64,000 bases of DNA, from contig JAHEAZ010000002.1 of NCBI GenBank assembly GCA_024642505.1, positions 1 to 64,000 on the forward strand, read 5' to 3'. Under the pieces are notes generated by a model. It worked only from the letters and a program-made list of their open reading frames with translations, made no database searches and had not been told where the DNA came from. Positions 1 to 64,000 of this stretch are shown here, piece by piece. Position 1 is the first letter of the stretch; each line of letters starts with the position of its first letter. Made by a program: the position numbers and the translations under genes. The DNA is from Gammaproteobacteria bacterium. Lineage in GTDB: Bacteria; Pseudomonadota; Gammaproteobacteria; Steroidobacterales; Steroidobacteraceae.

Positions 1-989
1 TGGCGCATCAGCTGGTCCCGAAAACCGGCGATCACCGGCTCCGGCGAGCGCCGGTAGCGCGTGCCCGGGAACGTGTTGAAAGGTATCAGGTTCACCTTCG
101 CATCGTGACCCTTGAGAAGCCACGCAAGTTCCCGCGCATGCTCGGGGCGATCGTTGACCCCGTCCAGCATGACGTACTCGAAGGTCACGCTGCGGCCGTT
201 CTGGCGCTCGAGATAGTGCCAGCAGGCCGCGAGCAGATCGGCAATGGGATGCAACCGGTTGATCGGCACTAGCTCGTTGCGCAACGCGTCGTTCGGCGCG
301 TGCAGGGAGACTGCCAGCGCGACGTTACAGTCCTCGGCCAACCGGTAGAGCTGCGGCACCAGCCCGGACGTCGACAAGGTGACACGGCGCCGCGACAGGT
401 CGTAGCCGAGATCATCCATCACGACCCGCATCGCCGGCACCACGTTCCGGTAGTTTGCAAGCGGCTCACCCATACCCATCAGCACGACGTTGGTAATCAC
501 CCGAGGGCCATCGGGATCGGCTCCCAGTTCCCGGTTCGCCAGCCACACCTGGCCAACGATCTCGGCCGCCGACAGGTTGCGGTTGAATCCCTGCTGCGCG
601 GTCGAGCAGAAGGAACAATCTAGAGCGCAGCCGACCTGGCTCGAGATGCACAGGGTGCCTCGGCCGGGCTCCGGGATGAACACAGTTTCTATTGCCTGCT
701 CTGCGCCAGTCGCCCCGGGGGCCCGCAGCAGCCACTTGCGGGTGCCATCGGCGGAGGCGGTTGCGGTAACGATCTCCGGCACCCGTATATCGGCGGCATC
801 GGCCAGCTTCGCGCGAAAATCCCGTGCCAGGTCGGTCATGCTGCCGAAGTCGGACACGCCCTTGCGATACATCCACTTCATCAGCTGCCGCGCCCGGAAG
901 GGCTTTGCTCCCAGCGATACGACGTACGACTCGAGTTCTGGCCGCGACAGCCCGAGCAGGTTGATCTTGTTGTTGGCGGCTGGATTCAC
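1..989 (-). CDS. rlmN: 23S rRNA (adenine(2503)-C(2))-methyltransferase RlmN, partial (3' end runs off the window)
   Basis: Reverse-strand translation from GTG at 989 gives VNPAANNKINLLGLSRPELESYVVSLGAKPFRARQLMKWMYRKG...GRGTLCISSQVGCALDCSFCSTAQQGFNRNLSAAEIVGQVW, with the radical-SAM CxxxCxxC typical of RlmN. Open at the window edge, so absent from the ORF track. Confidence 0.93.
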   Translation of the reverse strand, partial: MNPAANNKINLLGLSRPELESYVVSLGAKPFRARQLMKWMYRKGVSDFGSMTDLARDFRAKLADAADIRVPEIVTATASADGTRKWLLRAPGATGAEQAIETVFIPEPGRGTLCISSQVGCALDCSFCSTAQQGFNRNLSAAEIVGQVWLANRELGADPDGPRVITNVVLMGMGEPLANYRNVVPAMRVVMDDLGYDLSRRRVTLSTSGLVPQLYRLAEDCNVALAVSLHAPNDALRNELVPINRLHPIADLLAACWHYLERQNGRSVTFEYVMLDGVNDRPEHARELAWLLKGHDAKVNLIPFNTFPGTRYRRSPEPVIAGFRDQLMR

Positions 990-1002
990 TGCAGTCGTTC
1001 GC

Positions 1003-1434
1003 TCAGCGGGTGCGCGGGCAGAGCTCGATCTCGCTGAAGAAATACGCGATCTCGCGCGCCGCATTCTCGGCGCTGTCAGAGCCATGCACGACGTTCTCCT
1101 CGATGCTGGTGGCGAGATCGGCGCGGATCGTGCCCGGCGCGGCCTTCTTCGGATCGGTCGCCCCCATGATCTCGCGGTGCCGCAGCACGGCGTTCTCTCC
1201 TTCCAGCACCTGCACGATGACGGGCCCTGAAGTCATGTAGTCGCACAGGTCGCTGAAGAACGGCCGCTCGCGGTGCACCGCGTAGAAGCCCTCGGCCTGG
1301 GTCGGGCTCAGCTGCAACATCCTTGCGGCGACGATCACGAGACCCGCCTGCTCGAAGCGGCGGTAGACCTCACCGATCTGGTTCTTCTCGACTCCGTCCG
1401 GCTTGACGATGGAAAGGGTGCGCTCTACGGCCAT
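1003..1434 (-). CDS. ndk: nucleoside diphosphate kinase
   Basis: [28 protein letters not shown]...[20 protein letters not shown], a clear NDK with the active-site NVVHGSDS. Start set to the internal Met rather than the 1464 extension. Confidence 0.96.
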
Positions 1435-1597
1435 GAGATCCTCGGGAATATTCGCGGTTGACAACGTAAAGCCGGCGGACGCCCACTCGCTCGGCGAGGG
1501 GCCCGACCGGCTGCCTCAAACAGGGTAGTCTAGCGTTGAGCCCGGGTCCCCGGCAAATGACGGAAAAGCACGGAAGTACCCGTACCCCAAGGAAAAA

Positions 1598-1921
1598 TCA
1601 GACGCTGAAGCTTTCGCCGCAGCCGCATTCGCCCTTGACGTTGGGATTGCGGAAGCGGAATGCCTCGCTCAGCCCGTGGCGCACGAAGTCGATCTCCGTG
1701 CCGTCGATGAGCGAAAGGCTCTGGGCGTCCACCACGACCTTCACACCCTCGCTGTCGAACACCCGGTCGCCTGCCGCGATCTCGTCTGCGTAGTTGACTA
1801 CGTAGGCATAGCCAGAACAGCCAGTCTTGCGGATGCCCAGCCGGAGTCCGACTCCCTGGCCGCGGGACGCAATGAAATTACGAACCCGTTCGGCTGCCGA
1901 CTTGGTGAGTGTTATGGCCAT
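1598..1921 (-). CDS. iscA: A-type iron-sulfur cluster assembly protein IscA
   Basis: [16 protein letters not shown]...[18 protein letters not shown]...[10 protein letters not shown], with conserved CSG and CGCG cysteines. Confidence 0.92.
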
Positions 1922-1963
1922 CTGCAGTCTGGATTTCCCGTGGCGGCGGAAGTTCCCGGCATT

Positions 1964-2350
1964 TTACTGTGCTTCGCGCATTCCTGCAGCGAGACCGTGC
2001 AGGGCGTCCTCCAGAACCAGGAATCGCCCCAGTTTCTCGGGCGGCGCCGCCAGTTCGCGAGCCAGCGCCACGGGATCGAGTACTACAGCCTCCGCAGGCG
2101 TCTGGCCAACCATGCGTTCCGCGACCAGGGCACAGGCGGCGATCAGGTGCGGGCACCCCCAGGCGCGAAAGCGGGCATCGGCGACTCGACCCTCGTGGAG
2201 CCGCAGGTCGAAGCGCACCCAGGCTGCGCGATCGAGTGCCATCGCTTCCCCGTGGCGGCGGGCGCCTGGCCCGTCCGGCAGGAATCCGCTGCGCGGCGCA
2301 GTCGTAAACAGCCGTCGGACCGCCTCCGAGTACCTGGCAACCCCGGTCAC
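1964..2350 (-). CDS. degenerate IscU/NifU-N-like scaffold protein
   Basis: RYSEAVRRLF...VADARFRAWGCPHLIAACALVAERMVGQTPAEA...ELAAPPEKLGRFLVLEDAL follows the IscU pattern, but only one of the three canonical cluster-ligand Cys is retained. GTGA overlap with the upstream desulfurase gene. Confidence 0.75.
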   Translation of the reverse strand: MTGVARYSEAVRRLFTTAPRSGFLPDGPGARRHGEAMALDRAAWVRFDLRLHEGRVADARFRAWGCPHLIAACALVAERMVGQTPAEAVVLDPVALARELAAPPEKLGRFLVLEDALHGLAAGMREAQ

Positions 2351-3528
2351 CTGACTCGCTCCAGCGCGCCGGGCGGAGCCATTCCGCGCAGGCGCTCGAG
2401 CGCGTGCAGGATGGCTCCCGCTGCCTCATCGACGTCCCGTTCAGCGGTGAAGCGACCGACACTGAGCCGGAGCGAGGCCTGGCATCCCAGGTCGGACAGA
2501 CCGAGCGCCCGCAGCACGTAGGAAGGTTCTGCGGACGCCGCATTGCAGGCGGACCCACTCGAGGCGCATACCGCGCCTTCGAGATCGAGCAACAGGCTTT
2601 CTCCCTCGATCCCGGCGAAGCCGACGTTCAGAATCCCGGGCAGGGATGGTTCACCGCCGCCGTTTCGCCACAATGGCGCGGCCGGCTGCAGCAGCCGCCA
2701 CAGTTTCTCGCGCAGGGCGCGCACTCTGGTGGCCTCAGTCATCAGGTCGGCCGCCGCGATCCGGCATGCTACGCCGAAACCGACCGCCTGGTGGGTGGCC
2801 AGGGTTCCCGACCTGAGCCCGTGCTCCTGTCCGCCGCCGAACTGCAGGGGCTGCAGCACCGGGCGCGGAAGCGGCCTGACATAGAGCGCGCCGATCCCCT
2901 TTGGCCCTCCCAGCTTGTGGGCGGTAAAGGCGACCAGGTCGGCGTTCCAGCCCGCGACGTCCACCGGCACGCGGCCGGCACTCTGCGCAGCGTCGACGTG
3001 CAGGAGCACCTCTCGTGCACGACAGATCGCGCCGATGGCGGCAACTTCGTTCATGACACCGGTTTCATTGTTGCCGTGCATCACCGACACCAGCAGTGTT
3101 TCGGGTCGCAGGGCGGCCTCGACCTGCGCCGGGTCGATCCGGCCGTCTGCCGTCGGCTTCAGCCAACTGACCTGGAAGCCTTCGCGCTCCAGCTGCCGGA
3201 ATGCGTCGATCACGGCGCGGTGCTCAACGCGCGAGGTCACCACATGCCCGCCATGGTTTGCTTTGGCCCGGCAGGCCCCCAGGATGGCGAGGTTGTCGCT
3301 TTCAGTCGCGCCCGAGGTGAACAGGATCGATTCGGGCCTGGCGCCGATCAACCCGGCGACCGATGCACGCGCCTGCTCGATGGCTTCGGCCGCACGCCGA
3401 CCTTCGGCGTGGCCCGCCGACGGGTTGGCGTGTGGCCCCTGTGGCCCGAGGCAGATCGCCATGGCCGCCGCCACCTCGGGATGAAGCGGGGAGCTTGCCG
3501 CATAGTCCAGGTAGACTGCCCGGCGCAT
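2347..3528 (-). CDS. cysteine desulfurase, IscS/NifS family
   Basis: YLDYAASSPLHPEV...FTSGATESDNLAI...VSVMHGNNETG...FTAHKLGGPKGIGAL...SSGSACNAASAEPSYVLRALG. Confidence 0.93.
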   Translation of the reverse strand: MRRAVYLDYAASSPLHPEVAAAMAICLGPQGPHANPSAGHAEGRRAAEAIEQARASVAGLIGARPESILFTSGATESDNLAILGACRAKANHGGHVVTSRVEHRAVIDAFRQLEREGFQVSWLKPTADGRIDPAQVEAALRPETLLVSVMHGNNETGVMNEVAAIGAICRAREVLLHVDAAQSAGRVPVDVAGWNADLVAFTAHKLGGPKGIGALYVRPLPRPVLQPLQFGGGQEHGLRSGTLATHQAVGFGVACRIAAADLMTEATRVRALREKLWRLLQPAAPLWRNGGGEPSLPGILNVGFAGIEGESLLLDLEGAVCASSGSACNAASAEPSYVLRALGLSDLGCQASLRLSVGRFTAERDVDEAAGAILHALERLRGMAPPGALERVR

Positions 3529-3531
3529 CCT

Positions 3532-4260
3532 TCAGCCCCCTGCGTCCCGCGCGATCGTGCGCTGCACAGCGGTCAACAGTCCACGCAGGATCTGGACTTC
3601 CTTTTCGTCCGGCACGGCGCGAGCCAGCAGCCGTTCGAGCCGAAACCCGAGGTTGGCGATGTTCCGCTGGTCGGTAAAGCCTATCTGCGCGAGTACGGAG
3701 GCGAGATGGGCGTGCAGGTTGGCGACCTGTTCCGGGGTCGCCACCGGCGCCTCCGGCGCCAGCCGGCGCAACTCGGCGCCGGCCGCCATCCGTAATTCCC
3801 AGGCCACGATCTGCACCGCCTGCGCCAGGTTCAACGACTCGTAGGCCGAATCGGACGGCACGTTGAGCAGCGCGTGGCATGCGGCGAGGTCCTCGTTGGA
3901 CAAGCCGTTGCGCTCCCCGCCGAACAGCACCGCGACCGGACGAATCGCGGCTTCGTCGATGGCTCGCCTGGCCGCCTCGCGCGGGTCAAGAACGGTCCAG
4001 TTTGCGCTGCGCGGCCGCGCGCTCGTACCGAGCACGAAGCCGCAGCCTTCGATCGCCACGGCTATCGAGTCGACCACCCGCGCCCGCTCGAGCAAGTCAA
4101 TGGCCCCGGAGGCTCGTACCGTCGCCTCGGGACTCGGAAATTCCTTCGGCCTGACGAGCACCAGCTCCGTGAGCCCCATGTTCTTCATGGCGCGCGCGGC
4201 CGCACCTACGTTTCCGGGGTGGCTCGGTTCAACCAGGACCATGCGGATCGGCGGGTTCAT
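3532..4260 (-). CDS. trmJ: tRNA (cytidine/uridine-2'-O-)-methyltransferase TrmJ
   Basis: SpoU family: MVLVEPSHPGNVGAAARAMKNMGL...VLFGGERNGLSNEDL...SLNLAQAVQIVAWELR. Confidence 0.92.
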   Translation of the reverse strand: MNPPIRMVLVEPSHPGNVGAAARAMKNMGLTELVLVRPKEFPSPEATVRASGAIDLLERARVVDSIAVAIEGCGFVLGTSARPRSANWTVLDPREAARRAIDEAAIRPVAVLFGGERNGLSNEDLAACHALLNVPSDSAYESLNLAQAVQIVAWELRMAAGAELRRLAPEAPVATPEQVANLHAHLASVLAQIGFTDQRNIANLGFRLERLLARAVPDEKEVQILRGLLTAVQRTIARDAGG

Positions 4261-4344
4261 CGCGGCTCCGTCTGCTTGCTGGTATTCTAGCCCCCTGCGC
4301 CGCGGAGCCGTCCGTCAGGCGCCGTTCTTTAAGCGGAAATTGAC

Positions 4345-5148
4345 ATGCATCCATTGCTAACCATCGCGGTCCGCGCCGCCAGGCGCGCCGGCGACCTCAT
4401 CGTCCGCAACCTCGATCGCGGCCCGAACCTCGACGTGTCCACCAAGAGTCGCAACGATTTCGTCTCGGAGGTCGATCGGGCCGCCGAAGCCGAGATTCTT
4501 GCCATCATCCGCAAGTCCTACCCGCACCATGGTTTCCTGGCCGAGGAAAGTGGGCGCTCGGGCCCGGGCGACGCCGAGTGCATCTGGATCGTGGATCCGC
4601 TGGACGGTACGACCAACTTCCTGCACGGCTTTCCGCAATTCTCCGTTTCCATCGCCTGCGAGCACCAGGGCCGCCTGGAGGTGGCCGTGGTGTTCGATCC
4701 GCTCCGCAGCGAGTTGTTCACTGCGACGCGCGGCGCCGGCGCGCTGCTGGAAGGGCGCCGCATCCGCGTGACGCGCCGGCGCACGCTCGACGGCGCGCTG
4801 ATCGGCACCGGCTTCCCTTACCGCGCCAACGTCAAGTACATGAAGCCCTATCTCGGCATGCTGGAAGTCGTGATGAGCGCCGCAGCTGGCGTCCGTAGAC
4901 CGGGATCGGCCGCGCTCGACCTCGCCTACGTCGCGGCCGGCCGCCTGGACGGTTTCTGGGAGATCGGGCTTTCTCCATGGGACACGGCCGCCGGCACCCT
5001 GCTCATCACCGAGGCGGGTGGCATGGTTGGCACGCTCGCAGGCCGGGAATACTCACAGGCCGGGCACATCGTTGCCGGGACGCCGAAGGTCTACGAGGCA
5101 CTGATCGAGGCGATCGCGCCGCACCTTCCGGCTGAACTCGCCTGCTGA
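4345..5148 (+). CDS. suhB: inositol monophosphatase family protein SuhB
   Basis: MHPLLTIAVRAARRAGDLIVRN...DFVSEVDRAAE...EESG...IWIVDPLDGTTNFLHGFPQFSVSI...SPWDTAAGTLLITEAGG. Confidence 0.94.
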   Translation: MHPLLTIAVRAARRAGDLIVRNLDRGPNLDVSTKSRNDFVSEVDRAAEAEILAIIRKSYPHHGFLAEESGRSGPGDAECIWIVDPLDGTTNFLHGFPQFSVSIACEHQGRLEVAVVFDPLRSELFTATRGAGALLEGRRIRVTRRRTLDGALIGTGFPYRANVKYMKPYLGMLEVVMSAAAGVRRPGSAALDLAYVAAGRLDGFWEIGLSPWDTAAGTLLITEAGGMVGTLAGREYSQAGHIVAGTPKVYEALIEAIAPHLPAELAC

Positions 5149-5189
5149 CCTGGTCCGTCTCCGCGCGGCGCTGGGCAGGCGAGACTTGC

Positions 5190-5957
5190 TCAGGCCCCGG
5201 ACTTCCTGTCGCCCAGGTGGGGGCCGCGAAGTTCCACCGGTGCCGCTTTGCGGCGCATGCGGATATTCACCATTTCCACGCCCACCGAGAACGCCATCGC
5301 GAAGTACAGATAGCCCTTGGGTATGTGCACGTCGAAAGCGTCGCCGATCAGCGCAACGCCCACCAGGATCAGGAATGCCAGCGCCAGGATCTTGATGGTC
5401 GGGTGGTGATCAATGAACTCGTTGATCGGTCCTGCGAGGAACATCATCACTGCCACCGCGATCACGATGGCCGCCACCATGATCTCGAGGTGCTGGGCCA
5501 GGCCGACTGCGGTGAACACCGAATCCAGCGAAAACACGATGTCCAGGATGCCGATCTGCAGGATCACCAGCACGAAGCTGGCCCCGGCCTTGACCTGGCG
5601 CGTTTCTTCCGCGCCTTCGAGTGACCCATGGATTTCGCTGACGCTCTTCGCCAGCAGGAACAGGCCGCCGACAAAAAGTATCAGGTCGCGGCCGGATATC
5701 TCCTGCCCCAGGAACCCGACCGTGAACAGCGGCGCCGTCAATCCAATCAACCAGGTGATCGAGAACAGCAAGCCGATGCGGGTCAACATGGCAAAGCCCA
5801 GCCCCAGCACGCGCGCCCGCGGCTGCTGTTCCAACGGCAGTTTCGACGAAAGGATGGACAGAAAGATGATGTTGTCTATGCCGAGCACGATCTCGAGGAT
5901 CGTCAACGTCGCAAAAGACAGCCACGCAGCAGGGTCGGTGAGCAGTTCCATCATCAC
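5190..5957 (-). CDS. TerC family integral membrane protein
   Basis: SFATLTILEIVLGIDNIIFLSILSSKLP...DIVFSLDSVFTAVGLAQH, the TerC family acidic TM motifs. Confidence 0.9.
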   Translation of the reverse strand: MMMELLTDPAAWLSFATLTILEIVLGIDNIIFLSILSSKLPLEQQPRARVLGLGFAMLTRIGLLFSITWLIGLTAPLFTVGFLGQEISGRDLILFVGGLFLLAKSVSEIHGSLEGAEETRQVKAGASFVLVILQIGILDIVFSLDSVFTAVGLAQHLEIMVAAIVIAVAVMMFLAGPINEFIDHHPTIKILALAFLILVGVALIGDAFDVHIPKGYLYFAMAFSVGVEMVNIRMRRKAAPVELRGPHLGDRKSGA

Positions 5958-5972
5958 TCTGCAGTCTGCGCG

Positions 5973-6905
5973 TCAGGGCAGCGCGTCCGCTTCTTCCTTC
6001 TTTTCCGGGGGCATCAGGTCACGCTGCGACAGCCCGAGATCGAGTGCCGCTGCGCCAGCGACGTAGATCGATGAATAGGTTCCGACGACGATGCCAACGG
6101 CCAGCGCCGTGGCGAACCCGGTCAGCGCCTCGCCACCGAGCAGCAGCAGCGACAGCACCACGATCAGGGTCGTGCCCGAAGTCATGATGGTGCGCGACAG
6201 CGTTTCATTGATGGCGGTGTCCATCACCTCGATTGGTTTGGCCTTGCGCATGGACAGCAGCCGCTCGCGCACGCGGTCGAACACCACCACCGTGTCATTG
6301 AGCGAATAACCGATCACCGCGAGTATCGCCGACAGCACGCTCAGGTCGAAGGTCATCTGCGTAACCGCGAAGAAGCCGACAACGACGAACGGATCGTGTA
6401 GCGCGGCCAGCGTCGCGCCGACGGAGAATTTCCACTGGAAGCGCATGATGACGTATATGCCGATGAACAGCAGCGTCATCAACAGCGCCGTGGCGCCCTT
6501 CTCCGCCAGTTCCTTGCCTACTTGCGGCCCGATGGCCTCGGTGCGCCGGATCTCCACGCCTGGGTCGACTGACTTTATCGCGTCAGTCGCCCTCTGCGTC
6601 AGCGTCATCGCCTCCTGGCCCTCCGCCGGCGGCAGCCGGACCAGCACGTCGTCCGCGGTACCGAAGGTCTGCACCTGCGCGGAGCCAAGGCCCGCGGCCG
6701 TCAGCGCATCGCGCGTGGCGTCCAGGTCGGCCGCAGCCGAGTAGCCGGCCTCGATGACCACGCCGCCAGTGAAGTCGATGCCAAAGTTGAGCCCCCGCAC
6801 CATGACCGCGACGATCGAGCCAATGATGATCAGCGCCGAAAAGGCGTACCAGAGCCGGCGCTTTTCCATGAAGCGGAAGTGCGAGACCTTGTGGAAGAAC
6901 TCCAT
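5973..6905 (-). CDS. secF: protein translocase subunit SecF
   Basis: MEFFHKVSHFRFMEKRRLWYAFSALIIIGSIVAVMVRGLNFGIDFTGG...GYSLNDTVVVFDRVRE. Confidence 0.96.
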   Translation of the reverse strand: MEFFHKVSHFRFMEKRRLWYAFSALIIIGSIVAVMVRGLNFGIDFTGGVVIEAGYSAAADLDATRDALTAAGLGSAQVQTFGTADDVLVRLPPAEGQEAMTLTQRATDAIKSVDPGVEIRRTEAIGPQVGKELAEKGATALLMTLLFIGIYVIMRFQWKFSVGATLAALHDPFVVVGFFAVTQMTFDLSVLSAILAVIGYSLNDTVVVFDRVRERLLSMRKAKPIEVMDTAINETLSRTIMTSGTTLIVVLSLLLLGGEALTGFATALAVGIVVGTYSSIYVAGAAALDLGLSQRDLMPPEKKEEADALP

Positions 6906-6916
6906 TTGGCGGTTCC

Positions 6917-8767
6917 TCAGATTGCCAGCCGCTCAATGCGGCGGCGGCGGCCGTAAATGACCTGTATCAGTGCCCTGCTGCCCATCAGCGCCGTAAACAG
7001 CGAGGTAAGGATGCCGAGGAACAGCACGACGGCGAATCCCCGTATCGGGCCCGTGCCGAAGGCGAACAGCATGACCGCGGCAATCAGGGTAGTGACATTG
7101 GCGTCGATGATCGCGGAGAGCGCATGGTCGAAGCCGCCCTGGATCGCCGCCCAGGGCGAAGTGCCGTTCCTGAGTTCCTCGCGGATCCGCTCGTAGATCA
7201 GGATATTCGCGTCTACCGCCATGCCGACGGTGAGCACGATGCCGGCAATGCCCGGCAGTGTCAGCGCGGCGCCAAACAGCGACAGCAGCGCGGTGATCAG
7301 CACGACGTTGGCGACCAGGATGGTATCGGCGACGATGCCGAAAACCCTGTAGTAGAGCACCATGAACACGAACGTGATCAACATGCCGATACTGAGCGCC
7401 CGGAAGCCGCGCTCGATGTTGTCGCGGCCGAGGCTCGGCCCGATCAGCCGCTGCTCGACGATGTACAACGGCGCCGCCAGCGCGCCTGCCCGCAGCAGCT
7501 TGGCCAGTTCCTGGCCCTCGGCGACCGTCAATCCGGTGATCTGGAAGCGGTTGGAAAACACGCCGCGGATGGTGGCGACGCTGATGACTTCCTCGCTGGA
7601 GCGGTCGACCACGATCTTCTTGCCGTCCCGCTCGACCTGTTCGCGCTCCTTCTCGATGAACACGACGGCCATCGGCTTGCCCAGATTTTCACGGGTCGTG
7701 CGCAGCATCTCCTCGCCGCCCCGGCCATCCAGCACGACGTCCACCGCCGGCTCGCCCTGGGCCAGCGTGGAGCTGGCATCGATCAACTGCTCGCCGGTCG
7801 CGATCACGTCGCGCTTGAGCAGGACTGGCCCTCCCTGCCGGTCCTTGTACAGCCGCGTCCCCAGCGGTGCGCGACCGGTGCGCTGCGCCTCCGCCGGGCT
7901 GTTGACGGTGTCCACCAGCCGGAACTCGAGGGTCGCCACCTTGCCCAGCATGCGAACCACTTCGGCCGCATCCTGAATACCGGGCAACTGCACCGCGATG
8001 CGGTTGAGTCCCTGGCGCTGGATGACCGGCTCGGCGACGCCCAGGGCGTTTACCCGATTGTTGAGCGCCGTGATGTTCTGCTGGATGGCGAAGTCCTGCC
8101 GCTGCCGGATCTGGTCGGGGGTCAGCACCGCGACCACCTGCCCTGGCAGGTCGCCGTCCTGCACGCTGAGCTGCGGATCAAACTTGCTGATGGCCGCCTT
8201 GGCCTCGGCGGCCCGTGCCGGATCCTTGAGCGTGAGCCGCAACTGGGGGCCGGCGGCGGCGATTTCGTCATAGGGAATGCGTGCGTCGCGCATGACCTTG
8301 CGAAGGTCGCGTTCCAGAACCTGCGTCAGCTGCGATACCGCGCCCTCGACGTCCACCTCGTATACGAGATAGATGCCGCCGCGCAGGTCCAGACCGAGGC
8401 TCATGGGTTTTAGCCCGAGGCGGGTCAGCCAAAGCGGCGCGCGCGAGGCAAACGTAGTGGCGACGGCAAACTGGCCCTCGTAGGCCTTCTGGATGGCGTC
8501 GCGAGCCTCGAGCTGCTTTTCGACATCCCCGAAACGGATCCACATGCGGCCATCGGCATCCGCGTAGGCGTCTTCGTAGGCGATCCCCTCGCGCTCGAGC
8601 AGCTGCTCGAACTCGCCTGTGGCGGCGCTCGTGAACGCCGCACGGTCCTTGCGCGACATCTGCAGCGCAGCCGTCTCGCCGAACACATTCGGCAGGGCCA
8701 GGACAATAGAGATGAGCAGGACCGCAACTACGATCATGCTCTTCCAAAGCGGATACTGGTGCATCAA
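6917..8767 (-). CDS. secD: protein translocase subunit SecD
   Basis: LGLDLRGGIYLVYEVD...TLPGIAGIVLTVGMAVDANILIYERIREELRNG; immediately upstream of secF. Confidence 0.96.
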   Translation of the reverse strand: MMHQYPLWKSMIVVAVLLISIVLALPNVFGETAALQMSRKDRAAFTSAATGEFEQLLEREGIAYEDAYADADGRMWIRFGDVEKQLEARDAIQKAYEGQFAVATTFASRAPLWLTRLGLKPMSLGLDLRGGIYLVYEVDVEGAVSQLTQVLERDLRKVMRDARIPYDEIAAAGPQLRLTLKDPARAAEAKAAISKFDPQLSVQDGDLPGQVVAVLTPDQIRQRQDFAIQQNITALNNRVNALGVAEPVIQRQGLNRIAVQLPGIQDAAEVVRMLGKVATLEFRLVDTVNSPAEAQRTGRAPLGTRLYKDRQGGPVLLKRDVIATGEQLIDASSTLAQGEPAVDVVLDGRGGEEMLRTTRENLGKPMAVVFIEKEREQVERDGKKIVVDRSSEEVISVATIRGVFSNRFQITGLTVAEGQELAKLLRAGALAAPLYIVEQRLIGPSLGRDNIERGFRALSIGMLITFVFMVLYYRVFGIVADTILVANVVLITALLSLFGAALTLPGIAGIVLTVGMAVDANILIYERIREELRNGTSPWAAIQGGFDHALSAIIDANVTTLIAAVMLFAFGTGPIRGFAVVLFLGILTSLFTALMGSRALIQVIYGRRRRIERLAI

Positions 8768-8828
8768 CGAACCTCGGGTCTGTTTCCGCGCGCCCGCAAT
8801 CGTGGAACGCCGCCTGGGCGGCGACGCG

Positions 8829-9161
8829 TCAACCGCCCTTGATGGTGCCCTTGGGCATCAGCTGGGAGACCTGGAACTTCTGGACCTTGATGGATACGCC
8901 GTTGGCGATCTCCAGCGTGATGAAGTTGTCGCCGACCTCGGCGATCCTGCCCAGCATCCCGCCGTTGGTGACGATTTCGTCGCCCGACTGCAGCTTGCTG
9001 ACCATTTCCTTGTGCTCCTTGGCCCGCTTGGTCTGCGGACGGATGAGCAGGAAATAGAACACGACAAAGATGAGCACCAGCGGGAGCAGCTGCATCCAGG
9101 CACCGCCGGAACCGGCCGCGCCGGCATCCTGTGCCCAGGCGGAAGAAATGAACAGGTCCAT
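8829..9161 (-). CDS. yajC: preprotein translocase subunit YajC
   Basis: QLLPLVLIFVVFYFLLIRPQTKRAKEHKEMVSKLQSGDEIVTNGGMLGRI; upstream of secD. Confidence 0.95.
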   Translation of the reverse strand: MDLFISSAWAQDAGAAGSGGAWMQLLPLVLIFVVFYFLLIRPQTKRAKEHKEMVSKLQSGDEIVTNGGMLGRIAEVGDNFITLEIANGVSIKVQKFQVSQLMPKGTIKGG

Positions 9162-9230
9162 GATAGTCCTCGGGAACTGGGGAGCGGCGACGGCGCCGCC
9201 CGGCTGAACAGCGGCGAATTATGCCACAGG

Positions 9231-11386
<2,156 letters not shown>

Positions 11387-11418
11387 GGGCCGCGCACATT
11401 ATCACAGCAACGCCGCGA

Positions 11419-12333
11419 TCAGCTCCCCTGCGGTGGCGCGAGAGGCGGCGGAACAATGACGTGGTGCTTGATGGCGGGCCGCGCCGGCACCGTGATGCGC
11501 ACAGTCCGTTCCTGCTTCTGCCTGAGCAGCCGCAGATCAATCGTCTCACCCGGCTGGTAGGAACCCAGGATCCTCAGCGCATGGCCGGCATTTTGAGGTT
11601 CGCGTCCCCCGATCGAGAGGATCACGTCGCCCTCCTCGAGGTCGGCGCCCACCGCGGACGGGGCCCTCACCAACAGCAACCCCTTGTCCGTGCCGAAGTA
11701 GCGGCCAAGGGCGGGCGTCATCTCAACCAGTTCGGCATCACCCCAGGGACCGACCAGAAAGTGCGGCATGGGCGGCATGCCGTGGAGCCCGTGACCGGCC
11801 ATCCCCGGCTCACCGCTGAAGACCATGCCTGCGGCCGGTCGCGCGACCACGGCGAGCGTGACCTGCTTGCCGGCGCGGCGCAGGTCCAGCGCGACTTTTT
11901 GGCCAGGTTCGACGCTGCGCATGTTATTGATCAGGTCTCGCCCGGAATTCACCTTCCTGCCGTCAATGGCGACGACCAGGTCACCTGCCTGCACTCCCGC
12001 CTCCGCTGCCGGCCCACCGGGGCTGACGCTGATCACTCGCACCCCGTCCGTTCCCGGTTCCGCACTCCCGATGTTGATTCCCAGCATCGCGCGATCGGAT
12101 CCGCGTATCTCTATCCGCCTGATCTGCTGGATGTCCGGGTCGTGCAGCTGCATGGAAAGCTCGGCGACCTGGCGCGCGGCTTCCTCGAGCTCGAGCTGGG
12201 CCTGGGCAAGCGCCTTCTCGGCCTCCACCCGCTGCGCCTCGGCAGTCTCACGCTCCTGGTCCTGCGCCGTCGCGACCGGGACCGCAGCGCAGGCAAGCGT
12301 AGCGATCAACACACCTGCAATGGACCTGTTCAT
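11419..12333 (-). CDS. secreted PDZ-domain protein with N-terminal coiled coil
   Basis: Signal peptide MNRSIAGVLIATLACAAVPVATAQ; Glu/Ala-rich coiled coil; PDZ-like GVRVISVSPGGPAAEAGVQAGDLVVAIDGRKV and a second region GLLLVRAPSAVGADLEEGDVILSIGGREP. No protease domain. Start moved in from 12393. Confidence 0.8.
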   Translation of the reverse strand: MNRSIAGVLIATLACAAVPVATAQDQERETAEAQRVEAEKALAQAQLELEEAARQVAELSMQLHDPDIQQIRRIEIRGSDRAMLGINIGSAEPGTDGVRVISVSPGGPAAEAGVQAGDLVVAIDGRKVNSGRDLINNMRSVEPGQKVALDLRRAGKQVTLAVVARPAAGMVFSGEPGMAGHGLHGMPPMPHFLVGPWGDAELVEMTPALGRYFGTDKGLLLVRAPSAVGADLEEGDVILSIGGREPQNAGHALRILGSYQPGETIDLRLLRQKQERTVRITVPARPAIKHHVIVPPPLAPPQGS

Positions 12334-12367
12334 GCTCGAATCTCCTTGAGTCTTGGGGTGCTCAGGT

Positions 12368-12958
12368 TCAGCGTGACGCCACCGCATTCGCATAGTGAAC
12401 CTGCACCAGGGAATTCATCAGCGTTACCCGCTCGCGCCAGAGTTCTTCGGCGATCTCGGGCGCATTGGGTTCCAGCGAGACGGTGGTAATCCTGTCGTCG
12501 ACGAAAGCCAGCCGGTCTTCGAGCGCCGCCACGGTATAGGCGGTACCTACCCTGGTCGTCCGCAGCTGGGGCAGTCCCGCAAGGTAGGCTTCGAGTCTCG
12601 CGTTCTGCGCGACCAAGCCATCCAGCGGCGGCCGCGGCGCTGGCTCGGCGGCAGAACCGCTGACCCCGGCAGGCTGGCGAACCAACAGCATCGCCGTCAC
12701 CAGCATCAACACCAGGGTTGCCGCCATGGCATAGACGGCTGGTCCAGGTGCGGCCGGCGTGCTACGGCGCTCAAGCGTCGAGAGAGTGCCTGCCCAGGCA
12801 GTAACAGGCGCTGGCAAGGCTGCGAGCGATCGCAATCCATCCCGAACGGCACCCAGTCGCGACAACTCCGCGCGGCAACCGGTACAGCCACGCACGTGCG
12901 CGGTTAGCTGGCGCCTGCCCGCAGCCATCTCGCTCAGCTCGTGGAAATCGGCGTGCAT
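12368..12958 (-). CDS. zinc-finger (ZAS-like) anti-sigma factor with a single TM segment
   Basis: HVRGCTGCRAELSRL (HxxxCxxC) near the N-terminus; TM VYAMAATLVLMLVTAMLLV. Overlaps the 3' end of the ECF sigma gene. Confidence 0.78.
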   Translation of the reverse strand: MHADFHELSEMAAGRRQLTAHVRGCTGCRAELSRLGAVRDGLRSLAALPAPVTAWAGTLSTLERRSTPAAPGPAVYAMAATLVLMLVTAMLLVRQPAGVSGSAAEPAPRPPLDGLVAQNARLEAYLAGLPQLRTTRVGTAYTVAALEDRLAFVDDRITTVSLEPNAPEIAEELWRERVTLMNSLVQVHYANAVASR

Positions 12959-13530
12959 GCCGGCGCCTCCTCTGCCTGCCCGGGGGCTTCGCCTCCGAAC
13001 CCGTTGCGCAGCCGCGAGTGAGCCCGCGACAGCTGCGATTTGGAAAAGCTCACCGTGCGGCCCATTGCCACGGCAATCTCCTCGTGGGTGTAGCCCTCCA
13101 CGTCATGCAGCCAGACCACTGCCCTGGCAGTGGCTGACAGGCTCGCAAGCATCTGCTCGAGGTCGGTGCAATGATCTACGCGGCCCGACTCGCCCGGGGT
13201 TACGGGGCTGACCTCAGGCCGGAGCTCGAGCCATTCCAGGCTCCGGTGCCAAGGTGAGCGCAGGTACATGAGGCTACGGCGGACGGCGATCGAGCGGATC
13301 CACATCTGCAGCGGCGCCCGGCCCTCGAAGGAACCGATGTGCTGAATGACGTCGGCAAAGGTCTCCTGCAGAAGGTCCTCGGCGACCGCCTCGCGCCGCA
13401 CCAGGCGCCGGATCAAGGTGTATACCGCGGTGGAACACTCGAGGTAGACACGCTCCAAGGCGCGAGCTTCGCCACGCCTGGCTGCAGCAACCGTGGCATC
13501 GCTGATCTGGATATCGCTGAACCTCGTCAT
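12934..13530 (-). CDS. ECF-type RNA polymerase sigma factor
   Basis: MTRFSDIQISDATVAAARRGEARALERVYLECSTAVYTLIRRLVRREAVAEDLLQETFADV...LASLSATARAVVWLHDVEGYTHEEIAVAMGRTVSFSKSQLSRAHSRL, with sigma regions 2 and 4. The ORF-track extension to 13755 crosses a tRNA gene and is rejected. Confidence 0.9.
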   Translation of the reverse strand: MTRFSDIQISDATVAAARRGEARALERVYLECSTAVYTLIRRLVRREAVAEDLLQETFADVIQHIGSFEGRAPLQMWIRSIAVRRSLMYLRSPWHRSLEWLELRPEVSPVTPGESGRVDHCTDLEQMLASLSATARAVVWLHDVEGYTHEEIAVAMGRTVSFSKSQLSRAHSRLRNGFGGEAPGQAEEAPACTPISTS

Positions 13531-13628
13531 CTGGATGCTTAGATGCGTCGCCGGCACAAATGGTCGCAGCGAGCTGGGGCAGCTGTACTGCGCCGATGCT
13601 CCTGCAGGGCGGGGCCGCCCGAGTGGAC

Positions 13629-13715
13629 TGGTGCCGGGAGCGAGACTCGAACTCGCACGATGTTGCCACCGGTGGATTTTGAGTCCACTGCGTCTACCAA
13701 TTCCGCCATCCCGGC
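13629..13715 (-). tRNA. tRNA-Leu (anticodon CAA)
   Basis: Reverse complement GCCGGGATGGCGGAATTGGTAGACGCAGTGGACTCAAAATCCACCGGTGGCAACATCGTGCGAGTTCGAGTCTCGCTCCCGGCACCA: 7-bp acceptor, long variable arm, loop CTCAAAA with CAA, encoded CCA end. Confidence 0.95.
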
Positions 13716-13790
13716 CGGCCGCGGAAGTATAGGCGATTGGCGGACTGGACCGCACTTGGCAGCAGCCGCCGCGGCACCGACAATGTAAGC

Positions 13791-14348
13791 ATGAACTTTT
13801 GCCCCAACTGTGGACAGCCGGTCGCCGTCATGGTTCCGGAGGGCGACCACCTGCCAAGGCATGTATGTGCCGCGTGCGCATTGGTTCACTACCAGAACCC
13901 CAAGATCATCGTAGGCTGCGTTCCCGAGCACGACGGGCGGATCCTGCTCTGCCGCCGTGCCATCGAGCCACGCCTCGGCTTCTGGACCATCCCGGCGGGG
14001 TTCATGGAAAACGACGAGACCTTGCAGCAGGGGGCCGCCCGCGAGTCCCTGGAAGAGGCGCTCGCGGAGGTGGAGATCGGCTCGCCGCTGGCGATCGTTC
14101 ACGTCCTGCATGCCCACCAGGTGCACGTGATGTTCCGGGCGCGGCTGGCGCAGCCGCGCTTCGGCGTGGGCGCCGAGAGCCTGGAGGTCGGTCTGTATCG
14201 GCCAGAGGAGATTCCCTGGCGGGAAATCGCCTTCCCCAGCGTCGAGTTCGCGCTGGAGCGTTACCTCGATGACCGCGAGGCGGGCCGCGATGCGCTGCAT
14301 TTCACGGCGATCGACCGCCGTCTGCCCCGGCACCGGGAACTGGGATAG
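13791..14348 (+). CDS. NUDIX hydrolase with N-terminal zinc ribbon
   Basis: MNFCPNCGQPV...HVCAACALVHYQNPKIIVGCVPEHDGRILLCRRAIEPRLGFWTIPAGFMENDETLQQGAARESLEEALAEV (Nudix box). Confidence 0.9.
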   Translation: MNFCPNCGQPVAVMVPEGDHLPRHVCAACALVHYQNPKIIVGCVPEHDGRILLCRRAIEPRLGFWTIPAGFMENDETLQQGAARESLEEALAEVEIGSPLAIVHVLHAHQVHVMFRARLAQPRFGVGAESLEVGLYRPEEIPWREIAFPSVEFALERYLDDREAGRDALHFTAIDRRLPRHRELG

Positions 14349-14427
14349 GACCGGGCGCCTGTGGCAAGATAGCGCCCCCGGCGGGCCGGGCCGCCCGCCG
14401 ATTTACTGAGCTTTAGGAGTCGCGAGG

Positions 14428-14751
14428 ATGACGTTCGTCGTCACCGAAAACTGCATCAAGTGCAAGTACATGGATTGCGTGGAGGTATGTCCCGTCGACT
14501 GCTTCCATGAGGGGCCCAATTTCCTGGTCATCGACCCGGACGAGTGCATTGATTGCACGCTTTGCGAACCGGAATGCCCGATCGAGGCAATCTTCTCCGA
14601 GGAGGAACTGCCGCAGGGCCAGGAGCAGTTCATACAGCTGAACGCGGAGCTGGCCAAGCAGTGGCCGGTCATCACGGAAAAGGGCGAGGCGCCCGCCGAC
14701 GCGGACGAGTGGAGGGGCGTCGAAGGCAAGTTGTCCAAGCTGGAACGCTGA
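14428..14751 (+). CDS. fdxA: 7Fe ferredoxin FdxA
   Basis: [56 protein letters not shown]. Confidence 0.95.
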
Positions 14752-14774
14752 AACGGGTCACCTAGATCGGGACA

Positions 14775-14797
14775 GGGCCGCCCTGCACGGGCAGCCC
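14775..14797. terminator. possible bidirectional hairpin between convergent fdxA and dsbC
   Basis: GGGCcGCCC TGCAC GGGCaGCCC, two 4-bp blocks around one mismatch. No clear T-tract. Confidence 0.4.
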
Positions 14798-14825
14798 GGT
14801 TGCACTGGACACGGATTTTCCCGGG

Positions 14826-15557
14826 TCAGCCCTTGCCGCCGAGCGACTTCAGGTGCTCGACCAGGCGCGCCGCCGGCAGGTAGCCGGCAATATACTCGCC
14901 GGTTTCGGTATAAATGCCGGGGGTGCCGCGGATCCCAAGGTCGCGGCCGAGTTCATACTGGCGGGCGACCGGGCTCGCGCAGGACTTCGCCTGGATTTCC
15001 TCGCCGCGCTTGGCGCGGGTCAGGGCGTCGTTTCGATCGGCGCTGCACATCACCGCTTCAGCCTTCTTCCACGCCGGACTGCCCGGGCCATTACGCGGAT
15101 ACATCAGGTAGCGGACGCGCACGCCCAGCTTGTTGAGCTCAGACATTTCCGCATGCAGCTTGCGGCAATAGGCACAGTCGACATCGGTGAAGACATCGAC
15201 CGTGTACTTGTAGTCTTTCGGCCCGAACACGATCGCATCCTCGTCGCGGATGCCCTTCAGCAATGCAATACGGCTGGCCGCCCGCCTGGCCTCCGTGAGG
15301 TTGGCGCGCGATTCCATGTCGTAGACGTCGCCATCTATATAGAAGCGCCCGTCTTCGGAGACGTATCCGACCTCGGAACCGGAGGAGACTTCGTACAGCC
15401 CCGGAACCGGTGAGGGGGTGATGTCTTCCGGCCGGACGTCAAGACGCTCGGCGATCCTGGCGCGAACGTCCTTGTTGGGGGAGTCCGCGCCGCAAGCGCT
15501 GGTCGCGACCAGCGACGCAACGACAACCGCGGCCGCGGCACAAGACAAGAAACGCAT
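14826..15557 (-). CDS. dsbC: DsbC-like thiol:disulfide interchange protein
   Basis: Signal peptide MRFLSCAAAAVVVASLVATSACG; DVFTDVDCAYCRKLHAEMSELNKLGVRVRYLMYPRNG; RGTPGIYTETGEYIAGYLPAARLVEHL. Confidence 0.9.
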   Translation of the reverse strand: MRFLSCAAAAVVVASLVATSACGADSPNKDVRARIAERLDVRPEDITPSPVPGLYEVSSGSEVGYVSEDGRFYIDGDVYDMESRANLTEARRAASRIALLKGIRDEDAIVFGPKDYKYTVDVFTDVDCAYCRKLHAEMSELNKLGVRVRYLMYPRNGPGSPAWKKAEAVMCSADRNDALTRAKRGEEIQAKSCASPVARQYELGRDLGIRGTPGIYTETGEYIAGYLPAARLVEHLKSLGGKG

Positions 15558-15647
15558 CGTGGGCAACCTCCCGGCGGGCATGATGGGTCAGACAGCAGGC
15601 TGACGCGACAGTTCACGCGCCGGCCGCGAAGTCTACCAGAGGCCGAA

Positions 15648-16607
15648 TTAGCCGCGGGGATGGTGCAGCGAGTGCAGGTCCTTCATGCGCTCCCGGGCGA
15701 CATGCGTATAGATCTGGGTCGTCGACAGGTCGCTGTGGCCGAGCAGCATCTGCACCACCCGCAGGTCGGCGCCATGGTTCAACAGGTGCGTAGCGAAAGC
15801 GTGGCGCAAGGTGTGCGGCGACAGTTCCTTGGAGATTTCGGCCCGCGCCGCGTAGCGCTTGATGATGTGCCAGAAGGCCTGACGTGTCATGCGGTCGCCA
15901 CGCCGGGTCGGGAACAGGTAGTCGGTCTGGCGATCCAGCAGGATCTCGCCGCGCGGCCCGGACGAGAAGTCCGCGATCCAGCGCATGGCTTCCTCGCCCA
16001 GCGGGATCAGCCGCTCACGGTTGCCCTTGCCAAGAATGCGAATGACGCCCTGGTTCAGGTTGACCTGGTTCTGCCGGAGATTGACCAGCTCCGATACCCT
16101 CAGGCCGGTCGCGTAAAGGACCTCGAGCATGGCCCGGTCCCGGTGACCCAGCGGGTCGGAAACGACGGGCGCCGCAAGCAGCGAGTCGACCTCGGACTCG
16201 CTGAGGGACTTTGGCAGGGACCTGCCGATCTTCGGCATGGCGATCTGCGCGGTGGGGTCTTCCACCAGAATGCCTTCGCGTACCAGGTAGCGGAAGAAGC
16301 GGCGGAAGCTCGACAGCTGCCGCGCCGTGCTCCTGGGTCGCGCGCCGGTCTCAACCCGCCAGGCGATGAAGCCGAGCAAGTCGTTGCGGGTAGTCCGGGT
16401 GATTTGCACGCCGCGGGCCGCGAGCCAGCGCCCGAGTGCCGTCAGGTCGGCGCGGTAGGCGGCAAGGGTGTTGGGCGACAGGCCCCGCTCCATCCAGACC
16501 GCGTCGAGGAATCTTCCGATCGCGGGATCAGCCGGATCTTCCGCGGCCTCGGCCGCGGCTAGCGTGACTGCCCTGACGGAAGTGGAGGATTTCATGGCTG
16601 AGCTCAT
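15648..16607 (-). CDS. xerD: site-specific tyrosine recombinase XerD
   Basis: FLDAVWMERGLSPNTLAAYRADL...LYATGLRVSELVNLRQNQVNL...LSPHTLRHAFATHLLNHGADLRVVQMLLGHSDLSTTQIYTHVARERMKDLHSLHHPRG. Confidence 0.95.
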   Translation of the reverse strand: MSSAMKSSTSVRAVTLAAAEAAEDPADPAIGRFLDAVWMERGLSPNTLAAYRADLTALGRWLAARGVQITRTTRNDLLGFIAWRVETGARPRSTARQLSSFRRFFRYLVREGILVEDPTAQIAMPKIGRSLPKSLSESEVDSLLAAPVVSDPLGHRDRAMLEVLYATGLRVSELVNLRQNQVNLNQGVIRILGKGNRERLIPLGEEAMRWIADFSSGPRGEILLDRQTDYLFPTRRGDRMTRQAFWHIIKRYAARAEISKELSPHTLRHAFATHLLNHGADLRVVQMLLGHSDLSTTQIYTHVARERMKDLHSLHHPRG

Positions 16608-16793
16608 GCCCTTCGCGCGCCTCTTGCTGCCTTCATTTCCGGGATGCCGCCTGTGGCGCCAGCCCCGGCCTTGCTACAGAATGCAGACGCAGTATGGGTG
16701 TGCCCCCCCCAGTAAGGCGTGACCAGTCTCACAATTGGTCGTCACCATTAACATAACCGGAACCAGTTCACAGATTATGGCCAACGGTCGCTG

Positions 16794-17522
16794 ATGCCTC
16801 GTCACTTGCTTCGTTCCGCGTGGGGAATCTACGTCGGGCTGGCCTTCGCTACGCTGCTGATCCTCGCCGTTCTATGCGTAGTGTTGCTGCCGACGGTCAA
16901 GCTGCGCCGTGACGCCTCCCACGCTCTCGCAAGGCTGTTCTTCGCGGTCTCCGGGCTGCCCTTCCAGGTGCGCGGTAACCAGCACCTGCCCGACGCTCAG
17001 GCTGTGGTCGTCGCCAATCACGCGAGCTACCTCGATGGCCCGTTGCTGTACGCCGCGCTGCCCCCGCGATTCGGCTTCGTCATCAAGAAGGAGGTCGTCG
17101 GCATACCCCTGGCGGGCTGGCTGCTCCGTCGCCTCGGCCACGAGTTCGTGGACCGCCACGACAAGGCGGAAAGCGCCAAGGATGCGCGGCGCATCCTCAA
17201 GGCCGCCTTCAAGGGAGACTCGGTGGCGTTCTTTCCCGAGGGAACCTTCAGCGAGACGCCCGGCCTGGCCCGCTTTCACAGCGGCGCCTTCGTCACTGCA
17301 GCCAAGGCGGGAATGCCGGTCGTTCCAGTTGTCATTCACGGCGCGCGCCATATCCTGCCCGCCAATTGCTGGTGGCCGCGCCGCGGACCGCTGTCTCTCG
17401 ATATTCTCGAACCGTTGCCACCACCGGGTCCCGGCGAAACGAACGGTGCGGCGCGGCTCCGGGACGAGACGCGGCGCCGCATCCTGGCGCGCCTGGAAGA
17501 GCCTGATCTGGTGGGAGAATGA
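16794..17522 (+). CDS. lysophospholipid/1-acyl-glycerol-3-phosphate acyltransferase, PlsC family
   Basis: VVVANHASYLDGPLLYAALP (HX4D), FFPEGTFSETPGLARFHSGAF. Confidence 0.88.
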   Translation: MPRHLLRSAWGIYVGLAFATLLILAVLCVVLLPTVKLRRDASHALARLFFAVSGLPFQVRGNQHLPDAQAVVVANHASYLDGPLLYAALPPRFGFVIKKEVVGIPLAGWLLRRLGHEFVDRHDKAESAKDARRILKAAFKGDSVAFFPEGTFSETPGLARFHSGAFVTAAKAGMPVVPVVIHGARHILPANCWWPRRGPLSLDILEPLPPPGPGETNGAARLRDETRRRILARLEEPDLVGE

Positions 17523-17560
17523 ACGATACAGCATCAGCGGTGAGCCATGCGGCTCACCGT

Positions 17561-20500
17561 TCACATGTTCCGCCGGTACTGTCCCCCGACCGCGTATAGC
17601 GCGTTGGAGATGCGCCCGAGCGAGGAAAACTTCACAGCCTCCATCAGTTCCTGGAAGACATTGCCGCCCGAGGCCGCCACGTCCCGCAAGCGCGCCAGCG
17701 CCGCCGGCTGACGGTCGGCCCACGCCGCATTGAAGGCGCGAACCGCGGCCACCTGGTCGAGCTTTTCCTGCTCGGTCGAGCGAATCAGTTCTGCGGGCCG
17801 CGACTCTTCGCCTCCCTGCCGGTCCGGCAAGAACGTGTTGACGCCGACGATCGGCAGGCTGCCGTCGTGCTTCCTTTGCTCGTAGTAGAGCGACTCTTCC
17901 TGGATCTTGCCACGCTGGTACATGGTCTCCATGGCGCCCAGCACCCCACCGCGCTCGGACAGGCTCTCGAATTCGCGATAGACAGCCTCCTCCACCATGT
18001 CGGTCAATTGCTCGAGCATGAACGAGCCCTGCCAGGGATTCTGGTTCTTGTTGAGTCCCAGCTCCCTGGCAATGATCAGCTGGATGGCCACGGCCCGTCG
18101 GACACTCTCCTCGGTCGGCGTCGTGAGCGCCTCGTCATAGGCGTTGGTATGCAGGCTGTTGCAGCTGTCGAACAACGCATACAGCGCCTGCAAGGTGGTG
18201 CGGATATCGTTGAACTGGATCTCCTGGGCGTGGAGCGACCTGCCCGATGTCTGGATGTGGTACTTGAGCATCTGGCTGCGGGGCGACGCCCGGTAGACCT
18301 CACGCATCGCCCGCGCCCAGATGCGCCGCGCGACCCGTCCGATGACCGCGTACTCGGGATCCATTCCATTTGAGAAGAAGAACGACAGGTTCGGCGCAAA
18401 GTCGTCGATCTCCATGCCACGGGCCAGGTAGTACTCGACGATCGTAAAGCCGTTGGCCAGCGTGAAGGCCAGCTGGCTGATCGGATTCGCGCCGGCCTCC
18501 GCGATGTGATAGCCGGAAATTGAAACTGAGTAGAAGTTCCGGACGTCCTGCTCGCTGAAATACTGCTGTACGTCGCCCATCATCCTGAGCGCAAACTCGG
18601 TCGAAAAGATGCAGGTGTTCTGGGCCTGATCCTCCTTGAGGATATCGGCCTGGACAGTCCCACGTACGCTGGCCAGCGCTTCCGCCTTGAGCCTCGCGTA
18701 GGTCGCCTCGTCGACCAGCTGGTCCCCGCTCACCCCGAGCAGGCCCAGCCCGAAGCCGTCGTTGCCCGCGGGCAAGTCGCCCTGATAACGAGGGCGCTCG
18801 CGCCCATCGTAGATTGAATGGATCCTGCTCTCGGCCTCCTCCCAGCGCCCGTTCTCCCTGAGGAAGTGCTCGACCCGCTGGTCAATGGCAGTGTTCATGA
18901 ACATCGCCAGGATCATCGGCGCCGGGCCGTTGATCGTCATGGACACCGATGTCGTCGGCGAACAGAGATCGAAACCCGAGTAGAGCTTCTTCATGTCGTC
19001 GAGCGACGCGATCGACACGCCCGAGTTGCCGATGCGTCCGTAGATGTCGGGACGCTCGTCCGGGTCCTCGCCATAGAGTGTGGTCGAATCGAAGGCCGTC
19101 GACAGGCGCGCTGACTTGTGCCCGCCGGCCAGGTAATGGAAGCGCCGGTTGGTGCGCTCTGGCGCGCCCTCACCCGCGAACATCCGGGTCGGATCCTCAT
19201 CCTCCCGTCGGTAGGGATAGATGCCGGCCGTGTAGGGATAGGATCCGGGCAGGCTCTCGACCATCAGGAAGTCGAGCAGGTCGCCCCAGTCACGGTGCCG
19301 CGGGATCGCGATCTTCGGGACCCGCTGGTGCGAAAGCGTCTCCGTATAGTTCGAGCCGCGAACCTCCCGGCCGCGAACTTCGTAGGAATATTCGTCGTCA
19401 GTAGCGTCCCTGGCCCGCCGTGGCCAGGACTTGAGCAATGCGATGCCTTCAGCTCCGATGCGGTCGAGTGCCTCATTGTAGTGGCGCCGCAGGCTGGCGA
19501 GGCTCTCGTCGGCGACAGACAGGTCTGCCTCCACGTAGCGATCGAGCGGCCTGGGTAACCTGGCGTCGGACAAGACCTCGAGCGCGCGGTGCAGGCCGTG
19601 CGCGCGGCTGGCCGCCTCCGCCGATTCCTTCGCGGCCCGGTGTGCTCGCCGGCCGCTCGCGGCGATCTCGGCCAGGTAACGCACGCGCTCGCCCGGGATG
19701 ATCGCCTGCCGCCGGGGCAGTCCCAGCGGCGCGAGCCCCTCTGGCCGCCAGGTGCTTACTCCGCCCCATTGCTTGTCCAGACGGGCGCAGACTTCCGCAA
19801 ACAGCGTGTTCACGCCCGGGTCGTTGAACTGGCTGGCAATGGTGGGGTAGACCGGCAACTGCTCGGGTGCAACGCCGAACAGCTTGCGATTGCGTCCTAC
19901 CTGCTTGCGCACGTCACGCAGCGCGTCCTCGGCACCGCGCTTCTCGTACTTGTTCAGCACGATGAAGTCCGCAAAATCCAGCATGTCGATCTTCTCCAGC
20001 TGGCTCGCTGCACCGTATTCGCTGGTCATGACATAGATCGACAGGTCCACCATGTCCACGATCTCGGTGTCGCTCTGGCCGATGCCGGCTGTCTCCACCA
20101 CGATCAGCGCGAAACCCGCCCACTTGAGCAACTGGATGGTGTCGGTGAGCACCGCGCTGGTTGCGAGGTGCGCGCGCCGGGTTGCCAGCGAACGCATGAA
20201 TACCTGCTCGCTGGCCAGCGCGTTCATTCGGATCCGGTCGCCGAGCAGCGCACCGCCAGAGCGGCGCCGGGTCGGGTCCATCGCCACCACCGCGATCTTG
20301 CGCCCTGGAAAGAAGCGCACGATCCGGCTCAACAGTTCGTCGGTCAGCGAGGACTTGCCTGCGCCCCCGGTGCCAGTGATGCCGATTACGGGCGGCCGAT
20401 TGAGGGTCTTCGCCGCCGCGCCGCGGATCTCGCTGGTCTCGGCCGGGTCGCCCCGTTCGAGCACGGAGATTGTCCGGGCGATCTGCATGCTGTCTCCGGC

Positions 20501-21001
20501 GCGGGGCGCTTCCAGCCTGAATGCGGGTCGCTGCCACGCGCGGACGCGCCGGAACACGTCGTCGATCATGCCCTCGAGACCGAGCCTCAGGCCGTCGTCA
20601 GGCGTGTAGATCTTCTCTATGCCGTAGGCCTCGAGCCCCTCCACCTCCTGTGGCGCGATCGTGCCGCCGCCGCCCACCACCACCCGTATGTGTTCGGCGC
20701 CGAGGCCCCTGAGCATGTCGACCATATAGCGGAAGTATTCGTTGTGGCCACCCTGGTAGCTGCTTACCGCGATGCCATCCGCATCTTCCTGGATCGCGGC
20801 GCGGACGATGTCGGCGACGCTGCGGTTGTGGCCGAGGTGAACGACCTCGGCACCGTGCGACTGCAGGATCCTGCGAATGATGTTGATGGCAGCATCGTGA
20901 CCGTCGAACAGCGAAGCGGCGCTGATGAAGCGCAACGGCACGCCCGCCTCCTGCCCCTCGGGATTCGGCTCGGAAATCCTGCCGGTGCGGCCTGTGTTCA
21001 T
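17561..21001 (-). CDS. icmF: fused acyl-CoA mutase: B12-binding domain + MeaB-like G-protein + mutase large subunit (IcmF type)
   Basis: N-terminal SLFDGHDAAINIIRRILQSHGAEVVHLGHNRS (cobalamin-binding DxHxxG-like motif), GITGTGGAGKSSLTDELL (G1 motif), then mutase FMNTAIDQRVEHFLR and QNTCIFSTEFALRMMGDVQQYF; 1146 aa. Confidence 0.93.
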   Translation of the reverse strand: MNTGRTGRISEPNPEGQEAGVPLRFISAASLFDGHDAAINIIRRILQSHGAEVVHLGHNRSVADIVRAAIQEDADGIAVSSYQGGHNEYFRYMVDMLRGLGAEHIRVVVGGGGTIAPQEVEGLEAYGIEKIYTPDDGLRLGLEGMIDDVFRRVRAWQRPAFRLEAPRAGDSMQIARTISVLERGDPAETSEIRGAAAKTLNRPPVIGITGTGGAGKSSLTDELLSRIVRFFPGRKIAVVAMDPTRRRSGGALLGDRIRMNALASEQVFMRSLATRRAHLATSAVLTDTIQLLKWAGFALIVVETAGIGQSDTEIVDMVDLSIYVMTSEYGAASQLEKIDMLDFADFIVLNKYEKRGAEDALRDVRKQVGRNRKLFGVAPEQLPVYPTIASQFNDPGVNTLFAEVCARLDKQWGGVSTWRPEGLAPLGLPRRQAIIPGERVRYLAEIAASGRRAHRAAKESAEAASRAHGLHRALEVLSDARLPRPLDRYVEADLSVADESLASLRRHYNEALDRIGAEGIALLKSWPRRARDATDDEYSYEVRGREVRGSNYTETLSHQRVPKIAIPRHRDWGDLLDFLMVESLPGSYPYTAGIYPYRREDEDPTRMFAGEGAPERTNRRFHYLAGGHKSARLSTAFDSTTLYGEDPDERPDIYGRIGNSGVSIASLDDMKKLYSGFDLCSPTTSVSMTINGPAPMILAMFMNTAIDQRVEHFLRENGRWEEAESRIHSIYDGRERPRYQGDLPAGNDGFGLGLLGVSGDQLVDEATYARLKAEALASVRGTVQADILKEDQAQNTCIFSTEFALRMMGDVQQYFSEQDVRNFYSVSISGYHIAEAGANPISQLAFTLANGFTIVEYYLARGMEIDDFAPNLSFFFSNGMDPEYAVIGRVARRIWARAMREVYRASPRSQMLKYHIQTSGRSLHAQEIQFNDIRTTLQALYALFDSCNSLHTNAYDEALTTPTEESVRRAVAIQLIIARELGLNKNQNPWQGSFMLEQLTDMVEEAVYREFESLSERGGVLGAMETMYQRGKIQEESLYYEQRKHDGSLPIVGVNTFLPDRQGGEESRPAELIRSTEQEKLDQVAAVRAFNAAWADRQPAALARLRDVAASGGNVFQELMEAVKFSSLGRISNALYAVGGQYRRNM

Positions 21002-21021
21002 GCTAGCCCCTCAAGCCTACC

Positions 21022-21041
21022 TAATTGTTTCATAACAATTA
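21022..21041. promoter_or_regulatory. candidate operator dyad in the icmF/tetR divergent intergenic region
   Basis: TAATTGTT-TCAT-AACAATTA, perfect 8-bp arms. A second shorter dyad TTACT-ATTG-AGTAA lies at 21053-21066. Confidence 0.55.
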
Positions 21042-21167
21042 TTCCAAAAAACTTACTATTGAGTAATGTTTCGTGTGCCAGTATGATTGCCAGCACGCAC
21101 CGGCGTCAACCACCGGCCCCGCAGGCTGGCGCCGGCTGGTCGGCCCCACCCAATCTGAAGAACGCCC

Positions 21168-21830
21168 ATGGCTCGACTCACCTGCCCCAGCACTGCCCAA
21201 GCCAGCACGCCAGGCGGGTCAGCCACATGGCCGTCGCGTCGTCACCGCAACCACTCACTCAAGCGCGAAGTTGTCGTCCGCGCCGCCGCGCGCGCGTTCA
21301 ACGCCAAGGGCTTCCACAACGCGTCGCTGGACGACATTGCCGCTGCTCTGGGCGTGTCCAAGCCGACCGTCTATTACTATGTCGAGAGCAAGGAGCAGCT
21401 CCTGTTCGAGTGCTTCCAGGCCGGCCTCGAGCGCATCCGTGCCGGCCTGCGGGAGGTCGAGCACTCACCCCGGCCCGGGCGCGAGCGCCTGGACGAAGTC
21501 GTCCGTCACTACGCCGAGGCCGTCGCCTCGGAGTTCGGCTGGTGCATGGTGCGCGCTGAAGACCAGGACCTCGGCCCCGAGCTCAGCCTCCATATCAAGA
21601 AGCTCAAGGCTGAAATCGATCGCGGCATGCGGCGACTGCTTGACGAGGGCATTCGCGACGGCTCGATCGAGCCCTGCGACACCAAGATGACCGCCTTCGC
21701 GATGGCTGGCGCTCTGAACTGGATCGCGCATTGGTACCGCGAGAACCAGCCCATGACCCCGGCGCAGGTAGCCGACAAGTTCGTTGCGGTGTTCGAGGTC
21801 GGGCTCCTACCGCGCAGGACACCGGCCTGA
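21168..21830 (+). CDS. TetR/AcrR family transcriptional regulator
   Basis: KREVVVRAAARAFNAKGFHNASLDDIAAALGVSKPTVYYYVESKEQLLFECF, a TetR HTH. Confidence 0.92.
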   Translation: MARLTCPSTAQASTPGGSATWPSRRHRNHSLKREVVVRAAARAFNAKGFHNASLDDIAAALGVSKPTVYYYVESKEQLLFECFQAGLERIRAGLREVEHSPRPGRERLDEVVRHYAEAVASEFGWCMVRAEDQDLGPELSLHIKKLKAEIDRGMRRLLDEGIRDGSIEPCDTKMTAFAMAGALNWIAHWYRENQPMTPAQVADKFVAVFEVGLLPRRTPA

Positions 21831-21938
21831 TAGCCGCCGGCGTCGACCTTGGTCGGGCTGACTCAGGAAATTTTGCAGAGCAAAATCCAGCCGGGTTAGA
21901 CTGCGGTACAGCTGCTGCAATACACGGGAAAGATAACC

Positions 21939-23120
21939 ATGACACAGGATTCAATTGTCATCCTGTCGGCCAGGCGGACGCCGGTCGGCAGCTTCCAGGG
22001 CGCGTTCGCCAGCGTCAAGGCGACGGAACTCGGAACTGCAGCCATCCGCGGCGCAGTTGAGTCCAGCGGGCTCGCACCTGCCGATATCCAGGAAGTCATC
22101 ATGGGCTGCGTGCTGCCCGCGGGTCTCGGCCAGGGCCCGGCCCGGCAGAGCGCGCTCGGCGCGGGAATTCCGGACACGGTACCGGCCACTACGGTCAACA
22201 AGCTGTGCGGTTCGGCGATGAAGGCCATCATGATGGCCGCAGACAGCCTGCGCACCGGCGACATCGACATTGCCGTGGCCGGCGGCCTGGAATCCATGAC
22301 CAACGCCCCCTACCTGCTGCTGAAGGCGCGCGGAGGCTATCGCATGGGCCACGGCGAGATCTACGACCACATGTTCTATGACGGTCTGCAAAGCGCCTAC
22401 GACGGCAAGGCGATGGGCTGCTTTGCCGACGCCACGTCTGCCAAGTATGGCTTCACCCGCGAAATGCAGGACGCGTTCGCCACTGAGTCGGTGCAGCGTT
22501 CGCTGCGCGCCATCGAGTCCGGAGCCTTTGCCGCCGAGCTCGTTCCCGTCACGGTCAAGTCGCGCAAGGGCGAAGTGATCGTCGACAAGGACGAGACACC
22601 GTTCGCATGCGACATCAAGAAGATCCCGACCATGCGCCCAGCCTTCACCAAGGACGGCACCGTTACGGCGGCGAGTTCTTCGTCCATCTCCGATGGCGCG
22701 TCAGCAGTCGTGATGATGCGCGAGTCTGCGGCCAGGGCCAGGGGGCTGAAGCCGGTCGCCCGCCTGATCACCTATGCGAGTAACTCGCACGCGCCAGAAT
22801 GGTTCACCACTGCGCCTGTTGGCGCGATCAAGAAGGTGCTGGCCAAGACCGGCTGGAAGGCCGGGGACGTCGACCTTTACGAGATCAACGAGGCATTCGC
22901 CGCCGTGACCATGGCTGCAATGCACGACTGCGGACTCGATCACGCCAAGGTGAACGTCAACGGTGGCGCCTGTGCGCTCGGACATCCGATAGGCGCGACC
23001 GGCGCCCGCATCACCACCACCCTGATCCACGCTCTCGCCGCGCGCGGTCTGAAGCGCGGTGTTGCCGCGCTGTGCATCGGTGGTGGCGAGGCCACGGCGG
23101 TGGCCATCGAGATGATGTGA
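21939..23120 (+). CDS. acetyl-CoA C-acetyltransferase (thiolase)
   Basis: [20 protein letters not shown]...[18 protein letters not shown]...[20 protein letters not shown]...[15 protein letters not shown]. Confidence 0.93.
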
Positions 23121-23130
23121 ACAACCGGGA

Positions 23131-23221
23131 AAAACCGGGGACAGTTTACTTAATTCGTTCCTGACGACTCGGGGCGGACCCGTACCAGCGGTATCGAATT
23201 AAGTAAACTGTCCCCGGTTTT
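23131..23221. repeat. 91-bp REP/MITE-like inverted-repeat element
   Basis: Perfect 27-nt terminal inverted repeats: AAAACCGGGGACAGTTTACTTAATTCG (23131-23157) and its reverse complement (23195-23221), separated by 37 nt. Confidence 0.85.
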
Positions 23222-23963
23222 CCTGGTTTTCGCCGCTTGCCGCTCTGCCGACGGTCGTCTCGAGCGGCAAGTCCGCCTGCTCATAGCCGCGACGGAAGTC
23301 CTCGATGTGACGGCGCATCCAGGATGCCGCTGCTTCGCAGTCCTGGCACTCGATAGCCTTAATCAGTGCCCGCTGCGCCGACGCGATGCGCCGGCGCGCC
23401 TGTGGCAAGCGGTCGATGATGATCGCCAGGCTTGGCTCGACCAGCTGAACCAGCGGCTCGTTCGCCATCACGAATACGGGGTTGCCCGACGCCGTGCCGA
23501 CGGCGCGGAAAAATTCTCCAACCAGCGCCACGGCAGCGCGCGCTGGACGGCGCTCGTAACCGAAATCGTCGACGATCCGCCGGATTGTCTCCAGCTGCGC
23601 TGGTTGCCGGCGCCGGGCCGCTGCGGCCGCGATATCGGGCTCGAGTGACAGCAGCGCCTCCCACACATCGGCGAAACGCGCGTCATGCAGCGTCAGTGCC
23701 TCGCGCAGGCCGCCGCCGACCGCTTCCACCGTCGGTCGCGTCACGAACAGCTTCTTGCCTCCCGAGCGGCGGACTATGAGTCCCGCCGACTGCAGGTTCC
23801 TGAGCGCCTCGCGAACGGTCGACCGGTTGACCCCGAACTGCTTCGCCAGCTCGGTTTCCGTTGGCAGGGCCTCGCCGTCCTTGAGGCGTCGCTCGAGGAT
23901 GCGGGCACGGATGGCCTCGGACAGGCGCAGGTAGGCTGGGTTGTGGCCCAGGGGCTCGAACAT
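23199..23963 (-). CDS. FadR-subfamily GntR transcriptional regulator
   Basis: LSEAIRARILERRLKDGEALPTETELAKQFGVNRSTVREALRNLQSAGLIVRRSGGKKLFVTRP wHTH plus an all-helical FCD-like C-terminal domain. The stop codon lies in the inverted repeat. Confidence 0.9.
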   Translation of the reverse strand: MFEPLGHNPAYLRLSEAIRARILERRLKDGEALPTETELAKQFGVNRSTVREALRNLQSAGLIVRRSGGKKLFVTRPTVEAVGGGLREALTLHDARFADVWEALLSLEPDIAAAAARRRQPAQLETIRRIVDDFGYERRPARAAVALVGEFFRAVGTASGNPVFVMANEPLVQLVEPSLAIIIDRLPQARRRIASAQRALIKAIECQDCEAAASWMRRHIEDFRRGYEQADLPLETTVGRAASGENQENRGQFT

Positions 23964-23994
23964 CACATTTCCGCCCTCTCAGCTTGATTGTCTG

Positions 23995-24007
23995 ATTGTC
24001 CGACAAT
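23995..24007. promoter_or_regulatory. candidate GntR operator between divergent GntR gene and acyl-CoA dehydrogenase operon
   Basis: ATTGTC-C-GACAAT perfect dyad (TnGTnnnACnA type), preceded by a tandem TGATTGTCTGATTGTC (23985-24000). Confidence 0.7.
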
Positions 24008-24050
24008 TATGATACGAGTTGCAAGCCGGACTTTTCTGGGGGGTTCCTTC

Positions 24051-25214
24051 ATGTTTGACCTGGAATTCAGTTTCGAACTGGGCCAACGGACCGAAGAGTT
24101 GCGGGAAGCCGTGCGCCACTTCGCCGAGCGGCGGATCGCGCCGCGTGCCCGCGAGATCGACCGCAGCAACCAGTTCCCACGTGACCTATGGCCGGAGCTT
24201 GGCGAAATGGGCCTGCTCGGCATCACGGTCGAGGAAGAATTCGGGGGTCTCGGCTACGGCTACCTGGAGCACGTTGTTGCCATGGAGGAAGTCAGTCGCG
24301 CATCCGCGTCCGTGGGCCTGTCCTACGGCGCCCACTCCAACCTTTGCGTCAACCAGATCCGCCGCTGGGGCACGGACGATCAGAAGCGCCGCTACCTGCC
24401 GGCACTGGTCTCCGGCCAACACCTTGGTGCGCTGGCCATGAGCGAGGCCGGGTCGGGCTCCGACGTCATCTCCATGCGCACGCGCGCCGAACCCAGCGGC
24501 GATGGCTACCTGCTGAACGGCAGCAAGATGTGGATCACCAACGGCGCCGAAGCCGAAACACTGGTCGTATACGCGTCGCTGGAGCCCGGCAGCGGCCCCA
24601 AGTCAGTGACGGCATTCATCGTCGAAAAGGACATGCCCGGGTTCTCGACCGCGCAGAAGCTGGACAAGCTCGGCATGCGTGGCTCCGACACTTGCGAGCT
24701 GAACTTCAACGACTGCCTGGTTCCGGCCGACAATGTGCTCGGTGAAGTCGGCGGCGGAGCCAGCGTACTGATGAGCGGACTGGACTACGAACGAGTCGTG
24801 CTGTCCGGCGGTCCGCTCGGCATCATGCGTGCCGCGCTTGACCTCGTCGTTCCCTACCTGCGTGATCGCAAGCAGTTTGGCCAGCCGATCGGCGACTTTC
24901 AGCTGATGCAGGCCAAGCTCGCGGACCTCTATACGTCCTTCAATTCCGCCCGTGCCTACTCCTACGCCGTGGCTCGCGCCTGCGACTCGGGCCGAACCAC
25001 GCGCTTCGACGCCGCCGCCTGCCTGATGCTGGCGTCCGAGAGCGGCGTCCGCGCCGGAATCGAAGCCATCCAGGCACTTGGCGGCAACGGCTATATCAAC
25101 GACTTCCCGGCGGGACGGCTGTTGCGCGATGCCAAGCTCTACGACATCGGCGCCGGCACCAACGAAATCCGGCGCATGCTGATTGGCAGGGAACTGCTGC
25201 GCGCCGCAGGCTGA
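24051..25214 (+). CDS. liuA: acyl-CoA dehydrogenase, isovaleryl-CoA dehydrogenase-like
   Basis: [46 protein letters not shown]...[14 protein letters not shown]...[43 protein letters not shown]. First gene of a liu-like operon. Confidence 0.9.
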
Positions 25215-25235
25215 CAGGATATCAGGAGACCCGTC

Positions 25236-26846
25236 ATGTCCAGGCTTCAAACCCGGGCCAACGTCCGCGCTGCCGATTTCCTCGAGAACGCGACCCACAT
25301 GTCCGGTCTCGTCGACGAACTGCGCTATCGCCTGGCGAGCACCGCGCGCGGCGGCGACGACAAGGCGCGCGACAAGCACACCGCCCGCGGCAAGCTGCTG
25401 CCGCGCGACCGCATCGAGACGCTGCTCGACCCGGCGAGCCCCTTCCTCGAGGTCGCGCCGCTGGCCGCCGACGGCCTGTACGGCGGCGACGCGCCAGCGG
25501 CAGGCATCGTGACCGGAATTGGCCAGGTTGGCGGCCGGCCGGTGATGGTGGTGGCGAACGACGCGACCGTGAAAGGCGGGACCTACTTCCCGATAACCGT
25601 GCGCAAGCACCTGCGGGCGCAGGAAATCGCGCTGGAAAATCGTCTGCCCTGCGTCTACCTGGTCGATTCCGGCGGCGCCTTCCTGCCGATGCAGGACGAG
25701 GTCTTCCCGGATCGCGAGCACTTCGGGCGGATCTTCTACAACCAGGCCCGCATGTCGGCCCTCGGCATTCCGCAGGTCGCGGTGGTGATGGGTTCCTGCA
25801 CCGCGGGGGGCGCCTACGTACCCGCCATGTGCGACGAGAGCATCATCGTGCGTAACCAGGGAACCATCTTCCTCGGCGGCCCGCCGCTGGTAAAGGCGGC
25901 GACCGGCGAAGTCGTCGACGCCGAGTCGCTCGGCGGCGGCGACGTGCACGCGCGCAGCTCCGGGGTCGTCGACCATCTTGCCGACAACGACGCACATGCA
26001 CTCGAACTGGCGCGTGGCGCCGTGGCAGCGCTCGACCCGGATCCGGCGCCCTGGCTCGTGCAACGCTCCCCTGAGGAGCCCGCAATGGACCCACAGGGCC
26101 TGTACGGCGTTGTGCCGTGCGACCTCAAGCAGCCCTACGACGTGCGCGAAGTAATCGGTCGCCTCGTCGATCGGTCCGAGTTCCACGAGTTCAAGGCGCT
26201 TTACGGCAAGACGCTGGTCTGCGGCTTCGCCCGGCTGTGGGGCTATCCGGTCGCAATCGTCGCCAACAGCGGCATCCTGTTCTCGGAATCGGCGCTGAAG
26301 GGAGCACACTTCGTGCAGCTGGCCAGTCGGCGCCGTACGCCGCTCCTGTTCCTGCAGAACATCACCGGCTTCATGGTCGGCCGGCGCTACGAGAACGCCG
26401 GCATTGCGCGCGACGGGGCAAAGATGGTCACTGCGGTCGCGTGCTCCACCGTGCCGAAGCTGACCGTGATCATCGGCGGCTCCTTCGGCGCCGGCAACTA
26501 CGCCATGTGCGGACGCGCCTATGGCGGCCGTTTCCTGTGGAGCTGGCCCAATGCGCGGATCTCGGTCATGGGCGGCGAGCAGGCCGCAAACGTGCTGGCG
26601 ACGGTCAGGCGCGATGGCGTGGAAGCCCGCGGCGGCAACTGGCCGGAGGCGGAACAGCAGGCATTTATCGAAGGTATTCGCGATCAGTACGAATCGCAGG
26701 GGCATCCCTACTACGCGACGGCGCGGCTGTGGGACGACGGCGTAATCGATCCGCTCGATACACGACGAATCCTGGCACTGGCGCTGGCCACCGCCGCGCG
26801 CGGCCCGGCGCCGGAGCCAGAACGTTACGGCATCTTCCGGATGTAG
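25236..26846 (+). CDS. liuB: methylcrotonoyl-CoA carboxylase carboxyltransferase (beta) subunit
   Basis: [47 protein letters not shown]...[16 protein letters not shown]...[41 protein letters not shown]. Confidence 0.93.
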
Positions 26847-26863
26847 GCATATCAGGTGCGGCC

Positions 26864-27667
26864 ATGAGTGATGACTCCCAGCTGGTTCGGGTAGGGCTTG
26901 ACGATCGCGGCGTCGCGACCCTCGTCATGAACCGCCCTGAGAAGCACAACGCGCTGTCAGCGGCGCTCATCGACTCGCTGTTGGCGGCACTGGCTGCTGT
27001 CGCTGCCGACGAGCGAACGCGGCTGGTCGTCATGGCCAGCGAGGGCGCTACTTTCTGCGCCGGCGCAGATATCGATGAAATGCGCCTTGCCGGCAAGGCG
27101 GCGCCCGCGGACAACGAGCGTGACGCGGCCAGGCTGGCGGACCTGCTCGCCCGGCTCGAGGGCCTGCCCAAGCCGACGATTGCGCGCGTCCAGGGAAACG
27201 CCTTCGGCGGTGCACTTGGCCTGATCGCCGCCTGCGACATCGCGGTCGCAGCAGAAACGGCCGTATTCGCGTTGACCGAAGTCCGCCTCGGTATCGTCCC
27301 GGCGATGATCTCTCCGTATATCGTACGGGCGATCGGACTACGTCAGGCGCAGCGCTACTGCCTCACCGGTGAACGCATCTCCGCGGCAACAGCCGAGCGC
27401 ATCGGCCTGCTGCACGGGGTCGTGGCTGCCGAGCAACTCGACCTCACCATTTCCGGGATCACCTCCAACCTGCTGCTCGGCGCGCCAGGCGCACAGGCCG
27501 AAGCCAAACTACTGCTACGCCGCATCGCCGGCCGAACCGACGCCGCCGACGCGCAACTCCGGGCAGATACGGCCCGCTGGATCGCGCGCCTGCGCTCCGC
27601 CGACGAAGGCCGCGAGGGGCTGGCGGCGTTCCTCGACAGGCGCGCACCATCCTGGAGGAAGACCTGA
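26864..27667 (+). CDS. liuC: enoyl-CoA hydratase, methylglutaconyl-CoA hydratase-like
   Basis: LDDRGVATLVMNRPEKHNALSAALIDSL...GATFCAGADIDEM...GNAFGGALGLIAACDIAVAAETAVFALTEVRLGIVPAMISPYIV. ATG at 26864; the longer ORF from 26117 is spurious upstream. Confidence 0.88.
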   Translation: MSDDSQLVRVGLDDRGVATLVMNRPEKHNALSAALIDSLLAALAAVAADERTRLVVMASEGATFCAGADIDEMRLAGKAAPADNERDAARLADLLARLEGLPKPTIARVQGNAFGGALGLIAACDIAVAAETAVFALTEVRLGIVPAMISPYIVRAIGLRQAQRYCLTGERISAATAERIGLLHGVVAAEQLDLTISGITSNLLLGAPGAQAEAKLLLRRIAGRTDAADAQLRADTARWIARLRSADEGREGLAAFLDRRAPSWRKT

Positions 27668-27668
27668 C

Positions 27669-29648
27669 ATGTTCCGGCGCATCCTGATCGCGAACCGCGG
27701 CGAGATCGCCTGCCGTGTCATCGCCACCTGCAAGCGACTTGGTATACACACGATCGCTGTCTTTTCCGAGGCCGACCGGCACGCACGGCACGTCCGCCTC
27801 GCCGACGAGGCTCATCTCGTCGGCCCGGCCCCGGCGAGCCAGTCTTATCTGGACGTTGCGAAGATCATCCAGGTAGCGCAGGTAAGCGGGGCCGAGGCGG
27901 TCCATCCCGGCTACGGCTTCCTGTCCGAGAACCGCGAATTCGCCGCGGCCTGCGCCGGGGCGGGCATAGAGTTCATCGGGCCGACGCCGGACACGATCCG
28001 GCGCATGGGCCTCAAGCACGAGGCAAAGTCGCTGGCGGAGGCCGCCGGCGTGCCGGTCGTTCCCGGCTATCACGGCGACGACACGACACCGGCTACACTC
28101 GCGCGCGAGGCCCGGCGCATCGGCTTTCCACTGCTGGTCAAGGCGGTAGCGGGAGGCGGCGGCAAGGGCATGCGCGTCGTTCGTTCGATCGCAGAACTGG
28201 CCGATGCGGTCGCGGCGGCTGGCAGCGAGGCTGCCACTTCATTTCGCGACAGCCGCATCCTGCTGGAGCGCTATGTCGATCGCCCACGTCACATCGAAGT
28301 CCAGGTATTTGGCGACAGCCACGGATCCTGCGTACACCTGTTCGAGCGCGAGTGTTCGATCCAGCGGCGCTACCAGAAGATCATCGAGGAGTCGCCGTCA
28401 CCTTTCGTCACACCCGAACTGCGTGAACGCATGACTGCCGCCGCTGTCCGCGTTGCCACCTCGGTTGGCTACGTCAATGCGGGCACGGTTGAATTCATCG
28501 TCGGTCCCGATCGGGACTTCTATTTCCTGGAGATGAACACACGGCTGCAGGTCGAACATCCGGTGACCGAGGCGGTGACCGGCCTCGACCTGGTGGAGTG
28601 GCAGCTGGCCGTCGCCGCCGGCCAACCGTTGCCGCGGCGACAGGAGCAGCTTGCCCAATCCGGTCACGCCATCGAGGCGCGAATCTACAGCGAGGATCCC
28701 CAGCGTGGCTTCCTGCCGGCGGTCGGCCTCGTCCAGAGATTCGCCTTCCCGCCCGAGGACGGCAGCTGGCGCGTCGATCGTGGTGTCGACGACGGCGACG
28801 TTGTCGAAGTGCACTACGACCCGATGATCGCCAAGGCGATCGCCACGGACGCCAACCGGATTGGCGCAATCGGGCGGATGCAGCGGTCGCTGGCGCGAAC
28901 CGCCGTATTCGGGCCCGCCACCAATCTCGCGCTATTGCGTCGCATCGTTGCCCACCCGGATTTCGCCGCAGGCGCCATGGACACCGGCTACCTCGACCGG
29001 CACATTGAAGACCTCCTCAGGCCCGCCGGACCTCCGGGCAAAGCTGCGCTGCTCGCGAGCGCACGCTACGCGCTGGAATCGATGGCCGATGCGTCGCGCA
29101 GCATCCATCCGGCAGGGTCGCCGTGGACTGGCGCCGACGGCTGGCGGACGGGTGCACTCGGCGGAAGCACAATCGGCCTGGCCACGCCCGATTTCCTGCG
29201 CATCCGGGCGCGCCGGCAAGGCGACAGGATCGATGTCACCGGCGATGGACTTGAGGCCGGCGCAGTTGTCATGACTGGCGAGCACGATGCGGTGACGGTG
29301 TCCGGTCCGACGGTGAACGCCGAGCTGACGGTCGTCGGTTTTGGCCGCCGGCTGGTCGTGACCGAGGAGCTGACTCATGAGATCGAGCTGGTTCACCCCT
29401 GGCCCTTCGAAACCGGACCGGACGAAGCCGACACGCATCCCGCATCTCCGCTCCCGGGCAGGGTCGTCGCGTTGCACGTGTCCATGGGCCAGGAGGTGGC
29501 GGCGGGCGACGCGCTCGCCGTGGTCGAAGGCATGAAGATGCAGCACACCATCCGTGCCGCCCGCGCCGGTCGGGTCGACCGCTTGCGCGTCGCGGAGGGT
29601 GACCTGGTGGACGCCGACGCCGTGTTGTTCGAGATTACTCCGCACTGA
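27669..29648 (+). CDS. liuD: methylcrotonoyl-CoA carboxylase biotin-containing (alpha) subunit
   Basis: MFRRILIANRGEIACRVIATCKRLGIHTIAVFSEAD...CSIQRRYQKIIEESPSP...EMNTRLQVEHPVTEAVTGLDLVEWQL...ALAVVEGMKMQHTIRA (biotinyl Lys). Confidence 0.94.
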   Translation: MFRRILIANRGEIACRVIATCKRLGIHTIAVFSEADRHARHVRLADEAHLVGPAPASQSYLDVAKIIQVAQVSGAEAVHPGYGFLSENREFAAACAGAGIEFIGPTPDTIRRMGLKHEAKSLAEAAGVPVVPGYHGDDTTPATLAREARRIGFPLLVKAVAGGGGKGMRVVRSIAELADAVAAAGSEAATSFRDSRILLERYVDRPRHIEVQVFGDSHGSCVHLFERECSIQRRYQKIIEESPSPFVTPELRERMTAAAVRVATSVGYVNAGTVEFIVGPDRDFYFLEMNTRLQVEHPVTEAVTGLDLVEWQLAVAAGQPLPRRQEQLAQSGHAIEARIYSEDPQRGFLPAVGLVQRFAFPPEDGSWRVDRGVDDGDVVEVHYDPMIAKAIATDANRIGAIGRMQRSLARTAVFGPATNLALLRRIVAHPDFAAGAMDTGYLDRHIEDLLRPAGPPGKAALLASARYALESMADASRSIHPAGSPWTGADGWRTGALGGSTIGLATPDFLRIRARRQGDRIDVTGDGLEAGAVVMTGEHDAVTVSGPTVNAELTVVGFGRRLVVTEELTHEIELVHPWPFETGPDEADTHPASPLPGRVVALHVSMGQEVAAGDALAVVEGMKMQHTIRAARAGRVDRLRVAEGDLVDADAVLFEITPH

Positions 29649-29927
29649 GGCGCCTCCCCTTTCCAGCGGAAACCAGCGCTACTTGAGGTGCGGGCTACGC
29701 CGACCCATCCTGCCGCACCAAGTCCTGTTTTCGGCGACCCGTTTCTCCCTAATTGTGTTGCAGCGCAATACGCGCTAACGTGCCGCCGTTATTGGCTTGT
29801 TGGCATATTTTTTTGCAGCCGCAACAGCCACGGGGCCCGCGGAACGACCGGTAGTGCTCCGAGCCCTGCGTCCGGGGCTGGCCAGTTTCGCGGCTGGGAT
29901 GAAACGTCAGAACAAGGGGCTCAACCA

Positions 29928-30689
29928 ATGCTCATCAAGGACAAGGTAATAGCGATCACTGGCGGCGGTCGCGGACTCGGGCGCGCAATGGCCCTCGCGT
30001 TCGCCGCCAAGGGCGGGCACGTCGCGCTGCTGGACCTCAACCAGGAGGATCTCGACGAAACCCGTGCGCTATTGGCCGACAAGGGAATCCGCGCCTGCGG
30101 GTACATCACCAACGTGGCCCAGGAAGCTGACGTCATTCGCTCGCTGGACGCCGTAGTGCGCGATTTTGGCCGCCTCGACGTGATGATCAACAACGCTGGC
30201 ATCACCAAGGACGGCCTGCTGGTCAAGGCCAAGGACGGCCAGGTGGTCTCCAAGATGAGCATGGAACAATGGAACGCCGTCATCGCGGTCGACCTGACCG
30301 GCGTCTTCCTGGGAGCGCGTGAGGCAGCCGAGCGCATGATCAAGCTTGGTAGCGGCGGCGTTATCATCAACATCACGTCAATCTCGCGCGATGGCAACAT
30401 GGGGCAGACCAACTACTCCGCGGCCAAGGCCGGCGTTGCCGCCATGACCGTAGTCTGGTCGAAGGAATTGGCGCGCCATGGCATCCGCACCGGCGCCATC
30501 GCGCCGGGATTCTGCGCCACCGAGATCCTTACTTCGATGAAGCCCGAGGTGCTTGAAAAGGTGACGGCGCCGGTGCCGCTCAAGCGTCTGGGTCAGCCCG
30601 ACGAAGTTGCCCATACCGCGATCTACATTGCGGAAAATGACTTTTTCAGCGGGCGCGTGGTCGAAATCGATGGCGGGCTGCGCCTGTAG
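29928..30689 (+). CDS. SDR family oxidoreductase (FabG-like)
   Basis: MLIKDKVIAITGGGRGLGRAMALAFAAKG...NNAGITKDGLL...NYSAAKAGVAAMTVVWSKELARHGIRTGAIAPGF. Confidence 0.88.
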   Translation: MLIKDKVIAITGGGRGLGRAMALAFAAKGGHVALLDLNQEDLDETRALLADKGIRACGYITNVAQEADVIRSLDAVVRDFGRLDVMINNAGITKDGLLVKAKDGQVVSKMSMEQWNAVIAVDLTGVFLGAREAAERMIKLGSGGVIINITSISRDGNMGQTNYSAAKAGVAAMTVVWSKELARHGIRTGAIAPGFCATEILTSMKPEVLEKVTAPVPLKRLGQPDEVAHTAIYIAENDFFSGRVVEIDGGLRL

Positions 30690-30715
30690 AAGCTGGTAAC
30701 GATAGGGAGACGCTG

Positions 30716-31483
30716 ATGAATCTCGGCAGTGCGCGCGCAGTCGTCACGGGCGGAGCGAGCGGACTCGGCCTGGCCGTAGCTCGCTGCATCGTCGATGCCG
30801 GCGGCCAGGTCACCTTGCTGGACATCCAGAAGGAAGCCGGTTATGCAGCGGCCGCAGCGCTAGGCAGCCCCGCGGCATTCACTCGATGCGACGTAACAGA
30901 TGAAGCTGCTGTCGAAGCGGCCGTCAGATCCGCGGCCGAACGAATGAGCGGCCTGACGCTGGCCGTCTCCTGCGCAGGCATCGCCACGCCAGGCAAGCTG
31001 CTCGGCCGCCACGGGCCGCTGAGTGCCGACCTGTTCAGGCGCGTGCTCACCATCAACGTCGTCGGCACCTTCAACCTCGGCCGCGTCGCCGCCGATCTGA
31101 TGCAGCACAACGAACCCGAGACCGGCGGCGAACGCGGCGTCATCGTCCATACCGCATCCGTCGCCGCCTACGAGGGACAGATCGGTCAGGTCGCCTACTC
31201 CGCCTCCAAGGCGGCGGTCGTCGGCATGGTGCTACCCATGGCACGCGAACTCGCCCGCTTCGGCATCCGGGTAATGGCGATCGCGCCCGGAGTCTTCATG
31301 ACGCCCATGCTGGCCGGCTTGCCGCAGGATGCACAGGATTCACTGGGCACGCAGGTGCCCTTCCCGCCGCGGCTTGGACGGCCAGACGAATTTGCCGGAC
31401 TGGTGGCCGCAATCTACGGCAACGCGATGCTGAACGGTGAAACGATCCGTCTCGACGGAGCGATCCGCATGCAACCGAAGTAG
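30716..31483 (+). CDS. SDR family NAD-dependent 3-hydroxyacyl-CoA dehydrogenase (HSD10-like)
   Basis: ARAVVTGGASGLGLAVARCIVDAGGQVTLLDIQ...HTASVAAYEGQIGQVAYSASKAAVVGMVLPMARELARFGIRVMAIAPGVFMTPMLAGLP...MLNGETIRLDGAIRMQPK. Confidence 0.86.
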   Translation: MNLGSARAVVTGGASGLGLAVARCIVDAGGQVTLLDIQKEAGYAAAAALGSPAAFTRCDVTDEAAVEAAVRSAAERMSGLTLAVSCAGIATPGKLLGRHGPLSADLFRRVLTINVVGTFNLGRVAADLMQHNEPETGGERGVIVHTASVAAYEGQIGQVAYSASKAAVVGMVLPMARELARFGIRVMAIAPGVFMTPMLAGLPQDAQDSLGTQVPFPPRLGRPDEFAGLVAAIYGNAMLNGETIRLDGAIRMQPK

Positions 31484-31555
31484 ATCGGCCGCCGCCAGCA
31501 ACAACCTGCCGCGACGGACGTATAATCCGCGGCTCTCCCATTGAGGGGCCGATCA

Positions 31556-33001
31556 ATGCCGACCATGCCGATAACCGGGGCAGCTGCTCTGGTCGCTGCC
31601 ACGATGTTCCTGCTCAGCGGTTGTGCGACGGCGCCGCGTGCCCCGGTCGTGACGCACAGCCCCGCCGGGTCGGCACTGCCCGCTTCGACCGCTGAACACG
31701 CCGGCTTCCAGGTTCCGGTCGAGTACTTCAAGCTCGACAACGGCCTCCGGGTAGTGATGTCTTGGGATGCGACCGCGCCGACGGTCACGATCGGCGTCTA
31801 TTACCGCATCGGCTTTCGCAACGAGCCGAAGGGAAGAACGGGATTCGCGCACCTGTTCGAGCACCTGATGTTCCAGGGTTCGGTCAACCTCGGGAAGGGC
31901 GCATTCAACCGTCTGATCGAAAGTAACGGCGGCGTGCTGAACGGCTCGACCCGCTTCGACTTCACCAACTACTTCGAGGTGGTCCCGGCACACACGCTGG
32001 AAACCGTCCTCTGGGCCGAGGCCGACCGCATGCGTGGCCTGGCGATCACCCCCGACAGTCTCGCCAACCAGCAGGACGTGGTGAAGAACGAGGTCCGTGG
32101 CAATGTGCTGAACCGGCCCTACGGCGGATTCCCCTGGCTGTCGATGCCGCAGTACGCCAATGAGAACTGGTTCAACGCCCACAATTTCTATGGCGACCTA
32201 GGGGACATCGATGCCGCAACCGTCGGTGAGGCGGAGGACTTCTTTCACAAGCACTACGCGCCCGGTAACGCGGTGCTGGTCGTGGCCGGGGACTTTGATA
32301 GTGGCGTGGCCCGCAGCTGGATCGAAAAGTACTTTGGCTCCATTCCCGCGCGCGACGTACCGCCCTTGCCCGACATCTCGGAGCCTCGCCAGGAGTCCGG
32401 CAAGAGCCATGTCGAAACAGATCCACTCGCGCCGCGGCCGGCCCTGGCGCTGGCCTGGCACGTACCGCCACGCGGCACGCCCGAGCACTATGCATTCGGG
32501 CTGATCGACGAAATGCTGTTACAGGGCGAGGACAGCGCGATGTGGCAGCGGCTGGTTCAGGAGAAAGGCTTCGCCAGCTCGGTTTCGGGCGGCATCAACC
32601 TGCTCGGCAACATGTTCAATTATGACGGCCCCATGCTGTGGATGGCCTACCTGATCCACGACGCCTCCGTAAATCCCGACGAAATCATCGGCCAGTTCGA
32701 CGAGCTGACCGGCCGGCTGCAGGACGCCCTGCCCGATCCCGCAGACATGCGACGGGCGCTGACCAAGATCCGCGCGTCGCTCTACGACCTTGCCGGTTCC
32801 AGTACGCGTTTCGGGCTGGTCGACCTGCTGGCGTCGTTCGCGCTGTTCGACGACGACCCGGATCGCATCAACCAGATCGAAGCGGAGTTTCGCGGGGTAA
32901 CCCCCGAAATGGTCCAGCAGGTCGCCCGCGAGTACCTGCGGGCCAGCAACCGGACGGTGCTGGTGCTCGATCCCGGCGCGGCAGAGGAGTCCAGGCCATG
33001 A
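31556..33001 (+). CDS. M16 family zinc metallopeptidase, lipoprotein, catalytically intact
   Basis: Lipobox MFLLSGCATAP; HXXEH motif FAHLFEHLMFQGS; downstream Glu region VVKNEVRGNVLNRPYG. Confidence 0.9.
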   Translation: MPTMPITGAAALVAATMFLLSGCATAPRAPVVTHSPAGSALPASTAEHAGFQVPVEYFKLDNGLRVVMSWDATAPTVTIGVYYRIGFRNEPKGRTGFAHLFEHLMFQGSVNLGKGAFNRLIESNGGVLNGSTRFDFTNYFEVVPAHTLETVLWAEADRMRGLAITPDSLANQQDVVKNEVRGNVLNRPYGGFPWLSMPQYANENWFNAHNFYGDLGDIDAATVGEAEDFFHKHYAPGNAVLVVAGDFDSGVARSWIEKYFGSIPARDVPPLPDISEPRQESGKSHVETDPLAPRPALALAWHVPPRGTPEHYAFGLIDEMLLQGEDSAMWQRLVQEKGFASSVSGGINLLGNMFNYDGPMLWMAYLIHDASVNPDEIIGQFDELTGRLQDALPDPADMRRALTKIRASLYDLAGSSTRFGLVDLLASFALFDDDPDRINQIEAEFRGVTPEMVQQVAREYLRASNRTVLVLDPGAAEESRP

Positions 33002-34392
33002 GACAAGCAGCCGTGGCGATCTTGCTCGCCGTCGTGGCCTGGCAGGCAGCCCCGGCCGGCGAGGCGCCCCCGCCACTTGGCCAGCCTCACGACTTCACCT
33101 TGCCGGGCAGCGAGACCGTTGCGCTGGACAACGGACTCAGGATCACCTTCATCGACTACGGCATCGTGCCCAAGGTGACGCTGCTTGCGGTCGTGCGCAC
33201 CGGAAACATCGACGACGGCGACTCCACCTGGCTCGCGGATCTGACCACCGAGATGCTCAAGGAAGGCGCGGGCCGCTACAGCTCTGCTGATATCGCGCGG
33301 ATGTCTGCTGAGATGGGCGGAGAGCTGTTCGTCGGCGCTGGCAGCGAGCAGAGCACGGTTGGCGTGTCGGTACTGTCCGAGCACGCGACCGAGGCCGCCG
33401 GTCTGGTGGCGACGGTGCTGCGTGACCCGATCTTCCCGGCGGAGCAGTTGCCGCGGATCATCGCAAACCTGCAGCGTGGCGTCGCTGTCGCGCAGTCTGA
33501 TCCGGGATCGACGGCCTCGCAGGCACTCTACGAAATGCTCTATCCGGGACATCCCTTCGGGCACCTGCTCCCGACCCAGGAACAGCTTGCCTCCTATACG
33601 CTGGATGACGTCCGCGGTTTCTTCCGCCAGAACTTTGGCGCGCTACGGACCCACATCTACGTGGCCGGCCGCTACGACCGGCTGGCGCTTGAAGCGGCCC
33701 TCCGGGCCGCTTTCTCCGGCTGGACGCGTGGACCGGAACCGACTGACAACCCGCCGCGGGCCAGTGACACCCTGCAGGTCAAGCTGATCGATCGCCCGGG
33801 CGCGTCGCAATCCATCATTCAGATGGCGGTGGCCGCCCCGGATCCGTCGCGCCCCGACTACCTCGCCTTCACGGTCATGAATACCCTGCTTGGCGGTCCC
33901 TTCATCTCACGCATCATGTCCAACCTGCGCGAGGACAAGGGCTACGCCTACTCTCCCGGATCTTCGCTGACAGTCCGCCGCCGTGCCGGTCTGTGGACGC
34001 TCGACGCCGAAGTCACCACCGCCGATACGGCAGCGGCAATGACCGAGGTGTATCGCGAAGTCAATCGCCTGAAGGCGGAGCCGTCGGCAGACGACGAACT
34101 CGAGTCCATCAAGAACTATCGGGCGGGCCTGTTCGTCATCGGGAACTCGTCGCCCAACGGCGTGCTCGGCCAGCTTGCATTTGCCGACCTGCACGGACTG
34201 CCGGACGAGTACCTGACGACCTGGGTTGCCCGGGTCCATGCGCTGACGCCGGAACAGGTCAGCGGCGCAGCAGCCGCCTGGCTGAACCTGTCGCAGGCAA
34301 CGCTGGTCGTCGTCGGGGACCTGGCGAAAATAGAAGCCGGTGTGCGGGCCCTGCCACAACTACAGGGCGCGACGCTGGTCACGCAGCGCTGA
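32998..34392 (+). CDS. M16 family peptidase-like protein lacking HXXEH
   Basis: Signal peptide MRQAAVAILLAVVAWQAAPAG; M16 fold NGLRITFIDYGIVPKVTLLAVVRTGNIDDG...LADLTTEMLKEGA in the HXXEH position; ATGA overlap with the preceding gene. Confidence 0.87.
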   Translation: MRQAAVAILLAVVAWQAAPAGEAPPPLGQPHDFTLPGSETVALDNGLRITFIDYGIVPKVTLLAVVRTGNIDDGDSTWLADLTTEMLKEGAGRYSSADIARMSAEMGGELFVGAGSEQSTVGVSVLSEHATEAAGLVATVLRDPIFPAEQLPRIIANLQRGVAVAQSDPGSTASQALYEMLYPGHPFGHLLPTQEQLASYTLDDVRGFFRQNFGALRTHIYVAGRYDRLALEAALRAAFSGWTRGPEPTDNPPRASDTLQVKLIDRPGASQSIIQMAVAAPDPSRPDYLAFTVMNTLLGGPFISRIMSNLREDKGYAYSPGSSLTVRRRAGLWTLDAEVTTADTAAAMTEVYREVNRLKAEPSADDELESIKNYRAGLFVIGNSSPNGVLGQLAFADLHGLPDEYLTTWVARVHALTPEQVSGAAAAWLNLSQATLVVVGDLAKIEAGVRALPQLQGATLVTQR

Positions 34393-34398
34393 GACACG

Positions 34399-34441
34399 AG
34401 AGGAGTCGGGCCCCGTATCGACGGGGAGTGTCCCCTCCTCT
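34399..34441. terminator. possible bidirectional terminator-like hairpin between convergent M16 and ETF-QO genes
   Basis: AGAGGAG...CTCCTCT outer stem plus inner CCCCGT-atcg-ACGGGG stem-loop. Confidence 0.4.
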
Positions 34442-36098
34442 ACATCGAGGAGTAATTTGGCCCGCCACCGCCTTCCGGCGTCACCCAGTGGATGTTCTGC
34501 CTCGGGTCCTTGATGTCGCAGGTCTTGCAGTGAACGCAATTCTGGGCGTTGATCTGCAACCGGCGGCCGCCACCTTCCGCGTCAACGAATTCATACACGC
34601 CGGCCGGACAGTAACGGCTCTCGGGACCGTCGAACCTGGCAAGGTTGTACTGTACGGGGATAGCCGGATCGCGCAGCTGCAGGTGCACCGGCTGGTCTTC
34701 CTCGTGGTTGGTGCTCGACAGGTAGACTGACGAATTGCGGTCGAAGGTCAGTACACCGTCGGGCTTCGGGTAATCGATACGCCGCATCTGCGCGGCGGGC
34801 TTCAACGCCTCGTGGTCCGCCTGCTTGTGCCTGAGCGTCCATCCCACGAGCCCGCCCAAGCCCAGTTCGTTCAGCCACATGTGCAGGCCGCCATGGATCG
34901 TGCCGGGCCACATGCCCCACTTCAGGCCGGGCTTCACGTTGCGTACCTTGTACAGGTCTGTGTAGACCCAGGATTTCCGGAACGCTTCGCGATAGCTGGT
35001 GAGCTCATCGTGTGCGCGACCGGTGGCGAGCGCACCGAAAGCGGCCTCCGCGGCCAGCATGCCGGTCTTCATTGCGTTGTGGGAGCCCTTGATGCGCGGC
35101 AGGTTGACGAAGCCTGCGCCGCAACCGATCAGTGCCCCGCCGGGAAAGGCCAGCTTGGGGATTGACTGCAGCCCACCCTCATTGATCGCGCGGGCGCCGT
35201 AGGCGAGTCGCTTGCCGCCGTCGAAATACCCGCGAATCGCCGGGTGGGTCTTGAAGCGCTGCATTTCCTCGAACGGCGACAGATGCGGATTTTCATAGCT
35301 CAGATGGACCACAAAACCCACAGAAACCAGGTCCTCGCCAAAGTGGTACAGGAACGAACCGCCACCCGCGTCCGCCTGCAGCGGCCAGCCCTGGCTGTGA
35401 ATCACGAGCCCCGGCTGGTGACGTTCTTTAGGCACCTGCCAAAGTTCCTTGATGCCAAGCCCATAAACCTGCGGGTCGACACCATCGCGCAGGTTGAATC
35501 TGGACATCAGCTGCTGCGACAGCGACCCACGGCAGCCCTCGCCGAACAGCGTGTACTTCGCGTGCAGCTCCATGCCGGGCGCGAACCCATCCCTGGGCTG
35601 GCCATCCCGGCCAATGCCCATGTCCCCGGTGGCGACGCCCCTGACTGCGCCGTTCTCGTCGAACAGCAGCTCAGCTGCCGCGAAACCCGGGAAAACGTCG
35701 ACGCCAAGTTCCTCCGCACGCTCACCCAGCCAGCGGCAGATCCTGCCAAGGCTCGAGATATACATGCCGTGATTGCTCATCAGGCCCGGCAGCAACCAGT
35801 CAGGAATCTGGTGGGCCTTGTCCTGGGCCAGTATCAGGAACCGGTCCTCGCTGACCGGCGTATCGAGCGGTGCTCCGCGCTCCTTCCAGTCCGGGAACAG
35901 CTCGGTAATGGCAACTGGATCGATGACCGCCCCCGACAGGATGTGTGCTCCGACCTCCGCGCCCTTTTCAAGCACGCACACGCTGACCTCTTGATCCTGC
36001 GCGGCTGCAAGCTGTTTCAGCCGAATTGCCGCGGCCAGGCCCGCCGGCCCGGCGCCGACGATGACCACGTCAAACTCCATCGATTCACGGTCAGTCAC
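34440..36098 (-). CDS. electron transfer flavoprotein-ubiquinone oxidoreductase (ETF-QO)
   Basis: MEFDVVIVGAGPAGLAAAIRLKQLA...GAHILSGAVIDPVAITELFPDWKERGAPLDTPV...INAQNCVHCKTCDIKDPRQNIHWVTPEGGGGPNYSSM. Confidence 0.95.
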   Translation of the reverse strand: MTDRESMEFDVVIVGAGPAGLAAAIRLKQLAAAQDQEVSVCVLEKGAEVGAHILSGAVIDPVAITELFPDWKERGAPLDTPVSEDRFLILAQDKAHQIPDWLLPGLMSNHGMYISSLGRICRWLGERAEELGVDVFPGFAAAELLFDENGAVRGVATGDMGIGRDGQPRDGFAPGMELHAKYTLFGEGCRGSLSQQLMSRFNLRDGVDPQVYGLGIKELWQVPKERHQPGLVIHSQGWPLQADAGGGSFLYHFGEDLVSVGFVVHLSYENPHLSPFEEMQRFKTHPAIRGYFDGGKRLAYGARAINEGGLQSIPKLAFPGGALIGCGAGFVNLPRIKGSHNAMKTGMLAAEAAFGALATGRAHDELTSYREAFRKSWVYTDLYKVRNVKPGLKWGMWPGTIHGGLHMWLNELGLGGLVGWTLRHKQADHEALKPAAQMRRIDYPKPDGVLTFDRNSSVYLSSTNHEEDQPVHLQLRDPAIPVQYNLARFDGPESRYCPAGVYEFVDAEGGGRRLQINAQNCVHCKTCDIKDPRQNIHWVTPEGGGGPNYSSM

Positions 36099-36222
36099 TG
36101 AGGAACTCCAGCTCCCGGGCCATACCGGGTGGGCGAAAACCGCAATTGTATAGAGCTTCGCGTCTTGCGACAGTCCGGACGGCTAGTGACTGGAGACGAC
36201 CCGGAATGAAGGAATCTCGGCG

Positions 36223-38247
36223 ATGAGCCCGCTTGGCATCAGCCTGCTTCTGCTGGTGGCGTTTACCGCCTTTGCATGGCTGACGGCGCGGAAACTGCGC
36301 GTCGTGGCCAGCCTGCAGCCGGAGGTCCGCTGGGACCACCCGGCGGCGCGCCTCGAAAGCGTCCTCCTTGACGGCTTCCTGCAGCGGCGCATGATTCGCC
36401 GCGAATGGAAGCCGGGCTTGATGCACACGGTGATCTTCCTCGGCTTCATGTCGCTGCTGCTGCGCAAGCTGCAGCTGATCGCGATCGGCTACGACGAGAC
36501 CTTCGCCGTCGCTGGCCTGGTCGGCGGCCTTTTCGCCGGGTTCAAGGACCTGGTCGAGGTCGCGGTGCTGCTCGCGGTCGCCTATGCGTTCTACCGCCGC
36601 CTCCTGCTCAAGCCCTTGAGGCTGGAACCGAATCGAGAAGGCCTGCTGGTGTTGTCGCTGATCACGGCCATCATGTTGACTGACTTCGCCTTTGATGGCT
36701 TCCGCTTCGCTCTGCTGTCGGGCGCCGACGCGGGCATCGCGCACGAGCGAGTTTTCGCCCCGGTTGGGGGAGCCCTTGCAACGGCATTCTCAGGCCTTCC
36801 TGCGGCAACGCTGCAGGCCGGATACCAGGCAGCCTACTGGCTGCAGATGTGCACGGTGCTCTGCTTCCTGGTGCTGCTGCCTGCCGGCGAGCATTTTCAC
36901 ATCGTCACCGCGCTGCCCACCCTGTTCTTCCGCCGCGGCAGGCCTGCCAATGAGGTCCCCGGGATAGATCTCGAGAAACTGATGGGCGACGGCGCCGACG
37001 AGGTGGAAATGAAGGTCGGCGTCAAGAACGCCAGCGACCTCGTCTGGAAGGACGCACTCGACGCCTTTACCTGCACGGAATGCGGTCGCTGCAAGGACGC
37101 CTGCCCGACTTTCCTGACCGGCAAGCCGCTGTCCATGAAGTGGGTCAACGACGGTCTCAAGCACCACTTGATGGATAACCGCAAGGCAATCGTGGCCGGC
37201 GGTGAAGCGGCGGAAGCTCTGCCGCCGCTCGTTCCGGACGTGATCGATGACGATACCCTGTGGGCCTGCACCACCTGTGGCTACTGCGAGACGGCCTGCC
37301 CGATCGAGCTCGAGCACCTCCCCAGGTTCTTCCGGATGCGCCAGCACCGGGTCATGATGGACGGTGAGTTTCCGCATGAGCTGAAGCTCGTGTTCCACGC
37401 CTATGAGGTCCAGTCCAACCCGTGGGGCTTGCCGGCAGACACCCGCGGTGACTGGGCGAAGGACCTCGACGTGCCGCTGGCGCGGACGACCGACGATGTC
37501 GCCGGTCTCGACTACCTGTACTACGTCGGTTCGGCGGAATCCTTCGACCCGCGGGGCCAGAAGATCGCGAAGGCCTTCGCCGAGATCTTGAAACAGGCCG
37601 GCGTCAAGTTCGCGATCCTCGGATCCGACGAGCCTTCGACCGGCGAATGCGTGCGCCGCGCAGGCAACGAAATGCTGTTCCAGCAACTGGCAACCTCGCT
37701 GGTCGAGCGGTTGAACAGCCTCGGGGTCACCCGCATTGTCACCTGCGATCCGCACGCCTTCAATTCGCTCGCCAACGAGTATCCCGCTTTCGGGGGACAC
37801 TGGCAGGTCTTGCACCACACGCAATTGTTGGGCGAACTACTGCAACAAGGTCGAATCAGGGTTAACCGGGCATTCGAGCGCGTAGTACTGCATGACCCCT
37901 GCTATCTCGGTCGGCATAATGGCGAGTTCGATGCGCCCCGCGCGCTGCTGCGGAATCTCGTCAAGGATCAGCCGCTGGAATTCCCGCTGCATCGTGAGAA
38001 GGCCATGTGCTGCGGCGCGGGCGGCGGGCGGATGTGGATGGAGGAAACGCTCGGCACGCGCATCAACGTGCTCAGAACCGAGCAGGCCCTGAAGCTGTCA
38101 CCCACCGTGATCGCCACCGCCTGCCCCTATTGCACAGTCATGCTGGGCGATGGCCTGAAGACGCTGGGCCGGGAGGACTCAGTCCGCACTCAGGACATCG
38201 CCGAGTTGGTGGCCGCGGCGATGGTTCGCGCCGCTGACGCCGAATAG
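36223..38247 (+). CDS. membrane-bound (Fe-S)-binding protein with NarI-like TM domain and CCG (HdrD-like) domains, EtfD/EMO-like
   Basis: Several N-terminal TM helices, FTCTECGRCKDACPTFLTGKPLS, CTTCGYCETACPIELEH, then CCG motifs VVLHDPCYLGRHN and EKAMCCGAGGGRMWMEE. Confidence 0.85.
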   Translation: MSPLGISLLLLVAFTAFAWLTARKLRVVASLQPEVRWDHPAARLESVLLDGFLQRRMIRREWKPGLMHTVIFLGFMSLLLRKLQLIAIGYDETFAVAGLVGGLFAGFKDLVEVAVLLAVAYAFYRRLLLKPLRLEPNREGLLVLSLITAIMLTDFAFDGFRFALLSGADAGIAHERVFAPVGGALATAFSGLPAATLQAGYQAAYWLQMCTVLCFLVLLPAGEHFHIVTALPTLFFRRGRPANEVPGIDLEKLMGDGADEVEMKVGVKNASDLVWKDALDAFTCTECGRCKDACPTFLTGKPLSMKWVNDGLKHHLMDNRKAIVAGGEAAEALPPLVPDVIDDDTLWACTTCGYCETACPIELEHLPRFFRMRQHRVMMDGEFPHELKLVFHAYEVQSNPWGLPADTRGDWAKDLDVPLARTTDDVAGLDYLYYVGSAESFDPRGQKIAKAFAEILKQAGVKFAILGSDEPSTGECVRRAGNEMLFQQLATSLVERLNSLGVTRIVTCDPHAFNSLANEYPAFGGHWQVLHHTQLLGELLQQGRIRVNRAFERVVLHDPCYLGRHNGEFDAPRALLRNLVKDQPLEFPLHREKAMCCGAGGGRMWMEETLGTRINVLRTEQALKLSPTVIATACPYCTVMLGDGLKTLGREDSVRTQDIAELVAAAMVRAADAE

Positions 38248-38368
38248 CCCATACCGTTCCCCGACAGTGTACGGCTGAAGATCGTTCGCACGACTTTCCT
38301 TGCGTCGCGCCGGTGATCGCGCAGATCGATGCGCTATGATTCGCAGGCCTCGACGCAATGAGCGATCA

Positions 38369-40314
<1,946 letters not shown>

Positions 40315-40318
<4 letters not shown>

Positions 40319-41442
40319 CCAGTCGCACCACAAAGCCCAGATCGCCAGGGCTACCGACGGCTTACGACCGCGAGCTCGCGCGTCATGGCTATGCCGCCGA
40401 TGCCGCACAGCAGGCTGCGATCGAACGCCTCGAGACTCTGCGCAGTGGGCTGGACCGCGCCGGCCGTAATGAGGCCGGGCTGGCACAGCGGCTGCTTACT
40501 CGTCTCGGCCGGGTGCCGCAACGCGAAGCGGTCCAGGGCATTTACCTCTGGGGCGGCGTAGGACGCGGCAAGACCTTCCTGATGGATCTGTTCTTCGCCA
40601 GTCTGCAGGTGCCCGCACGTCGCATACACTTCCACCGCTTCATGCAGGAGGTACACGCGCGCCTGCTGGAACACCAGGATCTGGCGGACCCGCTGGCGCA
40701 GGTCGCCGCAGGGATCGGAGCCAACTGCCGCGTACTTTGCCTGGACGAGCTCCATGTCGGAGACATCGCCGATGCCATGATCCTGGCGGGCCTTTTCGGC
40801 GGTCTTGTGAGCAACGGGGTGAGCCTCGTCCTGACCTCAAATCTTCCGCCACGCGAGCTCTATCGCGACGGTCTGCAGCGGCAACGCTTCGTCCCGGCGA
40901 TCGAACTGATCGAACGGCACACGACGCTGGTGGCCGTCGACGGTGGGACCGACTACCGCTTGCGGCAGCTGCAGCGTGCGCCACTTTATGTAAGCGCCAA
41001 GACCTACAATGCGGAGGCTCTGCTCGCGCAGCGCTTCGAGGCCATTGCCGGCCAGCCCGGGGAAGCAGCCGGCACCATTGAAATCGAGTCGCGGGAGATC
41101 CCGGTGCGGCGCAGGTGCGCGGGCGTCGTCTGGTTCAGTTTCCGCGAGCTATGCGACGGGCCACGCTCGCAACTCGACTACATCGAGATCGCGCGCACCT
41201 ATCACACCGTCGTGGTTTCCGGCATACCGCGATTCGACGCCAGCCAGGACAACCAGGCGCGGCGCTTTATTGCGCTGGTCGATGAATTCTACGATCGGGC
41301 CGTGAAGCTGGTGCTGTCCGCCGAAGGACCGCCGACAGACCTTTATCATGGCGAGCGCCTCGCCTTCGAGTTCCAGCGAACGGCCAGTCGCCTGACCGAG
41401 ATGCAGACGCGGGCCTACCTGGAGCGGCCCCATCGACCTTGA
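40315..41442 (+). CDS. zapE: ZapE/AFG1-like ATPase (start uncertain; in-frame homology extends upstream of the GTG at 40513)
   Basis: IYLWGGVGRGKTFLMDLFFASL (Walker A), CLDELHVGDIADAMILAGLF, ARRFIALVDEFYDRAVKLVLSAE, LAFEFQRTASRLTEMQT. Upstream in-frame PTAYDRELARHGYAADAAQQAAIERLETL resembles the ZapE N-terminus but has no ATG/GTG/TTG. Confidence 0.85.
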
Positions 41443-41459
41443 CCCGAGCATGAAATTCC

Positions 41460-42506
41460 TCAGATAACCCCGCGCCTCTCCTGATCAAGCTCGATTGACT
41501 CGAACAAGGCCTTGAAATTCCCTTCGCCGAAGCCCTCGTTGCCCTTGCGCTGGATGATCTCGAAGAAGATCGGGCCGATGACATTCTGCGTGAAGATCTG
41601 CAGGAGGATGCCGTCGTCCGCGGAACCATCGATGAGGATGTTGCGACTCTGCAGTTCCTCGAGCTTCTCGCGATGGCCCGTCACCCGGGCCTGCACGCCC
41701 TCGTAGTAGGTGGCCGGCGTCTCCTGGAACGCGACTCCGTTGGCGCGGAGCGCATCGACCGTCTTGTAGATGTCGTCGGTGGCCAGCGCGATGTGCTGGA
41801 TGCCTTCGCCCTGGTATTCGCGCAGGTATTCCTCGATCTGGCTCTTGTCATCCTGAGACTCGTTGATGGGGATGCGAATCTTGCCGCAGGGGCTGGTCAT
41901 TGCGCGGCTGAACAACCCGGTCTTCTTGCCCTCGATGTCGAAATAACGGATTTCCCGGAAGTTGAACAGCTTCTCGTAGAAGCCGGCCCAGAGATTCATG
42001 TTGCCGCGCTGCACGTTGTGCGTCAGGTGGTCTACCAGCGTCAGGCCGGCAGGCTGAACCTGCGCAGGCGCGGTTGCGGGCAAGAAGTCGACGTCGTAGA
42101 TGCTCGAGCCATCGTAGCGGTCGACAAGATAGATCAGGCTACCGCCGATGCCGCGAATACTCGGGATGTTCAGCTCCATTGGCCCGGCGGTATCCGGGCC
42201 GGCCTCGGCACCGAGTTCCAGCGCCCGCTTGTATGCAAAGGCCGCATCCCTGACTCGAAACGCCATCGCGCAGGCAGACGGCCCGTGCTGGGCGGCAAAC
42301 TGCTGGCCGAACCCATCCGCCTCCGCATTGATGATGAAGTTCACGTCGCCCTGCCGGTGCAGCGTGACGTTCTTGCGCCGGTGCCGCGCGACTACGGGAA
42401 AGCCCATTTGCGCGAACAGCCTGCGCAGCAGCTCCGTGTCCGGCGCGGTGTACTCGACAAACTCGAAGCCGTCAGTGCCCATCGGATTCTCGAACAGATC
42501 GGCCAT
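41460..42506 (-). CDS. hppD: 4-hydroxyphenylpyruvate dioxygenase
   Basis: MADLFENPMGTDGFEFVEYTAPD...DHLTHNVQRGNMNLWAGFYEKLFNFREIRYFDIEGKKTGL...GIQHIALATDDIY...ILLQIFTQNVIGPIFFEIIQRKGNEGFGEGNFKALFESIE. Confidence 0.96.
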   Translation of the reverse strand: MADLFENPMGTDGFEFVEYTAPDTELLRRLFAQMGFPVVARHRRKNVTLHRQGDVNFIINAEADGFGQQFAAQHGPSACAMAFRVRDAAFAYKRALELGAEAGPDTAGPMELNIPSIRGIGGSLIYLVDRYDGSSIYDVDFLPATAPAQVQPAGLTLVDHLTHNVQRGNMNLWAGFYEKLFNFREIRYFDIEGKKTGLFSRAMTSPCGKIRIPINESQDDKSQIEEYLREYQGEGIQHIALATDDIYKTVDALRANGVAFQETPATYYEGVQARVTGHREKLEELQSRNILIDGSADDGILLQIFTQNVIGPIFFEIIQRKGNEGFGEGNFKALFESIELDQERRGVI

Positions 42507-42547
42507 GAATGATCCCCCGCGTCGCGTGGTTTCGGCGGCGCCTTTTA

Positions 42548-42561
42548 GTTACAATTGAAAC
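42548..42561. promoter_or_regulatory. candidate MarR operator in hppD/marR divergent region
   Basis: GTTaCAATTGaAAC imperfect dyad immediately upstream of a TATAAT (42565-42570) on the marR side. Confidence 0.5.
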
Positions 42562-42603
42562 CATTATAATCACGGCGCCACATCCCGTGGCAAGGATGAA
42601 CAC

Positions 42604-43080
42604 ATGCCCGGACGGTATGCCAGCGGCGATGAACTGCACCTGGATCGATTCCTGCCGTATCGCCTGTCGCTCCTGACCAATACGGTTTCCGCCGCCATTG
42701 CTGACGCCTATGCGACCCGCTACGAGTTGACCATTCCCGAGTGGCGTGTCATCGCAGTGCTGGCCCACGCCCCGGGATTGTCGGCGGCCGAAGTGGCCGA
42801 GCGAACCGGCATGGACAAGGTCGCGGTAAGCCGCGCCGTCACCCGGCTCCTGCGCCATCGGCGCCTGAAACGCCGCCAGACATCGGCCGACCGTCGTCGT
42901 TCCCGACTGGAGCTGTCGACCGGCGGCCGCAATGTATACAGCCGTATCGCGCCCTGGGCACTGCGCTACGAACGCGAACTGCTCAAGGCCCTCGAGCCCG
43001 GGGAATTCAGGGTTCTGGATGCGGCCCTGAGCAAGCTGCTGGACCGGGCGCGCGCCATCGAGGCCGGACAGGGATCCTGA
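42604..43080 (+). CDS. MarR family transcriptional regulator
   Basis: YELTIPEWRVIAVLAHAPGLSAAEVAERTGMDKVAVSRAVTRLLRHRRLKRRQTSADRRRSRLELS winged HTH. Confidence 0.92.
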   Translation: MPGRYASGDELHLDRFLPYRLSLLTNTVSAAIADAYATRYELTIPEWRVIAVLAHAPGLSAAEVAERTGMDKVAVSRAVTRLLRHRRLKRRQTSADRRRSRLELSTGGRNVYSRIAPWALRYERELLKALEPGEFRVLDAALSKLLDRARAIEAGQGS

Positions 43081-43220
43081 ATCAGTCAATTACGGTTGCC
43101 AACAACCTCCGATCGGCCGCGCTGAACGTATAATTCGGCATCTGTCACCTCGCGCCCCAGGCGGTCGGCCGAGATCTGTGTCCGGCACCTGCCACCAGCG
43201 ACGAGATCAAAGGAACCTCC

Positions 43221-46200
43221 ATGCTTGGCAATGTCCCGGCTGAACGCCTCAAGATCATCGAGGGTATCGCGGCTCGAGCCGGGAAGCTCGCTAAGCGCAG
43301 CATCCCTGTCGACGCCGGAGACCTGGCCCGCGCCTACTACCACGGCGTATCGGAAACCGACCTGGCAACCCGCACCACCGACAACCTCGCCGGCGCGGCG
43401 TTGGCCCACCTGCAGGTTGCCCGGACGCGACAGGCAGGCGAGGCAATTGTCCGCGTATTCAACCCTGATCTGAAGCGCGACGGCTTCGCATCCGAGCGCA
43501 CCGTGATCGCGCTGGCCACGGACGACATGCCATTCCTGGTGGACTCCATCGGAATCGTGTTCACCCAGGGCGGGTACAAGGTTTACTTCATCGCCCATCC
43601 AGTCCTGACCGTGACACGTGATTCACGCGGCCGCCTCAAGCAGCATTACTTGGATAATGCGCCGGCGACCGCAGGGGCTGAATCGTGGCAACTGATCGAG
43701 ATCGAGCGGCTGGACGACCCAGCGGCGGTCGATGCCCTTCGTCACAAGTTGCTCGAGTCCCTCGAGGACGTGCGCTGCGCAACCGGCGACTGGATGAAGA
43801 TGCGGCAGAGGGCGCGTGAAATTGCCGCACAGATCGAGGTCAGCCCGCCACCGGTACCAGCCGCAGAGGCACTGGAGGTCAAGTCGCTGCTCGAGTGGAT
43901 GGAGGACAACCACTTCACCCTGCTCGGTTACCGCGAGTATCGGCTGAAACGGGGCCGGGCGCGCGACCTGCTGGAGCCAGTGACCGAGACGGGCCTCGGC
44001 CTGCTGCGCCCGGGCAGAAAGCGGGCCGACGCAGCGAAACCGGTCATCCTGGCGGGCGACATCCGCAAGTTTGCCCGGTCGAAAGATCTCCTGCTGATCA
44101 CCAAGGCAAATTCGATATCCACGGTGCATCGCGCAACGCACCTCGACTACGTCGGAATCAAGATCTTCGACCGTCGTGGGGAGGTCAGCGGCGAGCGGCG
44201 CTTCGTCGGTCTATGGACTTCCACTGCCTATAGCAGCAGTCCGCGCGACATCCCCGTGCTGCGGCACAAGATCCAGCGGGTAATTGCGCACTTCGGGCTG
44301 GCGCCGTCGAGCCACGACGGCAAGGCGGTGATGCACGCGCTGGAGGTCTACCCGCGCAACGAACTCTTCCAGGCCGGCGTGCCTGAACTCATCCGGATGG
44401 TGCGCGGGATAGTCAATCTTTACGAGCGGACGGAAGTCAGATTGTTCACGCGACGTGACGATTTCCGGCGATTTTACTCCTGCCTGCTGTACGTGCCGCG
44501 CGATCACTACAACACACAGGTCAGGCAGCGCATCGAGCAGATTGTCATGGAGGCGCTGGGCGGGATCGAGCTGGAATCGCAGGTGCAGCTGTCCGAGTCA
44601 CTACTGGCGCGGGTCTACCTGCTGGTGCGTACCAGCCCGGACGACCTGCGCCGGGTGGACATGACCGCCTTGGAGCGAAGGATCGCAGAGACAGTCCGCA
44701 CCTGGCCGGACCGTTTCCGCGAAGCGCTGGCAGGCCGGATCGGTCAAGTCGGCCTGGCACAATTGTTCCGCCGACTGGGCAGCGCCTTCCCCGCCGCCTA
44801 CCAGGAAGACACGCCCCCGGAACTGGCCATCGAGGACGTTGTCAGGCTCGAGGAGCTGCGCGAGGACCCGGCCCGCCTGGTCATGCGTCTCTACCGACCG
44901 GCTGACCAGCCGGAACACAAGGTTCAGCTCAAGCTGTTTCGACGAGGTGCGCCGATCCCTATCTCGGACGTGCTGCCCACCATCGAGAACCTGGGCCTGA
45001 AGCTGATCAGCGAGCGGCCCTACGAACTGGAAATCCAGGGCGAACCGTGGTGGATCCAGGACTTCGAGCTCGAACACCCGCGTCGGGTCACGATCGACCT
45101 GGCCGCCGACGGCCCGCGCTTCCGCGACAAGATCACCCAGGTCTGGCTCGGCAATTCGGAGAACGACGGGTTCAACCGGCTGGTCCTCGCGGCCGACCTG
45201 CACTGGCGCCAGGTGACGGTGCTGCGCACCTATGCCCGCTGGTTCGTCCAGCTGGGTCTGCCGCTTTCGCAGGCCTATATGGAGGAAGCACTCGCAACCA
45301 ACCCCACGGCCGCCGCCCACCTGGTCGGCTTGTTCGAAGCGCGCTTCGATCCGTCCCTCACGGCGACCGCACGCGCCAAGCAGGAGGCGCGCCACCGCCA
45401 GGCGCTCGGAAAGGTGCTCGCTGGAATCAACCGCGTCGACGACGACCGTATTGTTCGCGCCTTTCTCGCGGCAATCAACGCGACCCTGCGTACGAGCTAC
45501 TACAAGAAGAGCGCCGACGGCGCCGACCGTCCGTACCTGTCGATCAAGATCGACTCGCGTGCCGTACCGGATGCGCCGCTGCCGCGCCCGATGTTCGAGA
45601 TCTTCATGCACTCGCCACGGGTCGAGGGCGTGCACCTGCGCATGGGCAAGGTCGCGCGAGGCGGTATCCGCTGGTCCGACCGTCGGGAAGACTTCCGCAC
45701 GGAGGTCCTGGGACTGATGAAGGCCCAGAACGTCAAGAATACCGTAATCGTACCAGTGGGCTCCAAGGGTGGGTTCGTCCCGCGGCGACTGCCCGGCTCG
45801 CGCGATGAGGCGCAGTCGGAAGGTACCGAGTGCTATCGCCTGTTCATACGCTCGCTGCTCGACCTGACGGACAACCTGGTTGGCGGCAAGGTGGTCCCGC
45901 CGGCCGGTGTAGTGCGCGCCGATGCGGATGACCCCTATCTGGTGGTCGCGGCCGACAAGGGTACGGCCAGCTTTTCCGACCTCGCCAACGAGATCGCAGC
46001 GGAATACGGCTACTGGCTCGGCGACGCATTTGCCTCGGGCGGCTCGGTGGGCTACGACCACAAGAAGATGGGGATCACCGCGCGCGGCGGCTGGGAGTGC
46101 GTAAAGCGTCATTTCCGCGAATTCGGCATGGACATCCAGTCTCAGGACTTCACCGTGGCCGGCATCGGGGACATGTCGGGCGACGTCTTCGGCAACGGCA

Positions 46201-48044
46201 TGTTGCTGTCGAAGCACATCCGCCTGCTCGCGGCATTCAACCACCAGCACATATTCCTGGATCCCGCCCCGGATATGGCCAAGAGCTTCGCCGAGCGCCG
46301 CCGCCTGTTCCGGCTGCCACGCTCGAGCTGGGAGGACTATGACGCCAGGCTGATCTCGAAGGGCGGCGGCGTATTTTCGCGCAGCGCCAAGTCGCTGCCG
46401 CTGTCGCTGGAAGCGCGGCGCCTGCTCGGCATCGAGACCACGGCAGCTTCGCCGCGAGACGTCGTGCGCGCGATCCTGAAGCTACCGGTCGACCTGCTGT
46501 GGAACGGCGGTATCGGCACCTACGTAAAGTCGCACGAGGAAACCCACGCCGAGGTCGGCGACCGCAGCAATGATGGCGTGCGCGTGGACGGACGCGAGCT
46601 GCGTTGCCGGGTCGTCGGCGAGGGCGGCAACCTCGGTCTGTCACAGCGCGGCCGCATCGAATACGCCCTCAGCGGTGGCCGAGTCAACACCGATTTCATC
46701 GACAACTCCGGCGGCGTCAACTGCTCTGACGTCGAGGTCAACATCAAGATCCTGCTCAACACGGCAATGCAGCGCGAGCGACTCAAGCGCGCCAGGCGTG
46801 ACGAGTTGCTCGCAAGGATGACCGGGGAAGTCGCGTCGCTGGTGCTGCGCGGCAACTACCTGCAAAGCCAGGCCCTGTCCACTATCGAGGCCCACGCGGT
46901 TGAGCGCGTATCCGAGCACGCCCACGTCATCCGGGCGCTGGAGCGCTCCGGTTCGCTGGACCGGATGCTGGAGGCGCTGCCGACGGATGAGGAGATTGCC
47001 GACCGGCGCCGCCTGGGCCAGGGACTGACTCGGCCCGAGCTGGCCATGGTCCTGTCCTATTCCAAGCTATGGCTGTACGACCGGCTGATCGAATCGAATG
47101 TCCCTGAGGATCCCTACCTGAGCCGGGAATTGACTCGCTACTTCCCTCGGCCGGTACAGAAGAAATTCGACAGGGAGATCCTGGAGCATCCACTGCGCCG
47201 GGAGATCATCGTCACAGCGACGACCAACAGCATGGTAAATCGCATGGGACCCGTGTTTGCGATACGGGCCCAGGAGGATACCGGTACCGACATCGGCCGG
47301 ATCGCCCGCGCCTATTCCATCGCGCGCGAAATTACCGACATGCGCGACCTGTGGGCCGACATCGAACTGCTGGACAACAAGGTATCCACACGGCTCCAGC
47401 ACCGGATGATCTATGTCAGCAGCCGACTACTGCGCTACCTGACCTACTGGGTGCTGACCAACCGCAAGGGTGGCCTCGACATCGAGCGTGCAGTATCGAC
47501 GTTGCGCCCGGGCCTCAAGGAGCTGCTGCACAAGCTGCCTTCGTTGCTGGTCGGGCTCGAGGCCGCGCAATACGAAAGTTCGCTGCAACGTTTCAGGAAC
47601 GATGGCGCACCCGAAGCGGTCGCGAAGCGCGTAGCCAGCTTCGGGGCTGCACAGGCGGCCATCGATGCGGTGGATATTGCCGTTGCGGGCAAAATGCCGG
47701 TGGACCGTGCCGCACGAGTGTATTTCCGGCTTGGCGCCAGCCTCGGCCTGGACTGGATCCGGAGCGAAATCGAGGGTCTCGCAGTCGAGGGCCACTGGCA
47801 GGCGGTAGCGCGGGGTACCCTCCGCGAGGAAGCCTACAGCCTGCAGCGCGCGCTCAGTGCGGATGCCCTGGCCCGGGCCGGTTCCAGGGAACCCGACGCC
47901 GCAATCAAGGCCTGGACGGCAACACGAGCGCGCGAGGTCGACAACCTGCGGCGAACGGTGCAGGAAATGCGTTCGATTGATGGGACGGATTTCGCGACGC
48001 TGTCGGTCGCACTGCAGGCGGTACGGCGGCTGTCGGCCCGTTGA
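43221..48044 (+). CDS. gdhB: NAD-specific glutamate dehydrogenase, large (180-kDa-class) type
   Basis: 1607 aa; MGKVARGGIRWSDRREDFRTEVLGLMKAQNVKNTVIVPVGSKGGFVPRRLP...GFIDNSGGVNCSDVEVNIKILL-like motif (VNTDFIDNSGGVNCSDVEVNIKILLN). Confidence 0.95.
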   Translation: MLGNVPAERLKIIEGIAARAGKLAKRSIPVDAGDLARAYYHGVSETDLATRTTDNLAGAALAHLQVARTRQAGEAIVRVFNPDLKRDGFASERTVIALATDDMPFLVDSIGIVFTQGGYKVYFIAHPVLTVTRDSRGRLKQHYLDNAPATAGAESWQLIEIERLDDPAAVDALRHKLLESLEDVRCATGDWMKMRQRAREIAAQIEVSPPPVPAAEALEVKSLLEWMEDNHFTLLGYREYRLKRGRARDLLEPVTETGLGLLRPGRKRADAAKPVILAGDIRKFARSKDLLLITKANSISTVHRATHLDYVGIKIFDRRGEVSGERRFVGLWTSTAYSSSPRDIPVLRHKIQRVIAHFGLAPSSHDGKAVMHALEVYPRNELFQAGVPELIRMVRGIVNLYERTEVRLFTRRDDFRRFYSCLLYVPRDHYNTQVRQRIEQIVMEALGGIELESQVQLSESLLARVYLLVRTSPDDLRRVDMTALERRIAETVRTWPDRFREALAGRIGQVGLAQLFRRLGSAFPAAYQEDTPPELAIEDVVRLEELREDPARLVMRLYRPADQPEHKVQLKLFRRGAPIPISDVLPTIENLGLKLISERPYELEIQGEPWWIQDFELEHPRRVTIDLAADGPRFRDKITQVWLGNSENDGFNRLVLAADLHWRQVTVLRTYARWFVQLGLPLSQAYMEEALATNPTAAAHLVGLFEARFDPSLTATARAKQEARHRQALGKVLAGINRVDDDRIVRAFLAAINATLRTSYYKKSADGADRPYLSIKIDSRAVPDAPLPRPMFEIFMHSPRVEGVHLRMGKVARGGIRWSDRREDFRTEVLGLMKAQNVKNTVIVPVGSKGGFVPRRLPGSRDEAQSEGTECYRLFIRSLLDLTDNLVGGKVVPPAGVVRADADDPYLVVAADKGTASFSDLANEIAAEYGYWLGDAFASGGSVGYDHKKMGITARGGWECVKRHFREFGMDIQSQDFTVAGIGDMSGDVFGNGMLLSKHIRLLAAFNHQHIFLDPAPDMAKSFAERRRLFRLPRSSWEDYDARLISKGGGVFSRSAKSLPLSLEARRLLGIETTAASPRDVVRAILKLPVDLLWNGGIGTYVKSHEETHAEVGDRSNDGVRVDGRELRCRVVGEGGNLGLSQRGRIEYALSGGRVNTDFIDNSGGVNCSDVEVNIKILLNTAMQRERLKRARRDELLARMTGEVASLVLRGNYLQSQALSTIEAHAVERVSEHAHVIRALERSGSLDRMLEALPTDEEIADRRRLGQGLTRPELAMVLSYSKLWLYDRLIESNVPEDPYLSRELTRYFPRPVQKKFDREILEHPLRREIIVTATTNSMVNRMGPVFAIRAQEDTGTDIGRIARAYSIAREITDMRDLWADIELLDNKVSTRLQHRMIYVSSRLLRYLTYWVLTNRKGGLDIERAVSTLRPGLKELLHKLPSLLVGLEAAQYESSLQRFRNDGAPEAVAKRVASFGAAQAAIDAVDIAVAGKMPVDRAARVYFRLGASLGLDWIRSEIEGLAVEGHWQAVARGTLREEAYSLQRALSADALARAGSREPDAAIKAWTATRAREVDNLRRTVQEMRSIDGTDFATLSVALQAVRRLSAR

Positions 48045-48126
48045 AACAGGCACCGCGGGACAGGAACTGCGTGTCCGGAACCGCGTCGGACCGCGGCGTG
48101 AGGTAAGATCCTGCTGAGCTCACGCC

Positions 48127-48891
48127 ATGGAGAGCATCGTGCCCGGCAAGCTGGTACTGGTCCGACACGGACAGAGCACATGGAATCTCGAGAATCTGTT
48201 CACCGGCTGGACCGACGTGGACCTGACCGAGCGCGGCCGCGCCGAGGCCCTCGAAGCGGGCCGGCTACTGAAGGAGGAAGGCTTCGACTTCGACCTGGCC
48301 TTCACGTCCGTGCTCAAACGTGCGATCAGGACTCTGTGGATCATCCTTGACGAGATGGACCTGATGTGGATTCCAGTCGAACGTGACTGGCGACTCAATG
48401 AGCGGCACTACGGCGCCTTGCAGGGCCTCAACAAGGCAGAGACGGTCGAGGAGTACGGCGAGGAACAGGTGCTGATCTGGCGCCGGAGTTATGACATACC
48501 GCCGCCGCCACTCGCAGGCGACGATCCACGTCATCCCGGGTTTGACCCGAGATATACATCGTTGGCGCGCGAGGAACTTCCGTCGACCGAGTCGCTCCAG
48601 ACCACGCTCGCGCGCGTAAAGCCCTGCTGGGAGTCGCGCCTGGCGCCGGCGCTGCGCGCCGGCCGGGACCTCCTGGTCGTCGCCCATGGCAACAGCCTGC
48701 GGGCGATGGTCAAGATGCTCGACGAAATGTCTGACGACGACATCGTCGCCTTCAACATTCCGACCGGCGTACCCATGGTCTACGAACTCGACGACTCCCT
48801 GAAGCCCGCGGTGCCGCGTCGCTTTCTGGGTGACCCGGAAGCGATCAAGGCGGCGGCCGAGGCGGTCGCGAACCAGGCCCGGAAACGCTGA
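48127..48891 (+). CDS. gpmA: 2,3-bisphosphoglycerate-dependent phosphoglycerate mutase
   Basis: [31 protein letters not shown]...[20 protein letters not shown]...[17 protein letters not shown]. Confidence 0.95.
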
Positions 48892-50578
48892 GCAGCTGCT
48901 GCAGCAGCACCCCCCTGGCTTCCAGAGAATGCGGCCGCGCCACGACCTGTCCCGCCGGGGCTGACCTCGCGATTGCGGCGACTCCCTCGTAACGAGGGTC
49001 GCCGGGCGCATCGAGGATGAACAACGGCGCGCGGACCCTGGCTGCGAGTTCAAGCAGGTCGGCCGAGAGCGCTGCCCGGCACGCCTGGCCATAGGCGCCG
49101 GGCTGCTGCAGCGTAGCAACCATTCGCTGGTGCAGACGCTGGCCGTCGAGGTCGGGCTCGATGCGTCGTGCTGCCCTGCTCGACCCGTCGTACCAGGGCC
49201 ACTGCAGCTGCTCGTCGCGCAGCCGATGCCAGGTCGCAAGGAAATGCGAGCCGTCCCGCGTCGGCCCGATCTCCGGCGCATAGCGCGCCGAGATGTCGCG
49301 GCGCAGCGCCGCCCCGAGCACCGGCATGCCGTCAAGCACTACGAGGTTGACGCGCGATGACGCAAGCACTGCCGTGTGCAGCGCAAACGGCACCGAGAGC
49401 CCCGCTGCGATCAGCGAAAATTCGTCCAGTCCCTCGGCGTCCGCCATGTCCATCACGACGCGAGCATAATCCGCGCAGTCAGCAGTCTGCCCAAGTGGGT
49501 CCGACAGTCCGCAACCCGGCAGATCCGGTGCGACGACGCGCCAGCCGCGCAGACCGGCGGCTATACCTTCGATGTCGAGCGCAGACCCCGGCGGATCGTG
49601 CAACACGATCACGGCCTGTGGACCATCGCCATGACGGCGCAGCTGCAACTGGCCGTGGTCATGCAGCTGGTAATCGCGGCGCATTGCCCGCCGCCGTCCG
49701 TCCGGGGGCTCGGACGCCACGGCCGCGGTGCCGGAGGAGAAGATCTCACGCAGGCGTCGACGCCAGGCCCCGTCATCGGACGGCAGGCGCTCGACATTCG
49801 CACAGGACGGCCGGCAGGCTTCCACGACCTCCAGGTAGGGATACAACACGTCGTCTTCCCGCGCCATGAAGATTGTGGGCGTGGACAACCCGCGCAGCAC
49901 GCGCAGCGCGCGATAGCGCATTGCGGCGGAGTAGGCCGACGAATAGTTCTCGCCCGCCATGAACAGGTCCATGGCATAGGCATGCAGAGCCACGGGCGGC
50001 GGCTCGTCCATCGGTATGCGTTTGGCAGCCTGGCGATCAAACCAGGGAAAAAAACGGTGCAGGTCGCGGATCTTGGTCCATTGCCTGCTGATATAAGCGC
50101 CTTCCGGATCTACATCGAAGGGGCTCATGTAGGCATTGATGAACTCCGTGGGGACGTCGTCCTGCGGCAGCGACAGGCCGTCGATGACCAGCTGACCGAT
50201 GCTGCGCGAATGACGCAGCGCACAGGACAGGGCGATCTTGGAACTGGTGTGGTAGGCGTAGACCACTGGCCGCTCGAGCCCCAGCGCCAGCAGAGCCGCT
50301 GCCAGTGCATCACCAAAATCGTCAATCTCGGGCCTCGGGTTGGCCGGCAGCGGATCCGACTGGCCATAGCCCGGCGTGTCGAGTGCAAAGATTGTGAACG
50401 CATCGGAAAACTCGTCCAGCAATGGCAGGTGCAGTACCGATGAGCGCGGGCTGTCATGCAGCAGGACGACCGGGGGTCCGGATCCGGCACGGCGGTAATG
50501 GACCAGACGTTCACCGGTCTGGACGAATCCACGGCTGACTCGTTGAGGCACCTGCCCTCCTGTCGTGCTGATCGGCAA
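48845..50578 (-). CDS. tandem alpha/beta-hydrolase-fold protein, nucleophile elbows non-canonical in both halves
   Basis: Two repeats: [41 protein letters not shown] and [40 protein letters not shown]. Elbow positions read [12 protein letters not shown] and [12 protein letters not shown]. Confidence 0.82.
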
Positions 50579-50602
50579 GTCGATCGCCGCGAATACCGCG
50601 CG

Positions 50603-51382
50603 TCAGCGCGGGAAGCTGGGCTTGCGTTTCTCGAGAAAGGCGCGGATGCCTTCCTCCGCTTCCGGTGTGGTCGCCTGCGAAGAGATCGTGCGGCTCTCGT
50701 CCTCGAGCTGGGCCTCCAGCGAGGCTTCGCTGCGCAACAGCCGCTTGGCCTGTCCGAAAGCGCCGAGCGGACCGGCCGCGAGCCGCGTTGCCAGCTTGCC
50801 GACCTCCTGCAGCAGGTCCACGTCTGGCACGACCCTGTTGACGAGCCCCCACTCCAGTGCCTCCGTCGCGCTCAATGGACGGTTCGTGAGCACCAGTTCC
50901 ATGGCACGCTTGGTGCCGATAGCGCGTGGCAGGAAGAACGAGGTGCTGCCATCCGGCGTCAGCCCGACGGCGGTATAGGCCAGTGAGAACTTCGCGCTTT
51001 CGGCGGCGATCGCGAGATCGGCCATGGCCACCAGCCCAACACCGGCTCCCGCCGCAGTTCCGTTCACCGCCGCGATGACCGGCGCATCGAGGCGGCTGAA
51101 GGCGGTGATCGCCGCGTGCAGGTCGACGGTGAGCTCGCGGAGATAGTCCTCGACGTTGCCGCCTTCGTTCATCATCATCGCGCCCAGGTCGCCGCCAAAG
51201 CTGAACGCCTTGCCCGCACCTGTGATCACGACTGCCCGTACGCCATGAGTGCCGCGACAACGTGTCGCGGCGTCCAGCAGGTCGCGGCCAAACTGCAGGT
51301 TCATCGTGTTGGCCACCTCGGGCCGGTTCAGCGTTACCCACGCGACCTGGTCCCCGAGTTCGAACTTGACTGTCGAATCCAT
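50603..51382 (-). CDS. enoyl-CoA hydratase/isomerase family protein
   Basis: MDSTVKFELGDQVAWVTLNRPEVANTMNLQFGRDLLDAA...GKAFSFGGDLGAMM...GTAAGAGVGLVAMADLAIAAESAKFSLAYTAVGLTPDGSTSFFLPRAIG. Confidence 0.9.
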   Translation of the reverse strand: MDSTVKFELGDQVAWVTLNRPEVANTMNLQFGRDLLDAATRCRGTHGVRAVVITGAGKAFSFGGDLGAMMMNEGGNVEDYLRELTVDLHAAITAFSRLDAPVIAAVNGTAAGAGVGLVAMADLAIAAESAKFSLAYTAVGLTPDGSTSFFLPRAIGTKRAMELVLTNRPLSATEALEWGLVNRVVPDVDLLQEVGKLATRLAAGPLGAFGQAKRLLRSEASLEAQLEDESRTISSQATTPEAEEGIRAFLEKRKPSFPR

Positions 51383-51411
51383 GATCACTGCTCCTTGCAG
51401 AGGCTGATCGA

Positions 51412-51729
51412 TCACTCGTCGGGAGCGATCTCGATCCGCAGGCCGTCGAGTTCCTCCTCGAAATTGACCTGGCATGACAGGCGCGACTTGGCCGGGTCAT
51501 AGCCGACCAGTTCCTGCAACAACTCCTTTTCGTCGGGCTGCGGCGCCGGCAGACGCCCTTGCCAGCTCTCGCCGACGTAGATATGACAGGTTGCGCAGGA
51601 ACACATTCCCCCGCAGATCGCCGCTACTCCCCACTCCACCTCACGCAGGGTCTCCATGATGCTGACGCCAGCCCTTGCGGCGAGGCTGCGCTCGATACCG
51701 TCCCGGTCCACCACGATCAGATCGGCCAT
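51412..51729 (-). CDS. 2Fe-2S ferredoxin
   Basis: MADLIVVDRDGIERSLAARAGVSIMETLREVEWGVAAICGGMCSCATCHIYVGESWQGRLPAPQPDEKELL...SRLSCQVNFEEELDGLRIEIAPDE. Start moved in from 51864. Confidence 0.9.
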   Translation of the reverse strand: MADLIVVDRDGIERSLAARAGVSIMETLREVEWGVAAICGGMCSCATCHIYVGESWQGRLPAPQPDEKELLQELVGYDPAKSRLSCQVNFEEELDGLRIEIAPDE

Positions 51730-52073
51730 CCGCCCTACCCTCTGAAGCTGCTGTTGCTGCCAGGCCGCCAGTCCGGGGACCGGCGGGAAAGCGCGCGCCA
51801 GGTTGCCTCGACCCACAGGCCTTCGCAACCCCAATACTGCGTCGCAGTATAGTGACATCGGCATAGGCAGTCATCGCCGATTTCCGCCACCAATCGCCGC
51901 GCCGATCCCCTGGTCTGCACCTTTCCCGCTGCGGTGATCACCTTTCTGCATCTAACTGACTGCTGCTAGCATTCCTGCCTGACGGGCGATGATCCTGGAC
52001 GGATATCCCCGCGCGGACGGGCACCCGTAGACGGCCTCGTCCTGAATCCTGACAGGCTACGAACTGGACAGTG

Positions 52074-53564
52074 ATGTCAACCGACCCGGGTTTCCCTGCG
52101 CGCCACCCATCTTGGACCGTGCTGCTGCTGGGACTGCTGGTCGGCCTGGCATTCCAGGGCACGCGCCACCTGTGGGAACCAGATGAAGGTCGCTACACCA
52201 ACGTAGCCCACGAGATGGTGGCGCTCGGCGACTGGCTGGTGCCGCGCCTCGATCCCGAGCGGCCGCATTTCACCAAGCCACCAATGACTTACTGGGCTAT
52301 CGCCGCGAGTTTCTCGGTCTTCGGCAACAACGAGTGGGCCGCGCGCCTGCCGAACTCCCTGGCGTTTGCCCTCACGGCACTGTTGGTCTCTGGCATCGCA
52401 CGGCGGTTGCGGCTCGGGAATCCACTCCTTGCGGCAGGCATCTGGATGACCATGTGGGGCCCGGTCATGGCGGCCAACGCCGTGACCACCGACACTCTGC
52501 TCACGCTGTTCGAGACCCTCGCCGTATCTGGCTTCATCGCCTCCGGAATACTCGATTCCAGCGCAACGCCCCGGCGCTTCGGCCTGCGGCTGATGTGGCT
52601 CGGCTTTGGCCTCGCCTTCCTCACCAAGGGTCCGCCCGGCCTGTTGCCGTTGGCGGCCATCGTCACCTTCGTCGCCTGGCGCCGCCGGCGGTACCTGCTG
52701 CAACTGCTGGACCTGCCCGGCCTGGTGCTGTTCGCAGCGATCGGGTTGAGCTGGTACGTAGTCCTGATCTGGCACTCGCCGGATCTGCTCGACTACTTCC
52801 TGGTTCACGAGACGGTCGGGCGCGCGGCCACGGGCGAGCACAACCGCAACGCAGGTTGGCTTGGATGGCTGGTCGTCTATCCGCCGACATTTCTGGTTGG
52901 CAGCCTGCCATGGGTCGCGCTCGCCGTCGCGACCTGGAAGCCCCGCCGACGACAAGGTGAGACGCTCGCGCTCGACCATGACGCGCAACGCCTTCTATGG
53001 CTCTGGATCGGTGTGCCGCTGACGGTCTTCATTTTGGCCCAGTCACGGCTGCCACTGTATGTGCTGCCGCTGTTCGTTCCCCTGGCGCTTTTGCTGGCCG
53101 CCTGGCTGGGCGCATGGGCCGGACACGGCAGGAGAGCAGCAGTGGCGTCCGTACTCGCGCTCTCGGTCGCAATTGCCCTGAAGGCCGCCGGTGCCCGGTG
53201 GCATCCGGACCAGGACGCCTACCGGCTCGCCGCCGAACTGCGCGAGCAGGTAGACCTTTCGGAAATCGACGAACTCGTCTTCGTCGACATCCCGGCACAC
53301 TACGGGCTCAGGCACTACACCGGCCTGAGCGTCGAGGAGGCTGAAACTCACCCTGGTGCTGTTGCACCCGAAGGCTACGCCCCGGCCGAGCCGCTCTGCC
53401 ATGAGCTTGCCACCGGTGAGCGGCTATTGTTGATCGCGCCGCTCAAGAACGCCCGCGACGTCGAGGCGCACATCGAACGCTGCCCGGGGCGGGTCGAGCG
53501 GGCGGGTGCCCTGCGTCGGTGGGTGCTGCTGCGACGGATTCCCTTGGCAGAAGCGCCGGCCTAG
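52074..53564 (+). CDS. ArnT/GT39-like membrane glycosyltransferase
   Basis: FQGTRHLWEPDEGRYTNVAHEMVALGDWLVPRLDPERPHFTKPPMTYWAIAASFSVFGNNEWAARLPNSLA, an ArnT-like N-terminus followed by multiple TM helices. Confidence 0.85.
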   Translation: MSTDPGFPARHPSWTVLLLGLLVGLAFQGTRHLWEPDEGRYTNVAHEMVALGDWLVPRLDPERPHFTKPPMTYWAIAASFSVFGNNEWAARLPNSLAFALTALLVSGIARRLRLGNPLLAAGIWMTMWGPVMAANAVTTDTLLTLFETLAVSGFIASGILDSSATPRRFGLRLMWLGFGLAFLTKGPPGLLPLAAIVTFVAWRRRRYLLQLLDLPGLVLFAAIGLSWYVVLIWHSPDLLDYFLVHETVGRAATGEHNRNAGWLGWLVVYPPTFLVGSLPWVALAVATWKPRRRQGETLALDHDAQRLLWLWIGVPLTVFILAQSRLPLYVLPLFVPLALLLAAWLGAWAGHGRRAAVASVLALSVAIALKAAGARWHPDQDAYRLAAELREQVDLSEIDELVFVDIPAHYGLRHYTGLSVEEAETHPGAVAPEGYAPAEPLCHELATGERLLLIAPLKNARDVEAHIERCPGRVERAGALRRWVLLRRIPLAEAPA

Positions 53565-54430
53565 CCGCCCGTGGAATTTATTTCCAGCCGTGCGGCGAGA
53601 CGCCGTCTTGCGCCGGCCGCCGCTGGCGGCTCGTCTGCCTCGAGGGTCGACCTCAGCGCGAGCCATGCCCACCACACCGCTTCAAACAACCACCGAGCGT
53701 CGGCCAGGCGCTCGGGTGAGGGCAGCGCATGCTGCCGTGAATAGGAGCGCAACAGCGCCTGCAGCGCCACAACGCCCAGATCGTGGTACGCGGCGAATCC
53801 AGCCAGGTCCATCACCGGGTTTCCAAGGCCTGCGTATTCCCAGTCGATTACCACAATCCGCGTCGCCGACCCCACGATGTTGAGATGGTGCAAGTCGTTG
53901 TGGCACAGGACTGTGCAGGCGTCACGCCCCAAGCGCACGCCGGCGGCTCTTGCCTTCGCCACCAGGCTCATCGCTGCGACGTCGTCTCCGAGCGCGGCGG
54001 CATAGTGGCCCAGGCTGTCGACGAAATCGATGCCGGGCATGCCGGCAGGCGCCGGCAGCGCATGCAGTTTCCCGATCCACTCTCCCACAAGCGCTGCACC
54101 GGCGGGGGACCCCGCCCGGCGCCGCGACCAGGCACCGCCCGGGACGCGTTCCATCACCGTCAACCCGAGATCGGGCTCCTCGAGCAGGATCCTGGGCGCG
54201 AGTCCGGATGCCGCCGCAGTGCGTTGTGCCATCGATTCGGTCGTACGCGTAACCGCATATTCGCCATCGTGCGGACCAGCAATGCGTACTACGACGCTGC
54301 GCCCATTGTCGCTCAGCACATAGCAGCGATTCCGCAGTCCGCCGGTGAGTGCCTCGACCGTGGAGGGGACCATACCGAGGCGATGGGCTGCGAAATCGAT
54401 TCGATCGGCATCGCCTGGGGGCATGGACAT
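53561..54430 (-). CDS. choline/thiamine-kinase-like phosphotransferase (candidate thiamine kinase)
   Basis: TGGLRNRCYVLSDNGRSVVVRIAG...CTVLCHNDLHHLNIVGSATRIVVIDWEYAGLGNPVMDLAGF (APH/choline kinase catalytic loop). Last gene of the TPP-riboswitch operon. Confidence 0.83.
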   Translation of the reverse strand: MSMPPGDADRIDFAAHRLGMVPSTVEALTGGLRNRCYVLSDNGRSVVVRIAGPHDGEYAVTRTTESMAQRTAAASGLAPRILLEEPDLGLTVMERVPGGAWSRRRAGSPAGAALVGEWIGKLHALPAPAGMPGIDFVDSLGHYAAALGDDVAAMSLVAKARAAGVRLGRDACTVLCHNDLHHLNIVGSATRIVVIDWEYAGLGNPVMDLAGFAAYHDLGVVALQALLRSYSRQHALPSPERLADARWLFEAVWWAWLALRSTLEADEPPAAAGARRRLAARLEINSTGG

Positions 54431-54434
54431 GGGA

Positions 54435-55049
54435 TCAGGCCGCCCTGGATGCTCGACGCCACGTCCACCAGCCGACGGTTGCCAGCAGGGCGAATGCAAC
54501 GTAGAGCAAGGAAGTGAAAGCAAGTCCCTGGGTGGCGAAAAGCCAGGCGAGCCAGGAGTCGACGACCATCCACCAGATCCAGTTGGCGGGTACCTTGCGT
54601 ACCAACATCCAGGTCGCAGCGATGCTGGCCCAGGTGCCGAACGCATCGGCCCATGGCGCGGCGGAATCCGACCAGGCCGCGAGGGCCGGTGCAGTAGCCA
54701 GGGTCGCCATGCCGACGCCGGCGAATGCCCCGAAATGCCTGTCTAGGCTCCAATGGCGAACCGACATGCCGTCGTCCGAGGCAGCGTCGCGGCCCCATTC
54801 GCGCCAGCCGTAGACAGCCAGCACTACGTAGGCGACCTGCAGAGCCGACTGCAGGTAGAGCCGCGCGTCAAGGAATACAATTACGTAGAGCGCCGTGCTG
54901 AATCCACCAGCCAGCCAGCAACTTCGATGCTGGCGGATCGCCAGGGCAATGTAGCCGAATCCCAGCAGCACGGCAGCGGCCTCGAGCGGCCCGGTCGCCG
55001 CGGCCTGCGCTGCCAGCAGCTGTAACAGGCCTTCAGGCTGGTCAGCCAC
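54435..55049 (-). CDS. pnuT: PnuC-family transporter, probable PnuT-type thiamine transporter by context
   Basis: EAAAVLLGFGYIALAIRQHRSCWLAGGFSTALYVIVFLDARLYLQSALQVAYVVLAVYGWREWGR...LVRKVPANWIWWMVVDSWLAWLFATQGLAFTSLLYVAFALLATVGWWTWRR. PnuC fold; substrate inferred from the TPP riboswitch. Confidence 0.82.
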   Translation of the reverse strand: MADQPEGLLQLLAAQAAATGPLEAAAVLLGFGYIALAIRQHRSCWLAGGFSTALYVIVFLDARLYLQSALQVAYVVLAVYGWREWGRDAASDDGMSVRHWSLDRHFGAFAGVGMATLATAPALAAWSDSAAPWADAFGTWASIAATWMLVRKVPANWIWWMVVDSWLAWLFATQGLAFTSLLYVAFALLATVGWWTWRRASRAA

Positions 55050-55284
55050 CGCCGCCGAGCACCTTCATGACGAATACGGCACGGTGGCCGGCGCCGAAAG
55101 TGGACTCCATTTCCTGGTGCAGTGCCCGCATGACGTCCGGCAGCTCGCCGCTGACCTGGGTGCTCATGGAGTTAGTGACGACCTGCAGGTCTTCACGCGC
55201 ATTGAGCCGTTCGATGAAATCCTTGATGGGCGGAATGTACCCATCCGTCAGCGGGTAGAGACTCAGTTCGACTGCGACGTGCAT
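55042..55284 (-). CDS. YkoF/thiamine-binding-like small protein
   Basis: MHVAVELSLYPLTDGYIPPIKDFIERLNAREDLQVVTNSMSTQVSGELPDVMRALHQEMESTFG, resembling a single YkoF thiamine-binding repeat; lies between the TonB receptor and pnuT. Confidence 0.7.
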   Translation of the reverse strand: MHVAVELSLYPLTDGYIPPIKDFIERLNAREDLQVVTNSMSTQVSGELPDVMRALHQEMESTFGAGHRAVFVMKVLGGGG

Positions 55285-55296
55285 GGCGGGATCCTC

Positions 55297-57363
55297 TCAG
55301 AAGTTCACGCTCGCGGTAATGCCGGACTGGCGCGGATCGCCCAGCCTGACGTAGAGCGTCTCGGGAAAGTCGGGTGGTTCGTTGCCGAAGTAGAAGCCCC
55401 GGACTGGATAACGTTCATCAAAGGCGTTGCGCAACCACGCGTGAATCGACCAGCGCGCTGTTTCGTAGCCGACGCGCAGGTTCACCAGCGAATAGGCACG
55501 CGAACGCTGATCATGGCTGGTGTCGAAATAGAACGCATCCTGGCCACTGACATCCACCCGGCCCATCCAGCCGGCGGGATGCCGCCAGGTCGCGGCCAGC
55601 GAGTACTTCCAGGTTGGCGCGTGCGCCCACTCCCGGCCGTCGAGGTTCCGTTCGGCATAGCGGTAGCCCAGGTACTCAGTATCGGCAAGCGACAATGTTG
55701 CCGCCAGGGTCCAGCGATCCGTTGCCTGCCACTGCCCTGCCGCCTCCAGTCCATAGGCGCGTCCGCGAGCGGCATTGTCCGTGTAGTAGGTGAAGGTGAG
55801 CGGATCCTGCGGATCGAGCTGGAACGACGTGGCAACCTGCTGGCCTTCACGGCGCAGGAAGAACAGGCTGACATCCCCCGTCAGGCGGCGCTCGTCCCAG
55901 CGGCCCTTGATGCCGGCCTCGACGCTCCAGAGGTATTCGGGATCGTACTGCACCCGATCCAGCGGGATTGCCGCACCGATATTGAAGCCACCAGCCTTGA
56001 AGCCGCGGGAGATGGTCAGCCATGCGTGAATCGCCTCATCGAGACGCCGGCCCAGCGACAAGCGCCCTCCCCACATCCTGTCCCGCGGGGAAAAATCAAG
56101 GCCGTCGCTGTCTGAATAGTCAGCGTCGCGCTGCTCCATGCGCAGTCCGCCCGACACCGTGGTCGACGCCGATAGCCGCCACTCACCCTCGCCGTAGATT
56201 GCATAGCTGCTGGCGCGGTAACGGCTGTCCAGGCTGCGATCGAAAGCGTCGCCCAGATAGAGACCGTCGTCACGCTGGTCATTGTCCTCTGCCAGGCGCA
56301 TCAGGTAGGCGCCCGCGATCCACGAAGTTCCGCGCCAGTCGAGCACGCTGAAGCGCAGGTCCTCGCTGAAGCTCGCGCGGTCACGAAGGGTTCGCGAGTA
56401 GAAGTCGTATGGGCCCGCATCGCCCCAGTCGCGGTCGTTGCCCCAGTCACCGTCAAAGCTCGCCTCGATAGCCGAGTCAGCGACGGCCGTAATGCTCCTG
56501 ACCTCGAGCGCCGACGACGGAGCGTAGCGCAGATCAGCCGAGGCGCCGGTCGAGCGTTGCGAGTCGCGGCCCGGTCGGTCCGAGCGGGTGACGTAGGAAT
56601 TATCGAGTGCGAAGGCATCGTAGCCGTTGGCCAGGTCGGCATGAACCAGAGCCAGATCCAGGCGCCAGGCCGCGGACGGCTCGAACCGGACCCGGCCTCG
56701 CGCCGTCAGTTCATCGCGCTCGTTGGTGTCCGCTCGCCCAAGATATGCATTGCGCCGGAAGCCGTTGCTGAGCGTGCGTTGCAGCGCCAGGCGCCACGCG
56801 GATCCGTCTCCGGGTGCCAGGCCACCTCCCGCAATCACTCCCGCCCCGGCCAGTGCATCCCCGCCCAGGGTCGCCTCGAAGGCCAGCTCGGGCTGAGGCA
56901 CCGGCTCGCGCGTCTTGACCTTGATGAGCCCCGCCAGCGCATTGGCGCCGTAGCGCGTTCCCTGAGGTCCGCGCAGTACTTCAACTTGCTCGACGTCGAA
57001 CAGCGTCGCCACCATGCCGATGCCGCTGAAATCAATTTCATCGACCAGGAAGCCGACCGACGGGTTGGGCGCACCCTGGTATTGCTCAAGTTCGCCGATC
57101 CCGCGCAGCTGGAAGTAGCGTGGCCGCGAACTTGCACCGGCCCAGGTAAGCGACGGAACCTGCGGCAGCAGTTCTTCCAGGTGCTGAGTCGCCGCGTCGG
57201 CAACCGTGCGGTGATCGAGCACCGAGACGCTGGCCGGCAGTTCCTCGATTGGCACCTCGCGCAGGGCCGCAGTCACCACTATTTCTTCGAGGCGCACCGG
57301 CTCGCCCGCCTGGGCTGCGGGCATCACGCCGGCGAGCGCCGGCAACATGATCAATAGACGCAT
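55297..57363 (-). CDS. TonB-dependent receptor, probable thiamine (Omr1-like) receptor
   Basis: Signal peptide MRLLIMLPALAGVMPAAQA, then EEIVVTAALREVPIEELPASVSVLDHRTVADAATQHLEELLPQVPSL...VEVLRGPQGTRYGANALAGLIKVKT plug and a C-terminal barrel. ATG at 57363, preceded by GAGGAG. Confidence 0.9.
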   Translation of the reverse strand: MRLLIMLPALAGVMPAAQAGEPVRLEEIVVTAALREVPIEELPASVSVLDHRTVADAATQHLEELLPQVPSLTWAGASSRPRYFQLRGIGELEQYQGAPNPSVGFLVDEIDFSGIGMVATLFDVEQVEVLRGPQGTRYGANALAGLIKVKTREPVPQPELAFEATLGGDALAGAGVIAGGGLAPGDGSAWRLALQRTLSNGFRRNAYLGRADTNERDELTARGRVRFEPSAAWRLDLALVHADLANGYDAFALDNSYVTRSDRPGRDSQRSTGASADLRYAPSSALEVRSITAVADSAIEASFDGDWGNDRDWGDAGPYDFYSRTLRDRASFSEDLRFSVLDWRGTSWIAGAYLMRLAEDNDQRDDGLYLGDAFDRSLDSRYRASSYAIYGEGEWRLSASTTVSGGLRMEQRDADYSDSDGLDFSPRDRMWGGRLSLGRRLDEAIHAWLTISRGFKAGGFNIGAAIPLDRVQYDPEYLWSVEAGIKGRWDERRLTGDVSLFFLRREGQQVATSFQLDPQDPLTFTYYTDNAARGRAYGLEAAGQWQATDRWTLAATLSLADTEYLGYRYAERNLDGREWAHAPTWKYSLAATWRHPAGWMGRVDVSGQDAFYFDTSHDQRSRAYSLVNLRVGYETARWSIHAWLRNAFDERYPVRGFYFGNEPPDFPETLYVRLGDPRQSGITASVNF

Positions 57364-57422
57364 AGCGGCGCTCCTCAGCGGGAACGGCGCGTAGTGCTGG
57401 ATACGGGCAATCTCGGGATCAT

Positions 57423-57525
57423 GCCTGCTCCCTACGCCGGTTCTAACCGGATCAGGTTCTACGGGTTCGCCGGTGAGCTGCAACGAGCGGCCAGCGTCTC
57501 AGGTCCAGTCAGACCACCCCAGGGC
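57423..57525 (-). promoter_or_regulatory. TPP (THI-box) riboswitch
   Basis: Reverse complement GCCCTGGGGTGGTCTGACTGGACCTGAGACGCTGGCC...GAACCCGTAGAACCTGATCCGGTTAGAACCGGCGTAGGGAGCAGGC contains the CUGAGA, ACCCGU and GAACCUGAUCCGGUUAGAACCGGCGUAGGGA cores. Confidence 0.95.
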
Positions 57526-57562
57526 CAATGAGGAAATCCTACCACAAGAAGAGTTCAGGACC

Positions 57563-57584
57563 CTCCCGGGAGACCTTTCGGGAG
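57563..57584. terminator. possible hairpin between the PLP enzyme gene and the thiamine operon
   Basis: CTCCCG-GGAGACCTTT-CGGGAG; no strong T-tract. Confidence 0.3.
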
Positions 57585-57645
57585 TGGACAGTTCCCTCTG
57601 GGTACCGTCCCCGCAGGCAGGCTCTCCTACCGCGTGACGCCGCTG

Positions 57646-58929
57646 CTACAAGCTGCCCAGTGCCTGCCTGAAATCGGCGATCAGGTCGTCTGGATGCTCG
57701 ATGCCGATGGACACGCGGATCATGTTTTCAGTGATCCCGAGTTCGGCGCGACGCGCTGGTTCGATGTCGGAATGGGTCATTGCCGCCGGATGCGAAGCCA
57801 GGCTTTCGGTTCCCCCGAGGCTGACGGCCAGCTTTACCAGCTGCAACGCATCGAGCACCTTGAACGCCTCAGCCTCACCGCCCTTGACGAAGAACGAAAA
57901 TGTCGCGCCGGGCGCCAGGCACTGCCGCGCATACAGCTTGCCGTCGGCGCTGTCGGGATCGAGGAATCCGAGAAAGGAAACGCTCTCGACCTGCGGATGG
58001 CTCCTGAGAAAATCGGCGACCTTCACTGCGTTGTCGACGGACTTCCGGAACCGGATCTCCAGGGTCTCGAGGCTGCGCATCAGCAGCCACGCGGTATGCG
58101 GATCGGTCATGGTGCCGAGAATGGTGCGCATCAGGTGCACGGGCTCAAGCGCGACCCTGGTGCCCATGCATGCGCCCGCAACGACGTCGCTGTGTCCACC
58201 GATGTACTTGGTCAGCGAGTAGACGACGATGTCGCAGCCGTGATCCAGTGGTCGTTGCCACAGCGGTCCGAGGTAGGTGTTGTCGACAATGACCGGCGGC
58301 CGGAACCCCTGTTTCGCCTCCAGTTCGCCCGCCAGCTGCGCGCAGTCGGCCAGGTCGACCAGCGCGTTAGTCGGGTTGGCCGGGGTCTCGACGTAGATCG
58401 CCGCGATGCGCCCCGTCTCGCGGGCCTTATCGACGGCCGCCCGGCGTGCCGCCGGCCCGGTGCCCGCCTGAAAATCGACGGTCCGGATCCCGAAATCCGG
58501 CAGCACCTTGTCCAGCAGGAAGTCCGATCCGCCGTAAACCGGCGTGCTGTGAACAACGCTGTCCCCGGGCCGGCAGAGCGCGAACAGGCAGGTGGAGATC
58601 GCCGCCATGCCGCTTGAAAATGCCAGCGCGCGCTCAGCGCCGTCCCAGATCGCCAGACGGCCCTCGAGGATCTCCAGGTTCGGATTGTTGAGCCGCGAAT
58701 AGATGAGCCCCGGCGACTCCTGTGGTCTCGGCTCTTTGAGGCCGTAGGCAAGTTCGAAGAAGTGCTTGCCCTCGGCGGCCGAGCGGAAGACGAAGGTCGA
58801 GGTCTGGAAAATCGGGCACTTTACCGCGCCTTCTGACAGGCCCGGGAAATATCCATAGCCCATCATCAGCGTTTCCGGGTGCAGGCGCTGTCCGCCTATT
58901 TCTGTCACGTCGCGGTTCAGCCAGGTCAT
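57646..58929 (-). CDS. Cys/Met-metabolism PLP enzyme (cystathionine gamma-synthase/lyase family)
   Basis: YSRLNNPNLEILEGRLAIWDGAERALAFSSGMAAISTCLFAL...STPVYGGSDFLLDKVLPDFGI...VETPANPTNALVDL...VIVDNTYLGPLWQRPLDHGCDIVVYSLTKYIGGHSDVVAG. Confidence 0.92.
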   Translation of the reverse strand: MTWLNRDVTEIGGQRLHPETLMMGYGYFPGLSEGAVKCPIFQTSTFVFRSAAEGKHFFELAYGLKEPRPQESPGLIYSRLNNPNLEILEGRLAIWDGAERALAFSSGMAAISTCLFALCRPGDSVVHSTPVYGGSDFLLDKVLPDFGIRTVDFQAGTGPAARRAAVDKARETGRIAAIYVETPANPTNALVDLADCAQLAGELEAKQGFRPPVIVDNTYLGPLWQRPLDHGCDIVVYSLTKYIGGHSDVVAGACMGTRVALEPVHLMRTILGTMTDPHTAWLLMRSLETLEIRFRKSVDNAVKVADFLRSHPQVESVSFLGFLDPDSADGKLYARQCLAPGATFSFFVKGGEAEAFKVLDALQLVKLAVSLGGTESLASHPAAMTHSDIEPARRAELGITENMIRVSIGIEHPDDLIADFRQALGSL

Positions 58930-59002
58930 GCGGGTCGCTCCGGAGCAGGATTGGTGTTCCCCATTATCCGCTGCGCAGCAGTCGTAAGCGACCCGGGATC
59001 GA

Positions 59003-60877
59003 TCAGATTTCGATCTGCTCGCCGATTTCCGTGACCCTGCCTGGTGGCAACGCGAAGTGCTGTGCCGCGAAGTGCGCGTTGCGGGTCATGTAGGCATACA
59101 AGCGCTTGCGCCACCGCGGCATGCCGGCCGTCTTGGTCACCACCACATGATCACGGCCGAGAAAGTAATGGGTCTCGGCCGGCAAGTACTGGAGGCCGCT
59201 CAGTTCCGCCTCGCGCAGCAGGCCGGGCACTCGCGGGGATTCCATGAATCCGCAGCGGGCAATCACCCGGTAGATGCCCGGGGCGAGTTCACGGACGGTG
59301 ACCCTGTGTCCTTTCCGGGAACGAGGCTCGTCAGTCGTTTCCAGGGTGATCATGACGATGCGTTGGTGCAGCACATGCTGGGTTTCCAACATCCTATGCA
59401 GGGCGCCGGGCACAGCATCCGGATTACTGTTGAGATACACCGCGGTGCCCGGCGTCCGGAACATCTCTTGATCCGAGGCGGTCGCGAGCAGCGCCCGCAT
59501 CGACATCCGTCGGCGGCTGACGCGGTCGAGCACGAGCAATCTCCCGGATTGCCAGGTCAGCATGATCATCAGAAATCCGGCGCCCGCTGCCAGCGGCAAC
59601 CAGCCACCGTGCGGAATCTTGAGCGTGTTGGCCCCCAGGAACGCCAGGTCAAGCACGATTGCCCCGCACATCACTACGAGCATCAAGCGGTCGCGACGCC
59701 GCCCCCCCCTGTGTAGCCACGCGATTACCAGCACGCTGTCGATGACCATGGCCAGCGCGATTGCAATGCCGTAGGCTGCCGCGAGCGATTCCGACGAGCC
59801 AAAGGCCAGTACCAGCCCGACGGTGGCGACGAACAGGATTCGGTTGGCGGACGGAACGAACACCTGCCCGATCGACTCACCCGATGAGTGAATTACTGCG
59901 AACCGTGGCAGAAAGCCTAGTTGCAGCGCCTGATGGGCCACCGAGAAGACGCCCGAGATCACCGCTTGCGATGCGATCACCGTCGCCGCCGTCGACAGGA
60001 TCACGAGCGGCACCAGCGCAAACTGCGGGGCAAGCAGGAAGAACGGGCTAACCGCCGCTTCCGGATTGGAAAGCACCAGCGCGCCCTGGCCAAAATAATT
60101 CAGCGTCAGCGCCGGCAGCACCAGGCCAAACCAGGCGAGCCGGATAGGGTAGCGACCGAAATGTCCCATATCAGCGTACAACGCCTCGCCGCCGGTGACG
60201 GCCAGGAACACGGCCGCCAGCACGATCATGGCATTGCCACGATGCTCGAACAGGAATCCGGCGGCATGGCTCGGATCCAGCGCCGCGAACACGCCGGGAA
60301 ATTTCGCTATCCAGCCGACGCCGAGGCTCGCCAGTACCACGAACCAGATCACCATTACCGGTCCGAACAATCGGCCCACTGCCCCGGTGCCGCGGCGCTG
60401 CACCGCGAACAATCCGGCCAGGATGCCGATGACCAGCGGCGCGACCAGGTCGCCGAAGTCGTCGTTGATTACTTCGAGACCTTCAACCGCCGATAGCACG
60501 GAGATCGCGGGCGTTATCGCGCCATCACTGAAGAACAGGGTCGCGCCGAACAGGCCGAGCATCAGGATCACCGGTCGCGGCAGGCGCGATCGGCCGGACA
60601 ACACCAACGCCATCAGCGCTAGCGCGCCGCCCTCACCCTGGTTGTCGGCGCGCAGGATGATCGTGACGTATTTGACCGAAATGACGGCCGTGAGTGACCA
60701 GAAAATCAGCGACAACAGTCCAAGCACGTTCTCCGGCGTCGGCGCGGTGCCATGTACCTGGTCAAAGCAGGTCCGGAAGGCGTACAACGGGCTGGTACCG
60801 ATGTCGCCGAAGACGATGCCGAGGGCGGCAAGCGCCAGCTTCGAGGACGGTGACCTGGCAGGCGAACTGGGTTGCAA
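59003..60877 (-). CDS. kup: Kup system potassium uptake protein
   Basis: SKLALAALGIVFGDIGTSPLYAFRTCFDQVHG...NQGEGGALALMALVLSGR...FFSDGAITPAISVLSAVEGLEVI. TTG start at 60877 gives about 624 aa; the 770-aa ORF is over-extended into the divergent Rieske gene. Confidence 0.93.
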   Translation of the reverse strand: MQPSSPARSPSSKLALAALGIVFGDIGTSPLYAFRTCFDQVHGTAPTPENVLGLLSLIFWSLTAVISVKYVTIILRADNQGEGGALALMALVLSGRSRLPRPVILMLGLFGATLFFSDGAITPAISVLSAVEGLEVINDDFGDLVAPLVIGILAGLFAVQRRGTGAVGRLFGPVMVIWFVVLASLGVGWIAKFPGVFAALDPSHAAGFLFEHRGNAMIVLAAVFLAVTGGEALYADMGHFGRYPIRLAWFGLVLPALTLNYFGQGALVLSNPEAAVSPFFLLAPQFALVPLVILSTAATVIASQAVISGVFSVAHQALQLGFLPRFAVIHSSGESIGQVFVPSANRILFVATVGLVLAFGSSESLAAAYGIAIALAMVIDSVLVIAWLHRGGRRRDRLMLVVMCGAIVLDLAFLGANTLKIPHGGWLPLAAGAGFLMIMLTWQSGRLLVLDRVSRRRMSMRALLATASDQEMFRTPGTAVYLNSNPDAVPGALHRMLETQHVLHQRIVMITLETTDEPRSRKGHRVTVRELAPGIYRVIARCGFMESPRVPGLLREAELSGLQYLPAETHYFLGRDHVVVTKTAGMPRWRKRLYAYMTRNAHFAAQHFALPPGRVTEIGEQIEI

Positions 60878-61021
60878 GACAATCGTCCGGCCGACCCCGG
60901 AGATTTCCGGTCGCGCGATTGTATACTTCAGCCCGCCACCGATGGTGGCGGGCCGGGTACGCCTCAACACCGCTCTCGGCGATCGCCCGCCCTGCAGGGC
61001 CCGGAGGAGGTCGTTCAGAGC

Positions 61022-61345
61022 ATGAGCGAGAACTGGCGCCGAGTCGCCGCGGTGACCGAGATCCCCCAGGGCCGTATGCAGGGCTTTGAGATAGACGGTT
61101 ACCAGCTTGTCGTGTGCAACACGCGTGAGGGGTGGTTCGCGCTCGACGATGTCTGTACCCATGCCCACGCCCGGATGCACGAGGGGCGGCTGCGGGGATG
61201 CAGGATGATCTGTCCTCTGCATGGTGCATCCTTCGACGCGCGCGATGGCCGGGCGCTGGGTGCGCCGGCGAGCACGCCCCTGCGCAGCTATCCGCTCCGG
61301 ATTACCGGGATCCACGTCGAGGTCGCGCTGCCGGAACGAGCTTGA
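61022..61345 (+). CDS. Rieske-type [2Fe-2S] ferredoxin
   Basis: MSENWRRVAAVTEIPQGRMQGFEIDGYQLVVCNTREGWFALDDVCTHAHARMHEGRLRGCRMICPLHGASFDARDG (CxH...CxxH). Confidence 0.9.
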   Translation: MSENWRRVAAVTEIPQGRMQGFEIDGYQLVVCNTREGWFALDDVCTHAHARMHEGRLRGCRMICPLHGASFDARDGRALGAPASTPLRSYPLRITGIHVEVALPERA

Positions 61346-61393
61346 TCCTGCTCGCGGGAAGCCCCCCTTGCCTCGGGCGGTCGGGCGTGGCTT

Positions 61394-62848
61394 TTACAGG
61401 GGCGCCACCGCCCCCCTGCCCTTCTTGAGGTGCAGCCGCCGGTTGACCTCCGCCGGCAGATCTTCGCGATGGTGAATCGCGATCACCAACCGCGTACCTT
61501 GCCGCGCGAGTCCGGACAACGCATCGCGCAGGTTGAGCCTCCGGTTCGGATCGAGGCCGGTGAACGGCTCGTCCAGCAGCAGCAGTCCGGGCTGCTTGAT
61601 GAAGGCACGCGCAAACAGTGCCAGGCGCAGCTCACCATAGGACACCTCGCGCGGCAGGCGCTCCGCCAGCGGCAGGATTCCGAGCGCGTCGAGAGCCGCG
61701 CGTGCCGCGGACCGTTCCCGGCGCATCATGGGCGCGTCCAGTCCGACGCTGTCGCGCAGGCCACTGACGACAACCTGCTCGAGTGGGGACACAGGATCGA
61801 ATTCGGCCTGCAACTCCGGCGATACGATAGCCATGTCCCGGCGGATCTCCTCGAGCGGCGTTCCCCGCGGGTGGTCGCGGCGCAGCAGCTCGCCACCCAG
61901 GGCCAGCGGAAAGGCGCCGTACAACACGCCGAGCAACGTGCTCTTGCCGCTGCCATTGCGCCCGGTCACCGCCCAGTGTTCACCGTCGAGCAATGACCAG
62001 TCGAGATCGACGAGTGCCGGAACCTCCTCGCGAAAGACACAAGCCCGGCGCAGCTCAATGTATGGTTGGGTCGCCGCACCAGCGCGCCGCAACGCGCGCG
62101 GGCCGCAACCACGGACAGGTCTGCCGCGTTCCAGACGGCGCAGCGCCTGGCGCAGCGGCAGCACATTGACCGCACCGCGCTCGACCAGGGCTGCGCGCGA
62201 GATGCCGGCAGGTACGTCCTCGAGTCGATGAGCCGTTGCAACCAGCGTGAGCCGGGTGCGTAGCAATGTCGCAAGTGCCCGCACCAGCAGCCTGCGGTGG
62301 CCTTGGTCGAGGCCGTTGAAGACTTCGTCGAGCAGCAGCAGTCGCGGCCGCGCCGCCAGCGCGCGGGCCACCAGCGCCAGGCGCCGCTGTCCATAGGAGA
62401 CCTCGAGCATGCGCGAGCCGGCGACGTCGGCGAGTCCGAAACGCTGCAGTAGCGCCAGAACCCGTTGCCGCTGGGGACCGCTGGGCAGGTCCAGCTGTAT
62501 GTCGGTGCCAAACAGGCCGGTCGTGACAACCTGCTCCAGTGTGTGGTTCCAGCCGTAGCGCGCGTACTTGTCCTGGGACTCGGCGCCGACGTAGGAAACC
62601 AGTTCGCGCGCATCCAGCAGGTCAAGGGTGCCACCCTGGTGATCCACATAGGAGCGCCGCTCGCGACCTGTCGCCGTCGGCCAGCGCAACCCGCCGATGA
62701 GCTTGACCAGCTGCGTCTTGCCGGCGCCGTTGGCGCCGAGCAGCAGCCATTTCTCCCCGGGCGCTATATCGAAATCGACATTGACGAGCACCCTCTGACC
62801 GCCGAGTCGAAGCGAGCAGTTCCGCAGTGAAATGCCGATACCAGCCAT
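61394..62848 (-). CDS. twin-NBD ABC ATPase, ModF/PhrA-like
   Basis: Two Walker A (LLLGANGAGKTQLVK; VTGRNGSGKSTLLG), two signature regions (LEVSYGQRRLALVARALAARPRLLLLDE; REVSYGELRLALFARAFIKQPGLLLLDEP). No TM segments. Confidence 0.85.
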   Translation of the reverse strand: MAGIGISLRNCSLRLGGQRVLVNVDFDIAPGEKWLLLGANGAGKTQLVKLIGGLRWPTATGRERRSYVDHQGGTLDLLDARELVSYVGAESQDKYARYGWNHTLEQVVTTGLFGTDIQLDLPSGPQRQRVLALLQRFGLADVAGSRMLEVSYGQRRLALVARALAARPRLLLLDEVFNGLDQGHRRLLVRALATLLRTRLTLVATAHRLEDVPAGISRAALVERGAVNVLPLRQALRRLERGRPVRGCGPRALRRAGAATQPYIELRRACVFREEVPALVDLDWSLLDGEHWAVTGRNGSGKSTLLGVLYGAFPLALGGELLRRDHPRGTPLEEIRRDMAIVSPELQAEFDPVSPLEQVVVSGLRDSVGLDAPMMRRERSAARAALDALGILPLAERLPREVSYGELRLALFARAFIKQPGLLLLDEPFTGLDPNRRLNLRDALSGLARQGTRLVIAIHHREDLPAEVNRRLHLKKGRGAVAPL

Positions 62849-62861
62849 CGTCAGCGGCTCC

Positions 62862-63698
62862 TCAGCCGCGGTCGAGCCAAGTGTGGCCCTCACGGCCGAT
62901 GCGGCCTTCGCGCTCGAGCTTCAGCAGGTGCGCGAGCAACGAGCAGCTCGCAAGTTCGTGCAGCACCGGATCGACGTCCTCGTAGACGTCGATCAGCAAC
63001 TCCTCGATGGTGGCGGTTCCTGCCCGATGCAGCGCATCGCGGGTCTTTTGCTCGCGCCGCAGGCGGTGGGCGATCAGTGCGTCGATGACCTCCACTGGCC
63101 GTTCCAGCATCGGACCGTGCCCCGGGGCGATCATCGCCAACGGCAATTCCCTGAGCCGCGCCAGTGAATCGAGGTAGTCGGCCATGTCGCCGTCAGGCGG
63201 CAGGATCACCGGAGAGACATGGCCAAGGATATGGTCGCCTGTGAAAAGCACCTGGCCCTGCTCCAGCAGGAAGCACAAGTGATTCGACGCGTGTCCCGGT
63301 GTCGTAATGCAGCGTAGCGCGACATCCGCCAGCACGACGCGCTCCCCATCGGCGGGTTCCGCGTCCGGCCGGAAGCCCCGGTCCTGACGGCCGTCCTGCG
63401 GCGCGAGTCGCCCGATCACGGTTGCCCCGGTCCGTTCCCTGAGTACCCGGGCGGCCGGCGAGTGATCTCGATGGGTGTGCGTCACCAGGATCCACGCAAC
63501 TCTGCCGGCGCCGGCGGCGACCAGCGCATCGACATGCGCGGGGTCTGCGGGTCCTGGGTCGATTACAGCCAATTCGTCAGTGCCGACGAGATAGGAATTG
63601 GTACCCGGCCCGGTGAACGGGCCGGGATTGGGCGCGACGATTCGCAGGATCCCCGGTCCGATCGGCTGCGGGCGGCCGGGCGTGAAATCATTGTGCAA
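62862..63698 (-). CDS. MBL-fold metallohydrolase (LACTB2-like)
   Basis: RIVAPNPGPFTGPGTNSYLVGTDELAVIDPGPADPAHVDAL...ILVTHTHRDHSPAARVLRERTG...ITTPGHASNHLCFLLEQGQVLFTGDHIL. Confidence 0.88.
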   Translation of the reverse strand: MHNDFTPGRPQPIGPGILRIVAPNPGPFTGPGTNSYLVGTDELAVIDPGPADPAHVDALVAAGAGRVAWILVTHTHRDHSPAARVLRERTGATVIGRLAPQDGRQDRGFRPDAEPADGERVVLADVALRCITTPGHASNHLCFLLEQGQVLFTGDHILGHVSPVILPPDGDMADYLDSLARLRELPLAMIAPGHGPMLERPVEVIDALIAHRLRREQKTRDALHRAGTATIEELLIDVYEDVDPVLHELASCSLLAHLLKLEREGRIGREGHTWLDRG

Positions 63699-64000
63699 CG
63701 CGCGTGCTCCGGCGTGGAAAGCCGACTATAGCGGATCGCCTGTGCCTGAAAGCGGTCGGCGGGCGGTGGCACGCGCTGGAGCAGGAACAGACACTTTTCA
63801 TCACATTAAAAATCGTTTTATCAATTGATTAAGATATTTTTATTATGTTGTTTATAACTTCTATTTTGACAGAATAGTTAGTGTTAATGGCGCCTTGGCA
63901 TCGCAGGCTGTAGTGCCGCCTCGCTGACCGGAGGGTGCCAGGCTGCCTGCTCCCGACCCGGCCAAGAGAATGCATGAAGCAACTCGACCCTGTCCTATCA

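Follow-up and report, generated by a model that had tools for sequence, protein, structure and literature searches.

The window analysed here, a stretch of 64,000 nucleotides from a gammaproteobacterial draft genome, contains a TPP riboswitch aptamer and genes for a TonB receptor, a YkoF-like protein, a permease and a kinase, all five collinear on the minus strand. The intergenic gaps along the four genes are 12, -8 and 4 nt. In operon order the elements are:

57410..57531, minus strand: TPP riboswitch aptamer (THI element; RF00059, full model 1-105)
55297..57363, minus strand: TonB-dependent outer-membrane receptor, 688 aa, ATG at 57363 (PF00593, PF07715)
55042..55284, minus strand: YkoF/Thiamine_BP family protein, 80 aa (PF01910, PF07615)
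54435..55049, minus strand: PnuC-fold permease, assigned to the PnuT type, 204 aa, GTG start (PF04973)
53561..54430, minus strand: APH/choline-kinase-fold kinase, 289 aa, ATG start, putative thiamine kinase (PF01636, PF01633)

Neither neighbour is an operon member: 52071..53564 on the plus strand encodes a PMT-type glycosyltransferase and 57646..58929 a Cys/Met-metabolism PLP enzyme. Elsewhere in the window, a reading frame of 577 aa (48845-50578, minus strand) looks like tandem alpha/beta-hydrolase domains; its first half matches Pfam Abhydrolase_1 and the second half is similar by eye.

The aptamer matched the RF00059 covariance model with 62.1 bits (gathering threshold 54.3) over positions 1-105, including both sensor helices, and is the only TPP riboswitch in the draft genome. 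An earlier sequence-only reading of this DNA had placed a THI-box aptamer at 57423-57525 ahead of four collinear genes; the match at 57531..57410 confirmed this arrangement.

Pfam searches identified the barrel (PF00593, 5e-29) and plug (PF07715, 7e-15) of the receptor, and none of the specific receptor models was passed. As in Omr1/OMthi, a plug and a barrel of the TonB type lie behind a THI box, and by context we regard the protein as a putative Omr1/OMthi-like thiamine receptor. The kinase matched PF01636 (4.7e-21) and also PF01633, its catalytic motifs CHNDLHHLN and IDWEYAG are intact, and it shares 25% identical aa with E. coli ThiK across 191 aa. With 71.6 bits it stayed below the cut-off of the thiK equivalog TIGR02721 (299.45), so it was not filed as ThiK and a role as thiamine kinase is inferred. 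Its score on the GntI kinase model (93 bits) is slightly above its thiK score, which weighs against the thiamine-kinase reading.

The YkoF-like protein and recurrence of the gene set

The small ORF scored above the cut-offs of PF01910 (27.4 bits, cut-off 24.9) and PF07615 (24.1 bits, cut-off 21). A profile of 23 relatives retrieved B. subtilis YkoF (1s7h, 8e-10; 1s99, 2e-9), and an AlphaFold2 model (mean pLDDT 91) matched MTH1187/YkoF structures in the PDB, among them 1sbr, YkoF bound to thiamin. S8, Y10, P11, I24, T37, S41, T42 and G46 are invariant. The protein failed the MTH1187 equivalog TIGR00106 (17.8 bits, cut-off 54.7) and is therefore filed in the wider family; the assignment as YkoF-like in the sequence-only reading stands. 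It comprises one domain of 80 aa and lacks the two tandem domains of B. subtilis YkoF. No export signal is visible in the protein, which should therefore be cytoplasmic.

Of the 30 nearest PnuT loci, 22 have all four genes together, as do 73 of 80 loci from named genomes. The named loci span Steroidobacter, Povalibacter, Microbulbifer, Zhongshania, Gilvimarinus, SAR92, Luminiphilus, other Halieaceae, Kangiellaceae, Oceanobacter and others. Among 47 relatives with a PnuC-family gene, 41 have a TPP riboswitch upstream on the same strand; in 4 more the riboswitch lies on another contig, before a TonB receptor. Chance co-location is ruled out by this recurrence of the gene set.

In a class-wide sample the YkoF-like protein was found in 12 of 276 genomes, and 13 of the 14 matches adjoin a PnuT, so that adjacency of the two is the rule in Gammaproteobacteria. 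Its place in a PnuT-type pathway had been called unexpected; judged by these matches and by the 73 named loci, it is the usual arrangement of the class. No description of a YkoF-PnuT pairing was found in the literature searched, though subscription papers or comparative-genomics databases may hold one. A minority of operons lacks the YkoF-like gene (e.g. L046, L055, L057, L067, L072 and L093), which suggests that the protein is probably helpful and not indispensable.

Several loci deviate from this layout. Where the operon is split (L086 with L048 in genome G025, L088 with L062 in G046), receptor, riboswitch and YkoF-like gene remain in one place, and permease and kinase form a pair elsewhere, without a riboswitch match. 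Locus L078 (5012-6300) has a tandem pair of YkoF-like genes between receptor and PnuT. A YkoF-PnuT pair is also present on a contig binned as Rhodothermota (L147, JABDJZ010000090.1, labelled Rhodothermales); its permease branches with a SAR92 permease, suggesting gene transfer or a mis-binned contig. Some other gammaproteobacteria that lack the downstream kinase have a divergent APH-like gene beside PnuT, on the opposite strand (L076 4195-5079, L077 7153-8076, L085 6775-7872), and similar genes are found at L078 6939-7919 and L084 7001-7927. The Pfam APH match is weak in three of these genes and missing in two; they may encode an alternative trapping kinase.

Permease type

The permease matched PF04973 (1.2e-41) and is the only gene of this family in the draft genome. 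Its profile and its structure model both matched the solved PnuC structure 4QTN; a phmmer search of the PDB with the permease alone gave no match. It also passed the NCBIfam PnuC equivalog TIGR01528 with 53.0 bits (cut-off 42.45), which counts against a thiamine reading. Together with the shared fold, this score would fit a permease that carries nicotinamide riboside, beside a kinase for nicotinamide riboside or another small molecule and a riboswitch that mainly controls the receptor. However, TIGR01528 does not separate PnuT from PnuC, and a true PnuC, from genome G050 of the same order, reached 100.8 bits. In a tree of 83 permeases the window permease fell into a thiamine-context clade of 62 rows with 100/100 support, from which E. 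coli PnuC, 4QTN and every NadR-linked permease are excluded.

Genome G050 offers a natural contrast to the thiamine operon: its PnuC is directly followed by a NadR-type kinase (L075, 5009-6159) and branches outside the clade, and the genome has ThiC and no TPP riboswitch match. In the window, by comparison, the permease is co-located with a TPP riboswitch, a YkoF-like protein and the receptor. Tree and context led us to reject a nicotinamide riboside transporter, a reading to which we attach hardly any probability. Given its place in a clade that excludes PnuC and the NadR-linked members, the label 'NR transporter' given by automatic annotation is probably a misnomer, and the earlier advice against it was sound. 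In PMC7749635, PnuT of Shewanella woodyi is reported as a thiamin transporter and the specificity of PnuC-like proteins is described as tracking the riboswitch class. Fold, clade and context point to a permease of the PnuT type that would let thiamine pass. Automatic pipelines will label such permeases nicotinamide riboside transporters.

The riboswitch leader

The aptamer core terminates in GUAGGGAG, by its sequence a good ribosome site, next to which a short reading frame opens:

57428..57433, minus strand: AGGGAG, located at the 3' end of the core aptamer and proposed to serve the leader ORF as ribosome site (from sequence; position conserved in relatives)
57375..57422, minus strand: leader mini-ORF of 15 codons (MIPRLPVSSTTRRSR; from sequence, putative function)

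The ATG of the leader ORF (57422..57420) lies 6 nt past GUAGGGA, and its TGA (57377..57375) overlaps GAGGAG (57376-57371), the ribosome site for the receptor ATG at 57363. Two members of the same genus have similar leader mini-ORFs, one with GTG and 15 codons (L037) and one with ATG and 19 codons (L038). In L036, L039, L044, L066 and others, the start codon at this aptamer-adjacent position shares the reading frame of the receptor. L040 and L043, also from this genus, have no start codon there.

Across 96 distinct leaders, 65 contain CCGG[AG]T[CT] downstream of the aptamer, the complement of the aptamer stretch GAUCCGG, typically followed by a hairpin that covers the ribosome site, as in a sequestor design. 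Control in the window might likewise be exerted by a downstream sequestor of the ribosome site or by a terminator, the adjacent start and the leader ORF being incidental. The minimum-energy fold of the window leader, which was no better than that of shuffled sequences (z 0.22), speaks on this side as well, and is neutral on direct masking by the aptamer. The window leader, however, lacks the motif, and a sequence scan of the stretch from the aptamer to the receptor start gave nothing resembling a terminator, for which reason control by a transcription terminator was rejected; the same scan found no promoter-like site. Furthermore, the spacing of exactly 6 nt between GUAGGGA and an ATG or GTG is shared by the window, L036, L037, L038, L039, L044 and L066, and usable adjacent starts associate with absence of the motif (17/10 vs 14/55, Fisher p=0.0002, relatedness ignored).

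We consider a sequestor or terminator a plausible explanation for the window, though not the one to be expected. Judging from the leader sequences, the folded aptamer most likely masks the ribosome site directly in the window; for this genus we propose such masking, with translation of the receptor coupled to the leader ORF. An aptamer-adjacent start in this genus, which in the window opens a leader ORF, as opposed to the sequestor-type leader of most relatives, would be a new detail of TPP control.

Probable thiamine salvage and comparison with known systems

Family searches of the draft genome (3.1 Mb in 156 contigs, 96.5% complete, 4.2% contamination) found no ThiC, ThiE or thiamine pyrophosphokinase; with this number of contigs and this contamination such absences are not final. 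ThiL is present on another contig (333 bits). With ThiL and without the pyrophosphokinase, free thiamine would first have to be turned into TMP by a thiamine kinase before it could be used, and from established pathway knowledge the operon kinase would fill this place ahead of ThiL. Its fold and intact motifs, together with this set of enzymes, suggest that the kinase phosphorylates thiamine to TMP.

Searches gave no ThiC for any of the 6 genomes in the genus; of 40 relatives, 6 had a match above cut-off. Among these 40, a thiamine-type PnuT associates with the lack of ThiC (30/1 vs 4/5, Fisher p=0.001, relatedness ignored). Thiamin is required by four OM60/NOR5 strains, including Luminiphilus syltensis (PMC3679898); since Luminiphilus and other Halieaceae are among the loci with the operon, this requirement independently supports auxotrophy among relatives of the carriers. 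The host, a gammaproteobacterium related to Steroidobacteraceae, is a probable thiamine auxotroph.

We conclude that the locus is very probably a TPP-repressed thiamine-salvage operon of such an auxotroph. The receptor would bring thiamine through the outer membrane, as suggested by its family, the riboswitch and the phenotype of its Bacteroides counterpart OMthi, and the PnuT-type permease would allow equilibration over the inner membrane. Inside the cell, the kinase would convert thiamine to TMP and thereby trap it, the YkoF-like protein would probably act as a cytoplasmic thiamine binder, either a buffer or a hand-over carrier, as its family suggests, and ThiL, encoded elsewhere, would convert TMP to TPP, a reaction taken from established knowledge. 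Plentiful TPP is expected to fold the aptamer and hide the ribosome site, most likely directly, as the start codon adjacent to P1 would be served by GUAGGGAG, and to lower expression of the receptor and the downstream genes. Substrates, direction, kinase product, the role of the YkoF-like protein and translational control are all deduced from these observations.

The sequence-only reading had likewise proposed that the operon combines import across the outer and the inner membrane with trapping by a kinase, which agrees with our results, with substrates assigned by family and context. It went too far in calling the operon self-contained: the last step needs ThiL from another contig, and a TonB-dependent receptor requires TonB/ExbBD.

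A different substrate has also to be considered. Instead of intact thiamine, the operon could salvage one of its precursors or degradation products, such as HMP or AmMP, on which the kinase would act; PMC5037267 cites a paper whose title calls YkoF-type proteins thiamin/HMP binding (Devedjiev 2004). Against this, neither ThiE, which joins pyrimidine and thiazole, nor ThiC was found, in searches that covered ThiC, ThiE, ThiL and thiamine pyrophosphokinase. With ThiE not found we think salvage of HMP or another precursor very unlikely, and favour thiamine itself as the substrate.

More tentatively, and as a combination that we consider rather unlikely to hold in full, the YkoF-like protein may be a dedicated cytoplasmic carrier that passes thiamine from PnuT, a permease of facilitated diffusion, to the kinase while the aptamer of this genus supplies the ribosome site of a coupled leader ORF. 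The function of B. subtilis YkoF is termed unclear in a review (PMC5037267), and the carrier role, if true, would be a general one for the YkoF family. As this unexplained family regularly lies next to PnuT, its role could be tested with three small purified components. More broadly, the locus would provide a one-operon route by which vitamin B1 is scavenged in a large bacterial group whose members mostly seem unable to make B1, comprising Steroidobacteraceae and also SAR92, Halieaceae, Microbulbifer and others.

Predictions of THI-box-controlled omr1 and pnuT genes date back to 2002. The gut Bacteroidetes operons OMthi-pnuT-tnr3 resemble the present one in TPP riboswitch, TonB receptor, PnuT and trapping enzyme, often in one operon, and OMthi and PnuT mutants of B. 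thetaiotaomicron show thiamine phenotypes (available text of PMC5613172). They differ in the trapping enzyme, which is the pyrophosphokinase Tnr3 in Bacteroidetes and an APH-type kinase ahead of ThiL here, and in the YkoF-like protein, which is present here and not reported for the Bacteroidetes operons in that part of the source. S. woodyi PnuT (Jaehme 2018, via PMC7749635) is similar by description, as a PnuC-fold permease in a thiamine context. PnuC itself (4QTN, E. coli PnuC) shares fold and Pfam family with the window permease but forms a separate clade, and in place of a NadR partner the window has a TPP riboswitch. The B. subtilis YkoF/MTH1187 family is alike in fold, in the conserved sequence of one YkoF domain and in THI-box context, whereas B. 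subtilis YkoF has two tandem domains and the ECF partner YkoEDC, as opposed to a single domain and a PnuT partner here. E. coli ThiK shares the APH fold, the catalytic motifs and the proposed reaction ahead of ThiL with the window kinase, which differs from it in its limited identity and in a score far under the thiK cut-off. Taken together, the evidence gives good support for a system that follows the known Omr1/OMthi-PnuT scheme of salvage in a variant form, distinguished by its APH-type kinase and its YkoF-like protein.
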